64,000 nucleotides of DNA from positions 158,654 through 222,653 of the forward strand of contig NZ_LT984895.1 of the NCBI RefSeq assembly GCF_900258505.1, given 5' to 3'. The DNA comes from Brachybacterium timonense. Its GTDB lineage: Bacteria > Actinomycetota > Actinomycetes > Actinomycetales > Dermabacteraceae. The position numbers and the translations under genes are program-made. This document shows, in pieces, positions 1 through 64,000 of this stretch (its first letter is position 1; each line of letters begins with the position of its first letter). The notes beneath the pieces were generated by a model that was not told the origin of the DNA, did no database searches, and worked only from the letters and a program-made list of their open reading frames with translations.

Positions 1-55
1 TTGAAGCGCCCTGAGTTTGTTGGAGGCTCCTGACCTTGGAAACGAGGATGGGGTT

Positions 56-400
56 ATGCCGAAGGAACTGTCGAACGGGAAGCCGACGACGCGTCGCTAC
101 TCGGACGAGGAGAAGGCCGCCGCGGTGCGGATGGTGAGGACATTGCGCGCCGAACTCGGCGCCTCCCAAGGGACGGTGCAGCGAGTCGCGACGCAGCTCG
201 GGTACGGGGTCGAATCCGTGCGGATGTGGGTGAAGCAGGCCGACATCGATGACGGCGTCACGCCCGGTGTGAGTTCGGCGGAGGCGCAACGGGTGAAAGA
301 GCTCGAACAGGAGGTCCGGGAGCTTCGCCGGGCCAACGAGGTGCCCAAGCGGGCCGCGTCTTTCTTCGGGGCGGAGCTCGACCGCCACTACCGGAAGTAG
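56..400 (+). CDS. IS3 transposase OrfA
   Basis: DNA-binding half of the IS3 transposase, 114 aa. The ATG at 56 follows a GAGGATGGGG ribosome-binding stretch and is preferred over the TTG at 17. Residues of roughly 10-60 form the HTH_Tnp_1 domain (RRYSDEEKAAAVRMVR through VESVRMWVKQ). A leucine-zipper-like segment follows (VKELEQEVRELRRANE). It ends in FFGAELDRHYRK, the usual position where a -1 frameshift yields the OrfAB fusion; the OrfB frame is open across this junction. It should bind the terminal repeats, alone or as part of OrfAB. Confidence 0.9.
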   Translation: MPKELSNGKPTTRRYSDEEKAAAVRMVRTLRAELGASQGTVQRVATQLGYGVESVRMWVKQADIDDGVTPGVSSAEAQRVKELEQEVRELRRANEVPKRAASFFGAELDRHYRK

Positions 401-1320
401 TCGCGTTCATCGACGCGAACAAGGACGACCTCGTCGACGGTCGCCGGCTCGGAGTCGAGCTCATCTGCAGACAGTTGCAGGTGGCTCCGAGCAGCTACTA
501 CGCCGCCAAGACCCGCACCCCGTCCGCCCGTGCAGTGCGGGATGAGGCGCTGATCCCGCGGCTCGTCGAGCTGTGGGAGGCGAACTACCGGGTCTACGGG
601 GTCCGCAAGCTCTGGAAGGCGGCCCGGCGGGCGGGGATCGCGATCGGCCGCGACCAGACCGCGAGGTTGATGAAGGTGGCAGGGATCGAGGGCGCGAGGC
701 GGTCGAAACGGGGGAAGACGACCAGGCCGGATCGGGCGTCCGCGCGACACCCGGATCTGGTGCAGCGGGAGTTCACCGCGACCGCTCCGAACCGGCTCTG
801 GGTGACGGATCTGACGTTCGTGGCGACCTGGGCCGGTGTCGCGTACGTGTGCTTCATCATCGACGCGTTCTCCCGCATGATCGTCGGGTGGCGGGTCGCG
901 TCGCACATGCGCACCGAGATGATCCTCGACGCCATCGAGATGGCCCGCTGGTCCAGAGGTCACCGCCACGCGGACCTGCGGTGTCACAGCGACGCGGGGT
1001 CTCAATTCACGTCCATTCGCTACGGCGAACGCCTCGCGGAGATCGGCGCGACACCGTCGATCGGGACCGTCGCCGACAGCTATGACAACGCCCTGGCCGA
1101 GACGGTGAACGGGTACTACAAAGCCGAACTCGTCCGCGGACCCGCGAGGTCCGGGCCGTGGAAGACGGTCGAGAATCTCGAGCTCGCCACCCTCGGTTGG
1201 GTGCACTGGCACAACACGCAGCGCCTCCACGGCTACCTCGGCGACGTCCCGCCCGCCGAGTTCGAGAACGCGTTCTATGCTGTCCAAGCCGACCGCGAAC
1301 ACCTGGTCGGAATCAAATAG
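397..1320 (+). CDS. IS3 transposase OrfB (DDE integrase domain)
   Basis: Catalytic half of the IS3 transposase. The frame is open well upstream of 397 and is probably translated by -1 frameshifting from OrfA; the first usable internal start is TTG at 475. It contains HTH_21 (RVYGVRKLWKAARR) followed by the rve integrase core. The DDE triad is intact: D in WVTDLTF, D in CHSDAGSQFTS, and E in YDNALAETVNGYYKAEL. The C-terminus (HWHNTQRLHGYLGDVPPAEFE) is complete. This copy therefore looks functional. It differs from copy 2 at five amino-acid positions. Confidence 0.9.
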   Translation, partial: VVAFIDANKDDLVDGRRLGVELICRQLQVAPSSYYAAKTRTPSARAVRDEALIPRLVELWEANYRVYGVRKLWKAARRAGIAIGRDQTARLMKVAGIEGARRSKRGKTTRPDRASARHPDLVQREFTATAPNRLWVTDLTFVATWAGVAYVCFIIDAFSRMIVGWRVASHMRTEMILDAIEMARWSRGHRHADLRCHSDAGSQFTSIRYGERLAEIGATPSIGTVADSYDNALAETVNGYYKAELVRGPARSGPWKTVENLELATLGWVHWHNTQRLHGYLGDVPPAEFENAFYAVQADREHLVGIK

Positions 1321-1351
1321 CGCGAGTCTCCATCAGACCCAGGGCGATTCA

Positions 1352-2298
1352 AGTTCTTCGTCGATGCGGCCCGGGACTGGATCGCGGAACGCCGCGCCGT
1401 CGGACGCACCATCAGTGCCGAGACGGCCAAGGCCTACCGCGGGGATATCGCTTCGTGGCAGCGCTACCTAGAGGCCCAAACGGGCGCCCCTGTCAGGGTG
1501 CAGGACCTCACGAGCCCCGTCATCAAGGCCGCACTGGCCGAGATGAACAACGCTGGCCTCGCGCCGGCCAGCCGCCGACGCCTGGTGACCACGCTGCGCG
1601 GGCTATGCCGGTACCTCGTCCTCGAGTCCCGGTTGCCCACCGACCCTACGGCCGCGATCCAGGCGCCCCGCGCCCCCGCGCGCCTGCCCGTCGCGTTCAC
1701 CGACGGCCAGATCTCCGCCCTCCTGGAGACAGCGAAGACGGAAGACCCGCAGGCGCGCCCAGCAGCGCCGCTGCTGGACGTGGCGATCGTGCTGATCCTC
1801 GCAGCTGGCGGACTTCGTGCCAGCGAAGCCGCCGGCCTGCGGGCCCTCGATTACCGGCCCGGTGATGAGCCCTCGCTCCGTGTCGTCGGCAAAGGACGCA
1901 AAGCCCGTACCGTGCCGCTGGATCCTGGCGTCGCCGCGCAGATCGACACCTACCTGCCCTGGCGCGCCGAGCGGCTACCCGGGCAGAGCGACTCCTCTCC
2001 CCTGCTCATCCGCCCAGATGGCCGAGCGCTGACTCGCGACACGATCTCCTACCGCGTCAACCGCCTCTACGCCCGGGCCGGTATCGCCAAGCCCGAGGGC
2101 GAAGCAGCTCACGCTCTGCGCCACACCTACGCCGTCTCCATGGTGGACGTCGGTGTCCCGATCTCCGAGGTGCAACAGCTGCTGGGTCACGAAAGCATCG
2201 CCACCACAGGCATCTACCTCAAAGCCTCAGCCGCCCGCCTCAGGGCTGCTTCCGCCGCGCCCTCAGCCGCCCGCCTGCTTGCCAGCAAGCTGACATGA
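1352..2298 (+). CDS. Tyrosine recombinase/integrase, 5'-truncated by the IS
   Basis: XerC/D-like tyrosine recombinase. The frame runs continuously from the IS right end (KFFVDAARDWIAERRAVGR), so the core-binding domain has lost its first residues and native start. The first remaining start codon is GTG at 1498, which would give a 266-aa protein lacking half of that domain. Catalytic residues are all present: R in GGLRASEAAGLR, K in VVGKGRKARTV, HxxR in HALRHTYA, H in LLGHES and the nucleophile Y in TGIYLK. It may have mobilised the surrounding island. Its 3' end is followed by a strong hairpin. Confidence 0.85.
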
Positions 2299-2331
2299 CA
2301 GCTCCGCGGCAGAGGAGTCTTCTGTACGCGC

Positions 2332-2368
2332 CGAAGGAGGCCAGCGGTGGTGTCGCTGGCCTCCTTCG
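2332..2368. terminator. Bidirectional hairpin terminator
   Basis: A perfect 15-bp stem (CGAAGGAGGCCAGCG with its complement) closes a 7-nt loop between the convergent recombinase and lsr2-like genes. There is no clear T-tract, which is common in high-GC genomes. Confidence 0.8.
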
Positions 2369-2381
2369 CTGCGTCCCCGGG

Positions 2382-2702
2382 TCAGTGCGCCGCGGCGTAT
2401 GCCTCGCGGATCTCTTTCGGGATACGCCCCCGTTCGCTGACCTTGTAGCCATTTTCGTTCGCCCAGGCGCGAATTTTGCCAGCGTCGCTTGAAGAGCTCC
2501 CACTCTGGGTGCCACTGATACGCCGACCACCGACACGGCGGGCTTTACTGGCCCACTCGCCGAGCTGATCACGCAGGCGCTGGGCGTTGTCATCGTTGAG
2601 GTCGATCTCGTACGCAACGCCATCCAAAGCGAAGCTCACCGTGCCGGTAGCTTCTGAACCGTCAATATCGTCGGTGAGGATCACCTGAGTCTTACGCGCC
2701 AT
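2382..2702 (-). CDS. lsr2: Lsr2-family nucleoid-associated xenogeneic silencer
   Basis: A 106-aa homologue of Lsr2, the actinobacterial H-NS analogue that bridges and silences AT-rich foreign DNA. The ATG at 2702 gives the canonical start MARKTQVILTDDIDGS; an upstream in-frame ATG at 2762 adds 20 unrelated residues. Residues 1-60 form the oligomerisation domain (VSFALDGVAYEIDL). After a Ser/Gly linker (about 63-73) comes the DNA-binding domain, with the AT-hook-like RGR at 91-93 in SERGRIPKEIREAY. It lies inside the IS-flanked accessory region beside recombinase and horizontally acquired genes, so it may be an island-borne second copy. Whether a chromosomal lsr2 exists elsewhere is not visible here. 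Confidence 0.92.
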   Translation of the reverse strand: MARKTQVILTDDIDGSEATGTVSFALDGVAYEIDLNDDNAQRLRDQLGEWASKARRVGGRRISGTQSGSSSSDAGKIRAWANENGYKVSERGRIPKEIREAYAAAH

Positions 2703-2820
2703 TTTTGTGCTCCCTGCATAGTTCTGGACTGAATAGCGCGATAGTAGCGAAAGGATCTCCAAGGACTCTGCTTACTGCTCCGTTCTAGACTCTCTCCATC
2801 GACCCGACGGAGGTTCAGCA
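2703..2820. promoter_or_regulatory. Divergent promoter region, lsr2-like / SRAP 5' end
   Basis: A 118-bp gap between divergent starts, visibly more AT-rich than the flanks (for example the GATAGTAGCGAAAGG stretch). It presumably holds both promoters; I cannot define the hexamers confidently. Confidence 0.4.
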
Positions 2821-2949
2821 ATGTGCGGAAGATTCACGCTGGTATTTGATCTGAGTGCGAGTGGCCAGGCGAGCCGTTGCGGCAAACCTGCGGACGGGTT
2901 CAGGTCTGTCGCAGCACGGTCTGCGCTGAGTGCTTGCCCCGGGTCGTAG
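2821..2949 (+). pseudogene. SRAP protein (HMCES/YedK-like), N-terminal fragment
   Basis: The ATG at 2821 opens with MCGRFTLVFDLSA, the hallmark start of SOS-response-associated peptidase (SRAP) proteins. After Met removal their Cys2 forms a DNA-protein crosslink with abasic sites in single-stranded DNA. After about 15 residues the similarity stops; the frame runs on as unrelated sequence to a stop at 2949. The rest of a SRAP protein, lacking this N-terminus, is on the same strand at 8106-8831. I infer one gene interrupted by about 5.2 kb. The exact junction is not resolved. Confidence 0.75.
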
Positions 2950-3002
2950 CGATCCGGGGCATGCGCGGTACCGCTTCGCGTCCGACAGGTGAGTCTGCGT
3001 GC

Positions 3003-4013
3003 CTAGAAGTCCCAGTCGTCGTCGCTGGTGTGCTCGGCCTTGCCGATGATGTACGACGATCCGCTTCCGCTGAAGAAGTCGTGGTTCTCGTCGGCGCTGG
3101 GGGCGAGGGCGGCGAGGATCTCTGGGCTGACTGACGTCTCCTCGGCGGTGAACCGTGCCGGGTAGCCGAGGTTCATGAGGGATTTGTTCGCGTTGTAGCG
3201 CACGAAGGCGGCGACGTCGCCCATCAGGCCGAGGGGTTCGTAGAGCTCGCCTGAGTAGTCGAGCTCGAGGTCGTAGAGCTCTTCGAGCAGGGTGTACGTG
3301 AACTCCTTCATCTCGTCGCGGCGGTTGGGGTGAGCCTCGAGGCCGCGCTGGTACTTGTAGCCCGAGTAGTAGCCGTGCACGGCCTTGTCGCGCAGGATGA
3401 GTCGGATCATGTCGGCGGTGTTGGTCAGGGTGGCGTGCACGGAGAAGTGCAGCGGCAGGTAGAAGCCGGCGTAGAGCAGAAGGCTCGAGAGCAGGGTGGA
3501 GGACACCTTCCGCTTTAACGGGTCGGGCCCGTAGTAGTACTGGAGCACCTTCTTGCATCGCGCTTGAAGCAGGTCGTTTCCGATCGCCCAGCGGTAGGCC
3601 TCATCGATCTCTCGGGTACTGGTCAGGGTCGAGAACACCGAGGAGTACGAGCGGGCGTGGACGGACTGCATGAAGGCGATGTTGGTGTAGACGGCTTCCT
3701 CGTGCTCTGTGCGGGCGTCCTGGATCTGGCAGATCTCCCCGACGGTGGCCTGCACGGTGTCGAGCATGGTAAGGCCGGTGAAGACTCGCATGGTGAGGGT
3801 TCGTTCATGGGGCGCGAGTGCTTGCCAGGCCTGGTGGTCGTTGGACAGGGGCACCTTCTCGGGCAGCCAGAAGTTCGCGGTCAGGCGGTTCCAGATCTCG
3901 AGGTCCTTCTCGTCGCTCACGCGGTTCCAGTTGATCGGACGCAGCGGTGCGCTGGGGTCGTGTCGGTATGCCGGAGGGGTGATGGAGCCTTCTACGGCTG
4001 TTGTGGCGGTCAT
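3003..4013 (-). CDS. nrdF: Ribonucleotide reductase small subunit NrdF, metal-free class Ie (QSK) type
   Basis: Radical-generating beta subunit of ribonucleotide reductase, 336 aa. The ATG at 4013 overlaps the nrdI stop (ATGA) and has a GAGGAG site. The fold is plainly NrdF: TMLDTVQ (D85), [17 protein letters not shown], the [13 protein letters not shown] helix, [15 protein letters not shown]. Aligned by eye to class Ib NrdF, D85, H119, H213 and the radical Tyr123 are kept. The three Glu ligands are replaced: Gln116 (E98 in E. coli NrdF), Ser176 (E158) and Lys210 (E192). This Gln-Ser-Lys set is the known signature of class Ie enzymes, which bind no metal and use a DOPA radical made from the tyrosine with NrdI. 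No nrdE is in the window, so the catalytic partner must be encoded elsewhere. Confidence 0.93.
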
Positions 4014-4519
4014 GCTGTTCTCCTCTGTTCGTTGTTCTTGTCGTTCGTCGTGGCTGTCCGTTGCCAGAACAGGTCGAGCCCTTCGTTCACGCACTCAATA
4101 TCGCGCTGGGTGCCCAGGAGTTCGAAGCGATAGAGCTCTGGGACACCGCACTTTCGGGAGATGACTGGGCCGGCGAGGCAGTAGTGCTCGCCGAAGTTGG
4201 TGTTGCCTGCGGTGATCACCCCGCGCAGCAGCGCACGGTTGGCGGGATCGTTGAGGAAGGCGATGACCTGCTTCGGCACGGCCCCGGCCTGCTCGCCGCC
4301 GCCGTAGGTGGGGACCACCAGAACGAAGGGGCGGCACACGCGGACCATCCCCTCGACACGGGGGCGGAGCGGGATACGCACCGCAGGCCGCCCCAGCCTC
4401 TCCACGAAGCGCAGCGTGTTCTCGGAGACGCTGGAGAAGAACACGAGATCTGCTGACTCCTGTGGCGTCAGGTCACGTGTTCCGAGTCCCGGTGCTGCGC
4501 GCTCGATGCCTGCCGTCAT
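4010..4519 (-). CDS. nrdI: NrdI flavodoxin-like RNR activase
   Basis: A 169-aa flavodoxin-like FMN protein. In class Ib it supplies superoxide for Mn2 cofactor assembly; in class Ie it is needed for oxidation of the NrdF tyrosine to DOPA. The ATG at 4519 has a perfect GGAGGGATCG leader, so the upstream 27 codons are excluded. It shows the FMN phosphate loop [17 protein letters not shown] (residues 27-43), the VPTYGGGEQ loop and [17 protein letters not shown] near the flavin. It overlaps nrdF by the ATGA junction, so the two are translationally coupled. The nrdI-nrdF pair is divergent from the metal ABC operon. Confidence 0.93.
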
Positions 4520-4559
4520 CGATCCCTCCTTCGTCGTCGTCCCATCCGACTGACCTCGA

Positions 4560-4608
4560 ACTACTAGATGTTGGGTCTGCACTCCGCGGGGGTGACACAT
4601 GTAGTGAT
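4560..4608. promoter_or_regulatory. Possible tandem NrdR boxes upstream of nrdI
   Basis: Two sites resembling the NrdR box, ACTACTAGATGTTGGG (4560-4575) and ACACATGTAGTG (4595-4606). Their ATGT cores are 31 bp apart, i.e. three helical turns, the usual geometry of tandem NrdR boxes. Both match the consensus imperfectly, so this is suggestive only. Confidence 0.35.
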
Positions 4609-4647
4609 ATCAGTCCTGGCAGCCCTCGACCATACGCCACGCCGGGT

Positions 4648-4677
4648 TTGTAACTTCGGCATACCGAACCATACGAT
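4648..4677 (+). promoter_or_regulatory. Promoter with a DtxR/MntR-type operator for the metal ABC operon
   Basis: A -35-like TTGTAA (4648-4653) and a -10-like TACGAT (4672-4677) are 18 bp apart. The spacer is filled by the near-palindrome TTCGGCATACCGAA (4655-4668), which resembles manganese-responsive DtxR-family operators of the TTnGGCATGCCnAA form. Binding there would block RNA polymerase. The regulator gene closes the same cluster. Confidence 0.6.
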
Positions 4678-4730
4678 TTGAGGGTCCGGAAGTGGCCACG
4701 CCTGTGGCCGTGAACGAAGAGAGGTCGCCG

Positions 4731-5666
4731 ATGCACATGCGAGGACGATGGAAGGCTGCGCTCGGCGCAGTCGTTGCGAGTGCGGCGCTGGTGCTCACCG
4801 GCTGCTCCGCTGGAGCCAGGCCGGATGCTGCCGACGACGGAGAGAAGCCGGTGGTGTTGACGACGTTCACCGTGCTGGAGGACATCGCGGAGAATGTTGC
4901 GGGCGACCACCTCGTGGTCGAGTCGATCACGAAGCCTGGCGCGGAGATCCACGGGTACGAGCCGACGCCGGGAGACATCCGGAAGGCCTCGGACGCCGAC
5001 CTGATCCTGGACAACGGCTTGAACCTGGAGGTGTGGTTCGGCCAGTTCGTCGAGGAAGTCGATGTGCCTCATGTCGTGGTCTCGGAGGGGATCGATCCCA
5101 TCGACATCGCGGGGGACGCCTACGCGGGCAAGCCCAACCCGCACGCCTGGATGAGCCCGAAGAACGTGCAGGTGTACGTCGACAACATGGTCGCGGCGTT
5201 CAGCGATCTCGACCCGGAACACGCTGAGGACTACGAGAGGAACGGGGAGACCTACAAGCAGCAGCTCCAGCAGGTCCAAGATGACCTGACGGGCGAGCTC
5301 GAAAGTCTTCCGACCAGCCAGAGAGCGCTGGTGACCTGCGAGGGCGCATTCTCCTACCTCGCCCGAGATGCCGGGCTGACCGAGAAGTACATCTGGCCCG
5401 TCAACGCCGAGCAGCAGGCGACCCCGCAGCAGATCACCTCCGCGATCGAGTTCGTCGACGAGAACGAGGTCCCCGCCGTGTTCTGCGAGTCGACGGTCTC
5501 CGACGACCCCATGCAGCAGGTTGTGGGTGCTACGAATGCACGCTTCGGAGGAACGCTGTTCGTGGACTCGCTCTCCGAGGAAGGCGGCCCGGTGCCCACG
5601 TACCTGGATCTGATCCGCCACGATGCGGACACCATCACTGCGGGACTCACCGGAGAGGACTTATGA
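4731..5666 (+). CDS. Manganese-type ABC transporter substrate-binding lipoprotein (cluster 9 family)
   Basis: A 311-aa TroA/PsaA/ZnuA-like solute receptor, anchored outside the membrane by a lipid. The ATG at 4731 is chosen because it gives a clean signal peptide with lipobox LVLTGCSAG (Cys25) and follows AGAGAGG; upstream starts add charged residues. Predicted metal ligands are His74 (EIHGYEPTP), His138 (PNPHAWMSP), Glu204 (VTCEGAFSYL) and Asp279 (LFVDSLSEE). The two-His/Glu/Asp set is that of Mn(II)/Fe(II) receptors, whereas ZnuA-type zinc receptors use three His and a His-rich loop, which is absent. The gene overlaps the ATPase gene by 4 nt. Confidence 0.9.
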   Translation: MHMRGRWKAALGAVVASAALVLTGCSAGARPDAADDGEKPVVLTTFTVLEDIAENVAGDHLVVESITKPGAEIHGYEPTPGDIRKASDADLILDNGLNLEVWFGQFVEEVDVPHVVVSEGIDPIDIAGDAYAGKPNPHAWMSPKNVQVYVDNMVAAFSDLDPEHAEDYERNGETYKQQLQQVQDDLTGELESLPTSQRALVTCEGAFSYLARDAGLTEKYIWPVNAEQQATPQQITSAIEFVDENEVPAVFCESTVSDDPMQQVVGATNARFGGTLFVDSLSEEGGPVPTYLDLIRHDADTITAGLTGEDL

Positions 5667-6406
5667 CGACAGCGGCGATCGATGTCAAAGGTGTCACCGT
5701 CCGCTACGGCGATGTACTCGCCCTCGACGACGTATCTGTTGCGGTGCGGGCGGGTGCGGTGACGGGGTTGATCGGAATGAACGGCTCCGGGAAGTCCACC
5801 TTGTTCAAGGCGATCACCGGCATGGTCCGGCCTGACGCAGGCAGCGTCCTGCTGAATGGCACGCAGCAGGCGCCGGCCAGGCGGCGAGGACTCGTCGGCT
5901 ACGTCCCCCAGAGCGAGGACGTCGACTGGGCTTTCCCCGTCTCTGTCCGAGACGTCGTGATGATGGGAAGGTACGGCCACCAGGGCGCCACGCGCCGAGT
6001 TCGGCCCGCTGACCGCATCGCTGTGGACGAAGCCTTGGAGAGGGTGGAGCTCACGGAGTACGCCGATCGACAGATCGGCCAGCTCTCCGGCGGGCAGAAG
6101 AAGCGCGCCTTCGTCGCCCGCGGGATCGCCCAGGACGCACGGATCATGCTGCTGGATGAGCCCTTCGCCGGCGTGGACAAGCGCAGCGAAGCCACCATCG
6201 TCGATCTTCTCCGCGCACTCGCTGACGACGGCCGTACCGTCCTGGTCTCCACCCACGACCTCCATGCTCTGCCGCAGCTCGCCGACGACGCCGTGCTGCT
6301 GCTGCGAACCATCCTCTTCCACGGCCCGGTGAAAGAGGCCCTCACACCCGAGAGGCTCGCTCTCGCCTTCGGCCTGGACGTTCTGCAGCAGGAGGGTGCC
6401 GCATGA
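5663..6406 (+). CDS. Metal ABC transporter ATP-binding protein
   Basis: A 247-aa nucleotide-binding subunit of the cluster-9 manganese/zinc importer family. Walker A is GMNGSGKST (38-46), the signature is LSGGQKKR, Walker B is RIMLLDEPFAG and the switch His is in STHDLHAL. The start ATG overlaps the binding-protein stop (TTATGA), and its own stop overlaps the permease start. The three genes therefore form a tightly coupled operon. It should dimerise and drive import through the permease encoded downstream. Confidence 0.93.
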   Translation: MTTAAIDVKGVTVRYGDVLALDDVSVAVRAGAVTGLIGMNGSGKSTLFKAITGMVRPDAGSVLLNGTQQAPARRRGLVGYVPQSEDVDWAFPVSVRDVVMMGRYGHQGATRRVRPADRIAVDEALERVELTEYADRQIGQLSGGQKKRAFVARGIAQDARIMLLDEPFAGVDKRSEATIVDLLRALADDGRTVLVSTHDLHALPQLADDAVLLLRTILFHGPVKEALTPERLALAFGLDVLQQEGAA

Positions 6407-7305
6407 CCCCGCTCGACTGGCTCCTCGAGCCGCTCTCCTACGACTTCATGACCCGTGCGCTCGTCACGACCGTGATCGCTGCCGTGGTGTGCGCACTGCT
6501 GTCGTGCTGGCTGGTGCTCATCGGCTGGTCGCTCATGGGGGACGCCGTCTCTCACGCCGTCCTTCCCGGAGTCGTCATTGCCTACATCCTCGGTGTCCCG
6601 TTCGCCATCGGCGCGGTCGTCTTCGGGTTCCTGGCGGTCGGCATGATCGGGCTCGTCCGCGGGACGAGCCGCGTGAAGGAGGACGCCGCCATCGGCATCG
6701 TCTTCACCACTCTCTTCGCCCTCGGGCTGGTTCTGATCTCGGTCACACCCAGCCAGACCGACCTCAACCACATCATCTTCGGCAACATCCTCGGCGTCTC
6801 CCGCACAGACCTCGTCCAGATCGCGATCCTGGCTACCGTGGCTCTTGTCACCCTGGTGTTCAAACGCCGCGACCTCACGCTCTACGCCTTCGACCCGACA
6901 CACGCCCACGCGATCGGCCTGTCTCCCCGATTCCTCGGCGCGCTGCTGCTGGGTCTTCTGGCGCTGACCGCAGTTGCCGCTCTCCAGGTCGTGGGAGTGG
7001 TGCTCGTCGTCGCGATGCTCATCATTCCCGGAGCGACGGCCTATCTGCTCACCGACCGCTTCGGGCGGATGCTCGTGATCGCGCCGGCCCTCTCGTCACT
7101 CTGTTCCGTGGTCGGGATCTACATCAGCTACTGGGTCGACGCCTCACCCGGCGGCCTCGTCGTCCTCACCCAGGGATGCGCCTTCGCACTCGTCTACCTC
7201 ATCAGTCCCAAGCACGGCCTACTCAGCAAGAAGGTCGGAGCTCGCCGGTATCGACGCGATACGGCTCGCCGGCGTGAGGATCAGGTAGGCCCCGCAGAGA
7301 CGTAG
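6403..7305 (+). CDS. Metal ABC transporter permease (ABC-3 family)
   Basis: A 300-aa polytopic membrane protein of the ABC-3 (MntB/TroC/ZnuB-like) family with about eight hydrophobic segments. It contains the typical LMGDAVSHAVLPGVVIAYI segment near residue 46, SRVKEDAAIGIVFTTLF, and VVGVVLVVAMLIIPGATAYLL in the second half. It forms the channel for the metal delivered by the binding lipoprotein. It overlaps the ATPase gene by 4 nt. Its last 25 nt overlap the convergent regulator gene, so the two transcripts are antisense at their 3' ends. Confidence 0.92.
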   Translation: MTPLDWLLEPLSYDFMTRALVTTVIAAVVCALLSCWLVLIGWSLMGDAVSHAVLPGVVIAYILGVPFAIGAVVFGFLAVGMIGLVRGTSRVKEDAAIGIVFTTLFALGLVLISVTPSQTDLNHIIFGNILGVSRTDLVQIAILATVALVTLVFKRRDLTLYAFDPTHAHAIGLSPRFLGALLLGLLALTAVAALQVVGVVLVVAMLIIPGATAYLLTDRFGRMLVIAPALSSLCSVVGIYISYWVDASPGGLVVLTQGCAFALVYLISPKHGLLSKKVGARRYRRDTARRREDQVGPAET

Positions 7306-7961
7306 AGGGCATCTGTCGCAGAGCGTCCCAGCAACGTTGGCGAGCCCACTTCTCCAGAACGAACTTCCAGCGCATCGGAGAACGGCGCTCCCGCCGCGAC
7401 CACAAGCGTGGCCCCGACTCCGATGCCCTGGGACTCGAAGAACTGCAACATCGCCGGGTCCGTGTCCGAGATCCGCTCGACCACAAACCTGCCCTCCGCT
7501 CCGACGTCGGTGAGACGCCGCGCATCAGGCACGGTCACTGTTCCGTCCGCTGCAGGGATTGGATCACCGTGCGGGTCACGCCGGGGGCGACCCAGAACGT
7601 CATCGATCCTCTCCACCATCAAGTCCGAGACGGCGTGCTCGAGCTGCTCGGCCTCCTCGTGGACCTCGTCCCACCGATACCCGAGGGTCTCCACCAGAAA
7701 CGTCTCGATCAAGCGATGCCGCCGCACCATCACCAGCGCGTACGAACGACCGACCTCCGTCAACTCGACCGAGCCATACCTCGCGTGAGACAGAAGACCC
7801 TGCTCAGTCAGTTTCCGCACCGCATCCGAAGCGGACGACAGGGCAACACCGGTCCGCTGCGCGATGAGCTTCAACGTCACTGGCTCGTCACTCCACTCGG
7901 ACAACCCCCAGATCGCCTTCAGAAAGTTCTGGGCACTCGCAGACAGCTCATCGACGGACAT
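7281..7961 (-). CDS. DtxR/MntR-family metal-dependent transcriptional regulator
   Basis: A 226-aa iron/manganese-sensing repressor. The ATG at 7961 (MSVDELSASAQNFLKAIW) is the family's normal start; the open frame upstream is unrelated. A winged HTH spans about residues 8-65 (TLKLIAQRTGVALSSASDAVRKL). The dimerisation/metal-binding segment has WDEVHEEAEQLEHAVSD, the usual H-x-x-A-x-x-x-EH pattern. A C-terminal FeoA/SH3-like domain is present (FFESQGIGVGATLVV). It is adjacent and convergent to the metal ABC operon, and a matching operator lies in that operon's promoter. It most likely represses uptake when Mn(II) or Fe(II) is sufficient. Confidence 0.92.
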   Translation of the reverse strand: MSVDELSASAQNFLKAIWGLSEWSDEPVTLKLIAQRTGVALSSASDAVRKLTEQGLLSHARYGSVELTEVGRSYALVMVRRHRLIETFLVETLGYRWDEVHEEAEQLEHAVSDLMVERIDDVLGRPRRDPHGDPIPAADGTVTVPDARRLTDVGAEGRFVVERISDTDPAMLQFFESQGIGVGATLVVAAGAPFSDALEVRSGEVGSPTLLGRSATDALYVSAGPT

Positions 7962-7975
7962 GGCACGACGATAGC

Positions 7976-8014
7976 CTCGAAGCTTCAACTTAGCTATATA
8001 GAACTCGAAGCTTC
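7976..8014. promoter_or_regulatory. Repeat-flanked promoter region of the DtxR/MntR gene
   Basis: Two copies of CTCGAAGCTTC (7976-7986 and 8004-8014), each holding the palindrome GAAGCTTC, flank the AT-rich TTAGCTATATAG immediately upstream of the regulator start. They may be operators; the regulator that binds them is unknown. Confidence 0.45.
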
Positions 8015-8105
8015 GGCGCGCCACGGACTCACGTAGTAGGCATCGACCGTGAGGTGCGTCCCGGGCCCGCGCCTCATCCGGCACTGACGCAGAACCCTGA
8101 GAACA

Positions 8106-8831
8106 TTGCTCAGCCGAATGAATCTCTCCCCCGGCAACGGAGACGGGTTGCTGCGTGCCTACCTGGCGACGAGTCAGGACCGGGCAGCTGAGTGGGATCC
8201 GGTGTACAGCATCGCCCCGCGTACCAAGGCGCCGGTGGTGCGCGAGTTCGTGGATGACAAGGGCGAGCTGCACCGCAGCCTCGAGCTCGCCCGCTGGGGA
8301 CTGCACCCCTCGTGGGCGAAGGACAAGGGGCCCCGCCCGATCAACGCGCGCCTGGAGACCATCGCGACCAACGGCATGTTCCGCGGCCCCTTCTCCTCAG
8401 CCCGGGCGGTGGTGCCCATGACGGGCTACTACGAGTGGGTCGAAGCCGACGACGGCGGCAAGGACCCCTACTTCATCCACCACCCCGACGGGCAGCTACT
8501 GCACGCCGCCGGACTCACCGCAGCCCGCAAAGACGAGAGCAGCGACGGCTGGAACGTCACCTTCACGATCGTCACGCGCGAGGCCCGGGACGCCGGCGGC
8601 GAGGTCCACGACCGCATGCCCGTCTTCCTCACCGAGGACATCCTGGGAGAGTGGCTGTCTCCTGGGAAGCTCGAGGCCGAGCAAAAGGATCCCCTACTCG
8701 CACAGCTCGACGAGGTCTCCACGTCGGTAGCCAGCCAACTCGTCACTCGGCGCGTGGACCGACAGGTCAACAACGTCCGTACCCTCGATCACACCGATCC
8801 ATCGCTCATCGCTCCGTTGGAGGCCGACTGA
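8106..8831 (+). pseudogene. SRAP protein (HMCES/YedK-like), C-terminal fragment
   Basis: This frame carries most of a SRAP domain: VYSIAPRTKAPVV, LELARWGLHPSWAKD, PINARLETIATNGMFRGPF, VVPMTGYYEWVEA (with the conserved Glu), LHAAGLTAAR, FTIVTREA and HDRMPVFL (conserved His). It lacks the obligatory MCGRF start, so the Cys2 nucleophile is missing and a protein begun at TTG 8106 or ATG 8118 could not form the abasic-site crosslink. The missing N-terminus matches the fragment at 2821, on the same strand. A stop lies in frame at 8085. It ends 3 nt before the convergent HTH gene. Confidence 0.85.
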
Positions 8832-8834
8832 GCG

Positions 8835-9083
8835 TCAGTCGGTGACTGTGTCGTTGGAGATCGCTTTTGCTGCGGCTTGGTAGGCGCGCTCGATGTAGGC
8901 CTCGAGTTCCGTGAGCTCTACTCGCCACTGGCCGCGGCCGCCCACCTGGATCGCGCGCAGATCCCCTGATCGAACCAGGGCGTACGCCTGGGAGCGGCTG
9001 ATGGACAGGATCTCCTGGACGTGCTCGAGGGGGATGAAGCGGACCCTCGACGAGGCCAGGCGGCCTGTCCCTCGAGGGTCGGC
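8835..9083 (-). pseudogene. HTH (excisionase/MerR-like) DNA-binding protein, 5'-truncated by the IS
   Basis: The C-terminal 82 residues encode a small helix-turn-helix domain of the excisionase/BldC kind: PLEHVQEILSISRSQAYALV, then RSGDLRAIQVGGRGQWRV and a helix ELEAYIERAYQAA. The reading frame enters IS copy 2 at 9083 without a credible native start, so the 5' end was lost with the IS junction. A read-through frame continues into the IS. It is convergent with the SRAP fragment. Its original target is unknown. Confidence 0.65.
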
Positions 9084-9137
9084 TGAAGCGCCCTGAGTTT
9101 GTTGGAGGCTCCTGACCTTGGAAACGAGGATGGGGTT

Positions 9138-9482
9138 ATGCCGAAGGAACTGTCGAACGGGAAGCCGACGACGCGTCGCTACTCGGACGAGGAGAAGGCC
9201 GCCGCGGTGCGGATGGTGAGGACATTGCGCGCCGAACTCGGCGCCTCCCAAGGGACGGTGCAGCGAGTCGCGACGCAGCTCGGGTACGGGGTCGAATCCG
9301 TGCGGATGTGGGTGAAGCAGGCCGACATCGATGACGGCGTCACGCCCGGTGTGAGTTCGGCGGAGGCGCAACGGGTGAAAGAGCTCGAACAGGAGGTCCG
9401 GGAGCTTCGCCGGGCCAACGAGGTGCCCAAGCGGGCCGCGTCTTTCTTGGGGGGGGAGCTCGACCGCCACTACCGGAAGTAG
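9138..9482 (+). CDS. IS3 transposase OrfA, copy 2
   Basis: Identical to OrfA of copy 1 except near the C-terminus, where FFGAELD becomes FLGGELD because two C residues are G in a G-rich run. This lies at or next to the expected frameshift region and might alter frameshifting. Start ATG and ribosome-binding site are as in copy 1. Confidence 0.9.
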   Translation: MPKELSNGKPTTRRYSDEEKAAAVRMVRTLRAELGASQGTVQRVATQLGYGVESVRMWVKQADIDDGVTPGVSSAEAQRVKELEQEVRELRRANEVPKRAASFLGGELDRHYRK

Positions 9483-10402
9483 TCGCGTTCATCGACGCGA
9501 ACAAGGACGACCTCGTCGACGGTCGCCGGCTCGGAGTCGAGCTCATCTGCAGACAGTTGCAGGTGGCTCCGAGCAGCTACTACGCCGCCAAGACCCGCAC
9601 CCCGTCCGCCCGTGCAGTGCGGGATGAGGGGCTGATCCCGCGGCTCGTCGAGCGGTGGGAGGCGAACTACCGGGTCTACGGGGTCCGCAAGCTCTGGAAG
9701 GCGGCCCGGCGGGCGGGGATCGCGATCGGCCGCGACCAGACCGCGAGGTTGATGAAGGTGGCAGGGATCGAGGGCGCGAGGCGCTCGAAACGGGTGAAGA
9801 CGACCAGGCCGGATCCGGCGTCCGCGCGACACCCGGATCTGGTGCAGCGGGAGTTCACCGCGACCGCTCCGAACCGGCTCTGGGTGACGGATCTGACGTT
9901 CGTGGCGACCTGGGCCGGTGTCGCGTACGTGTGCTTCATCATCGACGCGTTCTCCCGCATGATCGTCGGGTGGCGGGTCGCGTCGCACATGCGCACCGAG
10001 ATGATCCTCGACGCCATCGAGATGGCCCGCTGGTCCAGAGGTCACCGCCACGCGGACCTGCGGTGTCACAGCGACGCGGGGTCTCAATTCACGTCCATTC
10101 GCTACGGCGAACGCCTCGCGGAGATCGGCGCGACACCGTCGATCGGGACCGTCGCCGACAGCTATGACAACGCCCTGGCCGAGACGGTGAACGGGTACTA
10201 CAAAGCCGAACTCGTCCGCGGACCCGCGAGGTCCGGGCCGTGGAAGACGGTCGAGAATCTCGAGCTCGCCACCCTCGGTTGGGTGCACTGGCACAACACG
10301 CAGCGCCTCCACGGCTACCTCGGCGACGTCCCGCCCGCCGAGTTCGAGAACGCGTTCTATGCTGTCCAAGCCGACCGCGAACACCTGGTCGGAATCAAAT
10401 AG
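9479..10402 (+). CDS. IS3 transposase OrfB, copy 2
   Basis: DDE transposase half, reading in the -1 frame relative to OrfA; the first internal start is TTG at 9557. The DDE residues and full C-terminus are conserved. It differs from copy 1 by Ala to Gly and Leu to Arg near the start, then Arg-Gly to Arg-Val and Arg to Pro in the basic stretch before the catalytic core. One further base change is silent at the protein level. It is probably functional. Confidence 0.9.
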   Translation, partial: VVAFIDANKDDLVDGRRLGVELICRQLQVAPSSYYAAKTRTPSARAVRDEGLIPRLVERWEANYRVYGVRKLWKAARRAGIAIGRDQTARLMKVAGIEGARRSKRVKTTRPDPASARHPDLVQREFTATAPNRLWVTDLTFVATWAGVAYVCFIIDAFSRMIVGWRVASHMRTEMILDAIEMARWSRGHRHADLRCHSDAGSQFTSIRYGERLAEIGATPSIGTVADSYDNALAETVNGYYKAELVRGPARSGPWKTVENLELATLGWVHWHNTQRLHGYLGDVPPAEFENAFYAVQADREHLVGIK

Positions 10403-10433
10403 CGCGAGTCTCCATCAGACCCAGGGCGATTCA

Positions 10434-11079
10434 GACACTGGTGCCGATCACGGCTTCGGTGGGGTTCGTGACTTTCCTGACCTACCTTCCCGCGGCATTT
10501 AGCGCGATCCACGGCTGGGACGCAGGACGGGCCGGGGCGATGATGCTCGTCGCGACCCTTCCCGTCATCCTGTCCCCGGGTGCGACCGTCTCAGTCATGA
10601 AGCGCCACCAGATTGGCATCGGTCCAGTCCTGGCCGCATCCATCGGCTGTCTGGTGGCAGGTTCGGTCGCGATGTTGGCGCTTGATCCGGGTATGCCTGT
10701 GTGGGCGGTCGTGCCTGCCCTAGCGCTAATCGGGCTCGGTTTCGGGCTTCCTCTCGGCGTGGTCGATGGAGAGGCCCTGGCCCGGGTGCCGGGCCACTCG
10801 TCGGGCAGTGCTGCCGGACTGCTGAACTTCGCCCGTATCGGATCCGAGGCACTAGCGGTGGCGTGCTACTCGGCATTACTCACTGTTCTTGTGCAGCGTC
10901 GTATTCCCGATCAAACGATTGCCAACCAGGTCGCAGCTGGAGCTTCCGGCCGGGCCGCTGACTATGCTAGCGCGCAACACATGGTCGCCCTGGGCTGTGG
11001 GGCGTTCGTGCTGGTGCTTGGTGTTGCGATCTGGGCACTGTCTCAAGGCGCATCGAACTCAAGTGAGCCTAAATCATGA
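10434..11079 (+). pseudogene. MFS transporter, C-terminal half, truncated by the IS
   Basis: About 214 residues covering the last half of a major facilitator superfamily protein. The frame emerges from the IS right end (TLVPITASVGFVTFLTYLP) and has about six hydrophobic segments with short loops such as SVMKRHQIG. GFGLPLGVVDGEALARVPG and GSAAGLLNFARIGSEALA resemble drug-efflux MFS proteins. The N-terminal half, promoter and start codon are gone, replaced by the IS, so a working transporter is not expected. Confidence 0.75.
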
Positions 11080-11119
11080 TGGACCTGACGCCGTCAACCA
11101 ATGTCTCCGACCAAAACAG

Positions 11120-11476
11120 CTAGAGGACGCTCAACGCCAGGATGGCGCAGGAAAGTGCCAGCATCCCCAGGCAGTTGATCCAGAAAGCCGATCCTGTCGC
11201 TCTTGCTCGGATGTGGGCCGCAGCTGCGCATAGAAAGTAAGCGATGACCCCGCAGTTCGCCGAGAAGGCGAGTCCGGGGATCCAGATGCCCACGATGAGT
11301 CCGGATGCCGCAAGCGTCTTGACAACGAGAAGAACCCACCACCATTCCTCGGGGAAGCGAACACTGTGGAGACAGTCGCGGATGAAACGGACCGGTCTTA
11401 CCGACAGTGCGACATCTACAAGGAGGACGGTTGCCAGAAACGCTGGTAGCACCCACGAGGACGGCAACAACATCAT
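11120..11476 (-). CDS. DoxX-like membrane protein
   Basis: A 118-aa protein with four predicted membrane helices, like DoxX/DoxX-like (DUF4267/DoxX_2) proteins. Motifs: VRPVRFIRDCLHSVRFPEEWWWVLLVVK and KTLAASGLIVGIWIPGLAFSA; the latter matches the family's K-x-x-A-x-x-G-L pattern. The start ATG overlaps the TetR gene stop (ATGA), so the two form one transcript and this protein is the probable target of the regulator. The physiological role of such small DoxX-like proteins is poorly defined. Confidence 0.75.
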   Translation of the reverse strand: MMLLPSSWVLPAFLATVLLVDVALSVRPVRFIRDCLHSVRFPEEWWWVLLVVKTLAASGLIVGIWIPGLAFSANCGVIAYFLCAAAAHIRARATGSAFWINCLGMLALSCAILALSVL

Positions 11477-12066
11477 GAGTCGCCTTCCTCATGGTGGCAG
11501 ATCGCCGCAAAGATCTCGCGAAGCTGAGCCAGGAACTCCGATGCGGATCGTTCCGGGGTTGCCGACCAGATGAACAAGCTTCCGATGTACGCCGCGTGAA
11601 GCGCTTCGGCTCGCTTGCGGACCTCCATCGGCCGTGAACATCCGCAGACAGTCAGGATCTGCTCGAACACAGCGATCAGCCGGCGCGCGAGGTCGGCGAA
11701 GACAACAGAGGAGTGCCTTCCGCTCGCAAGGATCGAGGCATAGGACTGGGCAAGGTGACGACGCTCGCCGAAGAGCACCACGAATGGCTCCACCACGGCG
11801 ACCACGTCCGCGTCGCACCGGACATTGACGCCGAGCGCCTGCGTGCCAGCGAGTTGCTGGCGTTCCTCGATGAGGCCGTCGAAAAGTTCAACGAGCAAAG
11901 CCTCCTTGTCGCCAGATGCCATGACGGTCCCGACACTCACGCCGGCCTGCTGGGCGATGTCTCGCACGGTCGTCGCGAGGAAACCGCGCTCCTCGAACAG
12001 CCGAGCAGCAGCATGCAGGACGGCACGGCGCGTCGTCTGTCGCGCCTCAGTTCTAGAAGTAACCAT
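11473..12066 (-). CDS. TetR-family transcriptional regulator
   Basis: A 197-aa repressor. The ATG at 12066 has a strong AGGAGGTGAAA leader, so the upstream in-frame codons are excluded. The N-terminal TetR HTH is clear: RRAVLHAAARLFEERGFLATT then VRDIAQQAGVSVGTVMAS. The rest is a helical ligand domain with FGERRHLAQSYASILASG. It overlaps the DoxX-like gene by 4 nt and lies just downstream of two near-perfect palindromes, indicating autoregulation. The inducer is unknown. Confidence 0.9.
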   Translation of the reverse strand: MVTSRTEARQTTRRAVLHAAARLFEERGFLATTVRDIAQQAGVSVGTVMASGDKEALLVELFDGLIEERQQLAGTQALGVNVRCDADVVAVVEPFVVLFGERRHLAQSYASILASGRHSSVVFADLARRLIAVFEQILTVCGCSRPMEVRKRAEALHAAYIGSLFIWSATPERSASEFLAQLREIFAAICHHEEGDS

Positions 12067-12075
12067 TTTCACCTC

Positions 12076-12101
12076 CTGAACATGTTCAGTGAACAGGTTC
12101 A
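12076..12101. promoter_or_regulatory. Double TetR-type operator
   Basis: CTGAACATGTTCAG (12076-12089) is a perfect palindrome, followed directly by TGAACAGGTTCA (12090-12101). Both fit TGAACnnGTTCA and are centred 13 bp apart, 10 bp upstream of the TetR start. Confidence 0.75.
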
Positions 12102-12225
12102 GGATACACAGCATGGCGGCAACGTGGTGTCATTGCGTCGTAGCGCCGCTCCCGGTCGGTGGGGGTCTGATCGTTGGAGTGTGCGCCTGGAAGCTGCAGA
12201 CCCGACCGTTGAACGCATGCCGGAC

Positions 12226-12435
12226 TCTCCCGATGCCCAGGGCCGCACAATGTCCGCTGAGGCGATCTACCAGTACATCTACGCGATGCCCCGCGGGGAG
12301 CTCGCACGGCGAGGGATCTTCCTGCAGTCCAAGCGCACCAAACGCCGACCCCGCAGACGGCTCGGCTACCTCACCCCCACCGAGGCACTCGCTCGACTGC
12401 TCGATGGCGAGCCCCATGTTGCTTCAACGACTTGA
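12226..12435 (+). pseudogene. IS30-family transposase remnant
   Basis: The frame reads MSAEAIYQYIYAMPRGELARRG, typical of the middle of IS30-family transposases. A few codons later it jumps to LGYLTPTEALARLL, typical of their extreme C-terminus. The DDE catalytic core between them is missing, so this is an internally deleted relic. No matching terminal repeats were identified. Confidence 0.6.
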
Positions 12436-12525
12436 CACCGCCCGCCCATATCTGCACCCAAGACAGCAACGAGGCCCGAACCGAAACCATCGATGATGGC
12501 AAGGGTTCGAGCCTTGTGCGTGGAG

Positions 12526-12598
12526 TGGAGCCTACGGGACTCGAACCCGTAACCCTCTGCTTGCAAAGCAGATGCGCTACCAATTGCGCCAAGGCCCC
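12526..12598 (-). tRNA. tRNA-Ala (anticodon TGC)
   Basis: A 73-nt cloverleaf read on the minus strand: acceptor GGGGCCT / AGGCTCC with the G3:U70 pair that identifies alanine tRNA, anticodon loop CTTTGCAAA, and T-loop GGTTCGAGTCC. The discriminator base is A and CCA is not encoded. Confidence 0.97.
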
Positions 12599-12630
12599 TG
12601 AGCGCCGCGTACGGCGCTGGGATGTCCCGC

Positions 12631-12816
12631 TCAGTTCCGGCCGACGGGTGCCGCGACAGGCTCTGAGCGAGGGACGGCGGTCTCCTTCTCGGGCGAGATG
12701 GACTCCGCCTGGGTCCACAGGTCCTCACGCAGCCGGTCTGATTCGACCTTGCGCCACACGAGCAGGCCGGTCACCGCGGCGCCGACCAGAACGGTGATGT
12801 ACCTGAACACCTTCAT
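12631..12816 (-). CDS. DLW-39 family protein
   Basis: A 61-aa single-pass membrane peptide. It has an N-terminal hydrophobic helix (FRYITVLVGAAVTGLLVW, residues 4-21) and then the family's eponymous motif in DRLREDLWTQA. The family is small, actinobacterial and of unknown function, and is usually found, as here, between or beside the tRNA-Ile and tRNA-Ala genes downstream of gyrA. The C-terminal tail is Pro/Ala/Glu-rich. Confidence 0.85.
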   Translation of the reverse strand: MKVFRYITVLVGAAVTGLLVWRKVESDRLREDLWTQAESISPEKETAVPRSEPVAAPVGRN

Positions 12817-12838
12817 CAGGGTCCTCCGATCCGTGGAG

Positions 12839-12912
12839 TGGGCCTAACTGGACTTGAACCAGTGACCTCTGTCTTATCAGGACAGCGCTCTAACCAACTG
12901 AGCTATAGGCCC
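12839..12912 (-). tRNA. tRNA-Ile (anticodon GAT)
   Basis: A 74-nt cloverleaf on the minus strand: acceptor GGGCCT / AGGCCC, D-arm TAGCTCAGTTGGTTAGAGC, anticodon loop CTGATAA, T-loop GGTTCAAGTCC, discriminator A. CCA is not encoded. Confidence 0.97.
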
Positions 12913-13022
12913 GTGCGGCCTCACCGGATGCTACCGGCTGAGCTACCGGCGCACCACATTACCGTTCCCTGACCAGGTGGGTCCACTCAGATGCACAGGC
13001 TGTTCGCGAGGTCACATGACAT

Positions 13023-13057
13023 GAAGCGCGCCGCATCCCCAGGGAGCGGCGCGCTTC
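13023..13057. terminator. Terminator of the gyrB-gyrA-DUF3566 transcript
   Basis: A 12-bp perfect stem (GAAGCGCGCCGC with its complement) and an 11-nt loop, about 20 nt after the stop codon of the DUF3566 gene. Confidence 0.8.
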
Positions 13058-13076
13058 TGGCGTGAGCAGGATCAGT

Positions 13077-13640
13077 TCACTCGTCGGTGAAGGTGATCCG
13101 TAGGCCACCCAGCAGGGCGGCCACGATGTTGTACAGGAACGCGAGCAGGGTGCCGAGCGCCGTGATGATCACGATGTTCACGACGGCCACGACAACGCCG
13201 TAGGAGACCATCTTGCGGAACTGGAACAGTTCCATGAACGGCAGCGGCTTGCCGGAGTTCATGTCGCGGCCCAGCTGATCGATCTTGGTCCACAGTCCGA
13301 TCGCGTCCACCACGTTCCACAGCACGGCAACCGCCACCACGGTGGCGATGCCGATCGCGATCGCCACCAGGAATGACAGCTTCATCACCGAGAACGGGTC
13401 CAAGCGCGCCAGGGTGAGGCGCACACGGCGGGGTCCACGGGAGCCAGCCTCAGCTGCGGGCGTGCCCTGCTTGCGGGGGCTGCGGCTCGCGCCGCGGCTC
13501 GCGTCTCCGCGTGCTTCTTTCGTCGAGCCCCCGCTGCGGGAGCTGCCGCGGGACGTCGCGGCTCGATCATCGCTGCTCACCGGCAGGGTCGCAGTGGCAT
13601 CGTCGGACGTGTTGCGAGAGTTCGCATCAGTGCTCGCCAC
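13077..13640 (-). CDS. DUF3566 domain membrane protein
   Basis: A 187-aa protein found directly downstream of gyrA across actinobacteria. The first about 85 residues are polar and disordered (Ser/Arg/Gly-rich). The DUF3566 domain follows: RRVRLTLARLDPFSVMKLSFL, a first membrane helix (FLVAIAIGIATVVAVAVLWNVV), an amphipathic loop, then a second helix (VVVAVVNIVIITALGTLLAFLYN) and LLGGLRITFTDE. It starts 3 nt after the gyrA stop, so it is co-transcribed. Its function is unknown; a link to DNA topology or cell envelope is only contextual. Confidence 0.9.
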   Translation of the reverse strand: MASTDANSRNTSDDATATLPVSSDDRAATSRGSSRSGGSTKEARGDASRGASRSPRKQGTPAAEAGSRGPRRVRLTLARLDPFSVMKLSFLVAIAIGIATVVAVAVLWNVVDAIGLWTKIDQLGRDMNSGKPLPFMELFQFRKMVSYGVVVAVVNIVIITALGTLLAFLYNIVAALLGGLRITFTDE

Positions 13641-13643
13641 GGA

Positions 13644-16553
13644 TCACTCCTCGGGGGATTCGTCGGCCAAGTCATCGGCCGGATCGGACGGGTCCGAGCC
13701 TAGATCATCCGACTGCCCGTCAGCTGTCTCCGCGCCGTTGCTCGACGTACCCTTCACATCTGCCTGCGCGGCCTCAGGACCCTTAGCCTCATCGGCGGCG
13801 CTCACCGTCTCTTCGGACCCCGCGCCTGCAGCACCAGCAGCGCCACCAGCGTCGTCCACATCCTCCTCGGACTCCTGGGAGGTGGTCACCAGGATGATCC
13901 GGTCGCCCTTGTCAGGCTTGGCGAAGACAACACCCATGGTGGTGCGGCCCTTCACGGGAATCTCCGACACCTTGGAGCGGACCACGCGGCCCTTCTCCAT
14001 CACGACCAGCAGCTCGTCGGTCTCCTCCACAACGGCGCCACCCACCAGCATGCCGCGGTCATCGGGCAGCTTCGCCACCCGGATACCCAGGCCGCCGCGG
14101 CCCTGCACACGGTACTCGTCGATCGAGGAGCGCTTGGCGAAGCCGCCGTCGGTCACGGTCACCACGAAGGTGTCCGGCGTGACCACGTCCATGCCCACAA
14201 GCTCGTCATCGTGACGGAACTTCATGCCGGTCACGCCGCTGGTGGCGCGGCCCATCGGGCGCAGAACGTCGTCAGCGGCGGGGAAACGGACCGACTGGCC
14301 GTTCTTCGAGATCAACAGCAGGTGGTCGTCACCATTCACGGCGCGGGCACCGATCACGCGATCCGGCACGGTGCCGTCCGGGGTGTCGATGTCCCGCAGG
14401 TTGATGGCGATGATGCCGCCGGTGCGGTTGGAGTCGAAGGCCGTCATCGCGGTCTTCTTCACCAGACCGGAGGCGGTGGCGATCACCAGGTATTCGGCGT
14501 CCTCATACGTGGACAGCGTCAGCACGGAAGCGATGTGCTCATCGGGCTGAAAGGCGAGCAGGTTCGCCACATGCTGGCCCTTCGCGTCTCGCGGCGCCTC
14601 GGGCAGCTCGTAGCCCTTGATGCGGTAGACCCGGCCCTGGTTGGTGAAGAACAGCAGCCACTGGTGCGTGGTGGTGGTGAAGAAGTGCTCCACCACGTCG
14701 TCCGCCCGCAGGGAGGCGCCGCGCACGCCCTTGCCGCCGCGTTTCTGCGCCCGGTACTGGTCGGTGCGGGTGCGCTTGGCGTACCCGCCGCGGGTGATGG
14801 TGACCACCACATCCTCTTCGGGAATGAGGTCCTCCATCGACATGTCGGAGTCGAAGGGCAGGATCTGGGTACGGCGCTCGTCGCCGTACTTATCCACCAG
14901 TTCAGCGAGCTCCTCGGAGACGATCTGCCGCTGCCGCTCGGGCGAGGCGAGGATCGCGGTGTACTCCTCGATGAGGGCCTGCAGCCGGTCGTGCTCCTCA
15001 ATGATCTTCTGCCGCTCCAGAGCGGCCAGGCGCCGCAGCTGCATCGCCAGGATGGCGTTGGCTTGGATCTCGTCGATCTCCAGCAACTCCATCAGGCCGT
15101 CGCGGGCGCGGTCAGCGTCCGGGGAGCGACGGATCAGCGCAATCACCTCGTCCAGGGCATCGAGTGCCTTGAGGTAGCCGCGGTAGATGTGGATCTGCTC
15201 TTCAGCCTTACGTAGGCGGAAGCGGGTACGGCGCACGATCACGTCGATCTGGTGCTTCGTCCACTCACGCACGAAGGAGTCGATCGACAGGGTGCGCGGC
15301 ACACCGCCGGCGAGCGCCAGCATGTTCGCGGAGAAGTTCTCCTGCAGCTGGGTGTGCTTGTAGAGGTTGTTCAGCACCACCTTCGCGACGGCGTCACGCT
15401 TGAGGGTGAGAACGAGGCGCTGGCCGGTCTTGCCCGAGGTCTCGTCGGTGATGTCCGCGATGCCCTGAATCTTGCCGAGCTTGACCAGTTCCGCGATCTT
15501 TCGAGCCAGGGTGTCGGGGTTGACCTGGTAGGGCAGTTCGGTGACCACGAGCGCCATGCGCCCGCCTACCTCTTCGGTGGAGACGACAGCGCGCTGGGTG
15601 ATGGAGCCGCGGCCGGTGCGGTACGCCTCCTCGATGCCCTTGGTGCCCACGATCGTGGCACCCGTGGGGAAGTCGGGGCCTTTGATGCGTGTCAGGCAGG
15701 CCTCGAGCAGCTCCTCCTTGGTGGCCTCTGGGTTGGTCAACAGCCACTGCACCGCATCAGCCACTTCGCGCAGGTTATGCGGCGGGATATTGGTAGCCAT
15801 GCCGACGGCGATGCCTGCCGACCCATTCACAAGCAGGTTCGGGAAGCGTGCAGGCAGGATCGTCGGCTCGTCGACGGTGCCGTCATAGTTGTCCTGCATG
15901 TCGACGGTTTCCTGGTCGATGTCGCGCACGAGCTCCATCGCCAGGGGTGCCATCTTGCACTCGGTGTAGCGCGGGGCGGCAGCACCGTCGTCGCCCGCGG
16001 AACCGAAGTTGCCCTGCCCCAGGATCAGCGGGTACCGCATCGCCCAGGGCTGCACCAGACGCACCATGGCGTCGTAGATCGCGCTGTCGCCGTGCGGGTG
16101 GTAGTTGCCCATCACGTCGCCGACGACCTTCGCGCACTTAGAGAAGGACCGTTCGGGGCGGTAGCCGCCGTCGTACATCGCGTAGACGATGCGGCGGTGC
16201 ACGGGCTTGAGGCCGTCGCGCACATCCGGGAGGGCGCGTCCCACGATCACGCTCATGGCGTAGTCGAGGTAGGACTTCTGCATCTCCTGGTTGAGATCCA
16301 CCTGGGTGATGCGATCCCCGTCGTCACCGTCGAGCGGATCCACCAGGGTGATAGTGCGGTCGGCCGCTTCGGAGGCGGAGACTTCGGTGGTTCCGGAGGC
16401 GCCCGGGCTCACCGGGGCGCCCGGCCGGATCTGCTCGCCGGCGCCCTCCCCCGTGGTGCTGGCCTCGCCCACACCGTCCGCGCCCGTGGGGTTCGCGTCG
16501 TCAGGGTCGGTGGGGCCGACGGGGGTAGTGGGATCGTGCGGATCGCTGTTCAT
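13644..16553 (-). CDS. gyrA: DNA gyrase subunit A
   Basis: The DNA-cleaving subunit of gyrase, 969 aa, longer than usual because of an acidic N-terminal extension of about 75 residues and an acidic/Ala-rich tail. The conserved part begins [20 protein letters not shown]. The quinolone-resistance region reads [12 protein letters not shown], with the key Ser and Asp unmutated. The catalytic Tyr is in [11 protein letters not shown]. The C-terminal pinwheel carries the GyrA-box KRGGKGVRG needed for wrapping. The ATG at 16553 has a GAAAGG site. It lies 75 nt downstream of gyrB and 3 nt before the DUF3566 gene. Confidence 0.98.
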
Positions 16554-16628
16554 GGGGGCCTTTCGTCGGGGGCCTGATGGTGGCGGCCGTGCGGGGCGCG
16601 CTCGGGGCGCTGCACCCGACGGCGGGGA

Positions 16629-19074
<2,446 letters not shown>

Positions 19075-19527
19075 CTAAAAAACTTGCTCGAAAATATAGA
19101 ACAAATCATCTCGTGGGTGATAGCACAAAAGAATGTAATCCTGCCCCCGCCGCACGGGTTCTTGACATGAGAGCTCGTCGAATATGTCCTCTGCGAGCGG
19201 CGCTCCGGATGCGCGAGCAATGTCTGCGGGATCGGGCGAACCGCTAGCCGGGACACCTTCGGTGTACTGAACCGGATCCCATGTGCCACCGCGAGATGTC
19301 TGAGGTATCGAGACGACGTACAGATCGTCGCGTCCACCCTGGAGGTCAACTTCCGAACTCCAATAGTCTTCGACTTCCGCGTCGGCCGGAATGTCCATTT
19401 CCCATACAGACCGTACGCGATCGAGGTCTGGCTCTGGATCACTATCAACGTCGCATCCCGCAAGGACGAGAGAAGCGGGAATCAGGCAGAAGCCGACAGC
19501 AGTGATAACAATGCGTTTCGACAACAT
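19075..19527 (-). CDS. Putative lipoprotein, unknown function
   Basis: A 150-aa secreted protein. The signal peptide and lipobox (SLVLAGCDV) follow MLSKRIVITAVGFC; a start at 19545 (MRKAENML) is also possible. The mature part is acidic with a Trp-rich segment (VRSVWEMDIPADAEVEDYW) and four mature-region Cys or near-terminal aromatic residues (DDLFYIFEQVF). I do not recognise a domain. Base composition is visibly AT-richer than the flanking gyrB and dciA genes, and it interrupts the usual dciA-gyrB spacing, suggesting acquisition. Confidence 0.7.
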   Translation of the reverse strand: MLSKRIVITAVGFCLIPASLVLAGCDVDSDPEPDLDRVRSVWEMDIPADAEVEDYWSSEVDLQGGRDDLYVVSIPQTSRGGTWDPVQYTEGVPASGSPDPADIARASGAPLAEDIFDELSCQEPVRRGQDYILLCYHPRDDLFYIFEQVF

Positions 19528-19589
19528 ATTCTCTGCTTTCCGCATGTCCACTGTCGGACCATTTCGGGGCTCATGCATCGACCCAGTAT

Positions 19590-20369
19590 TCACCCGTAGG
19601 TATCACGCACCCCGCGCCAAGTGACCGTGCGGCGCCCCTTCTTCCAGGAGCACTGGGCGGCTGCCGGTCCGGTGACGGTCAGCTCGCTGATCACATGCGC
19701 GCCCACATGCTCTTCGATGCGGGAGATGAGCTGCGGGGTGAGCATCCGCAGCTGCGCGGCCCACGCGGACGACGAGGCGCTCACCACGAGAACGCCCGCA
19801 TCCAGTGAGATAGGGCGGCAGTGCTCAGCAACCGACGGGCCGACGATCTCATCCCATTCCTCCAGTACGCGTCCGGCATTCATGCCCTCGGTCCAGCCCA
19901 GATCCCCGAGCACCCGGCGCATCACACCGGCGATGGACTGCGGATCGCGAGGGTCGGGTCGTGCACCGGAGAACCCGGGGGCGGACAGGGACCGGTCACG
20001 CAGGTCATGAGCCCGCTGCTGAGTCTTCGCGGAGATCGGGAAGAGCCCGCGGTCCCGTGCCGCGGCACGGGAGCGGTTCACGGTGCGGCGGGCCAGTTCG
20101 AACGGGTCATCAGCGCGCGGTAGCTCGGGAGGATCAGGCGGATCCTGGGACGCGTCGTCGTCCGCCTGTACGGCGTCGACATGTATGGCGCCGTCGGTCG
20201 AATCCGAGGCCGGGCCCATCTGAGTTCTGGCATGTCCGGGGCCTGTCTGTGACGCGGCTGCGGTATCCGCACACTGGTCCTGCTCGGCTGACTGTGCCTC
20301 CGCATCGGTGCGGCTCCAGGTGGACAGCTGGTACGGGTTCGCCACAGCTCGCCGAGGTGCGCTCACCAT
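19590..20369 (-). CDS. DciA-family protein (DUF721)
   Basis: A 259-aa protein with the DUF721/DciA domain. DciA is the ancestral bacterial helicase-loading factor that interacts with DnaB, though function in this genus is inferred from the family. The N-terminal about 130 residues are disordered and acidic. The domain follows: IAGVMRRVLGDLGWTEGMNAG, VLEEWDEIVGPSVAEHC, and a VLVVSASSSAWAAQLRML core strand-helix, ending GRRTVTWRGVRDTYG. It overlaps recF by 7 nt and belongs to the dnaA-dnaN-recF-dciA set. Confidence 0.9.
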   Translation of the reverse strand: MVSAPRRAVANPYQLSTWSRTDAEAQSAEQDQCADTAAASQTGPGHARTQMGPASDSTDGAIHVDAVQADDDASQDPPDPPELPRADDPFELARRTVNRSRAAARDRGLFPISAKTQQRAHDLRDRSLSAPGFSGARPDPRDPQSIAGVMRRVLGDLGWTEGMNAGRVLEEWDEIVGPSVAEHCRPISLDAGVLVVSASSSAWAAQLRMLTPQLISRIEEHVGAHVISELTVTGPAAAQCSWKKGRRTVTWRGVRDTYG

Positions 20370-21634
20370 GAGCTGCTCTCCGAAATGCCGTCCTTCCGGG
20401 GCACTGCCTCACCGAGGGTGACATCCACCAGACGGATCTCGCCATGCAGGGACGCGGGGATGTCGGAGTCGTTCGCCGTGGTGATGAGCACCTGGGTGGC
20501 CGGGGCAATGATTCGGCCGAGTCGTTCGCGGCGATGCACGTCGAGCTCGCTGAAGACATCATCGAGGATGAGGATCGGTTCGCCGTCGCCCAGATCTCCC
20601 TCCTCCAGGCGCAACAGGTCGTACGAGCCAAGACGCAAAGCAAGCGCGAGCGACCAGGATTCGCCGTGGCTCGCATATCCCTTGGCGGGGAAGTCGTGCA
20701 GGCGGATCTCCATGTCATCGCGGTGCGGACCCACGAGGGTGACACCGCGGTCGATCTCGTCGTCGTGGCGCTGCTCAAGCAACGTGAGCAGAGCATCGTG
20801 AAGCTCGTGGACGCTGGGCAGCGATCCCTCGGGGGCGTTCAGGTGATCGAGCACAGCGGAGCGGTACACGATGTCCGCTGGTGAGGATACGGCGCCACGG
20901 TCGGCCGGTGGCAGATCCAGAGCGTCGTCGGCCCCCTCATCGGTAGCGACCCGCAGATAGGAGTAGCCCACATGGGGACGCAACCGGTTGACCAGGTGAA
21001 TCCGGGCACGCAGAAGCTCCGCCCCGAAGCGAGCAAGCTGCTGATCCCACACCACCAGGGTGGATCGGGCCGAATCCTCGGGGTCGAGTCCACCCACAGA
21101 CCGGCCGTGACCGCCGCGACGCATGGAGCGCATCTGCTTGAGCAGGTTCGAGCGCTGCTTGAGGACGCGGTCGTAGTCGGCCTTCACCGATGCGAAGCGG
21201 GGCGCGATCAGGAACAGCAGTTCGTCCAGGAAGCGGCGTCGACCTTCCGGATCAGCCTTGACCAGGCCCAGGTCCTCGGGCGCAAAGAGCACGGCGCGGA
21301 CGTGGCCGAGCAGATCGCGCAGACGCGGCAGGTTCTGGCCCTGCACCCGGGCGCGGTTGGAGCGGCCCGGGGTGATCTCGAGATCGACCTGCAGGGGGCG
21401 CCCGGCTCGCTGGAACCCAGCACGGATCACGGCGGTCGAACTGCCTCGGTGCACGAGCGCGGCATCATGCGGAACGCGATGGCTCGAGAGCGTGGCGAGG
21501 TACCAGAGCGCTTCGACGATGTTGGTTTTGCCCTGACCGTTGCGGCCCACGAACACGGTGATGCCCGGCTCGAGGGCAAGGCTGAGCTGCTGGTATGAGC
21601 GGTAGTCGACCAGATCGAGGGTGGTCAGCTGCAC
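20363..21634 (-). CDS. recF: DNA replication and repair protein RecF
   Basis: An SMC-like ABC ATPase of 423 aa that helps load RecA at gaps. N-terminal LDLVDYRSYQQLSL, Walker A GRNGQGKTN (30-38), signature segment HGESWSLALALRL and Walker B PILILDDVFSELD are all present. It starts 20 nt after the dnaN stop and overlaps the dciA gene at its 3' end. It is a normal-length member of the family. Confidence 0.97.
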   Translation of the reverse strand: MQLTTLDLVDYRSYQQLSLALEPGITVFVGRNGQGKTNIVEALWYLATLSSHRVPHDAALVHRGSSTAVIRAGFQRAGRPLQVDLEITPGRSNRARVQGQNLPRLRDLLGHVRAVLFAPEDLGLVKADPEGRRRFLDELLFLIAPRFASVKADYDRVLKQRSNLLKQMRSMRRGGHGRSVGGLDPEDSARSTLVVWDQQLARFGAELLRARIHLVNRLRPHVGYSYLRVATDEGADDALDLPPADRGAVSSPADIVYRSAVLDHLNAPEGSLPSVHELHDALLTLLEQRHDDEIDRGVTLVGPHRDDMEIRLHDFPAKGYASHGESWSLALALRLGSYDLLRLEEGDLGDGEPILILDDVFSELDVHRRERLGRIIAPATQVLITTANDSDIPASLHGEIRLVDVTLGEAVPRKDGISESSSW

Positions 21635-21654
21635 GGAGGGGTCACCCCCGCCGT

Positions 21655-22779
21655 TCAGATCCGCATCGGCATGATCAGGTATTTGTACGAGCCGTCCGGG
21701 GTGCCCTCCAGGGAATCCTGGCCGCTCATCACCGACGGCTTGATCGAGTCGGTGAAGGTCAGGCGAGCGAACTCGGTGCCCAGTGCACCCAGGCCGTCGA
21801 GCAGGAAGCCGGAGTTGAAGCCGACCACCAGGTCCTCACCCTCCAGCTGTGCTTCGAGCACCTCGCTGGCCTGAGCGTCGTCGCCGGCGCCGGCCTCGAG
21901 AGCGACCTGCCCCTCGGTGAAGGACAGGCGCACCGGGGTGTTGCGTTCGGCCACGAGGGAGACGCGCTTGACGGCTTCGATCAGGGGGGCCGTGGCGATC
22001 ACGGCGGTGATCGGGGAGGAGTCCGGGAAGAGTCGACGCACAGGCGGGTAGTCACCGTCGACCAGGGTCGAGGTGGTCCGTCGGCCCCCGGACTCGAAGC
22101 CGACGAGCTTGGCGGCGGAGTCGTCGGCCAATGCGATGTCCACGCTGCCGCCGGTGGCCAGCGAGCGGGCGACCTCGTGCAGGGTGCGGGCACGCACGAG
22201 AGCGGTGAGCTCGGCGCCGGGGCTCGCAGGGTTCCAGCTCAGCTCGCGCATCGCCAGTCGGTAGCGGTCGGTCGCCATGAGCGTGACCTTCTCGCCCTCG
22301 ATCTCGACCTTCACCCCGGTGAGCAGCGGGAGGGTGTCATCCTTCGAGGCTGCGACCGTGACTTGGGAAATCGCTTCGGAGAAGACGTCGGCCGGAACAG
22401 AGCCAGCAACCGGTGGCATCGATGGCAGCTGCGGGTATTCCTCAACAGGCAGGGTGGCCAGGGCGAAGCGGGCACTGCCGCAGCGCAGCTGCAGCTTGGT
22501 GCCTTCGAGCGCAACGGAGACGTCTTTGTTCGGCAGGGCACGGACGATGTCGGAGAGCATGCGGCCCTGGACCAGCACCTCACCGCCTTCATCGACCTCA
22601 GCATCGAGGGTGATCTGCGCGCTGACCTCGTAATCGAAGGTCGACAGCTGCAGCTCTCCGCTGGTGTCCGCCACGATGCGCACACCCTGGAGGATTGGCA
22701 TCGCGGGGCGCACTGGAAGTGTGCGAGTGGCCCAGGTGACGGCGTCACCCAGGGCGCCGCGATCAAGGTGGAACTTCAC
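21655..22779 (-). CDS. dnaN: DNA polymerase III beta sliding clamp
   Basis: A 374-aa processivity clamp with three repeated domains, starting MKFHLDRGALGDAVTWA and ending with the usual hydrophobic C-terminus YKYLIMPMRI, close to the partner-binding pocket. KVTLMATDRYRLAMRELSW is the conserved domain-2 segment. A GGAGAGGCTCC leader precedes the ATG at 22779. It follows dnaA after an origin-like gap. Confidence 0.97.
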   Translation of the reverse strand: MKFHLDRGALGDAVTWATRTLPVRPAMPILQGVRIVADTSGELQLSTFDYEVSAQITLDAEVDEGGEVLVQGRMLSDIVRALPNKDVSVALEGTKLQLRCGSARFALATLPVEEYPQLPSMPPVAGSVPADVFSEAISQVTVAASKDDTLPLLTGVKVEIEGEKVTLMATDRYRLAMRELSWNPASPGAELTALVRARTLHEVARSLATGGSVDIALADDSAAKLVGFESGGRRTTSTLVDGDYPPVRRLFPDSSPITAVIATAPLIEAVKRVSLVAERNTPVRLSFTEGQVALEAGAGDDAQASEVLEAQLEGEDLVVGFNSGFLLDGLGALGTEFARLTFTDSIKPSVMSGQDSLEGTPDGSYKYLIMPMRI

Positions 22780-23200
22780 CGGAGCCTCTCCTTCACGTGC
22801 TCATGCATCGGAACGGATCACAGCGTATCGGCTTTCCAGCATCCGGGCGATACGTCGAGGGGCCCGCTCATCCCCTCCGTGATCCGTTTGTGCTCTGGGC
22901 ATGGTCTGCCGCTGCGCCGACGCACGCTCAGACCCCGGCCGCCCTCCACAACCCATGAGCTAGAAGAACAGACTTCCTCTTCTTCACAGCGGTGGACACA
23001 GTGGAGAACTGTCATCGTCCCTGGTCGCATCGCATGACCACCACGTGCACGCCTCGTGTATGACACGGCGTGCACTGTCCACGGACTGTGGGTGAGACCG
23101 TGTGCCACTGACGATTCGTGTCATTCGGCCATGCACATCGACTCCAGGGCCGATGCCATTGCGTCCCCATTCTCCACAGAGTTATCCACAATGGGGATGA
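22780..23200. other. dnaA-dnaN intergenic region, candidate oriC
   Basis: 421 bp without a gene, in the position of oriC in many actinobacteria. It contains a consensus DnaA box TTATCCACA (23182-23190) and weaker matches such as TGTCCACGG (23076-23084) and the complementary-type CTGTGGGTGA (23086-23095). No obvious AT-rich unwinding element is seen, so the assignment rests on position plus boxes. Confidence 0.55.
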
Positions 23201-24880
23201 TCAGGCCCGTGAGCTGGAGTTCTTGATGCGCGCTGTGAGCTCTGTGACTTGATTGAAGATCGCGCGACGCTCCTTCATGAGCTCACTGATCTTCTTGTTG
23301 GCGTGCATCACGGTGGTGTGGTCGCGACCCCCGAACTCCTCCCCGATACGGATCAGGGGCATGTCCGTCAGCTCGCGGCACAGGTACATGGCGATCTGTC
23401 GGGCGGAGACAAGACGCCGTGAGCGTCCGGTGCCGGTGATTTCGTCGACGTTGAGTCCGAAGTACGTCGCAGTCTGGGCGATGATCGTGCTCGCGGTGAT
23501 CTGGGCACCGTCATCATGGGCCAGCAGATCCTTCAGCACCGTCTGAGCGAGTGAGACATCCATCGGCTGCCGCGACAGCGAGTGCAGCGCCTGCACACGG
23601 ATCAGCGCGCCTTCGAGCTCTCGGATGTTCGTGGAGATGTGGCTGGCGATGTACTCCAGCACCTCGCGCGGCACCTCGCCGGTGTTCTCCTGCGCCACCT
23701 TCTTGCGCAGAATCGCGATGCGGGTCTCGAGATCCGGCGGCTGCACGTCTGTCATGAGCCCCATCTCGAAGCGAGATCGCATGCGGTCCTCGAACCCGCC
23801 CAGTTCCTTGGGTGGCAGATCGGAGGTGATGACGATCTGCTTGTCGGAGTTGTACAGCGTGTTGAACGTATGGAAGAACGCTTCCATCGTCTCTGGGGCG
23901 CGCTGCAGGAACTGGATGTCGTCGATCAACAGGATGTCGATGTCCCGGTAGCGGCGCTGGAACTCTTGGGCCTTGCCGAACTGACCGGACTGCACCGAGT
24001 TGATGAAGTCGTTTGTGAACTCCTCCGAGTTCACGTAGCGCACGACGATGTCGGGGTAGAGCGTCTGCGCGTAGTGCCCGACGGCATGCAGCAGATGAGT
24101 CTTGCCCAGTCCGGAGCCGCCGTAGATGAACAGCGGGTTGTATGCCTTGGCGGGGGTTTCCGCTACGGCCGACGCAGCGGCCTGAGCGAAGCGGTTGGAG
24201 GAACCGATCACGAACGTGTCGAAGGTGTACTTCGCATTCAGACGGGAATCTGTGCCGAGCGTGGACTCCCCGTCCTCACTCGAAGGGGCGGGGCGAGGAG
24301 CGGGCGTGGGTGACGGCGCTGAGAAGCCGCGCAGGGAGTCCTCCGTCTCGGGAACGGGCAGCTGCGGAGAGGGTTCCTCATCGGCCGACGGTCCGACGCC
24401 GAGCGGGCGGAACTGCTCTGGCAGGTCACGGGTGCGCGGGCTCGGTGCTGCGGAGTCCGCGTTTCGTGGGAGGGATCCTCGCGCTGCGGTGGTCCCCGTC
24501 GAACCATCCGGAGTGTGGACAGACGGGCCATGGTCATCCACAAGATCATCCACATTGTGTGCACGGCCGATCCCCGATGCCGAGGTCACAGGTGCAGAAG
24601 GCGATTCGTCCTCGAGCAGTGACTCATCCACCGTGACCGCCAAGCGCATCTCCGTCCCGGTGGCTTCGCTCAGAGCCTGCGTCAGCTGAGCGGCAATCCG
24701 GTGCTCAAACAGGTCTTTCGTCGAGGTTGACGGGGCTGCGAGCAGTGCGGTGTCCGCGACGACGGCCATCAGTCGAGAGAGCATGAGCAGCGCCATCACA
24801 CGCTGCGAGACGGTGTCGTCGCGCCGCAGGATCTGCAGGGTGCGGGACCAGATGACGTCGGGCTCGACGGCTTCTTCCAT
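23201..24880 (-). CDS. dnaA: Chromosomal replication initiator DnaA
   Basis: The AAA+ initiator, 559 aa from the ATG at 24880 ([18 protein letters not shown]); an upstream in-frame ATG at 24934 adds 18 basic residues and overlaps DnaA-box-like sites. Domain I is residues 1-100, followed by a long polar domain II (about 100-215). Domain III has Walker [14 protein letters not shown], Walker [11 protein letters not shown] and sensor [15 protein letters not shown]. Domain IV carries the DNA-binding signature [15 protein letters not shown]. It is divergent from rpmH. Confidence 0.97.
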
Positions 24881-25368
24881 GGATCTTCGTGCTCTCGGCC
24901 GGGGACGGGAGGAGTTGTCCACGTAGTTTTCCACATTATGTCCGGGGATGCGGGGCCTCGCGGGGCACGGCTACACGGTGTGACTCCAACACACAGCCAG
25001 ACCACACAGCCAGACCACACAGCCAGGCCCTGTACGCCGAGCACGTCAGCGTGCGTCGGGTGAGAATCCGACCACACCAGCCACTGAGCCGCTCACGATC
25101 CGTTGACCGCACGCAGGGGCACTCCTAGGATCGACCAGTCAGCCAGTGCGCCCTCTCCCGGGCTCTCACTGTCGGAACTGCATGGCCGGTCGCGGCATGC
25201 AGATCCGGCCGGGCCGTCGCTGTCGCGGCGCAGCAAGGGGATCGGGAGGGACGCCGATCGGAACGGCGTGCGCCGTGCGCCGCCCCGCAGCAGCGGGAGC
25301 GCCCGATCTCACCGGCGACGAGAAGCCACCGTGAGGGGCACACCCGTGCCCACGACCGAGGAGAACCG
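24881..25368. promoter_or_regulatory. dnaA-rpmH divergent regulatory region
   Basis: 488 bp between divergent dnaA and rpmH. DnaA-box-like TTGTCCACG (24915-24923) and TTTTCCACA (24927-24935) lie 12 bp apart just upstream of the dnaA start, where DnaA autoregulation is expected. A 13-bp unit ACACAGCCAGACC is repeated 2.8 times at 24991-25027. The rest shows nothing recognisable; the rpmH promoter must lie here. Confidence 0.5.
24991..25027. repeat. 13-bp tandem repeat
   Basis: ACACAGCCAGACC occurs twice in tandem (24991-25003, 25004-25016), then as a partial third copy to 25027. It lies between dnaA and rpmH; its role is unknown. Confidence 0.85.
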
Positions 25369-25506
25369 ATGACCAAGCGCACGTTCCAGCCGAACAACCG
25401 CCGCCGCGCCAAGAAGCACGGCTTCCGCGCCCGCATGCGTACCCGTGCCGGCCGCGCCATCATCAACGCTCGCCGTTCCAAGGGCCGCGCCGAACTGTCG
25501 GCCTGA
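25369..25506 (+). CDS. rpmH: 50S ribosomal protein L34
   Basis: A 45-aa, highly basic protein: [20 protein letters not shown] through [17 protein letters not shown], an unmistakable L34. A GAGGAGAACCG ribosome-binding site precedes the ATG. It heads the plus-strand rpmH-rnpA-yidD-yidC-jag-rsmG-parA-parB run. Confidence 0.98.
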
Positions 25507-25532
25507 GGCTCGAGCCTCGCGGTGCTGCGGCC

Positions 25533-25907
25533 GTGACCTGGTCGCGCCACCGGCTCCGGTCGAGTGACGACTTTCGCGTCGTCACCCGCCGCGGAACCCG
25601 AGCCGCCCGATCCCACGTGGTGGTGCATCTGGCTGTCCTCCCGGACGGCCCGGCCGCACCGCGCGTGGGATTCGTCGTGTCCAAACGAATCGGCAATGCC
25701 GTCGTGCGCAACCTCGTGACCCGCCGGCTACGGGAGATCATCCGCCCCCAGCTGGCAGAACTGCCCGAGGGCACGAGCATTGTCATCAGGGCTCTGCCCG
25801 GCATCGCTGACGCACCCTTCGCGACGTTGCGCGCGCAGGTGTATGACGCCGTGGACGCCGCTGTGCGGAAGTACGCAGCGCGGCACACACGAGGGCTCGG
25901 CGCATGA
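25533..25907 (+). CDS. rnpA: Ribonuclease P protein component
   Basis: Protein subunit of RNase P, 124 aa, which assists the M1 RNA in maturing tRNA 5' ends. GTG start at 25533 ([20 protein letters not shown]). The family motif appears as [19 protein letters not shown], with the RNA-binding RNR-type helix. Its 3' end overlaps yidD by 4 nt (ATGA). Confidence 0.95.
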
Positions 25908-26227
25908 GACGACGACGGACACCCGGTGGGAGCCGGGCGCCGCGCACAGGGCACATGATCTCCCGGATGCCGCGACGCTTGCTGCAGCTGCCCGTGCGGG
26001 CCTACCAAGTGGGCATCTCGCCCTACACGCCGCCGGCGTGCCGCTTCTACCCAGTGTGTTCGCAGTACGGGATCGATGCCATCCGAGTGCACGGCGCAGT
26101 GAAGGGCCTGCTGCTGACCAGTTGGCGGATCCTTCGCTGCAACCCGTTCACCCGTGGAGGCCCGGACCCGGTTCCGGCCCCCGGCATGTGGTCCAATCCT
26201 CGCCGGCTCAGGAAGCCGGCCCCGTAG
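25904..26227 (+). CDS. yidD: Membrane protein insertion efficiency factor YidD
   Basis: A 107-aa protein of the YidD/haemolysin family, between rnpA and yidC as is universal. The motif [21 protein letters not shown] contains the conserved cysteines. It is thought to aid YidC-dependent insertion of membrane proteins. The basic N-terminal about 25 residues are an extension; ATG at 25943 or 25964 could be alternative starts. Confidence 0.93.
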
Positions 26228-26312
26228 GGCCTACCCTTGACCCCAGACCCGACCGTGAGCCGCCGAACGGCATGAACGACATGCCCTGCCCGGCGGCAGG
26301 AAGACCAGGCCG

Positions 26313-27443
26313 ATGCAGATTCTCTACCCCATCGAGTGGGCTGTCGCGTGGATCATGGTGCAGTTCCATGCGCTGCTGTCGCTATTCATGGACCCAGACT
26401 CCGGCTGGACCTGGGTGTTGTCGATCGTCGGCCTCACCGCCGTGATCCGAACGCTGATCATTCCGCTGTTCGTGCGACAGATCAAAGCGTCCCGCGCCAT
26501 GCAGGTGGTCTCCCCGCAAATCCAGGCGATCCAGAAGAAGTACAAGGGCAAGACCGACCCAGCCTCCCGCCAGGCAATGGCAGAAGAAACCATGGCGGTC
26601 TACAAGGAAGCCGGCTCCAGCCCGTTCTCCTCGTGCCTGCCTGTTCTGCTGCAGATGCCGATCTTCTTCGCGCTGTTCCGCGTGCTGTTCTACAAGCTGC
26701 CCGAAGCCGCGCAGGGCACTGGGTTCGGCCCGCTCACCTCGGAACTGGCCAACTCCGCCTACACCGGCACCTTCTTCGGTTCCGTGACCATCGCGGACAG
26801 CTTCCTGAAGTCCAGTGACGGCAGCATCACCCCGAAGATCATCGCCGGCATCATTATCGCCGCCATGTGCTTCGTCACCTTCATCACCCAGAAGGAACTG
26901 ACGATGCGGAACATGCCGAAGGCCGCCCTTGAGGGGCCCATGGCATCGACGCAGAAAATGATGCTGTACATGCTCCCGTTCATCTACGTGATCACGGGAC
27001 CGGGCATGCCGATCGGTGTGCTCGTCTACTGGCTCACCACCAACGTGTGGACCTTCGTGCAGCAGTACATCGTCATCCGCGCCACCCCCACACCGGGTTC
27101 GGCAGCGGAGAAGCAGCGTCATGAGCGCATCAACGCCAAGCGCGCCAAGAAGGGCCTGGAACCGCTGGACTTCACCCCGAAGAAGTCCGCTGTCGAGATC
27201 GAGCAGGAGGCCGCCTCCGCGCCGATCCGCGTCCAGCCCGTCGGCAAGAAGCGCTCCAGCGGCAAGAAGCTCACCGACGAAGAGAAGCTCCAGCGCGCCC
27301 GCGAGGCGCGTGCCCGCGCCCGTGAGGAGCGTCGCGCGAAGCTCGAAGCCGAAGGCAAGCTCCCCGACTCCAGCGGCTCCACCGGTTCCGCGCTGCGTCC
27401 CAAGGGCGGAGCGAAGTCCAAGGGCTCCAAGCGCCGCCGTTGA
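26313..27443 (+). CDS. yidC: Membrane protein insertase YidC
   Basis: A 376-aa polytopic insertase (Oxa1/Alb3 family). The conserved core runs from LSIVGLTAVIRTLIIPLFVRQ, including the hydrophilic-groove Arg, through FSSCLPVLLQMPIFFALFRV and MLYMLPFIYVITG to VYWLTTNVWTFVQQYIVIR. The C-terminal about 100 residues are strongly basic (KRAKKGLEPLDF onward), as expected for ribosome contact. Start ATG at 26313 with a nearby GGAAGACC. Confidence 0.96.
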   Translation: MQILYPIEWAVAWIMVQFHALLSLFMDPDSGWTWVLSIVGLTAVIRTLIIPLFVRQIKASRAMQVVSPQIQAIQKKYKGKTDPASRQAMAEETMAVYKEAGSSPFSSCLPVLLQMPIFFALFRVLFYKLPEAAQGTGFGPLTSELANSAYTGTFFGSVTIADSFLKSSDGSITPKIIAGIIIAAMCFVTFITQKELTMRNMPKAALEGPMASTQKMMLYMLPFIYVITGPGMPIGVLVYWLTTNVWTFVQQYIVIRATPTPGSAAEKQRHERINAKRAKKGLEPLDFTPKKSAVEIEQEAASAPIRVQPVGKKRSSGKKLTDEEKLQRAREARARAREERRAKLEAEGKLPDSSGSTGSALRPKGGAKSKGSKRRR

Positions 27444-27496
27444 TCCCCGCTGGCGCATCGATGCGTCCGGCCCCTGTCAGCATCCCAGGAGAACTC

Positions 27497-28036
27497 ATGA
27501 CCAACACGACTGAGCACACCCCCGATCCGGCCGCCGTCGACGGTGATACCGACACCGTGGTCGAGGACGATCACCTCCACCGCCTCGAGGAGGAGGGCGA
27601 CATCGCCGCCGACTACCTCGAGGAGCTGCTGGATATTGCCGATCTGGACGGTGACATCGACATCGATGTGGACGGCGATCGCGCCAGTGTCGAGATCCGC
27701 GGTGCGGACCAGCTCTCCCGCCTGAACGAGCCCAAGGGTGAACTGCTGGACGCCCTGCAGGAGCTTGCCCGCCTCGCCGTGCAGACCCGTACGGGCAACC
27801 GGTCCCGTCTCATGCTCGACATCGGTGGCTTCCGTGCCAAGCACAAGGATGACCTCGAGGCACTCGGGCAGAAGGCCGTCGACGAGGCACGCGAAACCGG
27901 CGCTCCGGTGGCGCTGCGCCCCATGAACCCCTTCGAACGCAAGGTGGTTCACGACGTCGCCAAGCGTGCTGGCCTTGTTTCGGAGTCCGACGGCGATGGC
28001 CGAGGCCGTCACGTCGTGATCTACCCGGCGTCCTGA
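27497..28036 (+). CDS. Jag-type KH-R3H single-stranded nucleic-acid-binding protein
   Basis: A 179-aa protein with an acidic N-terminal tail, a KH-like domain (DGDIDIDVDGDRASVEIRG through NRSRLMLDIGGFR) and a C-terminal R3H domain (LRPMNPFERKVVHDVAKR). It lacks the N-terminal Jag_N domain of Bacillus, as is usual in actinobacteria. The ATG at 27497 follows CAGGAGAAC, so the 19 upstream in-frame codons are excluded. It binds RNA and lies in the conserved yidC-jag-rsmG order. Confidence 0.93.
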   Translation: MTNTTEHTPDPAAVDGDTDTVVEDDHLHRLEEEGDIAADYLEELLDIADLDGDIDIDVDGDRASVEIRGADQLSRLNEPKGELLDALQELARLAVQTRTGNRSRLMLDIGGFRAKHKDDLEALGQKAVDEARETGAPVALRPMNPFERKVVHDVAKRAGLVSESDGDGRGRHVVIYPAS

Positions 28037-28043
28037 GCCCGTC

Positions 28044-28709
28044 GTGACCACGCTGCCTGAAGAGCTCGCGCCGCTGGCCACCCGGCTGTTCGGCGATCGC
28101 CTCCCGCTCGCCGAGCGCTTCACGGGTCTGCTTGCTGAGCATGGCCAGGAGCGCGGTCTCATCGGTCCGCGCGAGGTGGACCGTCTGTGGGAGCGCCACG
28201 TGCTCAACTGCGCCCTGATGGTCGACTCGATCGACCCGTCGGTGTGCACCCTGGCGGACGTCGGCTCTGGTGCGGGCTTGCCGGGCGTGATCATCGCGAT
28301 TGCTCGGCCGCAGCTTCACGTGACGCTCGTGGAGACGATGCAGCGGCGCTGCGCCTGGCTTGATGAAGTCAATGCTGAGCTGGGTCTGGACTATGAGGTG
28401 GTGCGGGCGCGCGCCGAGGAGCTTCACGGGGAGCGCACCTTTGACGCTGTCACTGCTCGCGCTGTCGCAGCACTCGACAAGCTCGCGAAGTGGACTCTTC
28501 CACTGGTGGCCGACGGCGGTGAGCTGCTGGCCATGAAGGGAAGCTCCGCCGCACAGGAGATCGAGAAAGCGCAGCCGGTGCTGCGCCGCCTCGGCGGGGT
28601 TGATCCGAGGATCGAGCAGCACGGGCACGGCGAGGTGGAGGTTCCCACTACAGTGGTCAGGGTGCGCAAGCAGACGCCGGCGAGGAAGGGAGAGCGACGT
28701 GGCCGCTGA
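28044..28709 (+). CDS. rsmG: 16S rRNA (guanine-N7) methyltransferase RsmG
   Basis: SAM-dependent methyltransferase (GidB) that modifies G527 (E. coli numbering) of 16S rRNA; its loss gives low-level streptomycin resistance in other bacteria. 221 aa, GTG start. Motifs: REVDRLWERHVLNC, the SAM loop ADVGSGAGLPG and VVRARAEELHGERTFDAVTAR. The last 11 nt overlap the start of parA. Confidence 0.95.
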   Translation: MTTLPEELAPLATRLFGDRLPLAERFTGLLAEHGQERGLIGPREVDRLWERHVLNCALMVDSIDPSVCTLADVGSGAGLPGVIIAIARPQLHVTLVETMQRRCAWLDEVNAELGLDYEVVRARAEELHGERTFDAVTARAVAALDKLAKWTLPLVADGGELLAMKGSSAAQEIEKAQPVLRRLGGVDPRIEQHGHGEVEVPTTVVRVRKQTPARKGERRGR

Positions 28710-29619
28710 GCGCGACGACTCCGGATCAACCGACTCCTACGCCGACACCCCGCTCATGCGAGAGCTGACCCGGGATCATGCCCGTCGGCGGAAGCTCGAG
28801 GGGCTCACCTTCGAGGCACCTGAGCAGACCCGCATCATCACGGTCGCGAACCAGAAGGGCGGCGTTGGGAAGACCTCCACCACCGTCAACCTGGGTGCCG
28901 CGCTCGCCATGGGCGGGCTGCGTGTTCTAGTGGTGGATGTGGATCCGCAGGGCAATGCCTCCACAGCGCTCGGCCTCGAGCATCATGCAGAGGTCCCCAG
29001 CATGTACGAGGTGCTGGTCGAATCCCAGCCTATGAGCGAGGTCATTCAGCCCGCCTCTGAGTTGGAGAACCTGCTGTGCGCCCCGGCCACAATCAATCTG
29101 TCGGGCGCAGAGATTGAACTGGTGTCGATGGTCGCGCGCGAAGGGCGCCTCCGTGGAGCGATCCGGGACCTGCTCACCGAACGTGACCAGAAGGGCTTGG
29201 AACGGCTGGACTACGTGCTGATCGACTGCCCGCCGTCGCTCGGCCTGCTCACCGTGAACGCCCTGGTGGCCGCCCGTGAAGTCCTCATTCCGATCCAGGC
29301 CGAGTACTACGCTCTCGAGGGCCTGACCCTGCTGCTGAACAACATCGATCTGATTCGCCAGCATCTGAACCCTGACCTGGTGGTCTCCTCGATTCTGCTG
29401 ACGATGTACGACGCCCGCACACGGCTCGCTGCCCAGGTAGCACAGGATGTGCGTGACCACTTCCCGCAGCAGACGCTGGACGTGACCATTCCCCGCTCGG
29501 TGCGGATCTCCGAAGCCCCCAGCTACGGCCAGACCGTGCTCACCTACGACCCCGGCTCCTCCGGTGCACTCGCATACCGGGCGGCCGCCCACGAACTGAC
29601 CGTCCGACAGGTTCCCTGA
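28699..29619 (+). CDS. parA: Chromosome partitioning ATPase ParA
   Basis: A deviant-Walker ATPase of 306 aa that binds DNA non-specifically and moves ParB-parS complexes. GTG at 28699 with AAGGGAGAG is preferred to the far-upstream ATG. The deviant Walker A is KGGVGKTSTT, Walker A' is VVDVDPQGNA and Walker B is DYVLIDCPPSLGLLT. About 45 N-terminal residues precede the fold. It is transcribed with parB, about 100 nt upstream of it. Confidence 0.97.
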   Translation: MAAERDDSGSTDSYADTPLMRELTRDHARRRKLEGLTFEAPEQTRIITVANQKGGVGKTSTTVNLGAALAMGGLRVLVVDVDPQGNASTALGLEHHAEVPSMYEVLVESQPMSEVIQPASELENLLCAPATINLSGAEIELVSMVAREGRLRGAIRDLLTERDQKGLERLDYVLIDCPPSLGLLTVNALVAAREVLIPIQAEYYALEGLTLLLNNIDLIRQHLNPDLVVSSILLTMYDARTRLAAQVAQDVRDHFPQQTLDVTIPRSVRISEAPSYGQTVLTYDPGSSGALAYRAAAHELTVRQVP

Positions 29620-29718
29620 CCGGACGGATGACCACCGAAACGGTGCGTGCGCCGTCGCCCGCACCGACCCTCTCTCGCCTACGGGCGTGCACGACCGTTC
29701 TTCGGAAGGATGCTGGAG

Positions 29719-31413
29719 ATGACGCAGAAGCGCGGACTCGGACGCGGCCTGGGGGCCCTCATTCCCGGCGCGGGCGCCCCCGCGGGAAGCGAGCAGGAGC
29801 TGCGCACCCGCACCCATCCGCGCACTGAGCCGGAACCGGGTGAGAAGGGATCCAGCGCCCGGCCGGTGGATATGTTCTTCTCGGGCGATCCGGTGGAGCA
29901 CGACGAATCGGACGCCAGTGGCCGGCAGCGCCGATCGCGCCCGGATCTGGCCGGTGACATGGCCCGCGCCGCGGCAGCCCGGCGTGGCCGGGGGCGAGCC
30001 AGCACCTCCACTGCGTCGTCGTCGGCGACCAGCGACGACGCGAAGGCCAGCGCTGACGCAGAACCGTCCACGCCCACGAAGGCGTCATCGACAGCGTCAT
30101 CGGCGAAGAAGTCCTCGTCCACGAGCTCCACCGCCTCGAAGCGCTCCTCCTCGAAGGGAACACGTTCGTCGAAGGACGCGTCCGCTTCCACCCGCGCGAC
30201 GTCGACGAAGCGAGCCTCATCCAAGGCTACGGAGCCGAAGGAAACCACCTCGTCGAAGGACACGTCCGCTTCCCGGAGGTCGTCATCGTCGAAGCGGGGA
30301 TCGTCTCAGGGTGCTTCCGCGTCGCGCGGGACCTCGGCATCGTCGGGCGCCGCGTCGCCGAGAGACTCATCTGCGTCGGCATCGTCGGAGGCAACCCCGA
30401 CGGATTCACCGGTGGTGGATGTGGAACGTGTGGAGCCGACGCCCGTCACTGCCTCGAGGACGCCCGCGGTCGCGGAAGAATCAGCCGCGGCACGCGAGGA
30501 CGTCTCGACCTTGGACGCCCCGACAGATGACGCCTCGCAGCTGCACGAGCAGGAGAGCAGTGGTCTCGTGCAGGTGCCGGGGGCGGAGTTCGCGGAGATC
30601 CCGATCCAGGAGATTCGAGAGAACCCGCGCAACCCCCGCACCATGTTCGATGATGACGAACTCGATGAGCTCGCCTTCTCCCTGCGGGAAGTCGGTGTGC
30701 TCCAGCCCGTGGTGGTTCGACCGATCACCGCGACCGCCAACGGGGAATCTTTCGAACTCGTCATGGGTGAGCGTCGCTGGCGAGCAGCGCAGCGTGCTGG
30801 TCTGCGCAGCATTCCGGCGATCATTCGTGAAACCAGCGACGATGACCTTCTCCGTGATGCCCTCCTGGAGAACCTGCACCGTTCGCAGCTGAACCCCCTT
30901 GAAGAAGCCGCCGCCTACCAGCAGCTGCTGGATGACTTCGGGTGCACGCAGGATGAGCTGGCCGACAGGATCGGCCGCTCACGGCCGCAGATCACCAACA
31001 CCCTGCGTCTGATGCGCTTGCCCGCGCTCGTACAGAGGCGCCTGGCCAGCGGCGCGTTGACGGCTGGTCACGCACGTGCGCTCCTTGCGCTCGACGACGT
31101 GACGCTTATGGAGGAGCTCGCCCAGCGCATTGTGGCGGAAGGGCTTTCTGTTCGGGCGGTGGAGCGACTCGTCTCCCGCGGCACCCAGCCCGCGACATCC
31201 CGTACACCGCGGCGAAGCACCTATGACCCGCACGTCGTTGACATCACGAGCCGACTATCCAAGAGCCTCGAGGCTCCGGTCCGCATCGATGTGGGCAAGC
31301 GCAAGGGACGCATCACGCTCGAATTCACGTCGATTGAGGACCTGGAGCGTTTGGTCGAGCGCATCGGTCTAGATCTGGATGACCTGACCGGCGTGTCCGA
31401 CCCAGCGGACTGA
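29719..31413 (+). CDS. parB: Chromosome partitioning protein ParB with a long low-complexity linker
   Basis: A 564-aa CTPase/centromere-binding protein. The ATG at 29719 gives the conserved ParA-stimulating N-terminus MTQKRGLGRGLGALIPGAG; GGAAGG lies 9 nt upstream. After PVDMFFSG (50-56), about residues 65-280 are Ser/Ala/Lys/Thr/Arg-rich low complexity. The ParB/Srx-like CTP domain starts near 285 (IPIQEIRENPRNPR) and includes GERRWRAAQ at 350-358. Then come the HTH (FGCTQDELADRIGRSRPQIT) and the C-terminal dimerisation domain. The linker makes it about 200 residues longer than typical ParB. An array of parS-like sites follows directly. Confidence 0.95.
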   Translation: MTQKRGLGRGLGALIPGAGAPAGSEQELRTRTHPRTEPEPGEKGSSARPVDMFFSGDPVEHDESDASGRQRRSRPDLAGDMARAAAARRGRGRASTSTASSSATSDDAKASADAEPSTPTKASSTASSAKKSSSTSSTASKRSSSKGTRSSKDASASTRATSTKRASSKATEPKETTSSKDTSASRRSSSSKRGSSQGASASRGTSASSGAASPRDSSASASSEATPTDSPVVDVERVEPTPVTASRTPAVAEESAAAREDVSTLDAPTDDASQLHEQESSGLVQVPGAEFAEIPIQEIRENPRNPRTMFDDDELDELAFSLREVGVLQPVVVRPITATANGESFELVMGERRWRAAQRAGLRSIPAIIRETSDDDLLRDALLENLHRSQLNPLEEAAAYQQLLDDFGCTQDELADRIGRSRPQITNTLRLMRLPALVQRRLASGALTAGHARALLALDDVTLMEELAQRIVAEGLSVRAVERLVSRGTQPATSRTPRRSTYDPHVVDITSRLSKSLEAPVRIDVGKRKGRITLEFTSIEDLERLVERIGLDLDDLTGVSDPAD

Positions 31414-32226
31414 CGAGGGCCGACGGGACGGATGCCAGTTGAGCACGGACATGAGGGCCCGTGATCCACGCTGGCGTGGACCATTAACGCTGACAGAGCC
31501 ACTGAGCGATGGCTGTCCTCCTGTTCGACCTTCTCCCGGTCAATGGCCATCTGATGAACGCTGATGCGGGCCACCGAGCGACGGCTGGCTTCTGGCGACA
31601 CCGTTGCCACAGTGGATTTGACTGCGATCGCCGCGGTCGAGTGTGTGGCAAGCGCAGTGGACCGAATCGACCTTCCCCGGTGCTGACGCCGGGCCCGGAC
31701 GTGTCCCGATGCATGCCATCGTCGGGGTGCTCTCCGTGGTGGTTGTCGACCTCGGCCGGCTTCCTCTCCGTCCGCAGACCCGATGTCGCGATCATGGCAA
31801 TCGTGTGCGCTACCGGCTTGTCGCCTGCACGTGTCGCGATGGATAGGGAGCAGCGGTATGGACGTCCCGGGTACCTAGATCGACGGTCCGAGAACCCCGG
31901 CGCGAACGACGGTGATGTCTCGGGCGCTTCCGCTGGGCATAAACGTGGGCGTGGTTCCGCGCCATCCTCACTGAGACCACATACTAGACAATAGGCTAGA
32001 AAAAGTGACGGATAGCACCACTTTGCGAGATGGGGAGTTCCCGGTGAGGAGCTCAACGTGGGCCAGTCGGTAGTGCGGCGCTGACCAGTACCGCAGTGCC
32101 ACGAGGATGCGACGGCCTGGCCGGAGACGTGCCCCGATATCTGAGAGCCGGCGTTGACACCATTATGAGCAGCACCATCGCGGGCTGAGATGGGCATAAA
32201 GCGAGTTGTCGTGCCGTGGTGTTCCT

Positions 32227-34521
32227 GTTACACGTGAAACATCCGTGCGCTACCGCTACGCACGGTTAGAGCCATCCGCGACAACGCCCGCGCGATCGGC
32301 AGCCCGCGTCACGCACTCGCACGACGTTTCACATGAAACACGGGGAACGCCGCCCCGACACGTTCGATTCTTCCAGTCTGAATCATCGCGGTGCTCGGCC
32401 CTCGTCTCTCCGTGGCGGCTTATGTCGAGACGGGTTGCACGTGAAACGCGGGTTCAGGATGGGCGGGGAGGAGCTCCTACCGGGGTGAGATCGGGTATAT
32501 CCCCGTACCCCGCCAACCGGTTGGCTGGATGTGTGCAGAGAGGTGTCGGCACAGGCCGGGATTTCTACCGTGCTGTTGCCTCGGTCAAAAAGTGAGTATG
32601 TGCGTGCGTCATGGAAACCCAGTCCCCTCAATCGGAGCCAGGTGTTGCACCCGGAGACGCCAGCGGGATCAGCTGAAGGGGACGGCATGCCGCACAGCTA
32701 CCTTGCCCTAACGCTACTGTGATGGCCCGATTGCGGGTCAGGCTGCGCCTACACGCTTTCGATCGAGTGATGTTGCGAATCACGGCTTCGGTCGTTTCAC
32801 GTGGAACGGCTTGGCGATAAGGGGAGGGCTCAGGCTGTGGTCACGCCCGGAAGCTTTGCGCTTGTTCTCGATCCGAGTAACGGATACGGAGACTCCGAGC
32901 CCCACAGGTAGACGCTCGCTCGCGGACAGCATACCCGCGAGGGCACTGCCATCGGCGGATGATAGCGAAGCGACGTGCGGCAGGCCTTATCACGCGGGTC
33001 GGTACTCGAGTAGTACGACGACGTGGCGAGAAGGTGAGTGAGTATGAACCTCCCACATTGCTCGGCTGCGGTGTTTCACGTGCAACGCGGGGTGCGTGGT
33101 CGCGCTGCGCTGGGCAGGATCGAAAAGGACTGAATGCGTACACGAAGCAGCGTCGCTGTGCGATCCAAGGACATCGACGTACTCATCTCCCCAAGCAATC
33201 AGCCCAATAGCTACGAACCCCCGGCGGTGAGCTTGCGGTCAGTGCGTATGAAACAAGCATCCGACCCGAGGTACGCGCACCTCCCGGGATGTGGTTGTAT
33301 AGCGGACGCGTTGCACGTGAAACCTTGAGCCCGTTCGTCACGACCATCGCGTCCTATGCACACGCGGCGAAGGCAGCGGAGGCTCACGGTGGTGGGAAGC
33401 CATAGCGCAGTGCACACGACACATTCCCGCTCCAAGGACACGGCGTCGCTTTTCGCCAGAGTGGGGAGAGTGGTACTCGCTCTCCCGGGCGTATATGCCA
33501 TGTGCCAGTCGTACCCAACGCTGCGTCACCACGGAGCGCCGCCTCGCGTGTCACATGAGGTTTCCCGTGAAACAGAGAAGCAGAAGCACAGGCCCCCGAC
33601 CCCGGGTACTGACGTGGTCCCGGGGCTCTGTCGCTCCCTGTGCAGTAAAGGGTGCGGCGACACCATCGTGGTGCATGGTAACGACGTACATCCTCCCCTT
33701 GTCTGATTGGTCCGGCTCGCCGGATCCTCGATGCCGGCTGTACAGCAGCAAAGAATCGTCGACGGCAGTTTCGTCGATGAGCGCCCAAGGCGGCAGGTGA
33801 GTTCTGCCCCTCGTTACACGTGCAACACCTACGGCAGTTGTTCGCTATTGGGCGGGTACCTCAACGAAGACCCAGTGCGGGGGTAAGCTCTGCCCGCGTT
33901 ACACGTGAAACACCTACGGTTGTTGTCCGCTCTTTCTGCCGATGTCGACCTGCCTGCAGCGAAGGTGTTGCACGTGAAACCCCGCCGCACTCCTTTGGCA
34001 GAGTGGAGTCGTCAGGTGTTGTGGGCGCCTACTCGGAATCGACCGGAGAATCGTCGGCAGTTGCCGCTCCTGCCATGCCCGCTAGACACCGGGAGCGACA
34101 GGGATTCAGTAGAGGCCGGGGCATGAATGTGGGGTGAACAGAGGCTTGCGATCGTGGACATCGTGACGGCGAAGGTCTGATCGCGGACCAGTTGTTCCGG
34201 TGCATCAGGCTGAGCTCTCCCATCCCGGCGGCCTGGGAGGTGACCGTCATGATCGGCATACCCAGTCGAGGAGACGGAGCACAGTCCCCCAGTGGAGCTC
34301 GTACCAGCTAGCGAATTCGCCAGGGACTTCGTCCGTGTTCTCTGCGAAGAGGAGCGAGACGCACAGGCAATCACGTACCGCATGGGTCATGATTCACGGG
34401 AAACGTCGAACGCCGGATCGGGTACACGTGACCGATGGGAAGAATCTGATGTGAGTCCGGGGGTGCGTGATCGTCGGCAGCACGTGCGGGTAGACCGTCG
34501 GCATCAGGGTTCACGGGAAAC
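32227..34521. other. Array of twelve parS-like centromere sites
   Basis: Fourteen-bp matches to the parS core GTTTCACGTGAAAC start at 32227, 32326, 32434, 32794, 33073, 33310, 33560, 33813, 33898, 33967, 34391 and 34508. Nine have one mismatch and three (33813, 34391, 34508) have two; none is perfect. Most changes fall at position 4 or its partner (for example GTTGCACGTGAAAC, GTTACACGTGAAAC), and the last two carry CACGGG instead of CACGTG. The sites lie immediately downstream of parB, in non-coding DNA, and are probable ParB nucleation sites. Confidence 0.85.
33796..33931. repeat. Direct duplication of a parS-containing segment
   Basis: About 50 bp at 33796-33846 (GGTGAGTTCTGCCCC, the parS-like site, then ACACCTACGGCAGTTG) recurs with a few changes at 33882-33931, with a period of about 85 bp. 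It suggests the array grew partly by local duplication. Confidence 0.75.
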
Positions 34522-34542
34522 GTGCTCCAGTGGAGTGCACAG

Positions 34543-34786
34543 TGTGGGTAAGTCTGTGGACACGTGCAACCGTGAGGTTGCCTGACTGCAGGGAACGTGG
34601 GGATTGTCGCTCTGGGAACCATGGGTGCGGTACTGACCGCGTGACCAGCAGATATGACTATCGCTGCAGGTCAGAGCCATTTGTACGATGCGCGTGGCGC
34701 CATGTAGCTTGCGCGCCCTGTCCACAGTCGATTGTGGATAACGTTGTGGATGGAGTGCGCTTTATGCGTGCACAACATTGTGGATA
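34543..34786. other. Cluster of DnaA-box-like sites
   Basis: TTGTGGATAA (34732-34741, perfect complement of TTATCCACAA), TTGTGGATG (34744-34752) and TTGTGGATA (34778-34786) share orientation. Weaker matches TGTGGGTAA (about 34544-34552) and TGTCCACAG (34719-34727) are nearby. This is a denser group than in the dnaA-dnaN gap; it may be part of a bipartite origin or a DnaA-titration site. Confidence 0.55.
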
Positions 34787-34828
34787 CACGGTGCACAGTT
34801 TCATGTTCGCACGTCACTGCGGAGCGTC

Positions 34829-35464
34829 TCACCGATTTGACACAGTGGATGCCTCGCCGGGATCGAGGTGAGGCTGCCAGAGATCATGTTCGAGCTCGTA
34901 CTTCGGCCGCGCCCCCACCCGTCGGTCTGTGATGGTCCATTCCAAGCTTGCTGGAAGTTCACCACAGATGCCGCGCAGCACCTCGGCTGCATGATGAAAC
35001 GTGGGAGTCGTAGGCGTCGTGGTGGCATCCCCATGGGCACCCGCATGCGGGGACTCATCGCCAGTTGAGGTCACAGCGCCTGCCCTCCCCGCATACGTGA
35101 CTGCCTTGACGACGAGCCATGTCGGTACCTCGGTCACGCCAAGAGCAGCGAGAGCATCCGCGCCGAGGTCGTCGAGAAGCGCGCTACGGACCAACGGCGC
35201 ATCGGCACTGTGCCGGCGCTGCAGTTCGGCGAGCACCGTACGAGATGGCCGCGCCGGGGCGCTCCACGGCGGTGCCGCGAGTAGTAGCCACACAGGAGCA
35301 GAGCCAGAGCCGTCGGCGTGAAACTCTGACGGGTTGTGGGAGGGGCCAACCGGTGTGGGTGACTGCCCGGCGAGGGCCGATGATTCGTCCGCAACCGGAG
35401 CCGGAGTTCCAGGCGCAGTCTCAACCGGGTGATCCGAGGGAACACCCCGCTGGTCAGGCGACAC
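34829..35464 (-). CDS. Thioredoxin-fold protein lacking the active-site cysteines
   Basis: A 211-aa protein in the trxA position beside trxB. A disordered about 50-residue N-terminus leads to a thioredoxin-like core: WLLLAAPPWSAPARPSRTVLAEL aligns with the usual W-A-P-W-C-G-P-C-R segment, and ALAALGVTEVPTWLVV with the cis-Pro segment. Both catalytic Cys are replaced (Ser and Arg in WSAPAR), so it cannot be a redox thioredoxin. It may be a structural or binding paralogue. The only Cys is in the C-terminal ICGELPASLEW region. Confidence 0.65.
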   Translation of the reverse strand: MSPDQRGVPSDHPVETAPGTPAPVADESSALAGQSPTPVGPSHNPSEFHADGSGSAPVWLLLAAPPWSAPARPSRTVLAELQRRHSADAPLVRSALLDDLGADALAALGVTEVPTWLVVKAVTYAGRAGAVTSTGDESPHAGAHGDATTTPTTPTFHHAAEVLRGICGELPASLEWTITDRRVGARPKYELEHDLWQPHLDPGEASTVSNR

Positions 35465-35562
35465 GACAAATCTCGCTCATGGTGCTGTGCTGCCGCGATG
35501 CCGTCGGGCTCTGCCGTGTGGCGGGGCCGATCAGCGTTTCGGGCTGCCGGGGACCCACCACC

Positions 35563-36654
35563 TCATGCACGGTCCGCAGCACTGGCATCGGCGTCGGACG
35601 CTGCATCCTGGGCCGATTCTTCGGTGGTGATACCCGCGCGCTGATCCGCGAGCCAGCGTTCCGCATCGAGCGCCGCCTGGCACCCGCTCCCGGCAGCAGT
35701 GATGGCCTGACGGTACGTGTGGTCCACCACGTCACCGGCGGCGAAGATGCCAGGCACAGATGTGTACGTGGAGCGCCCCCGCGTCAGGATGTAGCCCTGA
35801 TCATCACAATCGAGAGCTCCGCGGAAAAGCTCGGAACGCGGCACATGCCCGATCGCCTCGAACACGGCGGACGTCGGCAACTCTCGCTGTTCGCCCGTGA
35901 CCGTGTCGCGCAGCGTCACGGACTCCACCTTCTCCTCGCCGTTGATGCTCACGACCTCGGCGTTCCACGCGAAGTCGAGCTTCGGATCCGCTTCTGCCCG
36001 TCGGGCCATGATCCTCGAGGCTCGCAGCTGGTCGCGGCGATGCACCAGGGTCACGCCGGTGGCGTAACGCGTCAGGAAGGTGGCTTCCTCCACGGCGGAA
36101 TCCCCGCCGCCCACCACCACGATCGGCTCATCCTTGAAGAAGAACCCGTCGCAGGTAGCGCACCAGGACACGCCCTTGCCGGACAGACGCTCCTCTCCCT
36201 CCACGCCGAGCTTCCGATACGCCGAGCCGGTGGCGATGATGAGCGCTCGCGCCCGATGCACAGTGCCGTCCTCAAGCGTGACAGTCTTCAGCTCGCCCTC
36301 GAGGTCCACTGTCACGGCGTCCTCAAACAGCACCTCGGCGCCGAAACGTTCTGCCTGCTCCTGCATGGTGGTCATCAGGTCAGGGCCCTGGATCCCGGCC
36401 GCGAATCCGGGGAAGTTCTCCACCTCGGTGGTGGTCATGAGAGCGCCGCCCGCATCCAGTGCACCAGCGATCACCAGTGGTGCCATCTCGGCGCGGGCCG
36501 CGTAGATCGCGGCGGTGTATCCGGCGGGGCCCGAACCAATGATCACGATGTCGTGGATCGGGGCGTCCACGGCGGACGCTGCTTCGGGTGCGGGCTGGTC
36601 AGCGGCCGACGGTGCTGAGCCGAGGATGTTCAGGGCCTGAATCGGCTGAGACAT
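35563..36654 (-). CDS. trxB: Thioredoxin-disulfide reductase
   Basis: A 363-aa FAD/NADPH enzyme that reduces thioredoxin. The ATG at 36654 ([12 protein letters not shown]) has GAAGGAA upstream; earlier in-frame codons are Pro/Ser-rich, low-complexity and excluded. FAD loop [16 protein letters not shown], redox centre [15 protein letters not shown] loop [16 protein letters not shown] and FAD motif [10 protein letters not shown] are intact. About 40 N-terminal and 25 C-terminal residues are extra to the family core. Its partner thioredoxin is not obvious here, since the adjacent gene lacks the active-site Cys. Confidence 0.96.
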
Positions 36655-36894
36655 GGGATTCCTTCCATGAGGCGAAGCGGTGAGTGGGGTGGGGCAGAGA
36701 AGAGCTTGCGTGGAGCAAAGCTGAGGTTGGCTGAGGCAGCGACGAGGCAGCGTGGTGCAGAGCCGAGGTTGGGCGGGTCGGGAAGAGGTAGCGCGGCACT
36801 GGCCAGAGGGTGCACTGTCCAGACCAGCGCCCTGCCCGGTCGAGGGAACGGCAGCAGGAGAAGGCGCACGGGCCATGAGGCATGATCACACAGA
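36655..36894. repeat. Intergenic region with a degenerate direct repeat
   Basis: 240 bp upstream of trxB. A 23-bp unit beginning GCGTGGAGCAAAGCTGAGG at 36708 recurs at 36750 with three changes. No gene is supported. Confidence 0.5.
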
Positions 36895-37497
36895 TCACAC
36901 GCCGCCGATCATCACCGATCCGGACCACAGGCGTGTCCGCGCGGCGGGCGCGGCGCCGTCGGCGCCGCACTGGTCCGTCACCACTGTGGCGGACACTGCA
37001 CCCCCGGAGGCACGCAGGTTCTCGCGGCTGATCGGCCCGTGTACGAGCAGCCAGCCCGGCGTCTGGTCGGGACCCCACGCCACCTCCTCCATGATGAGCA
37101 CCGGATCTGTGATGCCCTGCTCGTCCACGCAGGTCACCGCGTTGAAGTTGGCCATCGGCGCCACAGCTCCACTGTCCACGAGCCGCTGCACTTCAGGTCC
37201 AAGCGTTGTCTCCGTGACAACAGATTGACCCGAGGAGTTCTTCCCGATGCTCGCGCCGTCGCCAATAGTGGTGGATCTGAGATTCTGTCGTGTCTGCGTA
37301 GAGGCTTGCAAAGAGTAGGACAGAAGAATGCCCAGCAGAACTGCCATGAGCACGGCAAGCCCCGCGACCGGCCATGGAACGCCCACGAGGTCGGCAGCGC
37401 GGGAAAGGCGCGGCACACGATGCCACCAGGCAGCCGTTTCCTGGGCTCCTGATCGCTGTGAACCTGACCGTTCCACGGAGCGGCGCTCTGCTCTCAC
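36895..37497 (-). CDS. Single-pass membrane protein, unknown function
   Basis: A 200-aa protein with a basic cytoplasmic N-terminus (about 40 residues), one membrane helix (VAGLAVLMAVLLGILLSYSL) and an extracytoplasmic domain. That domain holds two cysteines (NAVTCVDEQG and VVTDQCGADG) that could form a disulfide. I do not recognise the domain. It follows the pseudokinase gene by 7 nt on the same strand, so it probably belongs to the DUF6049-murJ-pseudokinase transcript and may have an envelope role. Confidence 0.7.
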   Translation of the reverse strand: MRAERRSVERSGSQRSGAQETAAWWHRVPRLSRAADLVGVPWPVAGLAVLMAVLLGILLSYSLQASTQTRQNLRSTTIGDGASIGKNSSGQSVVTETTLGPEVQRLVDSGAVAPMANFNAVTCVDEQGITDPVLIMEEVAWGPDQTPGWLLVHGPISRENLRASGGAVSATVVTDQCGADGAAPAARTRLWSGSVMIGGV

Positions 37498-37504
37498 GCG
37501 GTGC

Positions 37505-40117
37505 TCACTCGACCCGGATCTCCGCGATACGGGCGCGGAACCGACCGCTCTCGCGGGAGTCCGGCGGCAACTCCGTGACGACGATCTCTAATCCGCTTGC
37601 CTCGACGGGAGCATCGGGCGCCAGTCGAACCTCGCCGTCACCTGCGAACTGGCCGGTGGCGATCGGTTCCCCCGGGTTGCCGTCAGCGTCCAGCGGACGA
37701 AGCTCCATCGCCCCGCCGGTGTTCCGCGCGGTCGTGACTGTGACAGCGGTCAGAGTGGACGGTTCGGCGAAGGTCACCCGCACGGAGACCGTCTCTTTGA
37801 GCCCGCCGAAGTTCGCGTTCTTGTAGTGCTTGGTGGACCAGAATGTGCCGGGGTCACCATCGGTTATCCGCGGAGCTTGGTCCGCGTTATCGGGTCCTTT
37901 CGAGGAACCGCTGTCGATGACCTCGACGTTCTCGATCGCCGGCGCTGGGGCCGACGGCTTCTCCTCTGGCTCGTCTTTCGCCGGTGGTTCCTCTTCGCCG
38001 CCATCCGAGGCTGCAGGAGGTGGCGTCTGCGAGGCGGGCGCTGTCGTGCCTAGGGGGTTCATGATCCGCTCGCGCAGCCCCGAGGTGATCGAGGACAGCG
38101 CGAACACCAGCGCGATGATCACCAGCAATGCGGCACCGAGAAGGATCCAGTGCGATTGGCGATCGCGGGCCTCCGGCTGCTGCGGCCCCATGGTGAAGGA
38201 ACTGTCGGAATCACCGGAGTCGGTGGCGATCGACACAACATCCCGTAGGAGCGCGCCGCGAGTCCAGGTTGCCTCACCGCTGCGGGGAACCGGTTCGGAG
38301 CGGCCCGGAACCACGATCGGGCCGCTGGGGCCGGTGACCGGCTCGTTGCGGCCGCGCACGATCACGGGACCAGAGCCCGCGTTCTCTTGACTGCCACTGG
38401 CCCCCGCAGACCCTTGGTGCGTCGATGCTTCGTTATCGGGTCGTTGCCCGTGGGACTCGGGTGCAGGTTCGCCGCCGGGGACTGCCTCATTGGACGGGGC
38501 AGCTGCAGCCGCGCTGGCGCCGGCCACCCCGGCACCAGCGACATCAGCAGCAGGAGATGCTCCACCGGTACCAGCGACGCCATCGTTGCCGGAGGCGGAC
38601 GCAGAGCCACCCGCTGAGTCAGCATCGGCCGCAGCTGGCGCGGGCGCGGTGGTGTGCGGCGGGGAGATGTCGAGGTGACCGGGGAACGCCGCGGTCGAAC
38701 GTTTCTGTGTCAGGTGCAGGTCGGAGACCAGTGCTTGGGCATCCTGACCGTTCTGCTCCTGCACAGCCGCGCGCTGTGACTCATCGTGGCTGGCGACCTG
38801 TGCAGGCGCACTCTCCTGCTCGCGAGCTGGATCCCGGTCATCGGCAGCGTCGACGGCGGTTCCGTCCTCAGCTGTCGGGCCACCTGTCGGGTCACTCGGA
38901 GTGACCGGCATCGCCGCCGTGGCCTCAAGGTCGTCGGCATCATGCATGCGTTCATGGGCGCCGGGTGCTGGTGCGGTATGGGCGCCGCCGTTCATGGCGG
39001 CCGCACTCCCCGCAACGCCCAACGCGGCCGCCGCAGCCATCGGAGTGGCCGTGTCCGGGGCCAGGGGCGCGGTGGCTTCCGGGTCGCTGGACGGAGTCGT
39101 CTTCGACCCCGGTTCTGCTTCTGACCCCGGCTCTGCGTCCGATCCGGCGCGTGGCTCCGTCTGTGGCGTAGGCGCCGACTCCGGCGTGCGTTCCGCATCG
39201 GATCGCGACTCCGGATCGCGGTTCGGCCGATGGTGGGTCGATGCCTCATACGGGTCGTATGCCTCGAGCGTGACAGGGATGGACTGCCAGGGCTCAAGTT
39301 CAGTGATGAGCTCGCGAGTGGTCTCGGGGATGTTGTCGGTGCGCTCATTGAGCACGAGGTCGCACAGTTCGTCGAGATCCTGCGGTACCGGTCGCGGCGC
39401 TACCGTGGATGCGGCGGGCACATCCCCGCTGGCGTCAGGGCGAGGAGGCTTGCCGGTGAGAGATCGGTACAGCAACGCGGCGAGCGCGGCTGTGTCCTGG
39501 AACGACGCGACAGAGCCGGAGCGGTCCAGATCCGGATGGGAGGCTGCCTCCACTCCGACTCCGAGCACGTGCACCGCACCGCTGGTGATATCGACGAACA
39601 CCCGGTTGGAGTCGAGGAACTGGTGGCGCACCCCCCGTCGTCGTGCAGCCTCCAGGCCCTGTGCCGCCTCCCCGATGATGGAGCGAGCTGTCTCCGGCCG
39701 CAGCGAACCGTCGGACAGCAATGCGGCCAGTGGCGGGGCCGGAGGCATCGGATACTCGACGACGGTCGTCGGCTCGTCACCGTGATCGGCGTGTTCAGTG
39801 GCGCCAGTGTCATCACTGAACACGGCCACGTCACGCACGGGCAGTAGTCGCGCGTCCTCCACGAGGTATGCGCGACGGGCGGCATCCGCCGTTTCCAGGG
39901 CGGCCGCACTGTGCACGATGAACAGCACCACCTTCTCACCTGTGGTCACCGAGCGCGCCCGATGCCAGGCGGCACCCTCCGCCACAGCGGACAGGGGGAT
40001 GCGGCCCTCCAGGGTCCATCGCTCCTGGATCGCCGCGTCATGCGGGGTCGTGTTCACCGAGTCTCCTCCGTTGACCGTCGCGTCACCGGGTTCCTGAGGA
40101 CGCGAGGATTCCACCAT
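37505..40117 (-). CDS. Transmembrane pseudokinase with an extracellular discoidin-like domain (MurJ-associated)
   Basis: An 870-aa protein directly after murJ. Residues 30-290 resemble a Ser/Thr kinase (PLAALLSDGSLRPETARSII, GLEAARRRGVRHQFLDSNRVF, then DTAALAALLYRSLTGKPPRP). The HRD and DFG catalytic motifs are missing, as in the pseudokinase part of mycobacterial MviN (Rv3910). A long disordered Pro/Ala/Glu-rich region (about 300-660) follows, then one membrane helix (HWILLGAALLVIIALVFALSSI). The C-terminal beta-sandwich starts ENVEVIDSGSSKGPDNADQA and contains DGDPGTFWST. In mycobacteria the phosphorylated pseudokinase recruits FhaA to control lipid II flipping; that role here is inference. 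Confidence 0.8.
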   Translation of the reverse strand: MVESSRPQEPGDATVNGGDSVNTTPHDAAIQERWTLEGRIPLSAVAEGAAWHRARSVTTGEKVVLFIVHSAAALETADAARRAYLVEDARLLPVRDVAVFSDDTGATEHADHGDEPTTVVEYPMPPAPPLAALLSDGSLRPETARSIIGEAAQGLEAARRRGVRHQFLDSNRVFVDITSGAVHVLGVGVEAASHPDLDRSGSVASFQDTAALAALLYRSLTGKPPRPDASGDVPAASTVAPRPVPQDLDELCDLVLNERTDNIPETTRELITELEPWQSIPVTLEAYDPYEASTHHRPNRDPESRSDAERTPESAPTPQTEPRAGSDAEPGSEAEPGSKTTPSSDPEATAPLAPDTATPMAAAAALGVAGSAAAMNGGAHTAPAPGAHERMHDADDLEATAAMPVTPSDPTGGPTAEDGTAVDAADDRDPAREQESAPAQVASHDESQRAAVQEQNGQDAQALVSDLHLTQKRSTAAFPGHLDISPPHTTAPAPAAADADSAGGSASASGNDGVAGTGGASPAADVAGAGVAGASAAAAAPSNEAVPGGEPAPESHGQRPDNEASTHQGSAGASGSQENAGSGPVIVRGRNEPVTGPSGPIVVPGRSEPVPRSGEATWTRGALLRDVVSIATDSGDSDSSFTMGPQQPEARDRQSHWILLGAALLVIIALVFALSSITSGLRERIMNPLGTTAPASQTPPPAASDGGEEEPPAKDEPEEKPSAPAPAIENVEVIDSGSSKGPDNADQAPRITDGDPGTFWSTKHYKNANFGGLKETVSVRVTFAEPSTLTAVTVTTARNTGGAMELRPLDADGNPGEPIATGQFAGDGEVRLAPDAPVEASGLEIVVTELPPDSRESGRFRARIAEIRVE

Positions 40118-40118
40118 G

Positions 40119-41879
40119 CTACGAGGCGCTCCGCAGAGTGTCGGAGCGCGCAGGGCGTGTGCGGCCCAGCCGACGGCGGATGGTACGCATCATGTCCTGG
40201 AGCTCGTCGACTCGTGCTAGCCAGCCGACAGCGATGAACACAACGGTCATGACAGTGGCCACCAGCACGCCCAATACCACTGCCACCATGCGGTGATGCC
40301 AGAAGGCATCCCCGATCAGTCGTACAAGCCCAGCGCCCACAGCCCAGCTCAGAATGCCCGCACCGATGAGTTTCATGAGGACGACGACAGTGGTGCGAGA
40401 GCTCGTACGGTTCGCCCCGAGCGATGTGGCGCGTCGATTCAGGATCCACAGCCCTGTCACCCAGGCCAGCAGGTTCCCCATCGAGGAGATTGTGGCGGCG
40501 GTGGCAGCAGCCCAGCGAGGATCAACCACCGCGAGGATGATCGGCATGGCCACCACACCCACAGCTGTGTTCGGAATCTGCAGGATGAATGGCGTGCGCG
40601 CATCCTCGTACGCGTAGAAAACCCTTTTGACCAGGTACAGCGCGGCGAATGGTAGGAGTCCCAGCATGTAGCCGACCAGGACCCAGCTGTTCGCCTCCGC
40701 GGCTGTGCGTCCGGTACCGCCGCCGATCACCCACATGATCGGGCCAGCCAGCGCGATGAACACTGCCGTGCACAGCACCATCGGGACGGCGAGCAGGCGA
40801 TTCGTCTGGGCGTATCCAGCCAGTGCCTTGCTGTGTTCGCCGTCGGCGGCATTGCGGGAGATCGACGGGAACACCGCAGTGACCAACGACACCGCGATGA
40901 TGCCCTGCGGCAGCATGAACGCGAGATAGGCCCACTCGATCGAAAGCAGGGCCGGATAGTGCGCCGCCTCCTGCGGTTGATCGCGCAGCTGTTCGGCCAT
41001 CTGTACAGCTCCACCCGTGGCCCATCGGGTGGCCCACACGCCCACCTGACCGAGCGCGAGAACGCCCAGGGTCCACAACCCCATCCGGCTGAGCTTGCCG
41101 AGTCCCAGACCGCGTAGACCCCAGGCAGGGCGCAGACGGAGACCAAGCATCCGCACGAAGATGAGCAGGAACAGCACCTGTGCCGCGGAGCCACCCACGT
41201 TGATGGCCGCCATCGCCATCACCATCACCGGTGTCCACTGCGAGGGGTCGCCCACCGTGCCCCACAGGCCCAGGAAGATCCCGGCACCCACGATCGCAAC
41301 CAGATTGTTCAGCACGGGCGCCCACTGGTACGGGCCGAAGGAGTTGTGGGCGTTCAGCAGCTGTCCGCACATCACGTAGAGCGCGGAGAAGAAGATCTGC
41401 GGCATCATCCACAGGCCCAGCTGCACGGCCAGCGCGAACGTCTCTGCTGGCAGCACCCCGCTGGTGAGAATGATCAGCAGCGGCACCGCCACCATGCACA
41501 GCGCGGTGATCGCGAGCGACGCCGTGGCCACGAGCGTCATCAGCTTCGAAATGTAGTCCCGGCCGCGATCTGGGCGCTTGATCGCCCGCACGATGGCTGG
41601 CACCAGGATCGCATTCAGTGTGCCGCCGCCCACAAGGATCCACACGGTGTTTGGCAGCGTGTTCGCGGCGCTGAACGCATTGGCAGCGCTCGACGCGGAG
41701 CCCGCCAGGATGGCGCCGAACAGGAACGTGCGGACGAACCCGAGCATCCGGGAGATGATCGATCCGGCCGCCATCAGGGCGCTGGCGCGCAGCAGCCCGG
41801 ACCTGCCCGCGGGTGCGGAACGAGGCAGGCCGGCACGGCGGTGCCGTGGAACGTGCTGCACGCGCAGCTGGGACGTCAC
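40119..41879 (-). CDS. murJ: Lipid II flippase MurJ
   Basis: A 586-aa MOP-superfamily flippase with about 14 membrane helices that moves lipid II across the membrane for peptidoglycan synthesis. The N-terminal signature is ASALMAAGSIISRMLGFVRTF, with NAFSAANTLPNTVWILVGGG after it and further conserved Arg/Asp loops. Unlike mycobacterial MviN, the pseudokinase is a separate gene, 1 nt downstream. The start overlaps the stop of the DUF6049 gene (ATGA). A basic tail ends TIRRRLGRTRPARSD. Confidence 0.93.
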   Translation of the reverse strand: MTSQLRVQHVPRHRRAGLPRSAPAGRSGLLRASALMAAGSIISRMLGFVRTFLFGAILAGSASSAANAFSAANTLPNTVWILVGGGTLNAILVPAIVRAIKRPDRGRDYISKLMTLVATASLAITALCMVAVPLLIILTSGVLPAETFALAVQLGLWMMPQIFFSALYVMCGQLLNAHNSFGPYQWAPVLNNLVAIVGAGIFLGLWGTVGDPSQWTPVMVMAMAAINVGGSAAQVLFLLIFVRMLGLRLRPAWGLRGLGLGKLSRMGLWTLGVLALGQVGVWATRWATGGAVQMAEQLRDQPQEAAHYPALLSIEWAYLAFMLPQGIIAVSLVTAVFPSISRNAADGEHSKALAGYAQTNRLLAVPMVLCTAVFIALAGPIMWVIGGGTGRTAAEANSWVLVGYMLGLLPFAALYLVKRVFYAYEDARTPFILQIPNTAVGVVAMPIILAVVDPRWAAATAATISSMGNLLAWVTGLWILNRRATSLGANRTSSRTTVVVLMKLIGAGILSWAVGAGLVRLIGDAFWHHRMVAVVLGVLVATVMTVVFIAVGWLARVDELQDMMRTIRRRLGRTRPARSDTLRSAS

Positions 41880-44257
41880 TCGGTCTCCTCGTCAGGACGG
41901 GCTCGCGCAGAGCGCGTAGCAGGGGCGGTGTCGGAGTGGTCGCCTGACGGCTCATCTCCGCTCGGGGGTGGCGCTGGAGGGGCCGACGGTGCCGCGGATC
42001 CCGCATCTGGGTACGAGGCGGGCAGAGATCTGCCGGTGCGGGCGAGCTCAACAGGGTCCTCGGGCGTGAGCACACCGGGGGCACGAGCGCGTGACCCGGT
42101 GCGCCGCGCCCGCAGCACGCCGACGATCACAAGCACCGTCATCAGTACCACGAGCACCATGGTGGTCCAGTTCTCCCACGCCGGGTTCACCGTCAAGGGG
42201 GCGGATACCGGGCCGTTGAGGTGACGACCGCTTGGTGTGGTGACCTCCACCTCGAGTGTGACCATCCCATTGGCGACAGCCTCGACGGGAACGGTCACCT
42301 CAGCCTGACCGCGTGCTGGGATCGTCACCTGCTTCGGCTCGGAGATACGCACGAGCGGCCTGTCAGTACGGAGCCGAGGACGCACCGTGATCGCGGTGTC
42401 CAGTCCGTTGTTGAGCGTGATCGGCACTCCGGAGGAGTCCGAGACCAGGTTGTAGCCCGATGCCGGTTCCACCGTGACCATCGAGAGCATCCGGTCCAGC
42501 TCCTGCTGCGCCTCACGCAGCATTGTGGCGGCCCGATCCGGATCGTCGGTGTACCGCTGCGAGAGAGCGGCCAGCGTGTGGACGCTCGGCGCATCCAGCT
42601 CCGCGTCGTCCTCCATTCCCTCCGCTAATGCTGTGGTGCGCGATTGGGCGGATGCGGCATCGCGGAGGAGAGAGTGCTGCGGGTGCGGCTGCGGAACGGG
42701 GCGACGGAGGCGCTCCGCCTCCCCGTCGGCCGACGGTTGGGTGGGCGTCACATCCTCGGCGGTGACCTCGCCCACGGCGTACAGGCCGCGGGACGTGTCA
42801 GAGGTGGTCTGCGCGAACGGACCGTCGGCGGCATCCAGGAGATCAGCTGTTCGGGCGGATCGGATCCAGGGCGCCTGGTCGAAGGCGTCCATGGTCGTCG
42901 ACATGGCATCCGCATTCAGGTTCGGGCCCAGGCTCGGTGCGATGAGGAGGTGCCGTGGTGCCTCGACGTCCTGTCCGGCGATGGTCGCGGTGTCGGCCAG
43001 CAGAAGCTGCCGGACCTGTTCAGGATCGGAATCCGTAGACAGCGCCGCGAACGCGGTCGACAAACCCGGGTCAGGTGCGAGCAGTGCGGTTGCGCCGCCG
43101 GGCCTGCTCAGCCGACCCACGGAACTGCGGGTCGCGAAGGTGTCGGTCGTGGAGCCTACGGATGCCGGCGGGAGGATGACAGCATCGGGTGCTGCGCCCT
43201 GAGCGGCCTGCACCGCCTGCGCCGACGCCGCGGGGCCGGGAATGCTCAGAGCGCTCGCGCGAGGTGTGATCCCGGATGCCTTCCACGCACGGTCGCCCGC
43301 ATCGGCGACGGCCGTGCGGAGCTCTGCGAACTGTGGATCCGCCAGAGCGACCGTATCTGCATCCAGGTACGGGCGCGCCAGGACAGTCCGGTCCCCGACG
43401 CCCCCGCGCAGCGCGTCCGCGAACTCCTGCATGGCGGGTGCCGGCGCGTAGTCCGGCACAGTGTCCGACGACGGTGAGGCACTGGGGGTGGGCGGTGGAT
43501 TCTCGTCGGAGTGTGTGCTGATCGCAGGCGGGTCCACAAGGGAGGGGTCCAGCCACCAGTCCAGGCGCGGATCCAGGGCAGCGGTGCGCAGGTTACCCAG
43601 GTAGCCGGATGCCGTAGACGCTGCCGCTTCCTGTCCATCAAGGCTGGTCACGCCCGGTTCCGGGTCAGCCACCGGCAGAAGCACGGATTGGCTGATCACC
43701 TGATCTGCACCCCGTGGACGCCACACCACGAAGGTGCGCAGAGCCTCGACCGGTCCATCCGCAGTGGTGAGGGTGAGCGAGAGGCGTCGGGCGCCCCAGT
43801 AGTACGGCTCAGTCGAATACCCGAGGGAACGCGCCGATGCGCGCACGCTCAGCCGCGCGCTCTTCCCGGGAGCGATGACACCCTGCGGCGCGCTCGTGGC
43901 GATCGGGGCTCCCTGCGTGTCCGGGTCGGTGTCACCCTGCCACGAGCGCAGGGCGTCACGCTCGGTGACACGAGAGGTGCGGGTGCGCAGCTCGAGAGCG
44001 GGCTCGCGCATCGGTGTCGACGAGGTGTTCGTCACCTCCACCACGGCTTCAAGCGTGCCATTCTCATCCAGCGAGGTCGGCGTGAGCGAGACGAGATCCA
44101 GACTCGAATCATCCGCAGCGGCAGGTGCGGCGGGCGAGACCAGGGCATCGGCCGCGGGCAGCGCAGGCGCTAGCGGTACGGGCGCCAGCAGCAGCACGGT
44201 GAGCAGAGCCGTCAGCGCCGCAACCGGTAGGCGCATGGGCGACGAGGGCGACGGCAT
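41876..44257 (-). CDS. DUF6049 secreted/membrane-anchored protein
   Basis: A 793-aa protein from the ATG at 44257 (MPSPSSPMRLPVAALTALL); ATG at 44236 is an alternative. A signal peptide (VAALTALLTVLLLAPVPLAP) precedes a large extracytoplasmic part: an Ig-like N-terminal domain (LDENGTLEAVVEVTNTSSTP), a deacetylase-like middle and a C-terminal beta domain (GQAEVTVPVEAVANGMVTLE). One membrane helix follows (TMVLVVLMTVLVIVGVL) and then a Pro-rich cytoplasmic tail. This family sits upstream of murJ throughout actinobacteria (Rv3909 position) and is presumed to act in envelope assembly; its biochemical role is unknown. Confidence 0.85.
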   Translation of the reverse strand: MPSPSSPMRLPVAALTALLTVLLLAPVPLAPALPAADALVSPAAPAAADDSSLDLVSLTPTSLDENGTLEAVVEVTNTSSTPMREPALELRTRTSRVTERDALRSWQGDTDPDTQGAPIATSAPQGVIAPGKSARLSVRASARSLGYSTEPYYWGARRLSLTLTTADGPVEALRTFVVWRPRGADQVISQSVLLPVADPEPGVTSLDGQEAAASTASGYLGNLRTAALDPRLDWWLDPSLVDPPAISTHSDENPPPTPSASPSSDTVPDYAPAPAMQEFADALRGGVGDRTVLARPYLDADTVALADPQFAELRTAVADAGDRAWKASGITPRASALSIPGPAASAQAVQAAQGAAPDAVILPPASVGSTTDTFATRSSVGRLSRPGGATALLAPDPGLSTAFAALSTDSDPEQVRQLLLADTATIAGQDVEAPRHLLIAPSLGPNLNADAMSTTMDAFDQAPWIRSARTADLLDAADGPFAQTTSDTSRGLYAVGEVTAEDVTPTQPSADGEAERLRRPVPQPHPQHSLLRDAASAQSRTTALAEGMEDDAELDAPSVHTLAALSQRYTDDPDRAATMLREAQQELDRMLSMVTVEPASGYNLVSDSSGVPITLNNGLDTAITVRPRLRTDRPLVRISEPKQVTIPARGQAEVTVPVEAVANGMVTLEVEVTTPSGRHLNGPVSAPLTVNPAWENWTTMVLVVLMTVLVIVGVLRARRTGSRARAPGVLTPEDPVELARTGRSLPASYPDAGSAAPSAPPAPPPSGDEPSGDHSDTAPATRSARARPDEETE

Positions 44258-44388
44258 GGTGCCACTGTATGTGGCGACTACCGTAGAGGGGCTGAGGACC
44301 CGGCGGGTGCGATGCGCCCGACACCGCCGCCGGTTCCCATTCACCATCCGACTCCGCGTTCGACGCGGACTAATCGACAGGACTACGC

Positions 44389-45867
44389 GTGACCGACTCC
44401 GCCGCTGACTCGCTGGCGCTCCCTCTGGCCGTAGCCCGTACGCGCGCGGCCTCCATGTTCGCTGCACTGCCCGAGGAGATCCACGAACTGGGCAGACGTT
44501 TCGAACAGGCCGGGCATGAGCTCGCCCTCGTCGGCGGCCCTGTGCGCGATGCCGTGCTGGGACGATCCAGCGCGGACCTGGACTTCACCACCTCCGCGCG
44601 CCCCGAGCAGACCGAACAGATCCTGCGTGGCTGGACGCACGACGGCGCGATCTGGGACATGGGCCGCGAGTTCGGCACCCTGGGCGGGGTGCGCAACGGC
44701 GTGAAGGTGGAGATCACCACCTACCGCACCGACTCCTACGACCCCGACAGTCGCCGCCCCCAAGTCGCTTTCGGCGACACGCTCGACGGTGACCTGTCCC
44801 GCCGCGACTTCACCGTCAACGCGATGGCGGTGCGACTGCCCTCACTGGAGCTCGTGGACCCCTTCGATGGGCTTGGCGATCTGTCGCGCCACCTCCTGCG
44901 CACCCCCGTGGCCCCTGAGCAGTCCTTCGACGATGACCCGCTGCGCATGATGCGGGCCGTCCGATTCGTCTCCCAGCTCGGATTCGACATCGAACCTGCG
45001 ACAGCCGCCGCCATTGGCGAGCTCGCCCCGCGGATCGCCATCGTGTCAGCGGAGCGAGTGCGGGAAGAGCTATCCCGGCTGCTCCTCGGCGCGCAGCCGC
45101 GTCGCGCTCTGGAACAGATGACCGACCTGGGCCTTGCCGAGCAGGTGCTGCCTGAACTGCCCGCCATGCGTCTGACCATCGATGAGCACCACCGGCACAA
45201 AGACGTGTACGAGCACTCCCTCACCGTGCTCGAGCAGGCCATCGACCTGGAGAGCCCGGCCGGATCCGGCGGCCCCTGTGAGCGGCCCGACCTGGTGCTT
45301 CGCCTGGCCGCGCTGATGCATGACGTGGGCAAGCCCGCCACCCGCCGCTACGAGGACGGTGGCGTGGTCACCTTCCGTTTCCACGAGACCGTGGGAGCGC
45401 GAATGACGGCGAAGCGTCTGAAAGCCCTGACCTTCGATAAGGACACCACCAAGAAGGTCGCGCGGCTGGTCGAACTGCATCTACGGTTCCACGGTTATGC
45501 CGACGACCCCTGGACCGACTCCGCCGTGCGCCGCTACGTCACCGACGCCGGTGATCTGCTGCAGCATCTGCACCGTCTTACCCGCGCCGACGTGACCACT
45601 GGCAACCGGCGTAAGGCCCGTCGGCTCGCGGAGGCCTACGACGAGCTCGAGGAGCGCATTGATGCGCTCGCCGCCCAGGAGGAGATTGACCGGATCCGAC
45701 CCGACCTGGACGGCAACCGGATCATGGAACTGCTGCAGATCCCGCCGGGCCGTGCCGTGGGCGAGGCCTACCGTTTCCTGCTGGACCTGCGCATGGAGCA
45801 CGGACCGCTTGGTGAGGAGCGGGCCGAGGCAGAGCTGCGTCGCTGGTGGCAGGAACGCGAGGGCTGA
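44389..45867 (+). CDS. cca: CCA tRNA nucleotidyltransferase
   Basis: A 492-aa enzyme that adds or repairs the 3' CCA of tRNAs. This is essential here because the three tRNA genes in the window do not encode CCA. GTG start at 44389. The nucleotidyltransferase motif LVGGPVRDAVLGRSSADLDF holds the metal-binding DxD. RRDFTVNAMAVRLP and DDPLRMMRAVRF are family segments. A C-terminal HD domain (LRLAALMHDVGKPATRRY) marks the actinobacterial type. It is divergent from the DUF6049 gene. Confidence 0.96.
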   Translation: MTDSAADSLALPLAVARTRAASMFAALPEEIHELGRRFEQAGHELALVGGPVRDAVLGRSSADLDFTTSARPEQTEQILRGWTHDGAIWDMGREFGTLGGVRNGVKVEITTYRTDSYDPDSRRPQVAFGDTLDGDLSRRDFTVNAMAVRLPSLELVDPFDGLGDLSRHLLRTPVAPEQSFDDDPLRMMRAVRFVSQLGFDIEPATAAAIGELAPRIAIVSAERVREELSRLLLGAQPRRALEQMTDLGLAEQVLPELPAMRLTIDEHHRHKDVYEHSLTVLEQAIDLESPAGSGGPCERPDLVLRLAALMHDVGKPATRRYEDGGVVTFRFHETVGARMTAKRLKALTFDKDTTKKVARLVELHLRFHGYADDPWTDSAVRRYVTDAGDLLQHLHRLTRADVTTGNRRKARRLAEAYDELEERIDALAAQEEIDRIRPDLDGNRIMELLQIPPGRAVGEAYRFLLDLRMEHGPLGEERAEAELRRWWQEREG

Positions 45868-46088
45868 CAAGCCGACGCACGGGCGCGCGTGCGGGGGCCA
45901 CAGCGGGCGAGATCACCGTGCAGGAGTCGTGAACACTGTGTGAGGGTCGCCGCCGCGTCTTCCGCGACGCCTGGAGCCATGCGCATACTGGTGAGCTGGG
46001 CATCGTAGGATCGCCCGTCGTCAACGGCCGGCAGCCCCCAGGATGGGAGCGACCGGCCCGACGTCTTCATCCGTCAGGAGCAGCAGCA

Positions 46089-48635
46089 GTGAGTGATTCC
46101 ACAGGCTCGTCGCGCCCGAACCGATCCTCAGGAGCGGGTGCGCGTCGCGCTGCCGGTGCACGTCGTGCCGCGGGTGTGCGGAGATCGGCCGATTCGGGCC
46201 GTCGGCGCGCCTCCGAGACGAAGCACCGCAGCCGAACCACGAAGAAGGCCGGCGCTGGTGCGACGACGGGCGCGGCAGCAGGCCGCACGGGAGCCGCGCG
46301 CGGCGCGGCTGCGAAGGGCCGCACTCCCGCGAAGGGCCGCAAGCCTGCGCCGACGAACTTCTTGAACTATCCCCGCGCAGGCGCCCGCAACCCGTGGCGC
46401 TGGTGGCCCTCCTGGCGGATGATCATCGCCGCCGCCGCACTGATGGTGATCGCCGGGGTTGGCGCTGCCGTGTGGTTGTACAACACCACCGAGGTGCCGG
46501 AGGAGGCCGCCGTGGCCACCGCCCAGACCTCCCGTGTGTACTTCGCCGACGGCAAGACCGAGATGGGGGCCTTCAGCGAGTTCGACCGCACCATCGTGGA
46601 ATCTGACCAGATCAGCCAGCACGTCAAAGACGCGGTGGTAGCCAGCGAGGACTCGTCGTTCTATGAGAATCGCGGCGTGTCCCCGCGCGGCATCATCCGC
46701 GCGCTGATCAACAACCTCTCCGGCGGCGCGCGTCAGGGCGGATCCACCATCACCCAGCAGTACGTCGAGCGCTACCACACCGGTACCACCACCTCCTACC
46801 TGGGGAAGGTGAAGGAGATGGTGATGGCGCTGAAGATCGACCAGGAGCTGTCCAAGGACGAGATCCTCACCCGCTACCTGAACACCATCTACTTCGGCCG
46901 TGGGGCGTACGGCATCCAGGAGGCCTCCCAGGCGTACTTCGGAAAAGATGCCGCGGACCTCAATGAGTCGGAGGCGGCGCTGCTGGTGGCGGTGATCCCC
47001 GGACCGTCGGCCTATGACCCGGCGAAGAACCCGGAGAAAGCCGCGACGCTGTGGAGCCGCGTGATCGAGCGACAGGTCAATGAGACGCAGACGCTGACCG
47101 CGCAGGAGGCCGACGCGCTCGACTTCCCGGAGACCATTGAGCCGAAGAAGACCAATCTGTACGGCGGCACGAACGGGTACCTGCTCAAGGCCGTTCACGA
47201 CGAGCTGTTGAAGAACGGTCTGACCGAAGACCAGATCAACACCGGCGGCTACACGATCGTCTCCACGATCGATCCGGCGATCCAGAACAACACGGTCGAG
47301 ACGATCAATGCGCTGGGCAAGCGACCTGAACGCAACCGTGTCGGCACGGTGACGCTGGACCCGGCCACGGGTGCGATCCGCGCCATGTATGGGGGCCCTG
47401 ATTACGTCAGCCAGTCCTACAACGACGCCACCGAGTCGCGGATGCAGGCCGGGTCGATCTTCAAGACGTTCACGCTGATCGCTCTGCTGGAGGACGGCTA
47501 TCCGCTGAGCTCGCGATGGGACGGGAATTCTCCCGCGTCGTTCCGCGGCGGGTGGACGGTGAAGAACTTCAACGACACCTCGTACGGTCGTGTCTCGCTC
47601 GAGAAGGCCACCGCGAGTTCCATCAACACCGCTTATGCCGAGGCGAACCTTGAGATCGGTCCATCGCGAACCCGTGAGACCGCGGTCAAGCTGGGCCTGC
47701 CGGAGAAAACTCCGGGCCTGGATGATGAGGCTCCCAATGTGCTCGGCACGGCGTCGCCGACGGTGCTGGAGATGGCCGAGGTGTATCAGTCGATCGCGAC
47801 CAAGGGCGTTCACCGCCCCGCGTACATCGTGCAGAAGGTGACGCAGGGCAAGGACACCGTTGCCTACGAGCACAAGAACGCGGAGAAGCGCGTCCTCGAT
47901 GAGGAAGTCGCGATCAACGCCACCGTGGCACTGCAGGGGCCGCCGTCAACCGGCTCCGCCCGCGACCTGAAGAAGATCATGGATGGGCGGCCTGTGGCCG
48001 GGAAGACCGGTACATCGGAGTCGTTCCGCTCCGCATGGTTCGTGGGGTTCACGCCGCAGCTTGTCACGGCCGTGGGAATGTTCCAGCCGACGGCCGACGG
48101 GAAGGGCGAGGAGCCGCTGACGCCGTTCGGCGGAGAGGACTACATCACCGGCAGTACCTTCCCCACCGAGATCTGGGGCAACATCATGGCTCGTTCCCTG
48201 GAGGGGCAGGAGGAGCTGGACTTCCCCGAGAAGGTGCGACTGGACAACCAGCGTCGGGTCAGCACGCCGAAGTCGAGCGAGGATTCGCAGAAGCGCCCGT
48301 CGCGGCCGACGACTGAACCGCCGGCCGACACGGATGCACCAACCGAGGAACCGTCTGAGGACACCCCCAGTGAGCAGGCACCTCCTTCTGAGGAGGCGAC
48401 GCCCAGTGAATCAGCTCCGAGCAAGGCTCCGTCGCAGACCCCGAAGGAGCCGACGCAGAAGCCGAGCAAGAAGCCGAGCAAGAAACCGGAACAGGGCGAC
48501 GGCGACAGCGCGGGCGGCCAGAACGGCGGACCCGGAGGGGAGAAGAAGAAACCCACCCAGCCGCCGACCGAGGCGCCGCAGGGCGGCGGTACCGGCAGGA
48601 AGGGCTCTGACGCCGCGCCGAGGACGAACGGATAG
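46089..48635 (+). CDS. Class A penicillin-binding protein (transglycosylase/transpeptidase)
   Basis: An 848-aa bifunctional peptidoglycan synthase. GTG at 46089 follows CAGGAGCAG. The cytoplasmic N-terminus (about 110 residues) is extremely Arg/Ala/Gly-rich. One membrane helix spans 111-130. The GT51 domain has the catalytic Glu187 in VASEDSSFYENRGVSP and GGARQGGSTITQQYVE. The transpeptidase has the nucleophile Ser456 in AGSIFKTFT, SxN in ATASSINTAYAEA and KTG at 639-641 (GKTGTSESF). A long Pro/Ser/Glu/Lys-rich tail (about 740-848) extends outside the cell. Confidence 0.95.
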   Translation: MSDSTGSSRPNRSSGAGARRAAGARRAAGVRRSADSGRRRASETKHRSRTTKKAGAGATTGAAAGRTGAARGAAAKGRTPAKGRKPAPTNFLNYPRAGARNPWRWWPSWRMIIAAAALMVIAGVGAAVWLYNTTEVPEEAAVATAQTSRVYFADGKTEMGAFSEFDRTIVESDQISQHVKDAVVASEDSSFYENRGVSPRGIIRALINNLSGGARQGGSTITQQYVERYHTGTTTSYLGKVKEMVMALKIDQELSKDEILTRYLNTIYFGRGAYGIQEASQAYFGKDAADLNESEAALLVAVIPGPSAYDPAKNPEKAATLWSRVIERQVNETQTLTAQEADALDFPETIEPKKTNLYGGTNGYLLKAVHDELLKNGLTEDQINTGGYTIVSTIDPAIQNNTVETINALGKRPERNRVGTVTLDPATGAIRAMYGGPDYVSQSYNDATESRMQAGSIFKTFTLIALLEDGYPLSSRWDGNSPASFRGGWTVKNFNDTSYGRVSLEKATASSINTAYAEANLEIGPSRTRETAVKLGLPEKTPGLDDEAPNVLGTASPTVLEMAEVYQSIATKGVHRPAYIVQKVTQGKDTVAYEHKNAEKRVLDEEVAINATVALQGPPSTGSARDLKKIMDGRPVAGKTGTSESFRSAWFVGFTPQLVTAVGMFQPTADGKGEEPLTPFGGEDYITGSTFPTEIWGNIMARSLEGQEELDFPEKVRLDNQRRVSTPKSSEDSQKRPSRPTTEPPADTDAPTEEPSEDTPSEQAPPSEEATPSESAPSKAPSQTPKEPTQKPSKKPSKKPEQGDGDSAGGQNGGPGGEKKKPTQPPTEAPQGGGTGRKGSDAAPRTNG

Positions 48636-48805
48636 CCCCCGTGTGATCCGGGGCGCATGCGCTGCGGTGCTCTGGTCCACGCCGGTGCTGGCGAGTACGC
48701 TGAGTCGGTCCGTGCCTGCGCCACCGGCGCCGGGATGGATGGCATGAACCCTCCTGCCGCGGAAGGACCGCGGCCGTGAAGACCACAGGAGGTGGGTACC
48801 AGAAC

Positions 48806-49096
48806 ATGCGCACGTACGAGATGGTCGTCATCCTCGATCCGTCCGTGGACGAGCGGACTGTGAGCAGCACTTTCGAGAAGCTGATCCAGGTTGTCCCCAA
48901 GGAGGGCGGCAACGTCGACAACGTGGACGTCTGGGGCAAGCGGAAGTTCGCCTACGAGATCGACAAGAAGTCCGAGGGCATCTACATCGTCCTCACCTTC
49001 ACCGCGAAGCCGGAGACCGCTCAGGAGCTGGATCGCCAGCTGGGCCTGAACGAGTCCGTGATGCGCACCAAGCTGATGCGCATCGACGAGAAGTGA
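48806..49096 (+). CDS. rpsF: 30S ribosomal protein S6
   Basis: A 96-aa S6 starting [19 protein letters not shown]. The ATG at 48806 is preferred to the upstream one because it matches the family start and has AGGAGGTGG upstream. [21 protein letters not shown] is diagnostic. It heads the conserved rpsF-ssb-rpsR-rplI cluster; S6 binds S18 and 16S rRNA in the platform. Confidence 0.98.
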
Positions 49097-49217
49097 TCCG
49101 GAACGGCATCTGAGCGATCGATCGTCAGCAATGGAACCGTTCGTCGGTGTCCACTGACATGATCAGACGCGAACGTCCGACGGGCCGCCCGTCGGGCCCC
49201 TGAGCTAAGGAGCACTC

Positions 49218-49766
49218 ATGGCGAACGACACCGTCATCACCGTGGTCGGGAACCTCACCGCCGATCCCGAGCTGCGTTTCACGCAGTCCGGCGTGGCAGT
49301 GGCGTCCTTCACCATCGCCTCAACTCCCCGCACCTTCGACCGCCAGTCCGGCGAGTGGAAGGACGGAGAAGCCCTCTTCCTGCGCTGCTCAATCTGGCGC
49401 GACGCTGCGGAGAACGTGGCCGAGTCGCTGGAGAAGGGCACCCGCGTGGTGGCCCAGGGCCGCCTCAAGCAGCGGTCCTTCCAGGACCGTGAGGGCCAGA
49501 ACCGCACCGTGATCGAGATGGACGTTGACGAGATCGGTCCCTCGCTGCGGTACGCCACGGCCAAGCCCACCAAGGTCCAGCGTGGCGGCGGAGGCGGCTT
49601 CGGCGGTCAGCGCGGCGGCCAGAACCAGGGTGGCTTCGGCAACCAGGGTGGCCAGGGCGGTTACGGCGGTGGCCAGGGCGGCTACGGTGCGGCTCCGCAG
49701 GGAGCGAGCGCCGACCCGTGGGCCGGCGGCGGCCAGCAGAACGCCTACGACGATCCGCCGTTCTGA
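49218..49766 (+). CDS. ssb: Single-stranded DNA-binding protein
   Basis: A 182-aa SSB. The OB-fold runs from [21 protein letters not shown] through [19 protein letters not shown] to about residue 115. A long Gly/Gln/Asn-rich linker ([16 protein letters not shown] and repeats) follows. The acidic tip ends YDDPPF, which recruits partner proteins. It lies between rpsF and rpsR. A TAAGGAG site precedes the ATG. Confidence 0.97.
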
Positions 49767-49903
49767 TCGACGGATCACCGGTATGACCGCCTGGGCTGCA
49801 GAGCCCGTCGGCCATGCTTGCGGCACCCCGTGCCGCACACCATGCAGAACCACCCCCATCCCGGGTGCATGCCCGGGCTCCCGTAGAAAGAAGGAGCACC
49901 ACG

Positions 49904-50140
49904 ATGGCCAAGCCTGTTCTTCGCAAGCCGAAGAAGAAGCAGAACCCGCTGAAGGCCGCGGGACTGGAGACGGTCGACTACAAGGACGCCGCTCTCCTGC
50001 GCAAGTTCATCTCTGACCGCGGCAAGATCCGTGCGCGTCGCGTCACCGGCGTGAGCGTCCAGGAGCAGCGGAAGATCGCGAAGGCCGTGAAGAACGCCCG
50101 TGAGATCGCCCTGCTGCCGTACTCGACCTCCGGTCGCTGA
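49904..50140 (+). CDS. rpsR: 30S ribosomal protein S18
   Basis: A 78-aa basic protein, [20 protein letters not shown] through LPYSTSGR, with the S18 core [19 protein letters not shown]. The ATG at 49904 follows AAAGAAGGAG, excluding the longer open frame. There is no Cys-rich zinc-binding N-terminus, so this is the zinc-independent (C-minus) form. Confidence 0.97.
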
Positions 50141-50163
50141 GCGAGGAAGGGACAGAGTTCATC

Positions 50164-50634
50164 ATGACCACGAAGCTCATCCTCACGCATGAGGTCTCCC
50201 GTCTGGGTGCCGCCGGCGACGTCGTCGACGTCAAGGACGGCTACGCTCGTAACTACCTGCTGCCGCGCGGTCTGGCGACCCCGTGGACCAGCGGTGCACA
50301 GCGTCAGATTGACCAGATCCGCGCCGCCCGCGGTAAGCGTGCGATCGCGAACCTCGAGGACGCGCAGGCCCTGAAGGCCGCGCTCGAGGCGAAGCCGATC
50401 GTTGTGTCGGAGCGCGCCGGTGAGAACGGCCGTCTGTTCGGCGCCGTGACCTCCAAGGAGGTCGCCGATGCCGTGGCAGAGCAGTTCGACAAGCAGATCG
50501 ACCGCCGCTCCGTCGAGTTCCCCACCGCCATCAAGGCGCTCGGTGAGCACAAGGCGACCGTGCGCCTGCACGAGGACGTCTTCGCGACCCTGCTGATCCA
50601 GGTTGTCGCCGCGAAGGGTTCGGCCAGGGCCTGA
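50164..50634 (+). CDS. rplI: 50S ribosomal protein L9
   Basis: A 156-aa L9. The N-terminal rRNA-binding domain (LTHEVSRLGAAGDVVDVKDG, YARNYLLPRGLA), a long connecting helix and the C-terminal domain (GRLFGAVTSKEVADAVAEQF) are complete. It ends the rpsF-ssb-rpsR-rplI cluster and is followed by a strong terminator. Confidence 0.98.
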   Translation: MTTKLILTHEVSRLGAAGDVVDVKDGYARNYLLPRGLATPWTSGAQRQIDQIRAARGKRAIANLEDAQALKAALEAKPIVVSERAGENGRLFGAVTSKEVADAVAEQFDKQIDRRSVEFPTAIKALGEHKATVRLHEDVFATLLIQVVAAKGSARA

Positions 50635-50652
50635 CGCTCTTCACCACAGCAC

Positions 50653-50688
50653 GAAGCCCCCGTCCCGGTCCACCGGGACGGGGGCTTC
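50653..50688. terminator. Rho-independent-like terminator after rplI
   Basis: A 15-bp stem (GAAGCCCCCGTCCCG with its complement) and a 6-nt loop, 18 nt after the rplI stop. No T-tract follows. Confidence 0.88.
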
Positions 50689-50704
50689 CGTGTTGCGGGA
50701 AACC

Positions 50705-50716
50705 TATAATGAGTCC
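50705..50716 (+). promoter_or_regulatory. Promoter of a leaderless transcript
   Basis: A perfect -10 TATAAT (50705-50710) is followed by only 6 nt before the ATG at 50717, so transcription should start at or next to the start codon. No Shine-Dalgarno sequence is present. The -35 would fall inside the terminator hairpin just upstream. Confidence 0.65.
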
Positions 50717-51007
50717 ATGTTCCCGTGGAATCGGACGTCCCAGGAAATCCAGGCTCTACGCACACAGGTGCGCGCCCTGCGGGCAGTCGCAGAGGAGCTC
50801 GCTGCCCGCGCAGGGGTCAGTCAGTCTGAGCTGGAGCGCATGCTGGCAACCGCAACCCCCGGCATCACCGACGAGGTCGAGGACCATCTGCGGGCAGGCC
50901 GGAGGATCAGTGCCATCAAGGCGTACCGGGAAAGCACCGGTGCTGGTCTCAAGGAGGCCAAGGACGCCGTCGAGGACTACGAGCGGCAGCAGCTCGGCCG
51001 GAGTTGA
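50717..51007 (+). CDS. Ribosomal protein L7/L12 C-terminal-like protein
   Basis: A 96-aa protein. Residues 5-45 form a helical, coiled-coil-like region (IQALRTQVRALRAVAEELAAR). The C-terminus resembles the L7/L12 C-terminal domain helix (RISAIKAYRESTGAGLKEAKD, then AVEDYERQQ). Such stand-alone domains occur widely in actinobacteria without a defined role; it could contact translation factors or be regulatory. It appears to be expressed from a leaderless promoter. Confidence 0.8.
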   Translation: MFPWNRTSQEIQALRTQVRALRAVAEELAARAGVSQSELERMLATATPGITDEVEDHLRAGRRISAIKAYRESTGAGLKEAKDAVEDYERQQLGRS

Positions 51008-51181
51008 CAGGCCCGTCGCGTATCCACCCCTTGATCTGACTGCACGCTCCTGACCAGGAGCAACCCAGGTGATGGGGACTGGTCCCCATCCGCAGGCATT
51101 GCCAGACTGGTGCCCAGAACTGCTAGCGTCACCGGCACATGCCATCGAGGAGCCGCGGGACGGCTCGAGAGGGGGACCGCC

Positions 51182-52093
51182 GTGGGAACCGCACGCATGC
51201 ACGGCGCACAGCGCCGACGGAGTCTGTTCGTGGCCGCGGCCGCGCTCAGCGTGACGCTCGCCGGATGCGGTGCGCTCGGTGGAGCCGACGACCGGGCTGC
51301 CGACGAACCGGCGCAGGAGCAGCCGGCTGTTGCGGAGCCGGACACGTCGGATGGCGGCGCCGATCAGGCGGATCAGGATGATTCGGGCACTAACGATCCG
51401 GGCGGCTCGGACCAAGGCGGTACGAGTGGCTCCGGTGATGAAGACTCCACCGATGAGGGCGAGGACCAGGCAGGATCCGGTGGCAGCGATCTCGAACCGC
51501 TGAGCTACGACGGTTATGGCCCGGGAACGGTGGCTCTGGTGGAGTTCGCCTCGGGCGAGGGGGAGACGGTCACGGGTGACCAGCTCACGGAGCTGCTCGC
51601 TGCCGAGATCACGGATGGTGACATCAACTGCACGGACGATCTCGAGATCGGATCCGAGAAGACCGTCACGTGTTCCACGTCCACTGAGGAGACCGAGTTC
51701 TCCGTTGTCGCGGTGAATGTTGACGAGGCCTCGTCGTCCCTCCTCGCGTCCACGGGTCCGCTTCCGCAGACCATGCTGCAGGAGGCCCATTCCGAGCAGG
51801 CTCGTACGTTCGTTGTACCCGATTCGGGGGATGCCGAGAAGGGCGCGCGCGACGCTGACATGGTGGAGCGGGTCAACCAGAGCTTCCCGAATGCAGGTGG
51901 CGCGCCCGAGTACGAGGTGCTTGAGTGCCGTGGCGGCATCGGTCCTTTGCCCGCAGGTGACGAGTACGAGTACACCGCGGCGAGCTGTTCCGGCACCATC
52001 CAGGGCACGAACTCGGCGGTGTTCCGCGTGGCGAGCGCAACCGATATGGATGAGACTCCGGTGCTGGTGGTCACAGCCGCTTTCCGCGGTTGA
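51182..52093 (+). CDS. Lipoprotein with a DUF4333-like domain
   Basis: A 303-aa lipoprotein. GTG at 51182 has GAGAGGGGG upstream; ATG at 51197 is also possible. The signal peptide ends at the lipobox SVTLAGCGAL. An acidic, Asp/Gly/Ser-rich linker follows (about 80 residues), then a domain resembling DUF4333 (DQLTELLAAEITDGDINCTD, EKTVTCSTSTEETEF), with two Cys likely disulfide-bonded. A C-terminal part has two further Cys (YEVLECRGGIG, YTAASCSGTIQG). It stands alone between the L7/L12-like gene and tRNA-Leu. Its function is unknown. Confidence 0.8.
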   Translation: MGTARMHGAQRRRSLFVAAAALSVTLAGCGALGGADDRAADEPAQEQPAVAEPDTSDGGADQADQDDSGTNDPGGSDQGGTSGSGDEDSTDEGEDQAGSGGSDLEPLSYDGYGPGTVALVEFASGEGETVTGDQLTELLAAEITDGDINCTDDLEIGSEKTVTCSTSTEETEFSVVAVNVDEASSSLLASTGPLPQTMLQEAHSEQARTFVVPDSGDAEKGARDADMVERVNQSFPNAGGAPEYEVLECRGGIGPLPAGDEYEYTAASCSGTIQGTNSAVFRVASATDMDETPVLVVTAAFRG

Positions 52094-52095
52094 TA

Positions 52096-52122
52096 GGCCC
52101 ATCATCCCGGGGGTGATGGGCC
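52096..52122. terminator. Terminator after the lipoprotein gene
   Basis: Hairpin GGCCCATCA...TGATGGGCC, a 9-bp perfect stem, immediately after the lipoprotein stop. Confidence 0.75.
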
Positions 52123-52341
52123 GCTGCGGCGACTGGCATATGCCGGGGGAACTCTCCATCCATCACCCCCGGGGGTGAGAGTTGCTCGCCCCCGGTGGGG
52201 ATCTCTGATGCAGGATCCGTGAGTATCTCGCCGACCCCTCTGTGCGCAAGGTCGCACTGTTCTGAGTTGGGCAGGCGGTGCGAGGCGCGGTAGGCTTGCG
52301 GAGCCTTCGATCTCGGTGATCAATCCCGGTGTCGAAAGCAT

Positions 52342-52425
52342 GCGCGAGTGGCGGAATAGGCAGACGCGCACGGTTCAGGTCCGTGTGCCCGTGAGGGCGT
52401 GGGGGTTCAACTCCCCCCTCGCGCA
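52342..52425 (+). tRNA. tRNA-Leu (anticodon CAG)
   Basis: An 84-nt class II tRNA: acceptor GCGCGAG / CTCGCGC, D-arm TGGCGGAATAGGCAGACGC, anticodon loop TTCAGGT, long variable arm (GTGCCCGTGAGGGCGTGG), T-loop GGTTCAACTCC and discriminator A. CCA is not encoded. Confidence 0.96.
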
Positions 52426-52433
52426 CCCGAGGA

Positions 52434-52478
52434 TTCAGCCCCTCACCTACGGTGATACCGGTCAGGTGAGGGGCTGAA
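52434..52478. terminator. Terminator after tRNA-Leu
   Basis: A 15-bp stem (TTCAGCCCCTCACCT with its complement) and a 15-nt loop, 8 nt after the tRNA. Confidence 0.8.
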
Positions 52479-52622
52479 CCATGTCAGGGGTCGCGACGGC
52501 AGGGAATCGTTGCCGGGCGTAGCGAGGCGTTCAGGGCAGGCACTCGCGGCGGCCCGCCATGATTCACACGCGGGCCCCGCCCTGTGTCCTTGTAGCTATG
52601 CGACTGATCCGTCGGCCTTTAC

Positions 52623-53171
52623 TCAGAGGAACTCGTACGGGTCGAAGGCGTCGATGTCGATGATTCGCACGCGCGGCAGCGCCTTCATGAACGCACCGGC
52701 ATCGTGCTCGAGGTCGAACATCTCAATGCCGGGCACCGCCCGCAGCTCGGTGGCGAAGAACTCCTGGAACCCCACCAGCGCGACGCGACGCGTCGGATCT
52801 TCCGCCAGGGCCCGCATCTGCGGCGCGAAGTCCGCGTCGTGGCTGACGAGCATGACGTCGTCAGCGCGTTCGATCAGAGCTTCGGCGGTGCGCTGGATCG
52901 CGATGTCGACCACCTTGCCGCTTCCGCGCAGCGGGATCGGCCGATAGTCCATCGCCAGCAACGCCTGCACGAACCCCACCGGCAAGGAGTCCTCGACGGC
53001 CAGGAAGAACAGGCCCTTCGTCGGCTGCTGCCAGCGGCTCTGCGCCATCTCCAGCAGCTTGGGCCACCGTGGCCGCTCCTCCGGATGGGGCTTACGACCC
53101 AGCACTGACCCGCCCAGGGTGGCGTCGATGTTCTCCCCGTCGACCAGCAGGTACGTGGTGCGTTCACTCAT
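52623..53171 (-). CDS. NYN/LabA-like PIN-fold protein (putative RNase)
   Basis: A 182-aa NYN-domain protein of the PIN/FLAP nuclease fold. Candidate metal-binding acids are in YLLVDGENIDATLG (N-terminus), KVVDIAIQRTAEAL and VMLVSHDADFAPQM. Such proteins are thought to process RNA, but the substrate is unknown. It is divergent from the alpha/beta hydrolase gene, with only 33 bp between starts, so their promoters must overlap the coding ends. Confidence 0.88.
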   Translation of the reverse strand: MSERTTYLLVDGENIDATLGGSVLGRKPHPEERPRWPKLLEMAQSRWQQPTKGLFFLAVEDSLPVGFVQALLAMDYRPIPLRGSGKVVDIAIQRTAEALIERADDVMLVSHDADFAPQMRALAEDPTRRVALVGFQEFFATELRAVPGIEMFDLEHDAGAFMKALPRVRIIDIDAFDPYEFL

Positions 53172-53204
53172 GCCATGACCCTACTGCGGTCCTACGATGG
53201 CGAC

Positions 53205-54143
53205 ATGTTCCCGCGCCGATCCGCCGTGCCCCGATCTGCCCGTGATGCTGCAAGGACCCGATGCCCATCTGCCCGAGCCGCCGTGGGCGTGGCAGGAGCT
53301 GGAGCGGTTGCGGGTGCAGCAGCGCTGACGATCGCCCATGTCGCGGCGCGAGCCATCAGCGGTCCGTTCCACCCCGCTCTTGCGTTCGACTTCACGCCCT
53401 TCGAGGTGCGGGTCCCTCAGCATGAGCTGGCTCTCACAGCGGCCGACGGGTCTCGTCTTGCCGCCTGGTGGATGCCGTCGCCTGGAGCGACACGCACTGT
53501 GATCCTGTGCCATGGGCACCGTGGGTCACGTGCCCAGTTGCTCGGCATCGGTCCCGGACTCATGCGTCACGGGATGAACGCGCTGCTGCTGGGCTTTCGC
53601 GGGTCGGCCGGCTGTGGCGATGGTCCGCAGTCGCTGGCGTGGTACGAGCAGCAGGACCTGCGCGCCGCGATCGACTATGTGCATCGCGAACGCCCCGATG
53701 ATGAGATCAGCGTGGTCGGCTACTCCATGGGTGCGGCGGTTGCCCTGATGGTCGCCGCAACCGACGAGCGCGTTGCCACGGTGGTGGCGGACTCGTCCTT
53801 CGCGGACATGCGTGGAGTGATCACCGCGGCTGCTGCCTCGCATGCACGAGGTCTTCCGGTGGGTCCATTGGTTTCGCTCACCGATGCGGTGACGCAGCGG
53901 CGCTACGGTTACGCCTTCGACCAGGTGCGGCCGGTGGACGTCGTGGACCGAATACCACCGCGGCCGTTGCTGCTGATCCACGGCGATCGGGACAGCGTGG
54001 TTCCCGTCAGCCACCTGCACGATCTCGCTGCAGCCGCCCCGCAGGCCGAGGTGTGGGAGCTCCCGGGCGTGGACCACTGCGGCGCCTATTTCACCGATCG
54101 CGAGGGGTACATCGCGCGCGTCGCCGATTTCCTGCAGTGCTGA
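53205..54143 (+). CDS. Alpha/beta hydrolase, membrane-anchored
   Basis: A 312-aa hydrolase from the ATG at 53205 (MFPRRSAVPRSARD); 53175 is an alternative. A hydrophobic N-terminal helix (AAVGVAGAGAVAGAAALTIAH) probably anchors it or is a signal. The catalytic triad is Ser in the nucleophile elbow VVGYSMGAAVAL, Asp in LLIHGDRDSVVP and His in LPGVDHCGAY. TVILCHGHRGSRAQL carries the oxyanion-hole HGH. It resembles YqkD/BAAT-like hydrolases of unknown substrate. Confidence 0.87.
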   Translation: MFPRRSAVPRSARDAARTRCPSARAAVGVAGAGAVAGAAALTIAHVAARAISGPFHPALAFDFTPFEVRVPQHELALTAADGSRLAAWWMPSPGATRTVILCHGHRGSRAQLLGIGPGLMRHGMNALLLGFRGSAGCGDGPQSLAWYEQQDLRAAIDYVHRERPDDEISVVGYSMGAAVALMVAATDERVATVVADSSFADMRGVITAAAASHARGLPVGPLVSLTDAVTQRRYGYAFDQVRPVDVVDRIPPRPLLLIHGDRDSVVPVSHLHDLAAAAPQAEVWELPGVDHCGAYFTDREGYIARVADFLQC

Positions 54144-54153
54144 CGTACAGGCG

Positions 54154-54190
54154 CGCCCCGCCCGGTCCTGTGAGGGAGCCGAACGGGGCG
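54154..54190. terminator. Possible bidirectional terminator
   Basis: CGCCCCG (54154-54160) can pair with CGGGGCG (54184-54190) between the convergent hydrolase and permease genes. The loop is long, so this is weak. Confidence 0.35.
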
Positions 54191-54211
54191 AGCGTGCCGG
54201 GCATGGAGTGC

Positions 54212-55099
54212 TTACTTCAGCGCACCATCTGTGATGCCCGCGATGAACTGCTTCGCGCCGAGGGCGAAGACGATCAGCAGAGGCACCACCGCGATCAGCG
54301 CGCTCATCATGAGCATGCCGTAGTCCTGGCCGTGCGCCGTCTGCAGCTGCGACAGCACCACCTGCAGCGTGAGCCGGTCGGGGTTATTCAGCACGATCAA
54401 CGGCCACATGAAGTCATTCCACGCGCCGATGAACGAGAAGATCCCCAGGAAGGCCAGAGCCGGTCGGGCCGACGGCAGTGCCACGTGCCAGTACTGGCGG
54501 AAGAAACCGCAGCCGTCGAGGGTTGCGGCCTCCAGCAGCTCAGTCTGTACCGAGTTCTGGAAGTACTGACGCAGCCAGAAGATGCCGAAGGCACCGGCCA
54601 ACGACGGCACGATCACGGCCTGCAGCTCACCCACCCAGCCCAGTTTCGTCATCAGCAGGAACTGCGGGATGGTGGCCAGCTGGGCGGGCAGCATGAACGT
54701 GGCCATCACGATGGTGAACAGCACGTTCTTGCCAGGGAAGTCGAACTTCGCGAAGGCGAATGCTGCCAGCGAGTCGATCAGCAGCACCAGGACCATCACG
54801 GACGTGGCCACGAAGAACGTGTTCCCCATCGCGGCGAACACGTTGACCGTGTCCATGACGGTCCGGAAGTTCTCCATGAACCGGTCGCCGGGAAGCAGCG
54901 GTGGCGGGAACTCGTAGATCGCTGCTGAGCGGTGGGTCGACAGGATGAACATCCAGTAGAACGGGAACGCGGAGATAAGCGCCCCGATGATCAGCAGCAG
55001 ATGACGGATAACCCGGGGGATGCGGTGCCGCAGGGGCGTGCGATGACGTTCGCCCTGCAGGACAACGCTCTTTCGTGAGGTGGCGTGGGTGGTGGTCAT
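54212..55099 (-). CDS. Carbohydrate ABC transporter permease (MalG type)
   Basis: A 295-aa CUT1-family permease with six membrane helices. The EAA loop reads LLEAATLDGCGFFRQYWHVALP. The N-terminus (HLLLIIGALISAFPFYWMFIL) and NTFFVATSVMVLVLLIDSLAAF are typical of MalG/LacG proteins. It overlaps the MalF-type permease gene by 4 nt and is last in the kinase-receptor-permease transcript. No ATPase gene accompanies it; a shared MsiK-like ATPase is the usual solution in actinobacteria. Confidence 0.94.
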   Translation of the reverse strand: MTTTHATSRKSVVLQGERHRTPLRHRIPRVIRHLLLIIGALISAFPFYWMFILSTHRSAAIYEFPPPLLPGDRFMENFRTVMDTVNVFAAMGNTFFVATSVMVLVLLIDSLAAFAFAKFDFPGKNVLFTIVMATFMLPAQLATIPQFLLMTKLGWVGELQAVIVPSLAGAFGIFWLRQYFQNSVQTELLEAATLDGCGFFRQYWHVALPSARPALAFLGIFSFIGAWNDFMWPLIVLNNPDRLTLQVVLSQLQTAHGQDYGMLMMSALIAVVPLLIVFALGAKQFIAGITDGALK

Positions 55100-56085
55100 C
55101 GCTTCCGCTCCCTCATAACGCCCCAGTTGATGATCGAGAAGAGGATCACGAAGAACATCACGCCCCAGGCGATCGTCGCGCCGTAGCCGTAGCGGTTCTC
55201 CTGGAAGGCCACTGAATAGAAGTACAGCACCATGGTCAGACCCGAGTTCCCGACGCCGCCGGCGCTGGATGCGCCACCGCCGTGGGACGAGGTCATCACC
55301 TGAGACTCGGTGAAGCTCTGCAGCGACCCGATCGTGGACATCACGGTGATGAACAAGATGATCGGGCGCAGCAGCGGCAGGGTGATGGAGAAGAACGTGC
55401 GGAAGGGCCCCGCCCCGTCGATCTGCGCAGCTTCGTACACCTGCTTATCGATGGCCTGCAGACCCGCCAGGATGATCAGGGCGTTGTAGCCCACGAAGCT
55501 CCAGGTGGACAGCGATGCGATGGCCACCTTGATGCCCCACTCGGATTGCAGCCAGCGCACCGAGTCCAGTCCCACGACGTTCAGCAGCGCGTTCGCGATG
55601 CCGAAGTTCGAGGAGAAGATCGATCCGAACAGGATGCCCATCGCGACCAGCGACGTGATGTTCGGGACCAGGTAGGCCACCCGATAGGTGGTGGAAAAGC
55701 GCACCGTGCTGTTCAGCATGAGCGCCACGATCGTGGCCAAGGTAAGGCACGGGATCGTGGACATCGCCCACAGGATGAGCGTGTTCGTGAAGGACTTCCA
55801 GAACAGCGGATCCTCGATGAGGTACCGGAAGTTCTCCAGGCCGATGATCTGGAAATCACCGATGCCACGCCAGTTCGTGAACGCCAAGAACATGGTGAAC
55901 GCGATCGGCATGAGGCTGAAGACGCCGAACAGGATGAAGTAGGGCGCGAGCGCCGCATAGGGGCGGAGGGCGCGACGGCCCGACAGCCGGATCAGCCCCG
56001 GCTCGACTCGGCGGCGACCGCCGCCCCGCGCTGCCGCTGAGGCGGCGGGGGCGGCAGTCCCGTGTTGCTGACCGACTGCGGACAT
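55096..56085 (-). CDS. Carbohydrate ABC transporter permease (MalF type)
   Basis: A 329-aa CUT1 permease. The N-terminus is polar and basic (RRVEPGLIRLSGRRALRP), followed by six helices starting YFILFGVFSLMPIAFTMFLAF. The EAA loop is VYEAAQIDGAGPFRTFFSITLP. It starts 2 nt after the binding-protein stop and overlaps the next permease, so the heterodimeric channel is made from one message. Confidence 0.94.
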   Translation of the reverse strand: MSAVGQQHGTAAPAASAAARGGGRRRVEPGLIRLSGRRALRPYAALAPYFILFGVFSLMPIAFTMFLAFTNWRGIGDFQIIGLENFRYLIEDPLFWKSFTNTLILWAMSTIPCLTLATIVALMLNSTVRFSTTYRVAYLVPNITSLVAMGILFGSIFSSNFGIANALLNVVGLDSVRWLQSEWGIKVAIASLSTWSFVGYNALIILAGLQAIDKQVYEAAQIDGAGPFRTFFSITLPLLRPIILFITVMSTIGSLQSFTESQVMTSSHGGGASSAGGVGNSGLTMVLYFYSVAFQENRYGYGATIAWGVMFFVILFSIINWGVMRERKR

Positions 56086-56087
56086 CG

Positions 56088-57386
56088 TCAGGCCACCGTG
56101 ATGCCGTTCTGCTTCGCCAGTCGCTCAGCCTCCTTGACGGCGTCGCTCCAGGCCTGCTCGGGATCCTTGCCGCTGGCCTCGACCAGCTCGAGTTCGGCGG
56201 CAAACGGGGCGGAGATGGTGCCGTCCATCGGATCCTCGAAGATTGGGCGGACATGCTCACCGGCGGTGGCGAAGACCTCACCGGCCCTCTGATTGCCCAG
56301 GAACTCGACCTCACCGGTGACGCGATCATCTTTCTGCGCCTCGAGATTCGCGGGGAAGTTCCCGGAGTGGACGAACTCCACAGCCTGGTTCTCCCCGTTG
56401 AGGATCTGCAGGATGATCTTGAAGGCCTCTTCGTGGTTCTCACCCTTGGCGGGGATGCCCAGGAAGGAGCCGCCCTGGTTGGTGGCGTCGCCGGGGTGGG
56501 TGGCAACGTGCCACTTGCCGGAGGTGTCCGGGGCGTCCACCATGAGGTCCGCCAGATGCCAGGAGGCGCCCGGATCCGCAGGCAGTTTGCCGGCGGAGAC
56601 GGCGGCAGCAGAGTCGGGCGTCTGGGACTGCAGGGCGGCGTTGATACCGGCCTTCTGCATCTTCACGACGGTGTCCCAGGCGTTGCGGACATGCTCGCCC
56701 GAGCCGATGAAGTTCTTGTCCTCGTCGATGAAGCCCTGCCCGGACTGGCGCTGAATGATGCCGAAAACGCCCGCGAGGTTGCGGACCATGAAGATCTCGG
56801 GGTCACCGGCCTGGAGCTTCTTGCCGTACTCGATGTAGGCGTCCCAGGTGGTCAGCTCCTTGCTCACCTCGTCGGGGTCCGCTGGCAGGCCATGCTGCTC
56901 GAAGGTGTCGAAGCGGTAGAAGAGCGCGGTGGGGCCGATGTCGATCGGGATGCCCAGCTGCTTGCCGTCAGTGGTGGTGGCTTGGTCCCACTTCCAGTCG
57001 ACGTACTTGCTCTTGTGGTCGGCAGCCCCCAGGTCGTTGAGGTCCACGAAGAACTCGGGGACGGTGGCGAAATGCGCGATGTCCTCGCCCTTGATGCCGG
57101 TCAGGGCGGGCAGGCCGGAGCCAGCCTGGAGGGTGGTCTGCAGCTTCTGCTTGAAGTCGCCACCCTGGATCACCTGGCTGAAGTTGGCATCAGGGAATGC
57201 CTTCTTGACGTCCTCGACGATCGCGTCGTCGAAGCCTTCGGGCCAGTACCACAGGGCGAGGCCCTTGCCACCGCCACCTGAGCCGCCGGAGTTTCCGGAG
57301 CCGGTCGAGCAGGCGGAGAGGAATGCCAGGGAACCGGCGACAGCGCCGAGCCCGAGGGCAGACCGACGGGACAGTGTGTATTTCAT
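56088..57386 (-). CDS. Carbohydrate ABC transporter substrate-binding lipoprotein
   Basis: A 432-aa extracellular sugar receptor (family 1). The ATG at 57386 follows GGAGGAACC and gives a signal peptide with a twin-Arg-like start (MKYTLSRRSALGLG) and lipobox LAFLSACSTG. A Gly/Ser linker leads to the mature domain GLALWYWPEGFDDAIVEDV, VIQGGDFKQKLQTTLQAG. GPTALFYRFDTFEQHGLPAD is the hinge-side motif. Trp-rich segments (WKWDQATT, SWHLADLM) fit an oligosaccharide site. Specificity is probably a glycoside or mannoside, judged only from the neighbouring hydrolases. Confidence 0.93.
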   Translation of the reverse strand: MKYTLSRRSALGLGAVAGSLAFLSACSTGSGNSGGSGGGGKGLALWYWPEGFDDAIVEDVKKAFPDANFSQVIQGGDFKQKLQTTLQAGSGLPALTGIKGEDIAHFATVPEFFVDLNDLGAADHKSKYVDWKWDQATTTDGKQLGIPIDIGPTALFYRFDTFEQHGLPADPDEVSKELTTWDAYIEYGKKLQAGDPEIFMVRNLAGVFGIIQRQSGQGFIDEDKNFIGSGEHVRNAWDTVVKMQKAGINAALQSQTPDSAAAVSAGKLPADPGASWHLADLMVDAPDTSGKWHVATHPGDATNQGGSFLGIPAKGENHEEAFKIILQILNGENQAVEFVHSGNFPANLEAQKDDRVTGEVEFLGNQRAGEVFATAGEHVRPIFEDPMDGTISAPFAAELELVEASGKDPEQAWSDAVKEAERLAKQNGITVA

Positions 57387-57426
57387 GGGGGTTCCTCCGG
57401 GGTGTGGAGTGAGTGGGGGCGAAGGA

Positions 57427-58428
57427 TCAGTCAGAGGTGGACGGTGAGGGGGCCTGGGCCAGTGCGGAGAGCGGCTCTGCGCAGACCAGACCGTGCGTGC
57501 GTGCAAGCGTGGCGAGCTGGGGAAGCGTGGGGGTGCGGCCCGGGCCGTGGACGGCGGCGGCTCGCCCGGTCGCGGCCAGGGCGGCGGCCTCAAGCGCATC
57601 GCGCAAGTCAAGACCGTGGCCCAGCAGGGTGATCAGGGCGGCACCGAAGGTGTCTCCCGCGCCGGTTGGATCCACGGGGCCCAGGTCCTGTGCCGGCAGT
57701 GTGATCTCGGTGCCCGCGGCGGCATCGATACCGATCAGACCGTCTCCGCCACAGGTCACAACAGTCAGGGGAACGATCGTGGAGAGTTCCCGAGCTGCCT
57801 GTAGCGGGGTGTCTGTGCGGGTATAAGCCATAGCCTCCACGGCATTAGGTAGGAAGCCGTAGCAGCAGGAGAGATGGCGCAGGACAGCCCGGTCCCACTG
57901 CTCAGTTGGATCCCAGCCGACGTCGGCGAAGATCCGGGATCCTGCGTTATGGGCGCGTTCCAGCCAGGGCATATCCGCCAGGCCGATGTGTACGGCGATA
58001 GCGCGTGCCGGCAGCGTGTCGAGATCGGGCTGAATCTGTTCATGGGGGGCGGTCCCGCCGGTAACCAGCGCGCGCTCGCCGTCATAGGCCAGGGCTGCGG
58101 TGATCTGCAGGTCGTGATCGGGTGCGGCGATCAGTCCGCGGGTATCCACGCCGCGCGCGGTCAGAATCGTGGCGGCGAGGTCGGCAGCTGGCCCCGTGCC
58201 TGTGTGTGCGCTCACGCCCGCGCGGGCACCCAGTGCGGCTGCGGCGAGGGCGAAGTTGGCGATGCCGCCGGGCACCAGGTCAACGCGGCCGGTGAAAATC
58301 TCCTGGCCCAGTGCAGGGGCAGAGGGCAGGGGGCCGTACAGCACGTCGAGGAACAGTTCGCCGACGGCCAGGAGATCCAGCGCGCCCGTGGGCAGCGGGG
58401 TGCTCTGCCGAGTGGCGGCGGTGTCCAT
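57427..58428 (-). CDS. PfkB-family carbohydrate kinase
   Basis: A 333-aa ribokinase-family sugar kinase. The ATG at 58428 has GGAGGATCC; the frame upstream is unrelated. N-terminal motif VDLVPGGIANFALAAAALG; catalytic PfkB signature DPTGAGDTFGAALITLLGHG with the base Asp. It probably phosphorylates the sugar freed from the imported glycan, though a non-PTS importer next to a GH4 enzyme leaves the order of phosphorylation and hydrolysis open. It is first in the transcript that continues into the ABC importer 40 nt downstream. Confidence 0.92.
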   Translation of the reverse strand: MDTAATRQSTPLPTGALDLLAVGELFLDVLYGPLPSAPALGQEIFTGRVDLVPGGIANFALAAAALGARAGVSAHTGTGPAADLAATILTARGVDTRGLIAAPDHDLQITAALAYDGERALVTGGTAPHEQIQPDLDTLPARAIAVHIGLADMPWLERAHNAGSRIFADVGWDPTEQWDRAVLRHLSCCYGFLPNAVEAMAYTRTDTPLQAARELSTIVPLTVVTCGGDGLIGIDAAAGTEITLPAQDLGPVDPTGAGDTFGAALITLLGHGLDLRDALEAAALAATGRAAAVHGPGRTPTLPQLATLARTHGLVCAEPLSALAQAPSPSTSD

Positions 58429-58491
58429 GGATCCTCCGATCCCGCGAGGCGCGCGTGCGGTGCGGCGATGCGTGCAGCACTCAGTGTGCGC

Positions 58492-58593
58492 GGATGATCG
58501 TAAAAGGTCAAGAATGGATGTTGTGGGAGGGAAATCGAGTCCGCGGGCGGGGATTGAGGACTCGTTTCCCATTAGGATGATCGCCAATGATCG
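58492..58593. promoter_or_regulatory. Divergent promoter region with repeated ATGATCG motifs
   Basis: In the 207-bp gap between the kinase and DeoR genes, GGATGATCG occurs at 58492-58500 and 58575-58583, with ATGATCG again at 58587-58593. These are candidate DeoR operators controlling both transcripts. Confidence 0.4.
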
Positions 58594-58635
58594 TGAATGT
58601 TGCTTCGTGCTGGGGAGGCGGACTAGGCTGGTGAC

Positions 58636-59460
58636 GTGATCCGTGCCGCACGCTTCCGCGCCGTCGAGCAATTGCTCGCCGAACGGTCCGTCGTGTCCAC
58701 GCAGCAGTTGGCCGATGAGCTCGGCGTCTCACTCGTCACCGTTCGCCGGGACCTCGACACCCTCGCCTCCCAGGGCCGGATCGAGCGTGTTTTCGGCGGT
58801 GCCCGGCTGCCGGCAGGTGCGACCGTGGGCCGCGCCGACGCCGTCGGCCCCGATTCGCTGGGCGCCCGCGACACGGAGCGGCCAGATGAACCGTTCGCCC
58901 AGGTCCTCGAGCGCAATCAGGAGGCCAAGCGCCAGATCGCGGCCCGTGCCGCACAGCTCGTGGCCGACGGCGAAACCGTGTTCATCGACATTGGCACCAC
59001 CGCCTACGAACTTGCACGCGCTCTGCAGCGTCGTCACCTCACCGTCGTGACCGCATCGCTCGGCGTGGTGGACCTGCTCGGGGAGGATGACGGCATCGAC
59101 CTCGTTCTCTTGGGCGGCGAGTACAACAGCGAATACCGCTGCACCCACGGCAGCCACGTGGCCGACTCGCTCAGCGCACTGCAGATTGACCGCGCCTTCC
59201 TGGGCTGCGCCGGCGTGAGCGACCGCGGGTTGATCCGCGATACCGACACACGCCAGGCCGCCGTCAAGCAGGCCACCTTGCGCGTGGCCGGCTCCACCGC
59301 ACTGCTGGCCGCAGCCGACAAGTTCCCCGGCACTGGCGCCTTCACCGCCGGCAGCCTCGCACACGTCGATCACCTGGTCACCGACCTCGACGCATCCTCG
59401 ATCCACGCTCACTTGGGCTCCGCAGTGGAGTCCTCATCCACGGAGGTGCTCCACACATGA
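58636..59460 (+). CDS. DeoR-family transcriptional regulator
   Basis: A 274-aa sugar-responsive repressor, GTG start. The N-terminal DeoR HTH is clear: RFRAVEQLLAERSVVSTQQLA then DELGVSLVTVRRDLDTLASQG. The effector domain (DeoRC) contains VFIDIGTTAYELARAL and FLGCAGVSDRGLIRDTD, the sugar-phosphate site of the family. It overlaps the GH4 gene by 4 nt and is divergent from the kinase/transporter transcript, so it likely controls the whole locus in response to a phosphorylated sugar. Confidence 0.93.
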   Translation: MIRAARFRAVEQLLAERSVVSTQQLADELGVSLVTVRRDLDTLASQGRIERVFGGARLPAGATVGRADAVGPDSLGARDTERPDEPFAQVLERNQEAKRQIAARAAQLVADGETVFIDIGTTAYELARALQRRHLTVVTASLGVVDLLGEDDGIDLVLLGGEYNSEYRCTHGSHVADSLSALQIDRAFLGCAGVSDRGLIRDTDTRQAAVKQATLRVAGSTALLAAADKFPGTGAFTAGSLAHVDHLVTDLDASSIHAHLGSAVESSSTEVLHT

Positions 59461-60857
59461 AGCTCGCACTGCTGGGCGGCGGCGGATTCCGCGTACCCCT
59501 CGTGTACCGGACCCTGCTGCGTGACCGCTCGGAAGGCCGCATCACGCAGCTGCGCCTGCATGACGAGGATCCGCGGCGTCTGGCCGCGATGCAGAAGGTC
59601 CTCGCCGCCATGGCCGACGGAGATCCCGAAGCACCCGAGGTCGTGCTGTGCGAGACGCTCGAAGATGCGGCACGCAGCGCCGACTTCGTGTTCTCCGCGA
59701 TCCGCGTGGGCGGCACTGCCGGTCGTGCCCGCGATGAACAGATCGCCCACCGCCTGGGCGTGCTGGGCCAGGAGACCACCGGTTTCGGCGGCATCAGCTA
59801 CGCGCTGCGCGGCATCCCCGTGGCCCTCGACCTGGCCACGCGGCTGCGCGACGCCAACCCCGACGCCTGGCTGATCAACTTCACCAACCCCGCCGGCATG
59901 ATCACCGAGGCCACCTCCGCCATCCTGGGCGATCGCGTGATCGGCATCTGCGACTCCCCGATCGGGCTGGCCCGCCGCGCCCTGACGGCACTGGAGTCCG
60001 ACGGGCTGGTGCCCGCAGGCACCACTGCGGATGTGGGCACCGGCAGCGGAGACGTCCGCCTGGACTATGCAGGCCTGAACCACCTGGGCTGGCTGCGCGG
60101 CATCGACGTGGACGGCACCGATGTGCTGCCCCAGCTGCTGGCCCGGCCGGACCTGCTCGAGCGCTTCGAAGAGGGCCGTCTCTTCGGCGCCCCCTGGCTG
60201 CAGACCCTGGGCTGCGTGCCCAATGAGTACCTGCACTACTACTACTACGCGCGCGAGACCGTAGCCGCCGACGACGCTGCGGAAGCCACCCGAGGCGTGT
60301 TCCTCGAGCAGCAGCAGCGCGACTTCTATGTCCGCGCTGGCGAGATGGAGCCGAGCCAGGCCGCCGAGCTGTGGGAGCAGACCCGCCGCAGCCGCGAGGA
60401 GACCTACATGGCCACCAACCGCGATGCCGCGGGCGGTATGGACCGTGACGAGGAGGACCTTGAATCCGGTGGCTACGACAAGGTGGCCCTCGCGATCATG
60501 CACGCCATCGCCCATGATCGCCCCGCCCAGCTGATCCTGAACGTCGCGAACCGCTCCGGCGGGGGAGAGCGGTCCATCGCCGCCCTGCCCGATGACGCTG
60601 TCGTGGAGGTGCCCTGCATGGTCGATGCCTCCGGCCCGCACCGCCTGCCCGTCTCCGATGTGCCCGACCATGGCCGTGGCCTGATCACCACGGTCAAGCA
60701 CGTCGAGCGCACCACGATCCGTGCCGCGGTCGAGGGGTCACGCGATCTCGCGATCGAAGCGCTTGCGCTGCACCCGCTGATCGACGGCGTCGGCGTGGCC
60801 CGTCAGCTGCTGGACGCCACCATTCAGGAGTTCCCGGAGCTCGCCTACCTGCGCTGA
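59457..60857 (+). CDS. Family 4 glycosidase (6-phospho-beta-glucosidase type)
   Basis: A 466-aa GH4 enzyme. This family uses NAD+ and a divalent metal, usually Mn(II), and cleaves by a redox/elimination mechanism. NAD loop LALLGGGGFRVPLVYRTLL; QETTGFGGISYALRGIPV; LINFTNPAGMITEA; metal-site Cys165 in CDSPIGLARR; His209 in LNHLGWLRG. Annotation as 6-phospho-beta-glucosidase is by family resemblance; the actual glycoside and whether it must be phosphorylated are not visible. It sits between the DeoR and GH38 genes. Confidence 0.9.
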   Translation: MKLALLGGGGFRVPLVYRTLLRDRSEGRITQLRLHDEDPRRLAAMQKVLAAMADGDPEAPEVVLCETLEDAARSADFVFSAIRVGGTAGRARDEQIAHRLGVLGQETTGFGGISYALRGIPVALDLATRLRDANPDAWLINFTNPAGMITEATSAILGDRVIGICDSPIGLARRALTALESDGLVPAGTTADVGTGSGDVRLDYAGLNHLGWLRGIDVDGTDVLPQLLARPDLLERFEEGRLFGAPWLQTLGCVPNEYLHYYYYARETVAADDAAEATRGVFLEQQQRDFYVRAGEMEPSQAAELWEQTRRSREETYMATNRDAAGGMDRDEEDLESGGYDKVALAIMHAIAHDRPAQLILNVANRSGGGERSIAALPDDAVVEVPCMVDASGPHRLPVSDVPDHGRGLITTVKHVERTTIRAAVEGSRDLAIEALALHPLIDGVGVARQLLDATIQEFPELAYLR

Positions 60858-60868
60858 GAAGGAGCGTC

Positions 60869-63800
60869 GTGCATCTCGACGAAGCCCGCATCCTCGCCCG
60901 CATCGACCGTCTGCAGCGAGAGCGGATCGCTCCGGAGGCCTTCCGCGAGCTCGCCGCGCTCACGGTGTCCGCGTGGCAGGTGCCCGGTGATGGTGAACCC
61001 GTGCCGGTTGCCGACGCGCTCGCGGCCGAGCACACGCCGGTGACGCTTCCGCAACGCTGGGGCCGGGCCTGGTCCACCTGGTGGTTCCGCCTCGAGGGCA
61101 TGATGCCGGAGGGGTCCGGGTGCGGTCCCGTGCTGCTGGAAGCAGACCTCGGATTCGTCGACGACTGGCCAGGTAATCAGTGCGAGGGCATGCTGTATGC
61201 CGCCGACGGCACCGCGCTGAAGGCCATCAACTCCCGTAACCGCCGCTACCGCCTGCAGGCCGAAGCTGGCGAGGACCTGCGTTTTCACCTCGAGGCGGCT
61301 GCCAACCCAGACATGATGGCCGGCGGGACCACCCCCACCGAGCTGGGCGACCGACTCACCGCCGGACCCGAACCTGTCTACGAACTGCGCACCGCCCGGA
61401 TCGTTGAACGGGACGACGAGGTGTGGGGTCTGTGGCACGACATCGACGTGCTGCGCGGCCTCGCCCCCGAGCTACCAGCCGATTCGACCCGTCGGGCCCG
61501 CATTCTGGTGGGTCTCGACGACGCCGCCGACGCCCTGGACCTGCGCGATGTGCCGGGAACAGCCGCATCCGCGCGCGCCGTGCTCGCACCACTGCTGGCG
61601 GCGCCCGCAGATGCCTCCGCACAGCAGATCACCGCGATCGGGCATGCGCACATCGACTCCGCCTGGCTGTGGCCGGTGCGGGAGACGATCCGGAAGGTGG
61701 CCCGCACCTTCGCGAACGTCGACGTACTGATGGAGGAGTACCCCGAGTTCACGTTCACCGCCACAAGCGCTCAGCAGTACGCGTGGCTGAAGGCGTCCCG
61801 GCCCGATGTGTACGAGCGGGTGCGCCAGCGCATCGCGGAGGGTCGCTGGCATCCCTCCGGCGGCATGTGGGTGGAATCCGATGCCACGATGCCCGGCGGT
61901 GAGGCGATGATCCGCCAGTTCACCCAGGGCATCCGTTTCTTCCGTGACGAGTTCGGTGTGCGCTCACGCACCCTGTGGTTGCCGGACTCCTTCGGGTACT
62001 CGGCTGCGCTGCCGCAGATCGCTGTGCAACTGGGGCTGGAGTACTTCCTCACCCAGAAGATCTCCTGGTCGAAGACGAACCGCTACCCGCACACCACATT
62101 CTGGTGGGAAGGGATCGACGGCAGTCGACTGCTAGCCCACTATCCGCCCGTGGACTGCTACGACTCCATGCTCACCGCCGATGAGATCGCGACAGCGGAG
62201 CGCGGCCACCGCGACAAGGCCCGCACCGGCCACCAGGTGATCCCCTACGGCTATGGCGATGGCGGCGGCGGACCCACCGCCACCATGGTCGAACGTGCAC
62301 GCCGACGCCGCGACCTCGAAGGCTCCGCACACATCACGCCCGGCGACCCCGACGGGTTCTTCGACGCCGCCCGCGAGGACTACGGTGCGCTCGCCCCGAC
62401 GTACCGCGGCGAGCTGTACCTCGAGTTCCACCGCGGGATCTTCACCTCACAGCTGGAGATGAAACAGGGCAACCGTGCCTGTGAGCATGCCCTGCGCACC
62501 GTCGAGCTGGTATGGGCGATGGTCACGGCCCGTGGACGGGGCACGCTGGACCAGGAGCGGCTGGACCGTCTGTGGCAGCGCACCCTGCTGCTGCAGTTCC
62601 ACGACATCCTGCCCGGCTCCTCGATCGCCTGGGTCCATCGCGAGGCGCGTGATGACCATGCCGCGATCCTCGCGGCCTGCGACGAGCTCGCCGAGGAGGG
62701 CCTGCAGCTGCTAGGGGATTCGACGACTCGCGGCGTGCTGAACCCGGCCGGCCATGACCGGATCGCGGTGGTCACGGTCGAGGGCGAGCCCCGCCCTGTG
62801 CAGGTGCCCGGCTCCTTCCTGGGCGCCCTGCCTGCTCAGCAGCCCGAGGGCCTTACTCCCGTGCACAGCGGCACCGACGGCGATCAGATCGTGCTCGACA
62901 ACGGCCTCGTGCGTGTACACGTGGGCTCGGACGGCACGCTGACGTCGGTGCGTGACCTCCAGCGCGATCGTGAGCTGATCCCCGCCGGGGCCAGCGCCAA
63001 TCAGCTGCAGATGTTCGAGGATCTGCCCAACGAATTCGACGCCTGGGATGTGGACCGCCACTACCGCGGCAACGCCCGCCCCGACCTGGTGGGCACCCCC
63101 ACCCGCTGCGAGCTCACCGAGAGCGGGCCGTGGCGCGCCGTGATCACCATCGAGCGGATGCTCGGCGCGTCGCCGACCACCCAGACGATCACCCTCGATG
63201 CGGGTTCACGCCGCGTGGACTTCGGAATCGACGTCGACTGGCGCGAGCGCGAGACCCTGCTGAAAGCAGCGTTCCCGCTGGCCATTCATGCCCGCGAGAC
63301 CCTGGCTGAAACGCAGTTCGGGCACGTGGCCAGGCCGCTGCACGAGAACACCAGCTGGGAGTTCGCCCGCTTCGAAACCGTCATGCACCGCTGGGTGCTT
63401 GCCGCCGAACCGGGGTGCGGCGCCGCCCTCATCACCGACTCCACCTACGGCTACGACGCCTTGCCGTGGCCGGGGCAGAACGCCGCTGCCACCTCCGGAA
63501 CGCTACTGCGGCTGAGCCTGATGCGCGGGCCGAACTGGCCTGATCCGCGTGCGGATCTGTCCCGTCGGCGCCTGAGCTACTCCCTGCTCGTGGATGCGGA
63601 TCCTGAGGCGGCCACCCGTGCAGGACAGGAGCTGAACCTGCCGCTGCGCCTGCTCGAGCAGGCACCGGCGCAGCCCACGTCCGTGCTGAGCCTGGACGGT
63701 CACGGCATCACCCTCGAGGCGGTGCTCCCGGCCCATGACGGCAGTGGCGATCTCGTGGCCCGCCTGTATGAGACGACCGGTGGCACCTCGAACGCCCGAC

Positions 63801-64000
63801 TGCACCTGCACGGCGGGGCGCAGTGGATCCGCGAGGTCGACCCGCTCGAAGAGCAGGTCACCGACCCGCTGATCAACCTGCCTGAGCCGACCCAGACAGC
63901 CGTCGAGATGAACCCAGACGCTCCGGCCGCCCCGTCGGCGGCAACACGTGGACCGATCACCGTCGTCGATCTCGAGCTGTGTCCTTTCCAGATTCTCACC
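60869..64000 (+). CDS. Alpha-mannosidase, GH38 (runs off window)
   Basis: 1044 codons are present with no stop, so the gene continues past 64000. The GTG at 60869 follows AAGGAGCG, 11 nt after the GH4 stop. An N-terminal domain of about 240 residues precedes the catalytic GH38 domain. There, TAIGHAHIDSAWLWPVRETI holds zinc-binding His/Asp, LWLPDSFGYSAALPQIA the nucleophile Asp, and LLLQFHDILPGSSIAWVH a conserved zinc/substrate segment. A C-terminal beta-sandwich follows. No signal peptide is seen, so it should act in the cytoplasm on imported mannosides. Confidence 0.95.
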   Translation, partial: MHLDEARILARIDRLQRERIAPEAFRELAALTVSAWQVPGDGEPVPVADALAAEHTPVTLPQRWGRAWSTWWFRLEGMMPEGSGCGPVLLEADLGFVDDWPGNQCEGMLYAADGTALKAINSRNRRYRLQAEAGEDLRFHLEAAANPDMMAGGTTPTELGDRLTAGPEPVYELRTARIVERDDEVWGLWHDIDVLRGLAPELPADSTRRARILVGLDDAADALDLRDVPGTAASARAVLAPLLAAPADASAQQITAIGHAHIDSAWLWPVRETIRKVARTFANVDVLMEEYPEFTFTATSAQQYAWLKASRPDVYERVRQRIAEGRWHPSGGMWVESDATMPGGEAMIRQFTQGIRFFRDEFGVRSRTLWLPDSFGYSAALPQIAVQLGLEYFLTQKISWSKTNRYPHTTFWWEGIDGSRLLAHYPPVDCYDSMLTADEIATAERGHRDKARTGHQVIPYGYGDGGGGPTATMVERARRRRDLEGSAHITPGDPDGFFDAAREDYGALAPTYRGELYLEFHRGIFTSQLEMKQGNRACEHALRTVELVWAMVTARGRGTLDQERLDRLWQRTLLLQFHDILPGSSIAWVHREARDDHAAILAACDELAEEGLQLLGDSTTRGVLNPAGHDRIAVVTVEGEPRPVQVPGSFLGALPAQQPEGLTPVHSGTDGDQIVLDNGLVRVHVGSDGTLTSVRDLQRDRELIPAGASANQLQMFEDLPNEFDAWDVDRHYRGNARPDLVGTPTRCELTESGPWRAVITIERMLGASPTTQTITLDAGSRRVDFGIDVDWRERETLLKAAFPLAIHARETLAETQFGHVARPLHENTSWEFARFETVMHRWVLAAEPGCGAALITDSTYGYDALPWPGQNAAATSGTLLRLSLMRGPNWPDPRADLSRRRLSYSLLVDADPEAATRAGQELNLPLRLLEQAPAQPTSVLSLDGHGITLEAVLPAHDGSGDLVARLYETTGGTSNARLHLHGGAQWIREVDPLEEQVTDPLINLPEPTQTAVEMNPDAPAAPSAATRGPITVVDLELCPFQILT

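Follow-up and report, generated by a model that had tools for sequence, protein, structure and literature searches.

A compact cluster of DnaA boxes lies beside the parS sites of Brachybacterium timonense, and the question that it raises is whether it is a replication origin, part of one, a site that regulates initiation, or an accident. We have analyzed this cluster in a window of 64,000 nucleotides and in related genomes. The window reads dnaN, dnaA, yidC, jag, gidB, parA, parB, a non-coding stretch carrying parS sites, and a convergent trxB-like gene; this gene set is the usual actinobacterial origin neighbourhood. The ParB core of the window is 83-92% identical to those of the named Dermabacteraceae loci. 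The array sits in the parB-trxB interval, in which no genes were called; it borders the parS centromere on the side away from the origin and is about 11-12 kb from the dnaA-dnaN gap. A role as promoter of parB or trxB was ruled out, since both genes converge on the interval. A Pfam search of the ORFs within and beside this interval gave no clear domain. Coordinates are collected in Table 1.

Table 1. Features of the window around the DnaA-box array, followed by the recurrent box-pair locus of four genomes. Spacings are in bp.
Feature	Position	Strand	Remarks
dnaN	21655..22779	-	Pfam DNA_pol3_beta domains
dnaA-dnaN gap, probable oriC	22780..23200		phased boxes (fixed spacings 12, 9, 218) and long conserved block, 27 genomes
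dnaA	23201..24934	-	Pfam Bac_DnaA, E 9.7e-68
parB	29719..31413	+	start predicted at MTQKRG
parS array, compact centromere	32226..34405		11 sites with <=3 mismatches (0.06 expected)
Left module, TGCACAGTGTG	34537..34563	+	overlaps two weak DnaA boxes
Two weak left-module boxes	34543-34551, 34555-34563	both -	12 bp apart
TGCAGGTCA motif	34665..34673	+	52 bp left of first convergent box core
Box 1, CTGTCCACA	34718..34726	+	faces box 2
Box 2, perfect TTATCCACA (TTGTGGATAA with one more base)	34732-34741 / 34733..34741	-	
Box 3, CCATCCACA (TTGTGGATG)	34744-34752 / 34745..34753	-	12 bp from box 2
Box 4, TTGTGCACG	34767..34775	-	degenerate in window species; TGTGGA core in most relatives
Box 5, GTATCCACA (TTGTGGATA)	34778-34786 / 34779..34787	-	
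GCACGTCA motif	34809..34816	+	right of array; 17/29 array regions, 0.024 expected
TTGACA, conserved	34837..34842	+	20/29 array regions, 0.03 expected
trxB-like gene	35563..36876	-	convergent to parB; Pfam Pyr_redox_2, E 2e-49
Recurrent pair locus, G009	C8:626366/626743		
Recurrent pair locus, G010	C1:453140/453517		
Recurrent pair locus, G011	C12:67179/67543		
Recurrent pair locus, G003	C156:14336/14673		

The initial annotation had described three co-oriented boxes within 55 bp, accompanied by weaker ones, about 10 kb from dnaA and adjoining the parS sites. All of this is borne out: boxes 2, 3 and 5 are the three in question, the weaker ones begin at 34543 (-), 34555 (-) and 34718 (+), dnaA comes to within 9.6 kb (at 24934), and the nearest parS-like site (34390-34405) is about 140 bp away. 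The further claim that boxes are denser here than in the dnaA-dnaN gap holds for the cores of this species (5 in 244 bp vs 3 in 425 bp) but understates the gap, which also has several weaker boxes and a long block conserved throughout the genus.

Four or more TCCACA cores per 75 bp were seen in none of 1000 Markov-simulated windows, and the three core pairs at 12-bp spacing compare with 0.003 expected. The window contains only two copies of the motif TTATNCACA, of which one is in the dnaA-dnaN gap and the other in the array (0.15 expected). In the window's genome a 12-spaced pair is present only at oriC, inside dnaA and at the array, and among nine neighbourhoods of at least 200 kb the array is the densest box cluster (for G018, by the 120-bp count). 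The pair inside the dnaA coding sequence lies at 24534-24554 of the window, and relatives have similar intra-dnaA clusters. A chance origin was rejected on the strength of the Markov simulations and the conserved spacing. That the array is either a chance cluster or a decaying relic is hardly credible: box 4 is indeed degenerate in the window species, but the spacing is fixed over more than 20 genomes and control matches were 0.

Between parB and trxB, 5 to 14 TCCACA cores were counted in every one of 25 Dermabacteraceae sequences (24 loci and the window, both genes being present; loci without one of the genes were left unscored). In other lineages 20 loci could be scored; each has 0 to 2 cores, and 15 have no box of the YYNTCCACA type. 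A cluster is likewise present between parB and trxB in Dermabacter (L022), Helcobacillus (L012) and two further Dermabacteraceae loci (L019, L020), though with spacings that differ. The geometry in Brachybacterium is box+ 15 box- 12 box- 22 box- 12 box- 12 box-. Among 29 genomes, same-strand cores are most commonly spaced by 12 bp (58 cases), with 22 bp in 21 cases, and the convergent core spacing is 12 bp in 23. Box 1 was not found in six genomes (G016, G025, G029, L009, L017, L018), all of which keep the tandem boxes. The strict 12/22 triple was found in 23 of the 38 Brachybacterium genomes, always as a single copy (reversed-control matches, 0). For 19 of these 23 parB was placed, and there the triple and the parB match are 3-4 kb apart; the remaining four are without placement. 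Across the order, the triple was found in 8 of 16 Brachybacterium genomes and in none of the 4 from other Dermabacteraceae; outside the family, 3 of 228 genomes have it. The window species is without it because box 4 is degenerate. Judged by these comparisons, the array is a real, conserved and lineage-specific feature, restricted to the family. Four genomes share another locus with two DnaA-box pairs of 12-bp spacing, the pairs being about 340-380 bp from each other (Table 1). In G009 and G010 this locus is about 170-185 kb away from parB; it is possibly a further conserved, putative DnaA site.

The array is accompanied by short motifs of its own. The genus consensus of the left module is TGCACAgTGTGcgtaAc..TGTGGAcAAc, and TGCACA.TGTG was found in 22 of 29 array regions (0.005 expected). 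The motif GCAGGTCA is present in 20 of 29 array regions and also in 16 of 27 dnaA-dnaN gaps, with 0.078 expected per 600 bp; in most species having it, it is at -51 or -52, about 52 bp left of the array.

The proposal that the array is the real origin is not supported, as the dnaA-dnaN gap has the ancestral position, a longer conserved block and phased boxes of its own. On the basis of this conservation and of established knowledge of actinobacterial origins, the gap is probably oriC. The published BUS/DnaA-trio rule gave no conserved match at the array or in the gap; most dnaA-dnaN gaps do not satisfy the BUS rule either, and hence its failure at the array is not diagnostic. GC skew, a check that the initial annotation had suggested, was taken in 10-kb bins and also at fourfold sites, and is weak and driven by gene strand. 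An antisymmetric 5-mer classifier reached a held-out accuracy of 57% and likewise follows gene strand. In G000 and in eight more Brachybacterium genomes, the octamer YGGGGGAG is strongly polarised by chromosome arm (304 vs 32), independently of gene strand; it resembles a KOPS/AIMS motif. Its density is near background between about -10 and +26 kb relative to the dnaA-dnaN gap. The sign change falls right of parB, at background density and with a resolution coarser than 10 kb, and cannot place the origin to 10 kb because the octamer is at background near the origin. A constant-polarity likelihood for the octamer puts the switch right of both candidates, a result not to be over-read; the octamer, skew and k-mer tests all have a resolution too coarse for the 12 kb between the candidates.

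We consider it unlikely that the array belongs to a bipartite origin, in which its DnaA would contact DnaA at the dnaA-dnaN gap, or is itself a relocated origin. The GCAGGTCA motif and the 12-bp phasing common to both loci are consistent with such a role, as are the octamer polarity that flips right of parB and the fourfold-site skew of the yidC-parB genes (about six gene families), which is nearer the lagging value. However, no conserved AT-rich tract was found at the array, neither octamer nor skew separates the candidates, and in the bipartite origins known so far the two parts lie on either side of dnaA (PMC5295017), whereas here they are 11 kb apart. A DARS-like site, where head-to-head and tandem boxes would assemble ADP-DnaA, release ADP and raise active DnaA, is in our estimate unlikely. 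It is a serious rival by analogy because the first three array boxes come near the DARS core: DARS1 and DARS2 of E. coli both read box+ 14 box- 12 box-, the array opens box+ 15 box- 12 box-, and box 1 of the array has the orientation opposite to its neighbours that for box I, relative to II and III, is a defining feature of DARS (PMC5742627). Against this, the first spacing is off by 1 bp, six genomes keep the tandem boxes without box 1, and Actinomycetes often have the 12/12 convergent-plus-tandem layout immediately upstream of dnaA, so that this layout is not diagnostic. A search for TCCACA-N3to8-TGTGGA-N6-TGTGGA matched 62 of 394 Actinomycetes genomes (control matches, 1), for the most part with 12/12 spacing, and 26 of 28 inspected loci outside Brachybacterium adjoin dnaA on its rpmH/yidC side. 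Throughout the class, dnaA is repeatedly preceded by the form TCCACA-N3-TGTGGA-N6-TGTGGA (L232-L261, other Actinomycetes). No actinobacterial DARS surfaced in a limited literature search.

The boxes, their phasing, their constancy in the genus, their restriction to the family and their place beside the centromere are read directly from the sequence. What they suggest to us is a DnaA-binding locus outside the origin, whose most probable role is to regulate re-initiation negatively from a site near the origin, a reading to which we give a little less than even weight. DnaA would bind the phased boxes cooperatively. The array would be duplicated early after initiation, in the ParB-organised origin domain, and could act there as an early-duplicating sink or inactivation platform; by lowering free active DnaA it would prevent premature re-initiation. 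A negative role appears the most likely because of this early duplication and this location. The core counts across the family, the fixed spacing, the single triple per genome and the convergent, non-coding position all support a regulator, although the convergent box 1 resembles the DARS core and the motif common with oriC would also fit part of an origin. Lone clusters outside oriC have little effect in B. subtilis, which counts against a negative regulator. Among the roles offered by the initial annotation, that of a putative titration site coupling initiation to segregation fits placement, conservation and precedents best. To our knowledge, the means by which high-GC Gram-positives stop re-initiation are poorly known.

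In the 20-kb loci of Dermabacteraceae every parS site (<=3 mismatches) is inside the parB-trxB gap, with 8-18 per locus. In other families most parS sites of the locus are outside this gap, L023, L032 and L044 being among the exceptions. A second, smaller set of DnaA boxes lies between parB and the first parS in L002, L003, L012, L014 and others, and in many species the centromere may thus be flanked by DnaA boxes on both sides; no TCCACA cores were found between parB and the first parS of the window. Contact of array-bound DnaA with ParA/ParB at parS could time segregation rather than initiation. That the array adjoins the region's one parS cluster throughout the family would suit this idea, and DnaA is a target of ParA (Soj) in B. 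subtilis (PMC5295017), but the case for it is one of adjacency and we think it quite improbable. A broader version, that the phased array and parS form one family-specific element by which DnaA activity is coupled to ParABS segregation, a DARS-like core possibly serving as the link, is rather unlikely in our judgement; we know of no actinobacterium with such a single coupling element. Being compact, constant in the genus and next to a single-locus centromere, the array offers a small target for deletion, with which one can ask if DnaA sinks, DARS-like reactivation or direct coupling of replication to segregation are used by actinobacteria.

The array can be compared with several known systems. 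With actinobacterial oriC it shares 12-bp tandem boxes and the GCAGGTCA motif, but it lies elsewhere and has shorter conserved elements and no conserved AT-rich tract. Like the DARS1/DARS2 core of E. coli, it has one convergent box followed by two tandem boxes 12 bp apart; it differs in its first spacing of 15, in up to three more tandem boxes and in a box 1 that is not universal. E. coli datA is likewise a non-coding DnaA-box cluster outside oriC, but its box layout is unlike that of the array, and datA works via an IHF site at a set spacing to its boxes (PMC4585315). In Streptomyces coelicolor and Bacillus subtilis, DnaA-box clusters near oriC are reported to repress untimely initiation (PMC4585315, PMC5295017); these too are boxes outside but near oriC in Gram-positives, the Streptomyces clusters being likened to the array by description and not by sequence. 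The array is non-random, non-coding and outside oriC, and on its sequence it is best filed among the extra-origin DnaA-box clusters, as a variant in which, unlike those of S. coelicolor and B. subtilis, one phased, genus-constant array with its own flanking motifs stands beside a compact parS centromere.
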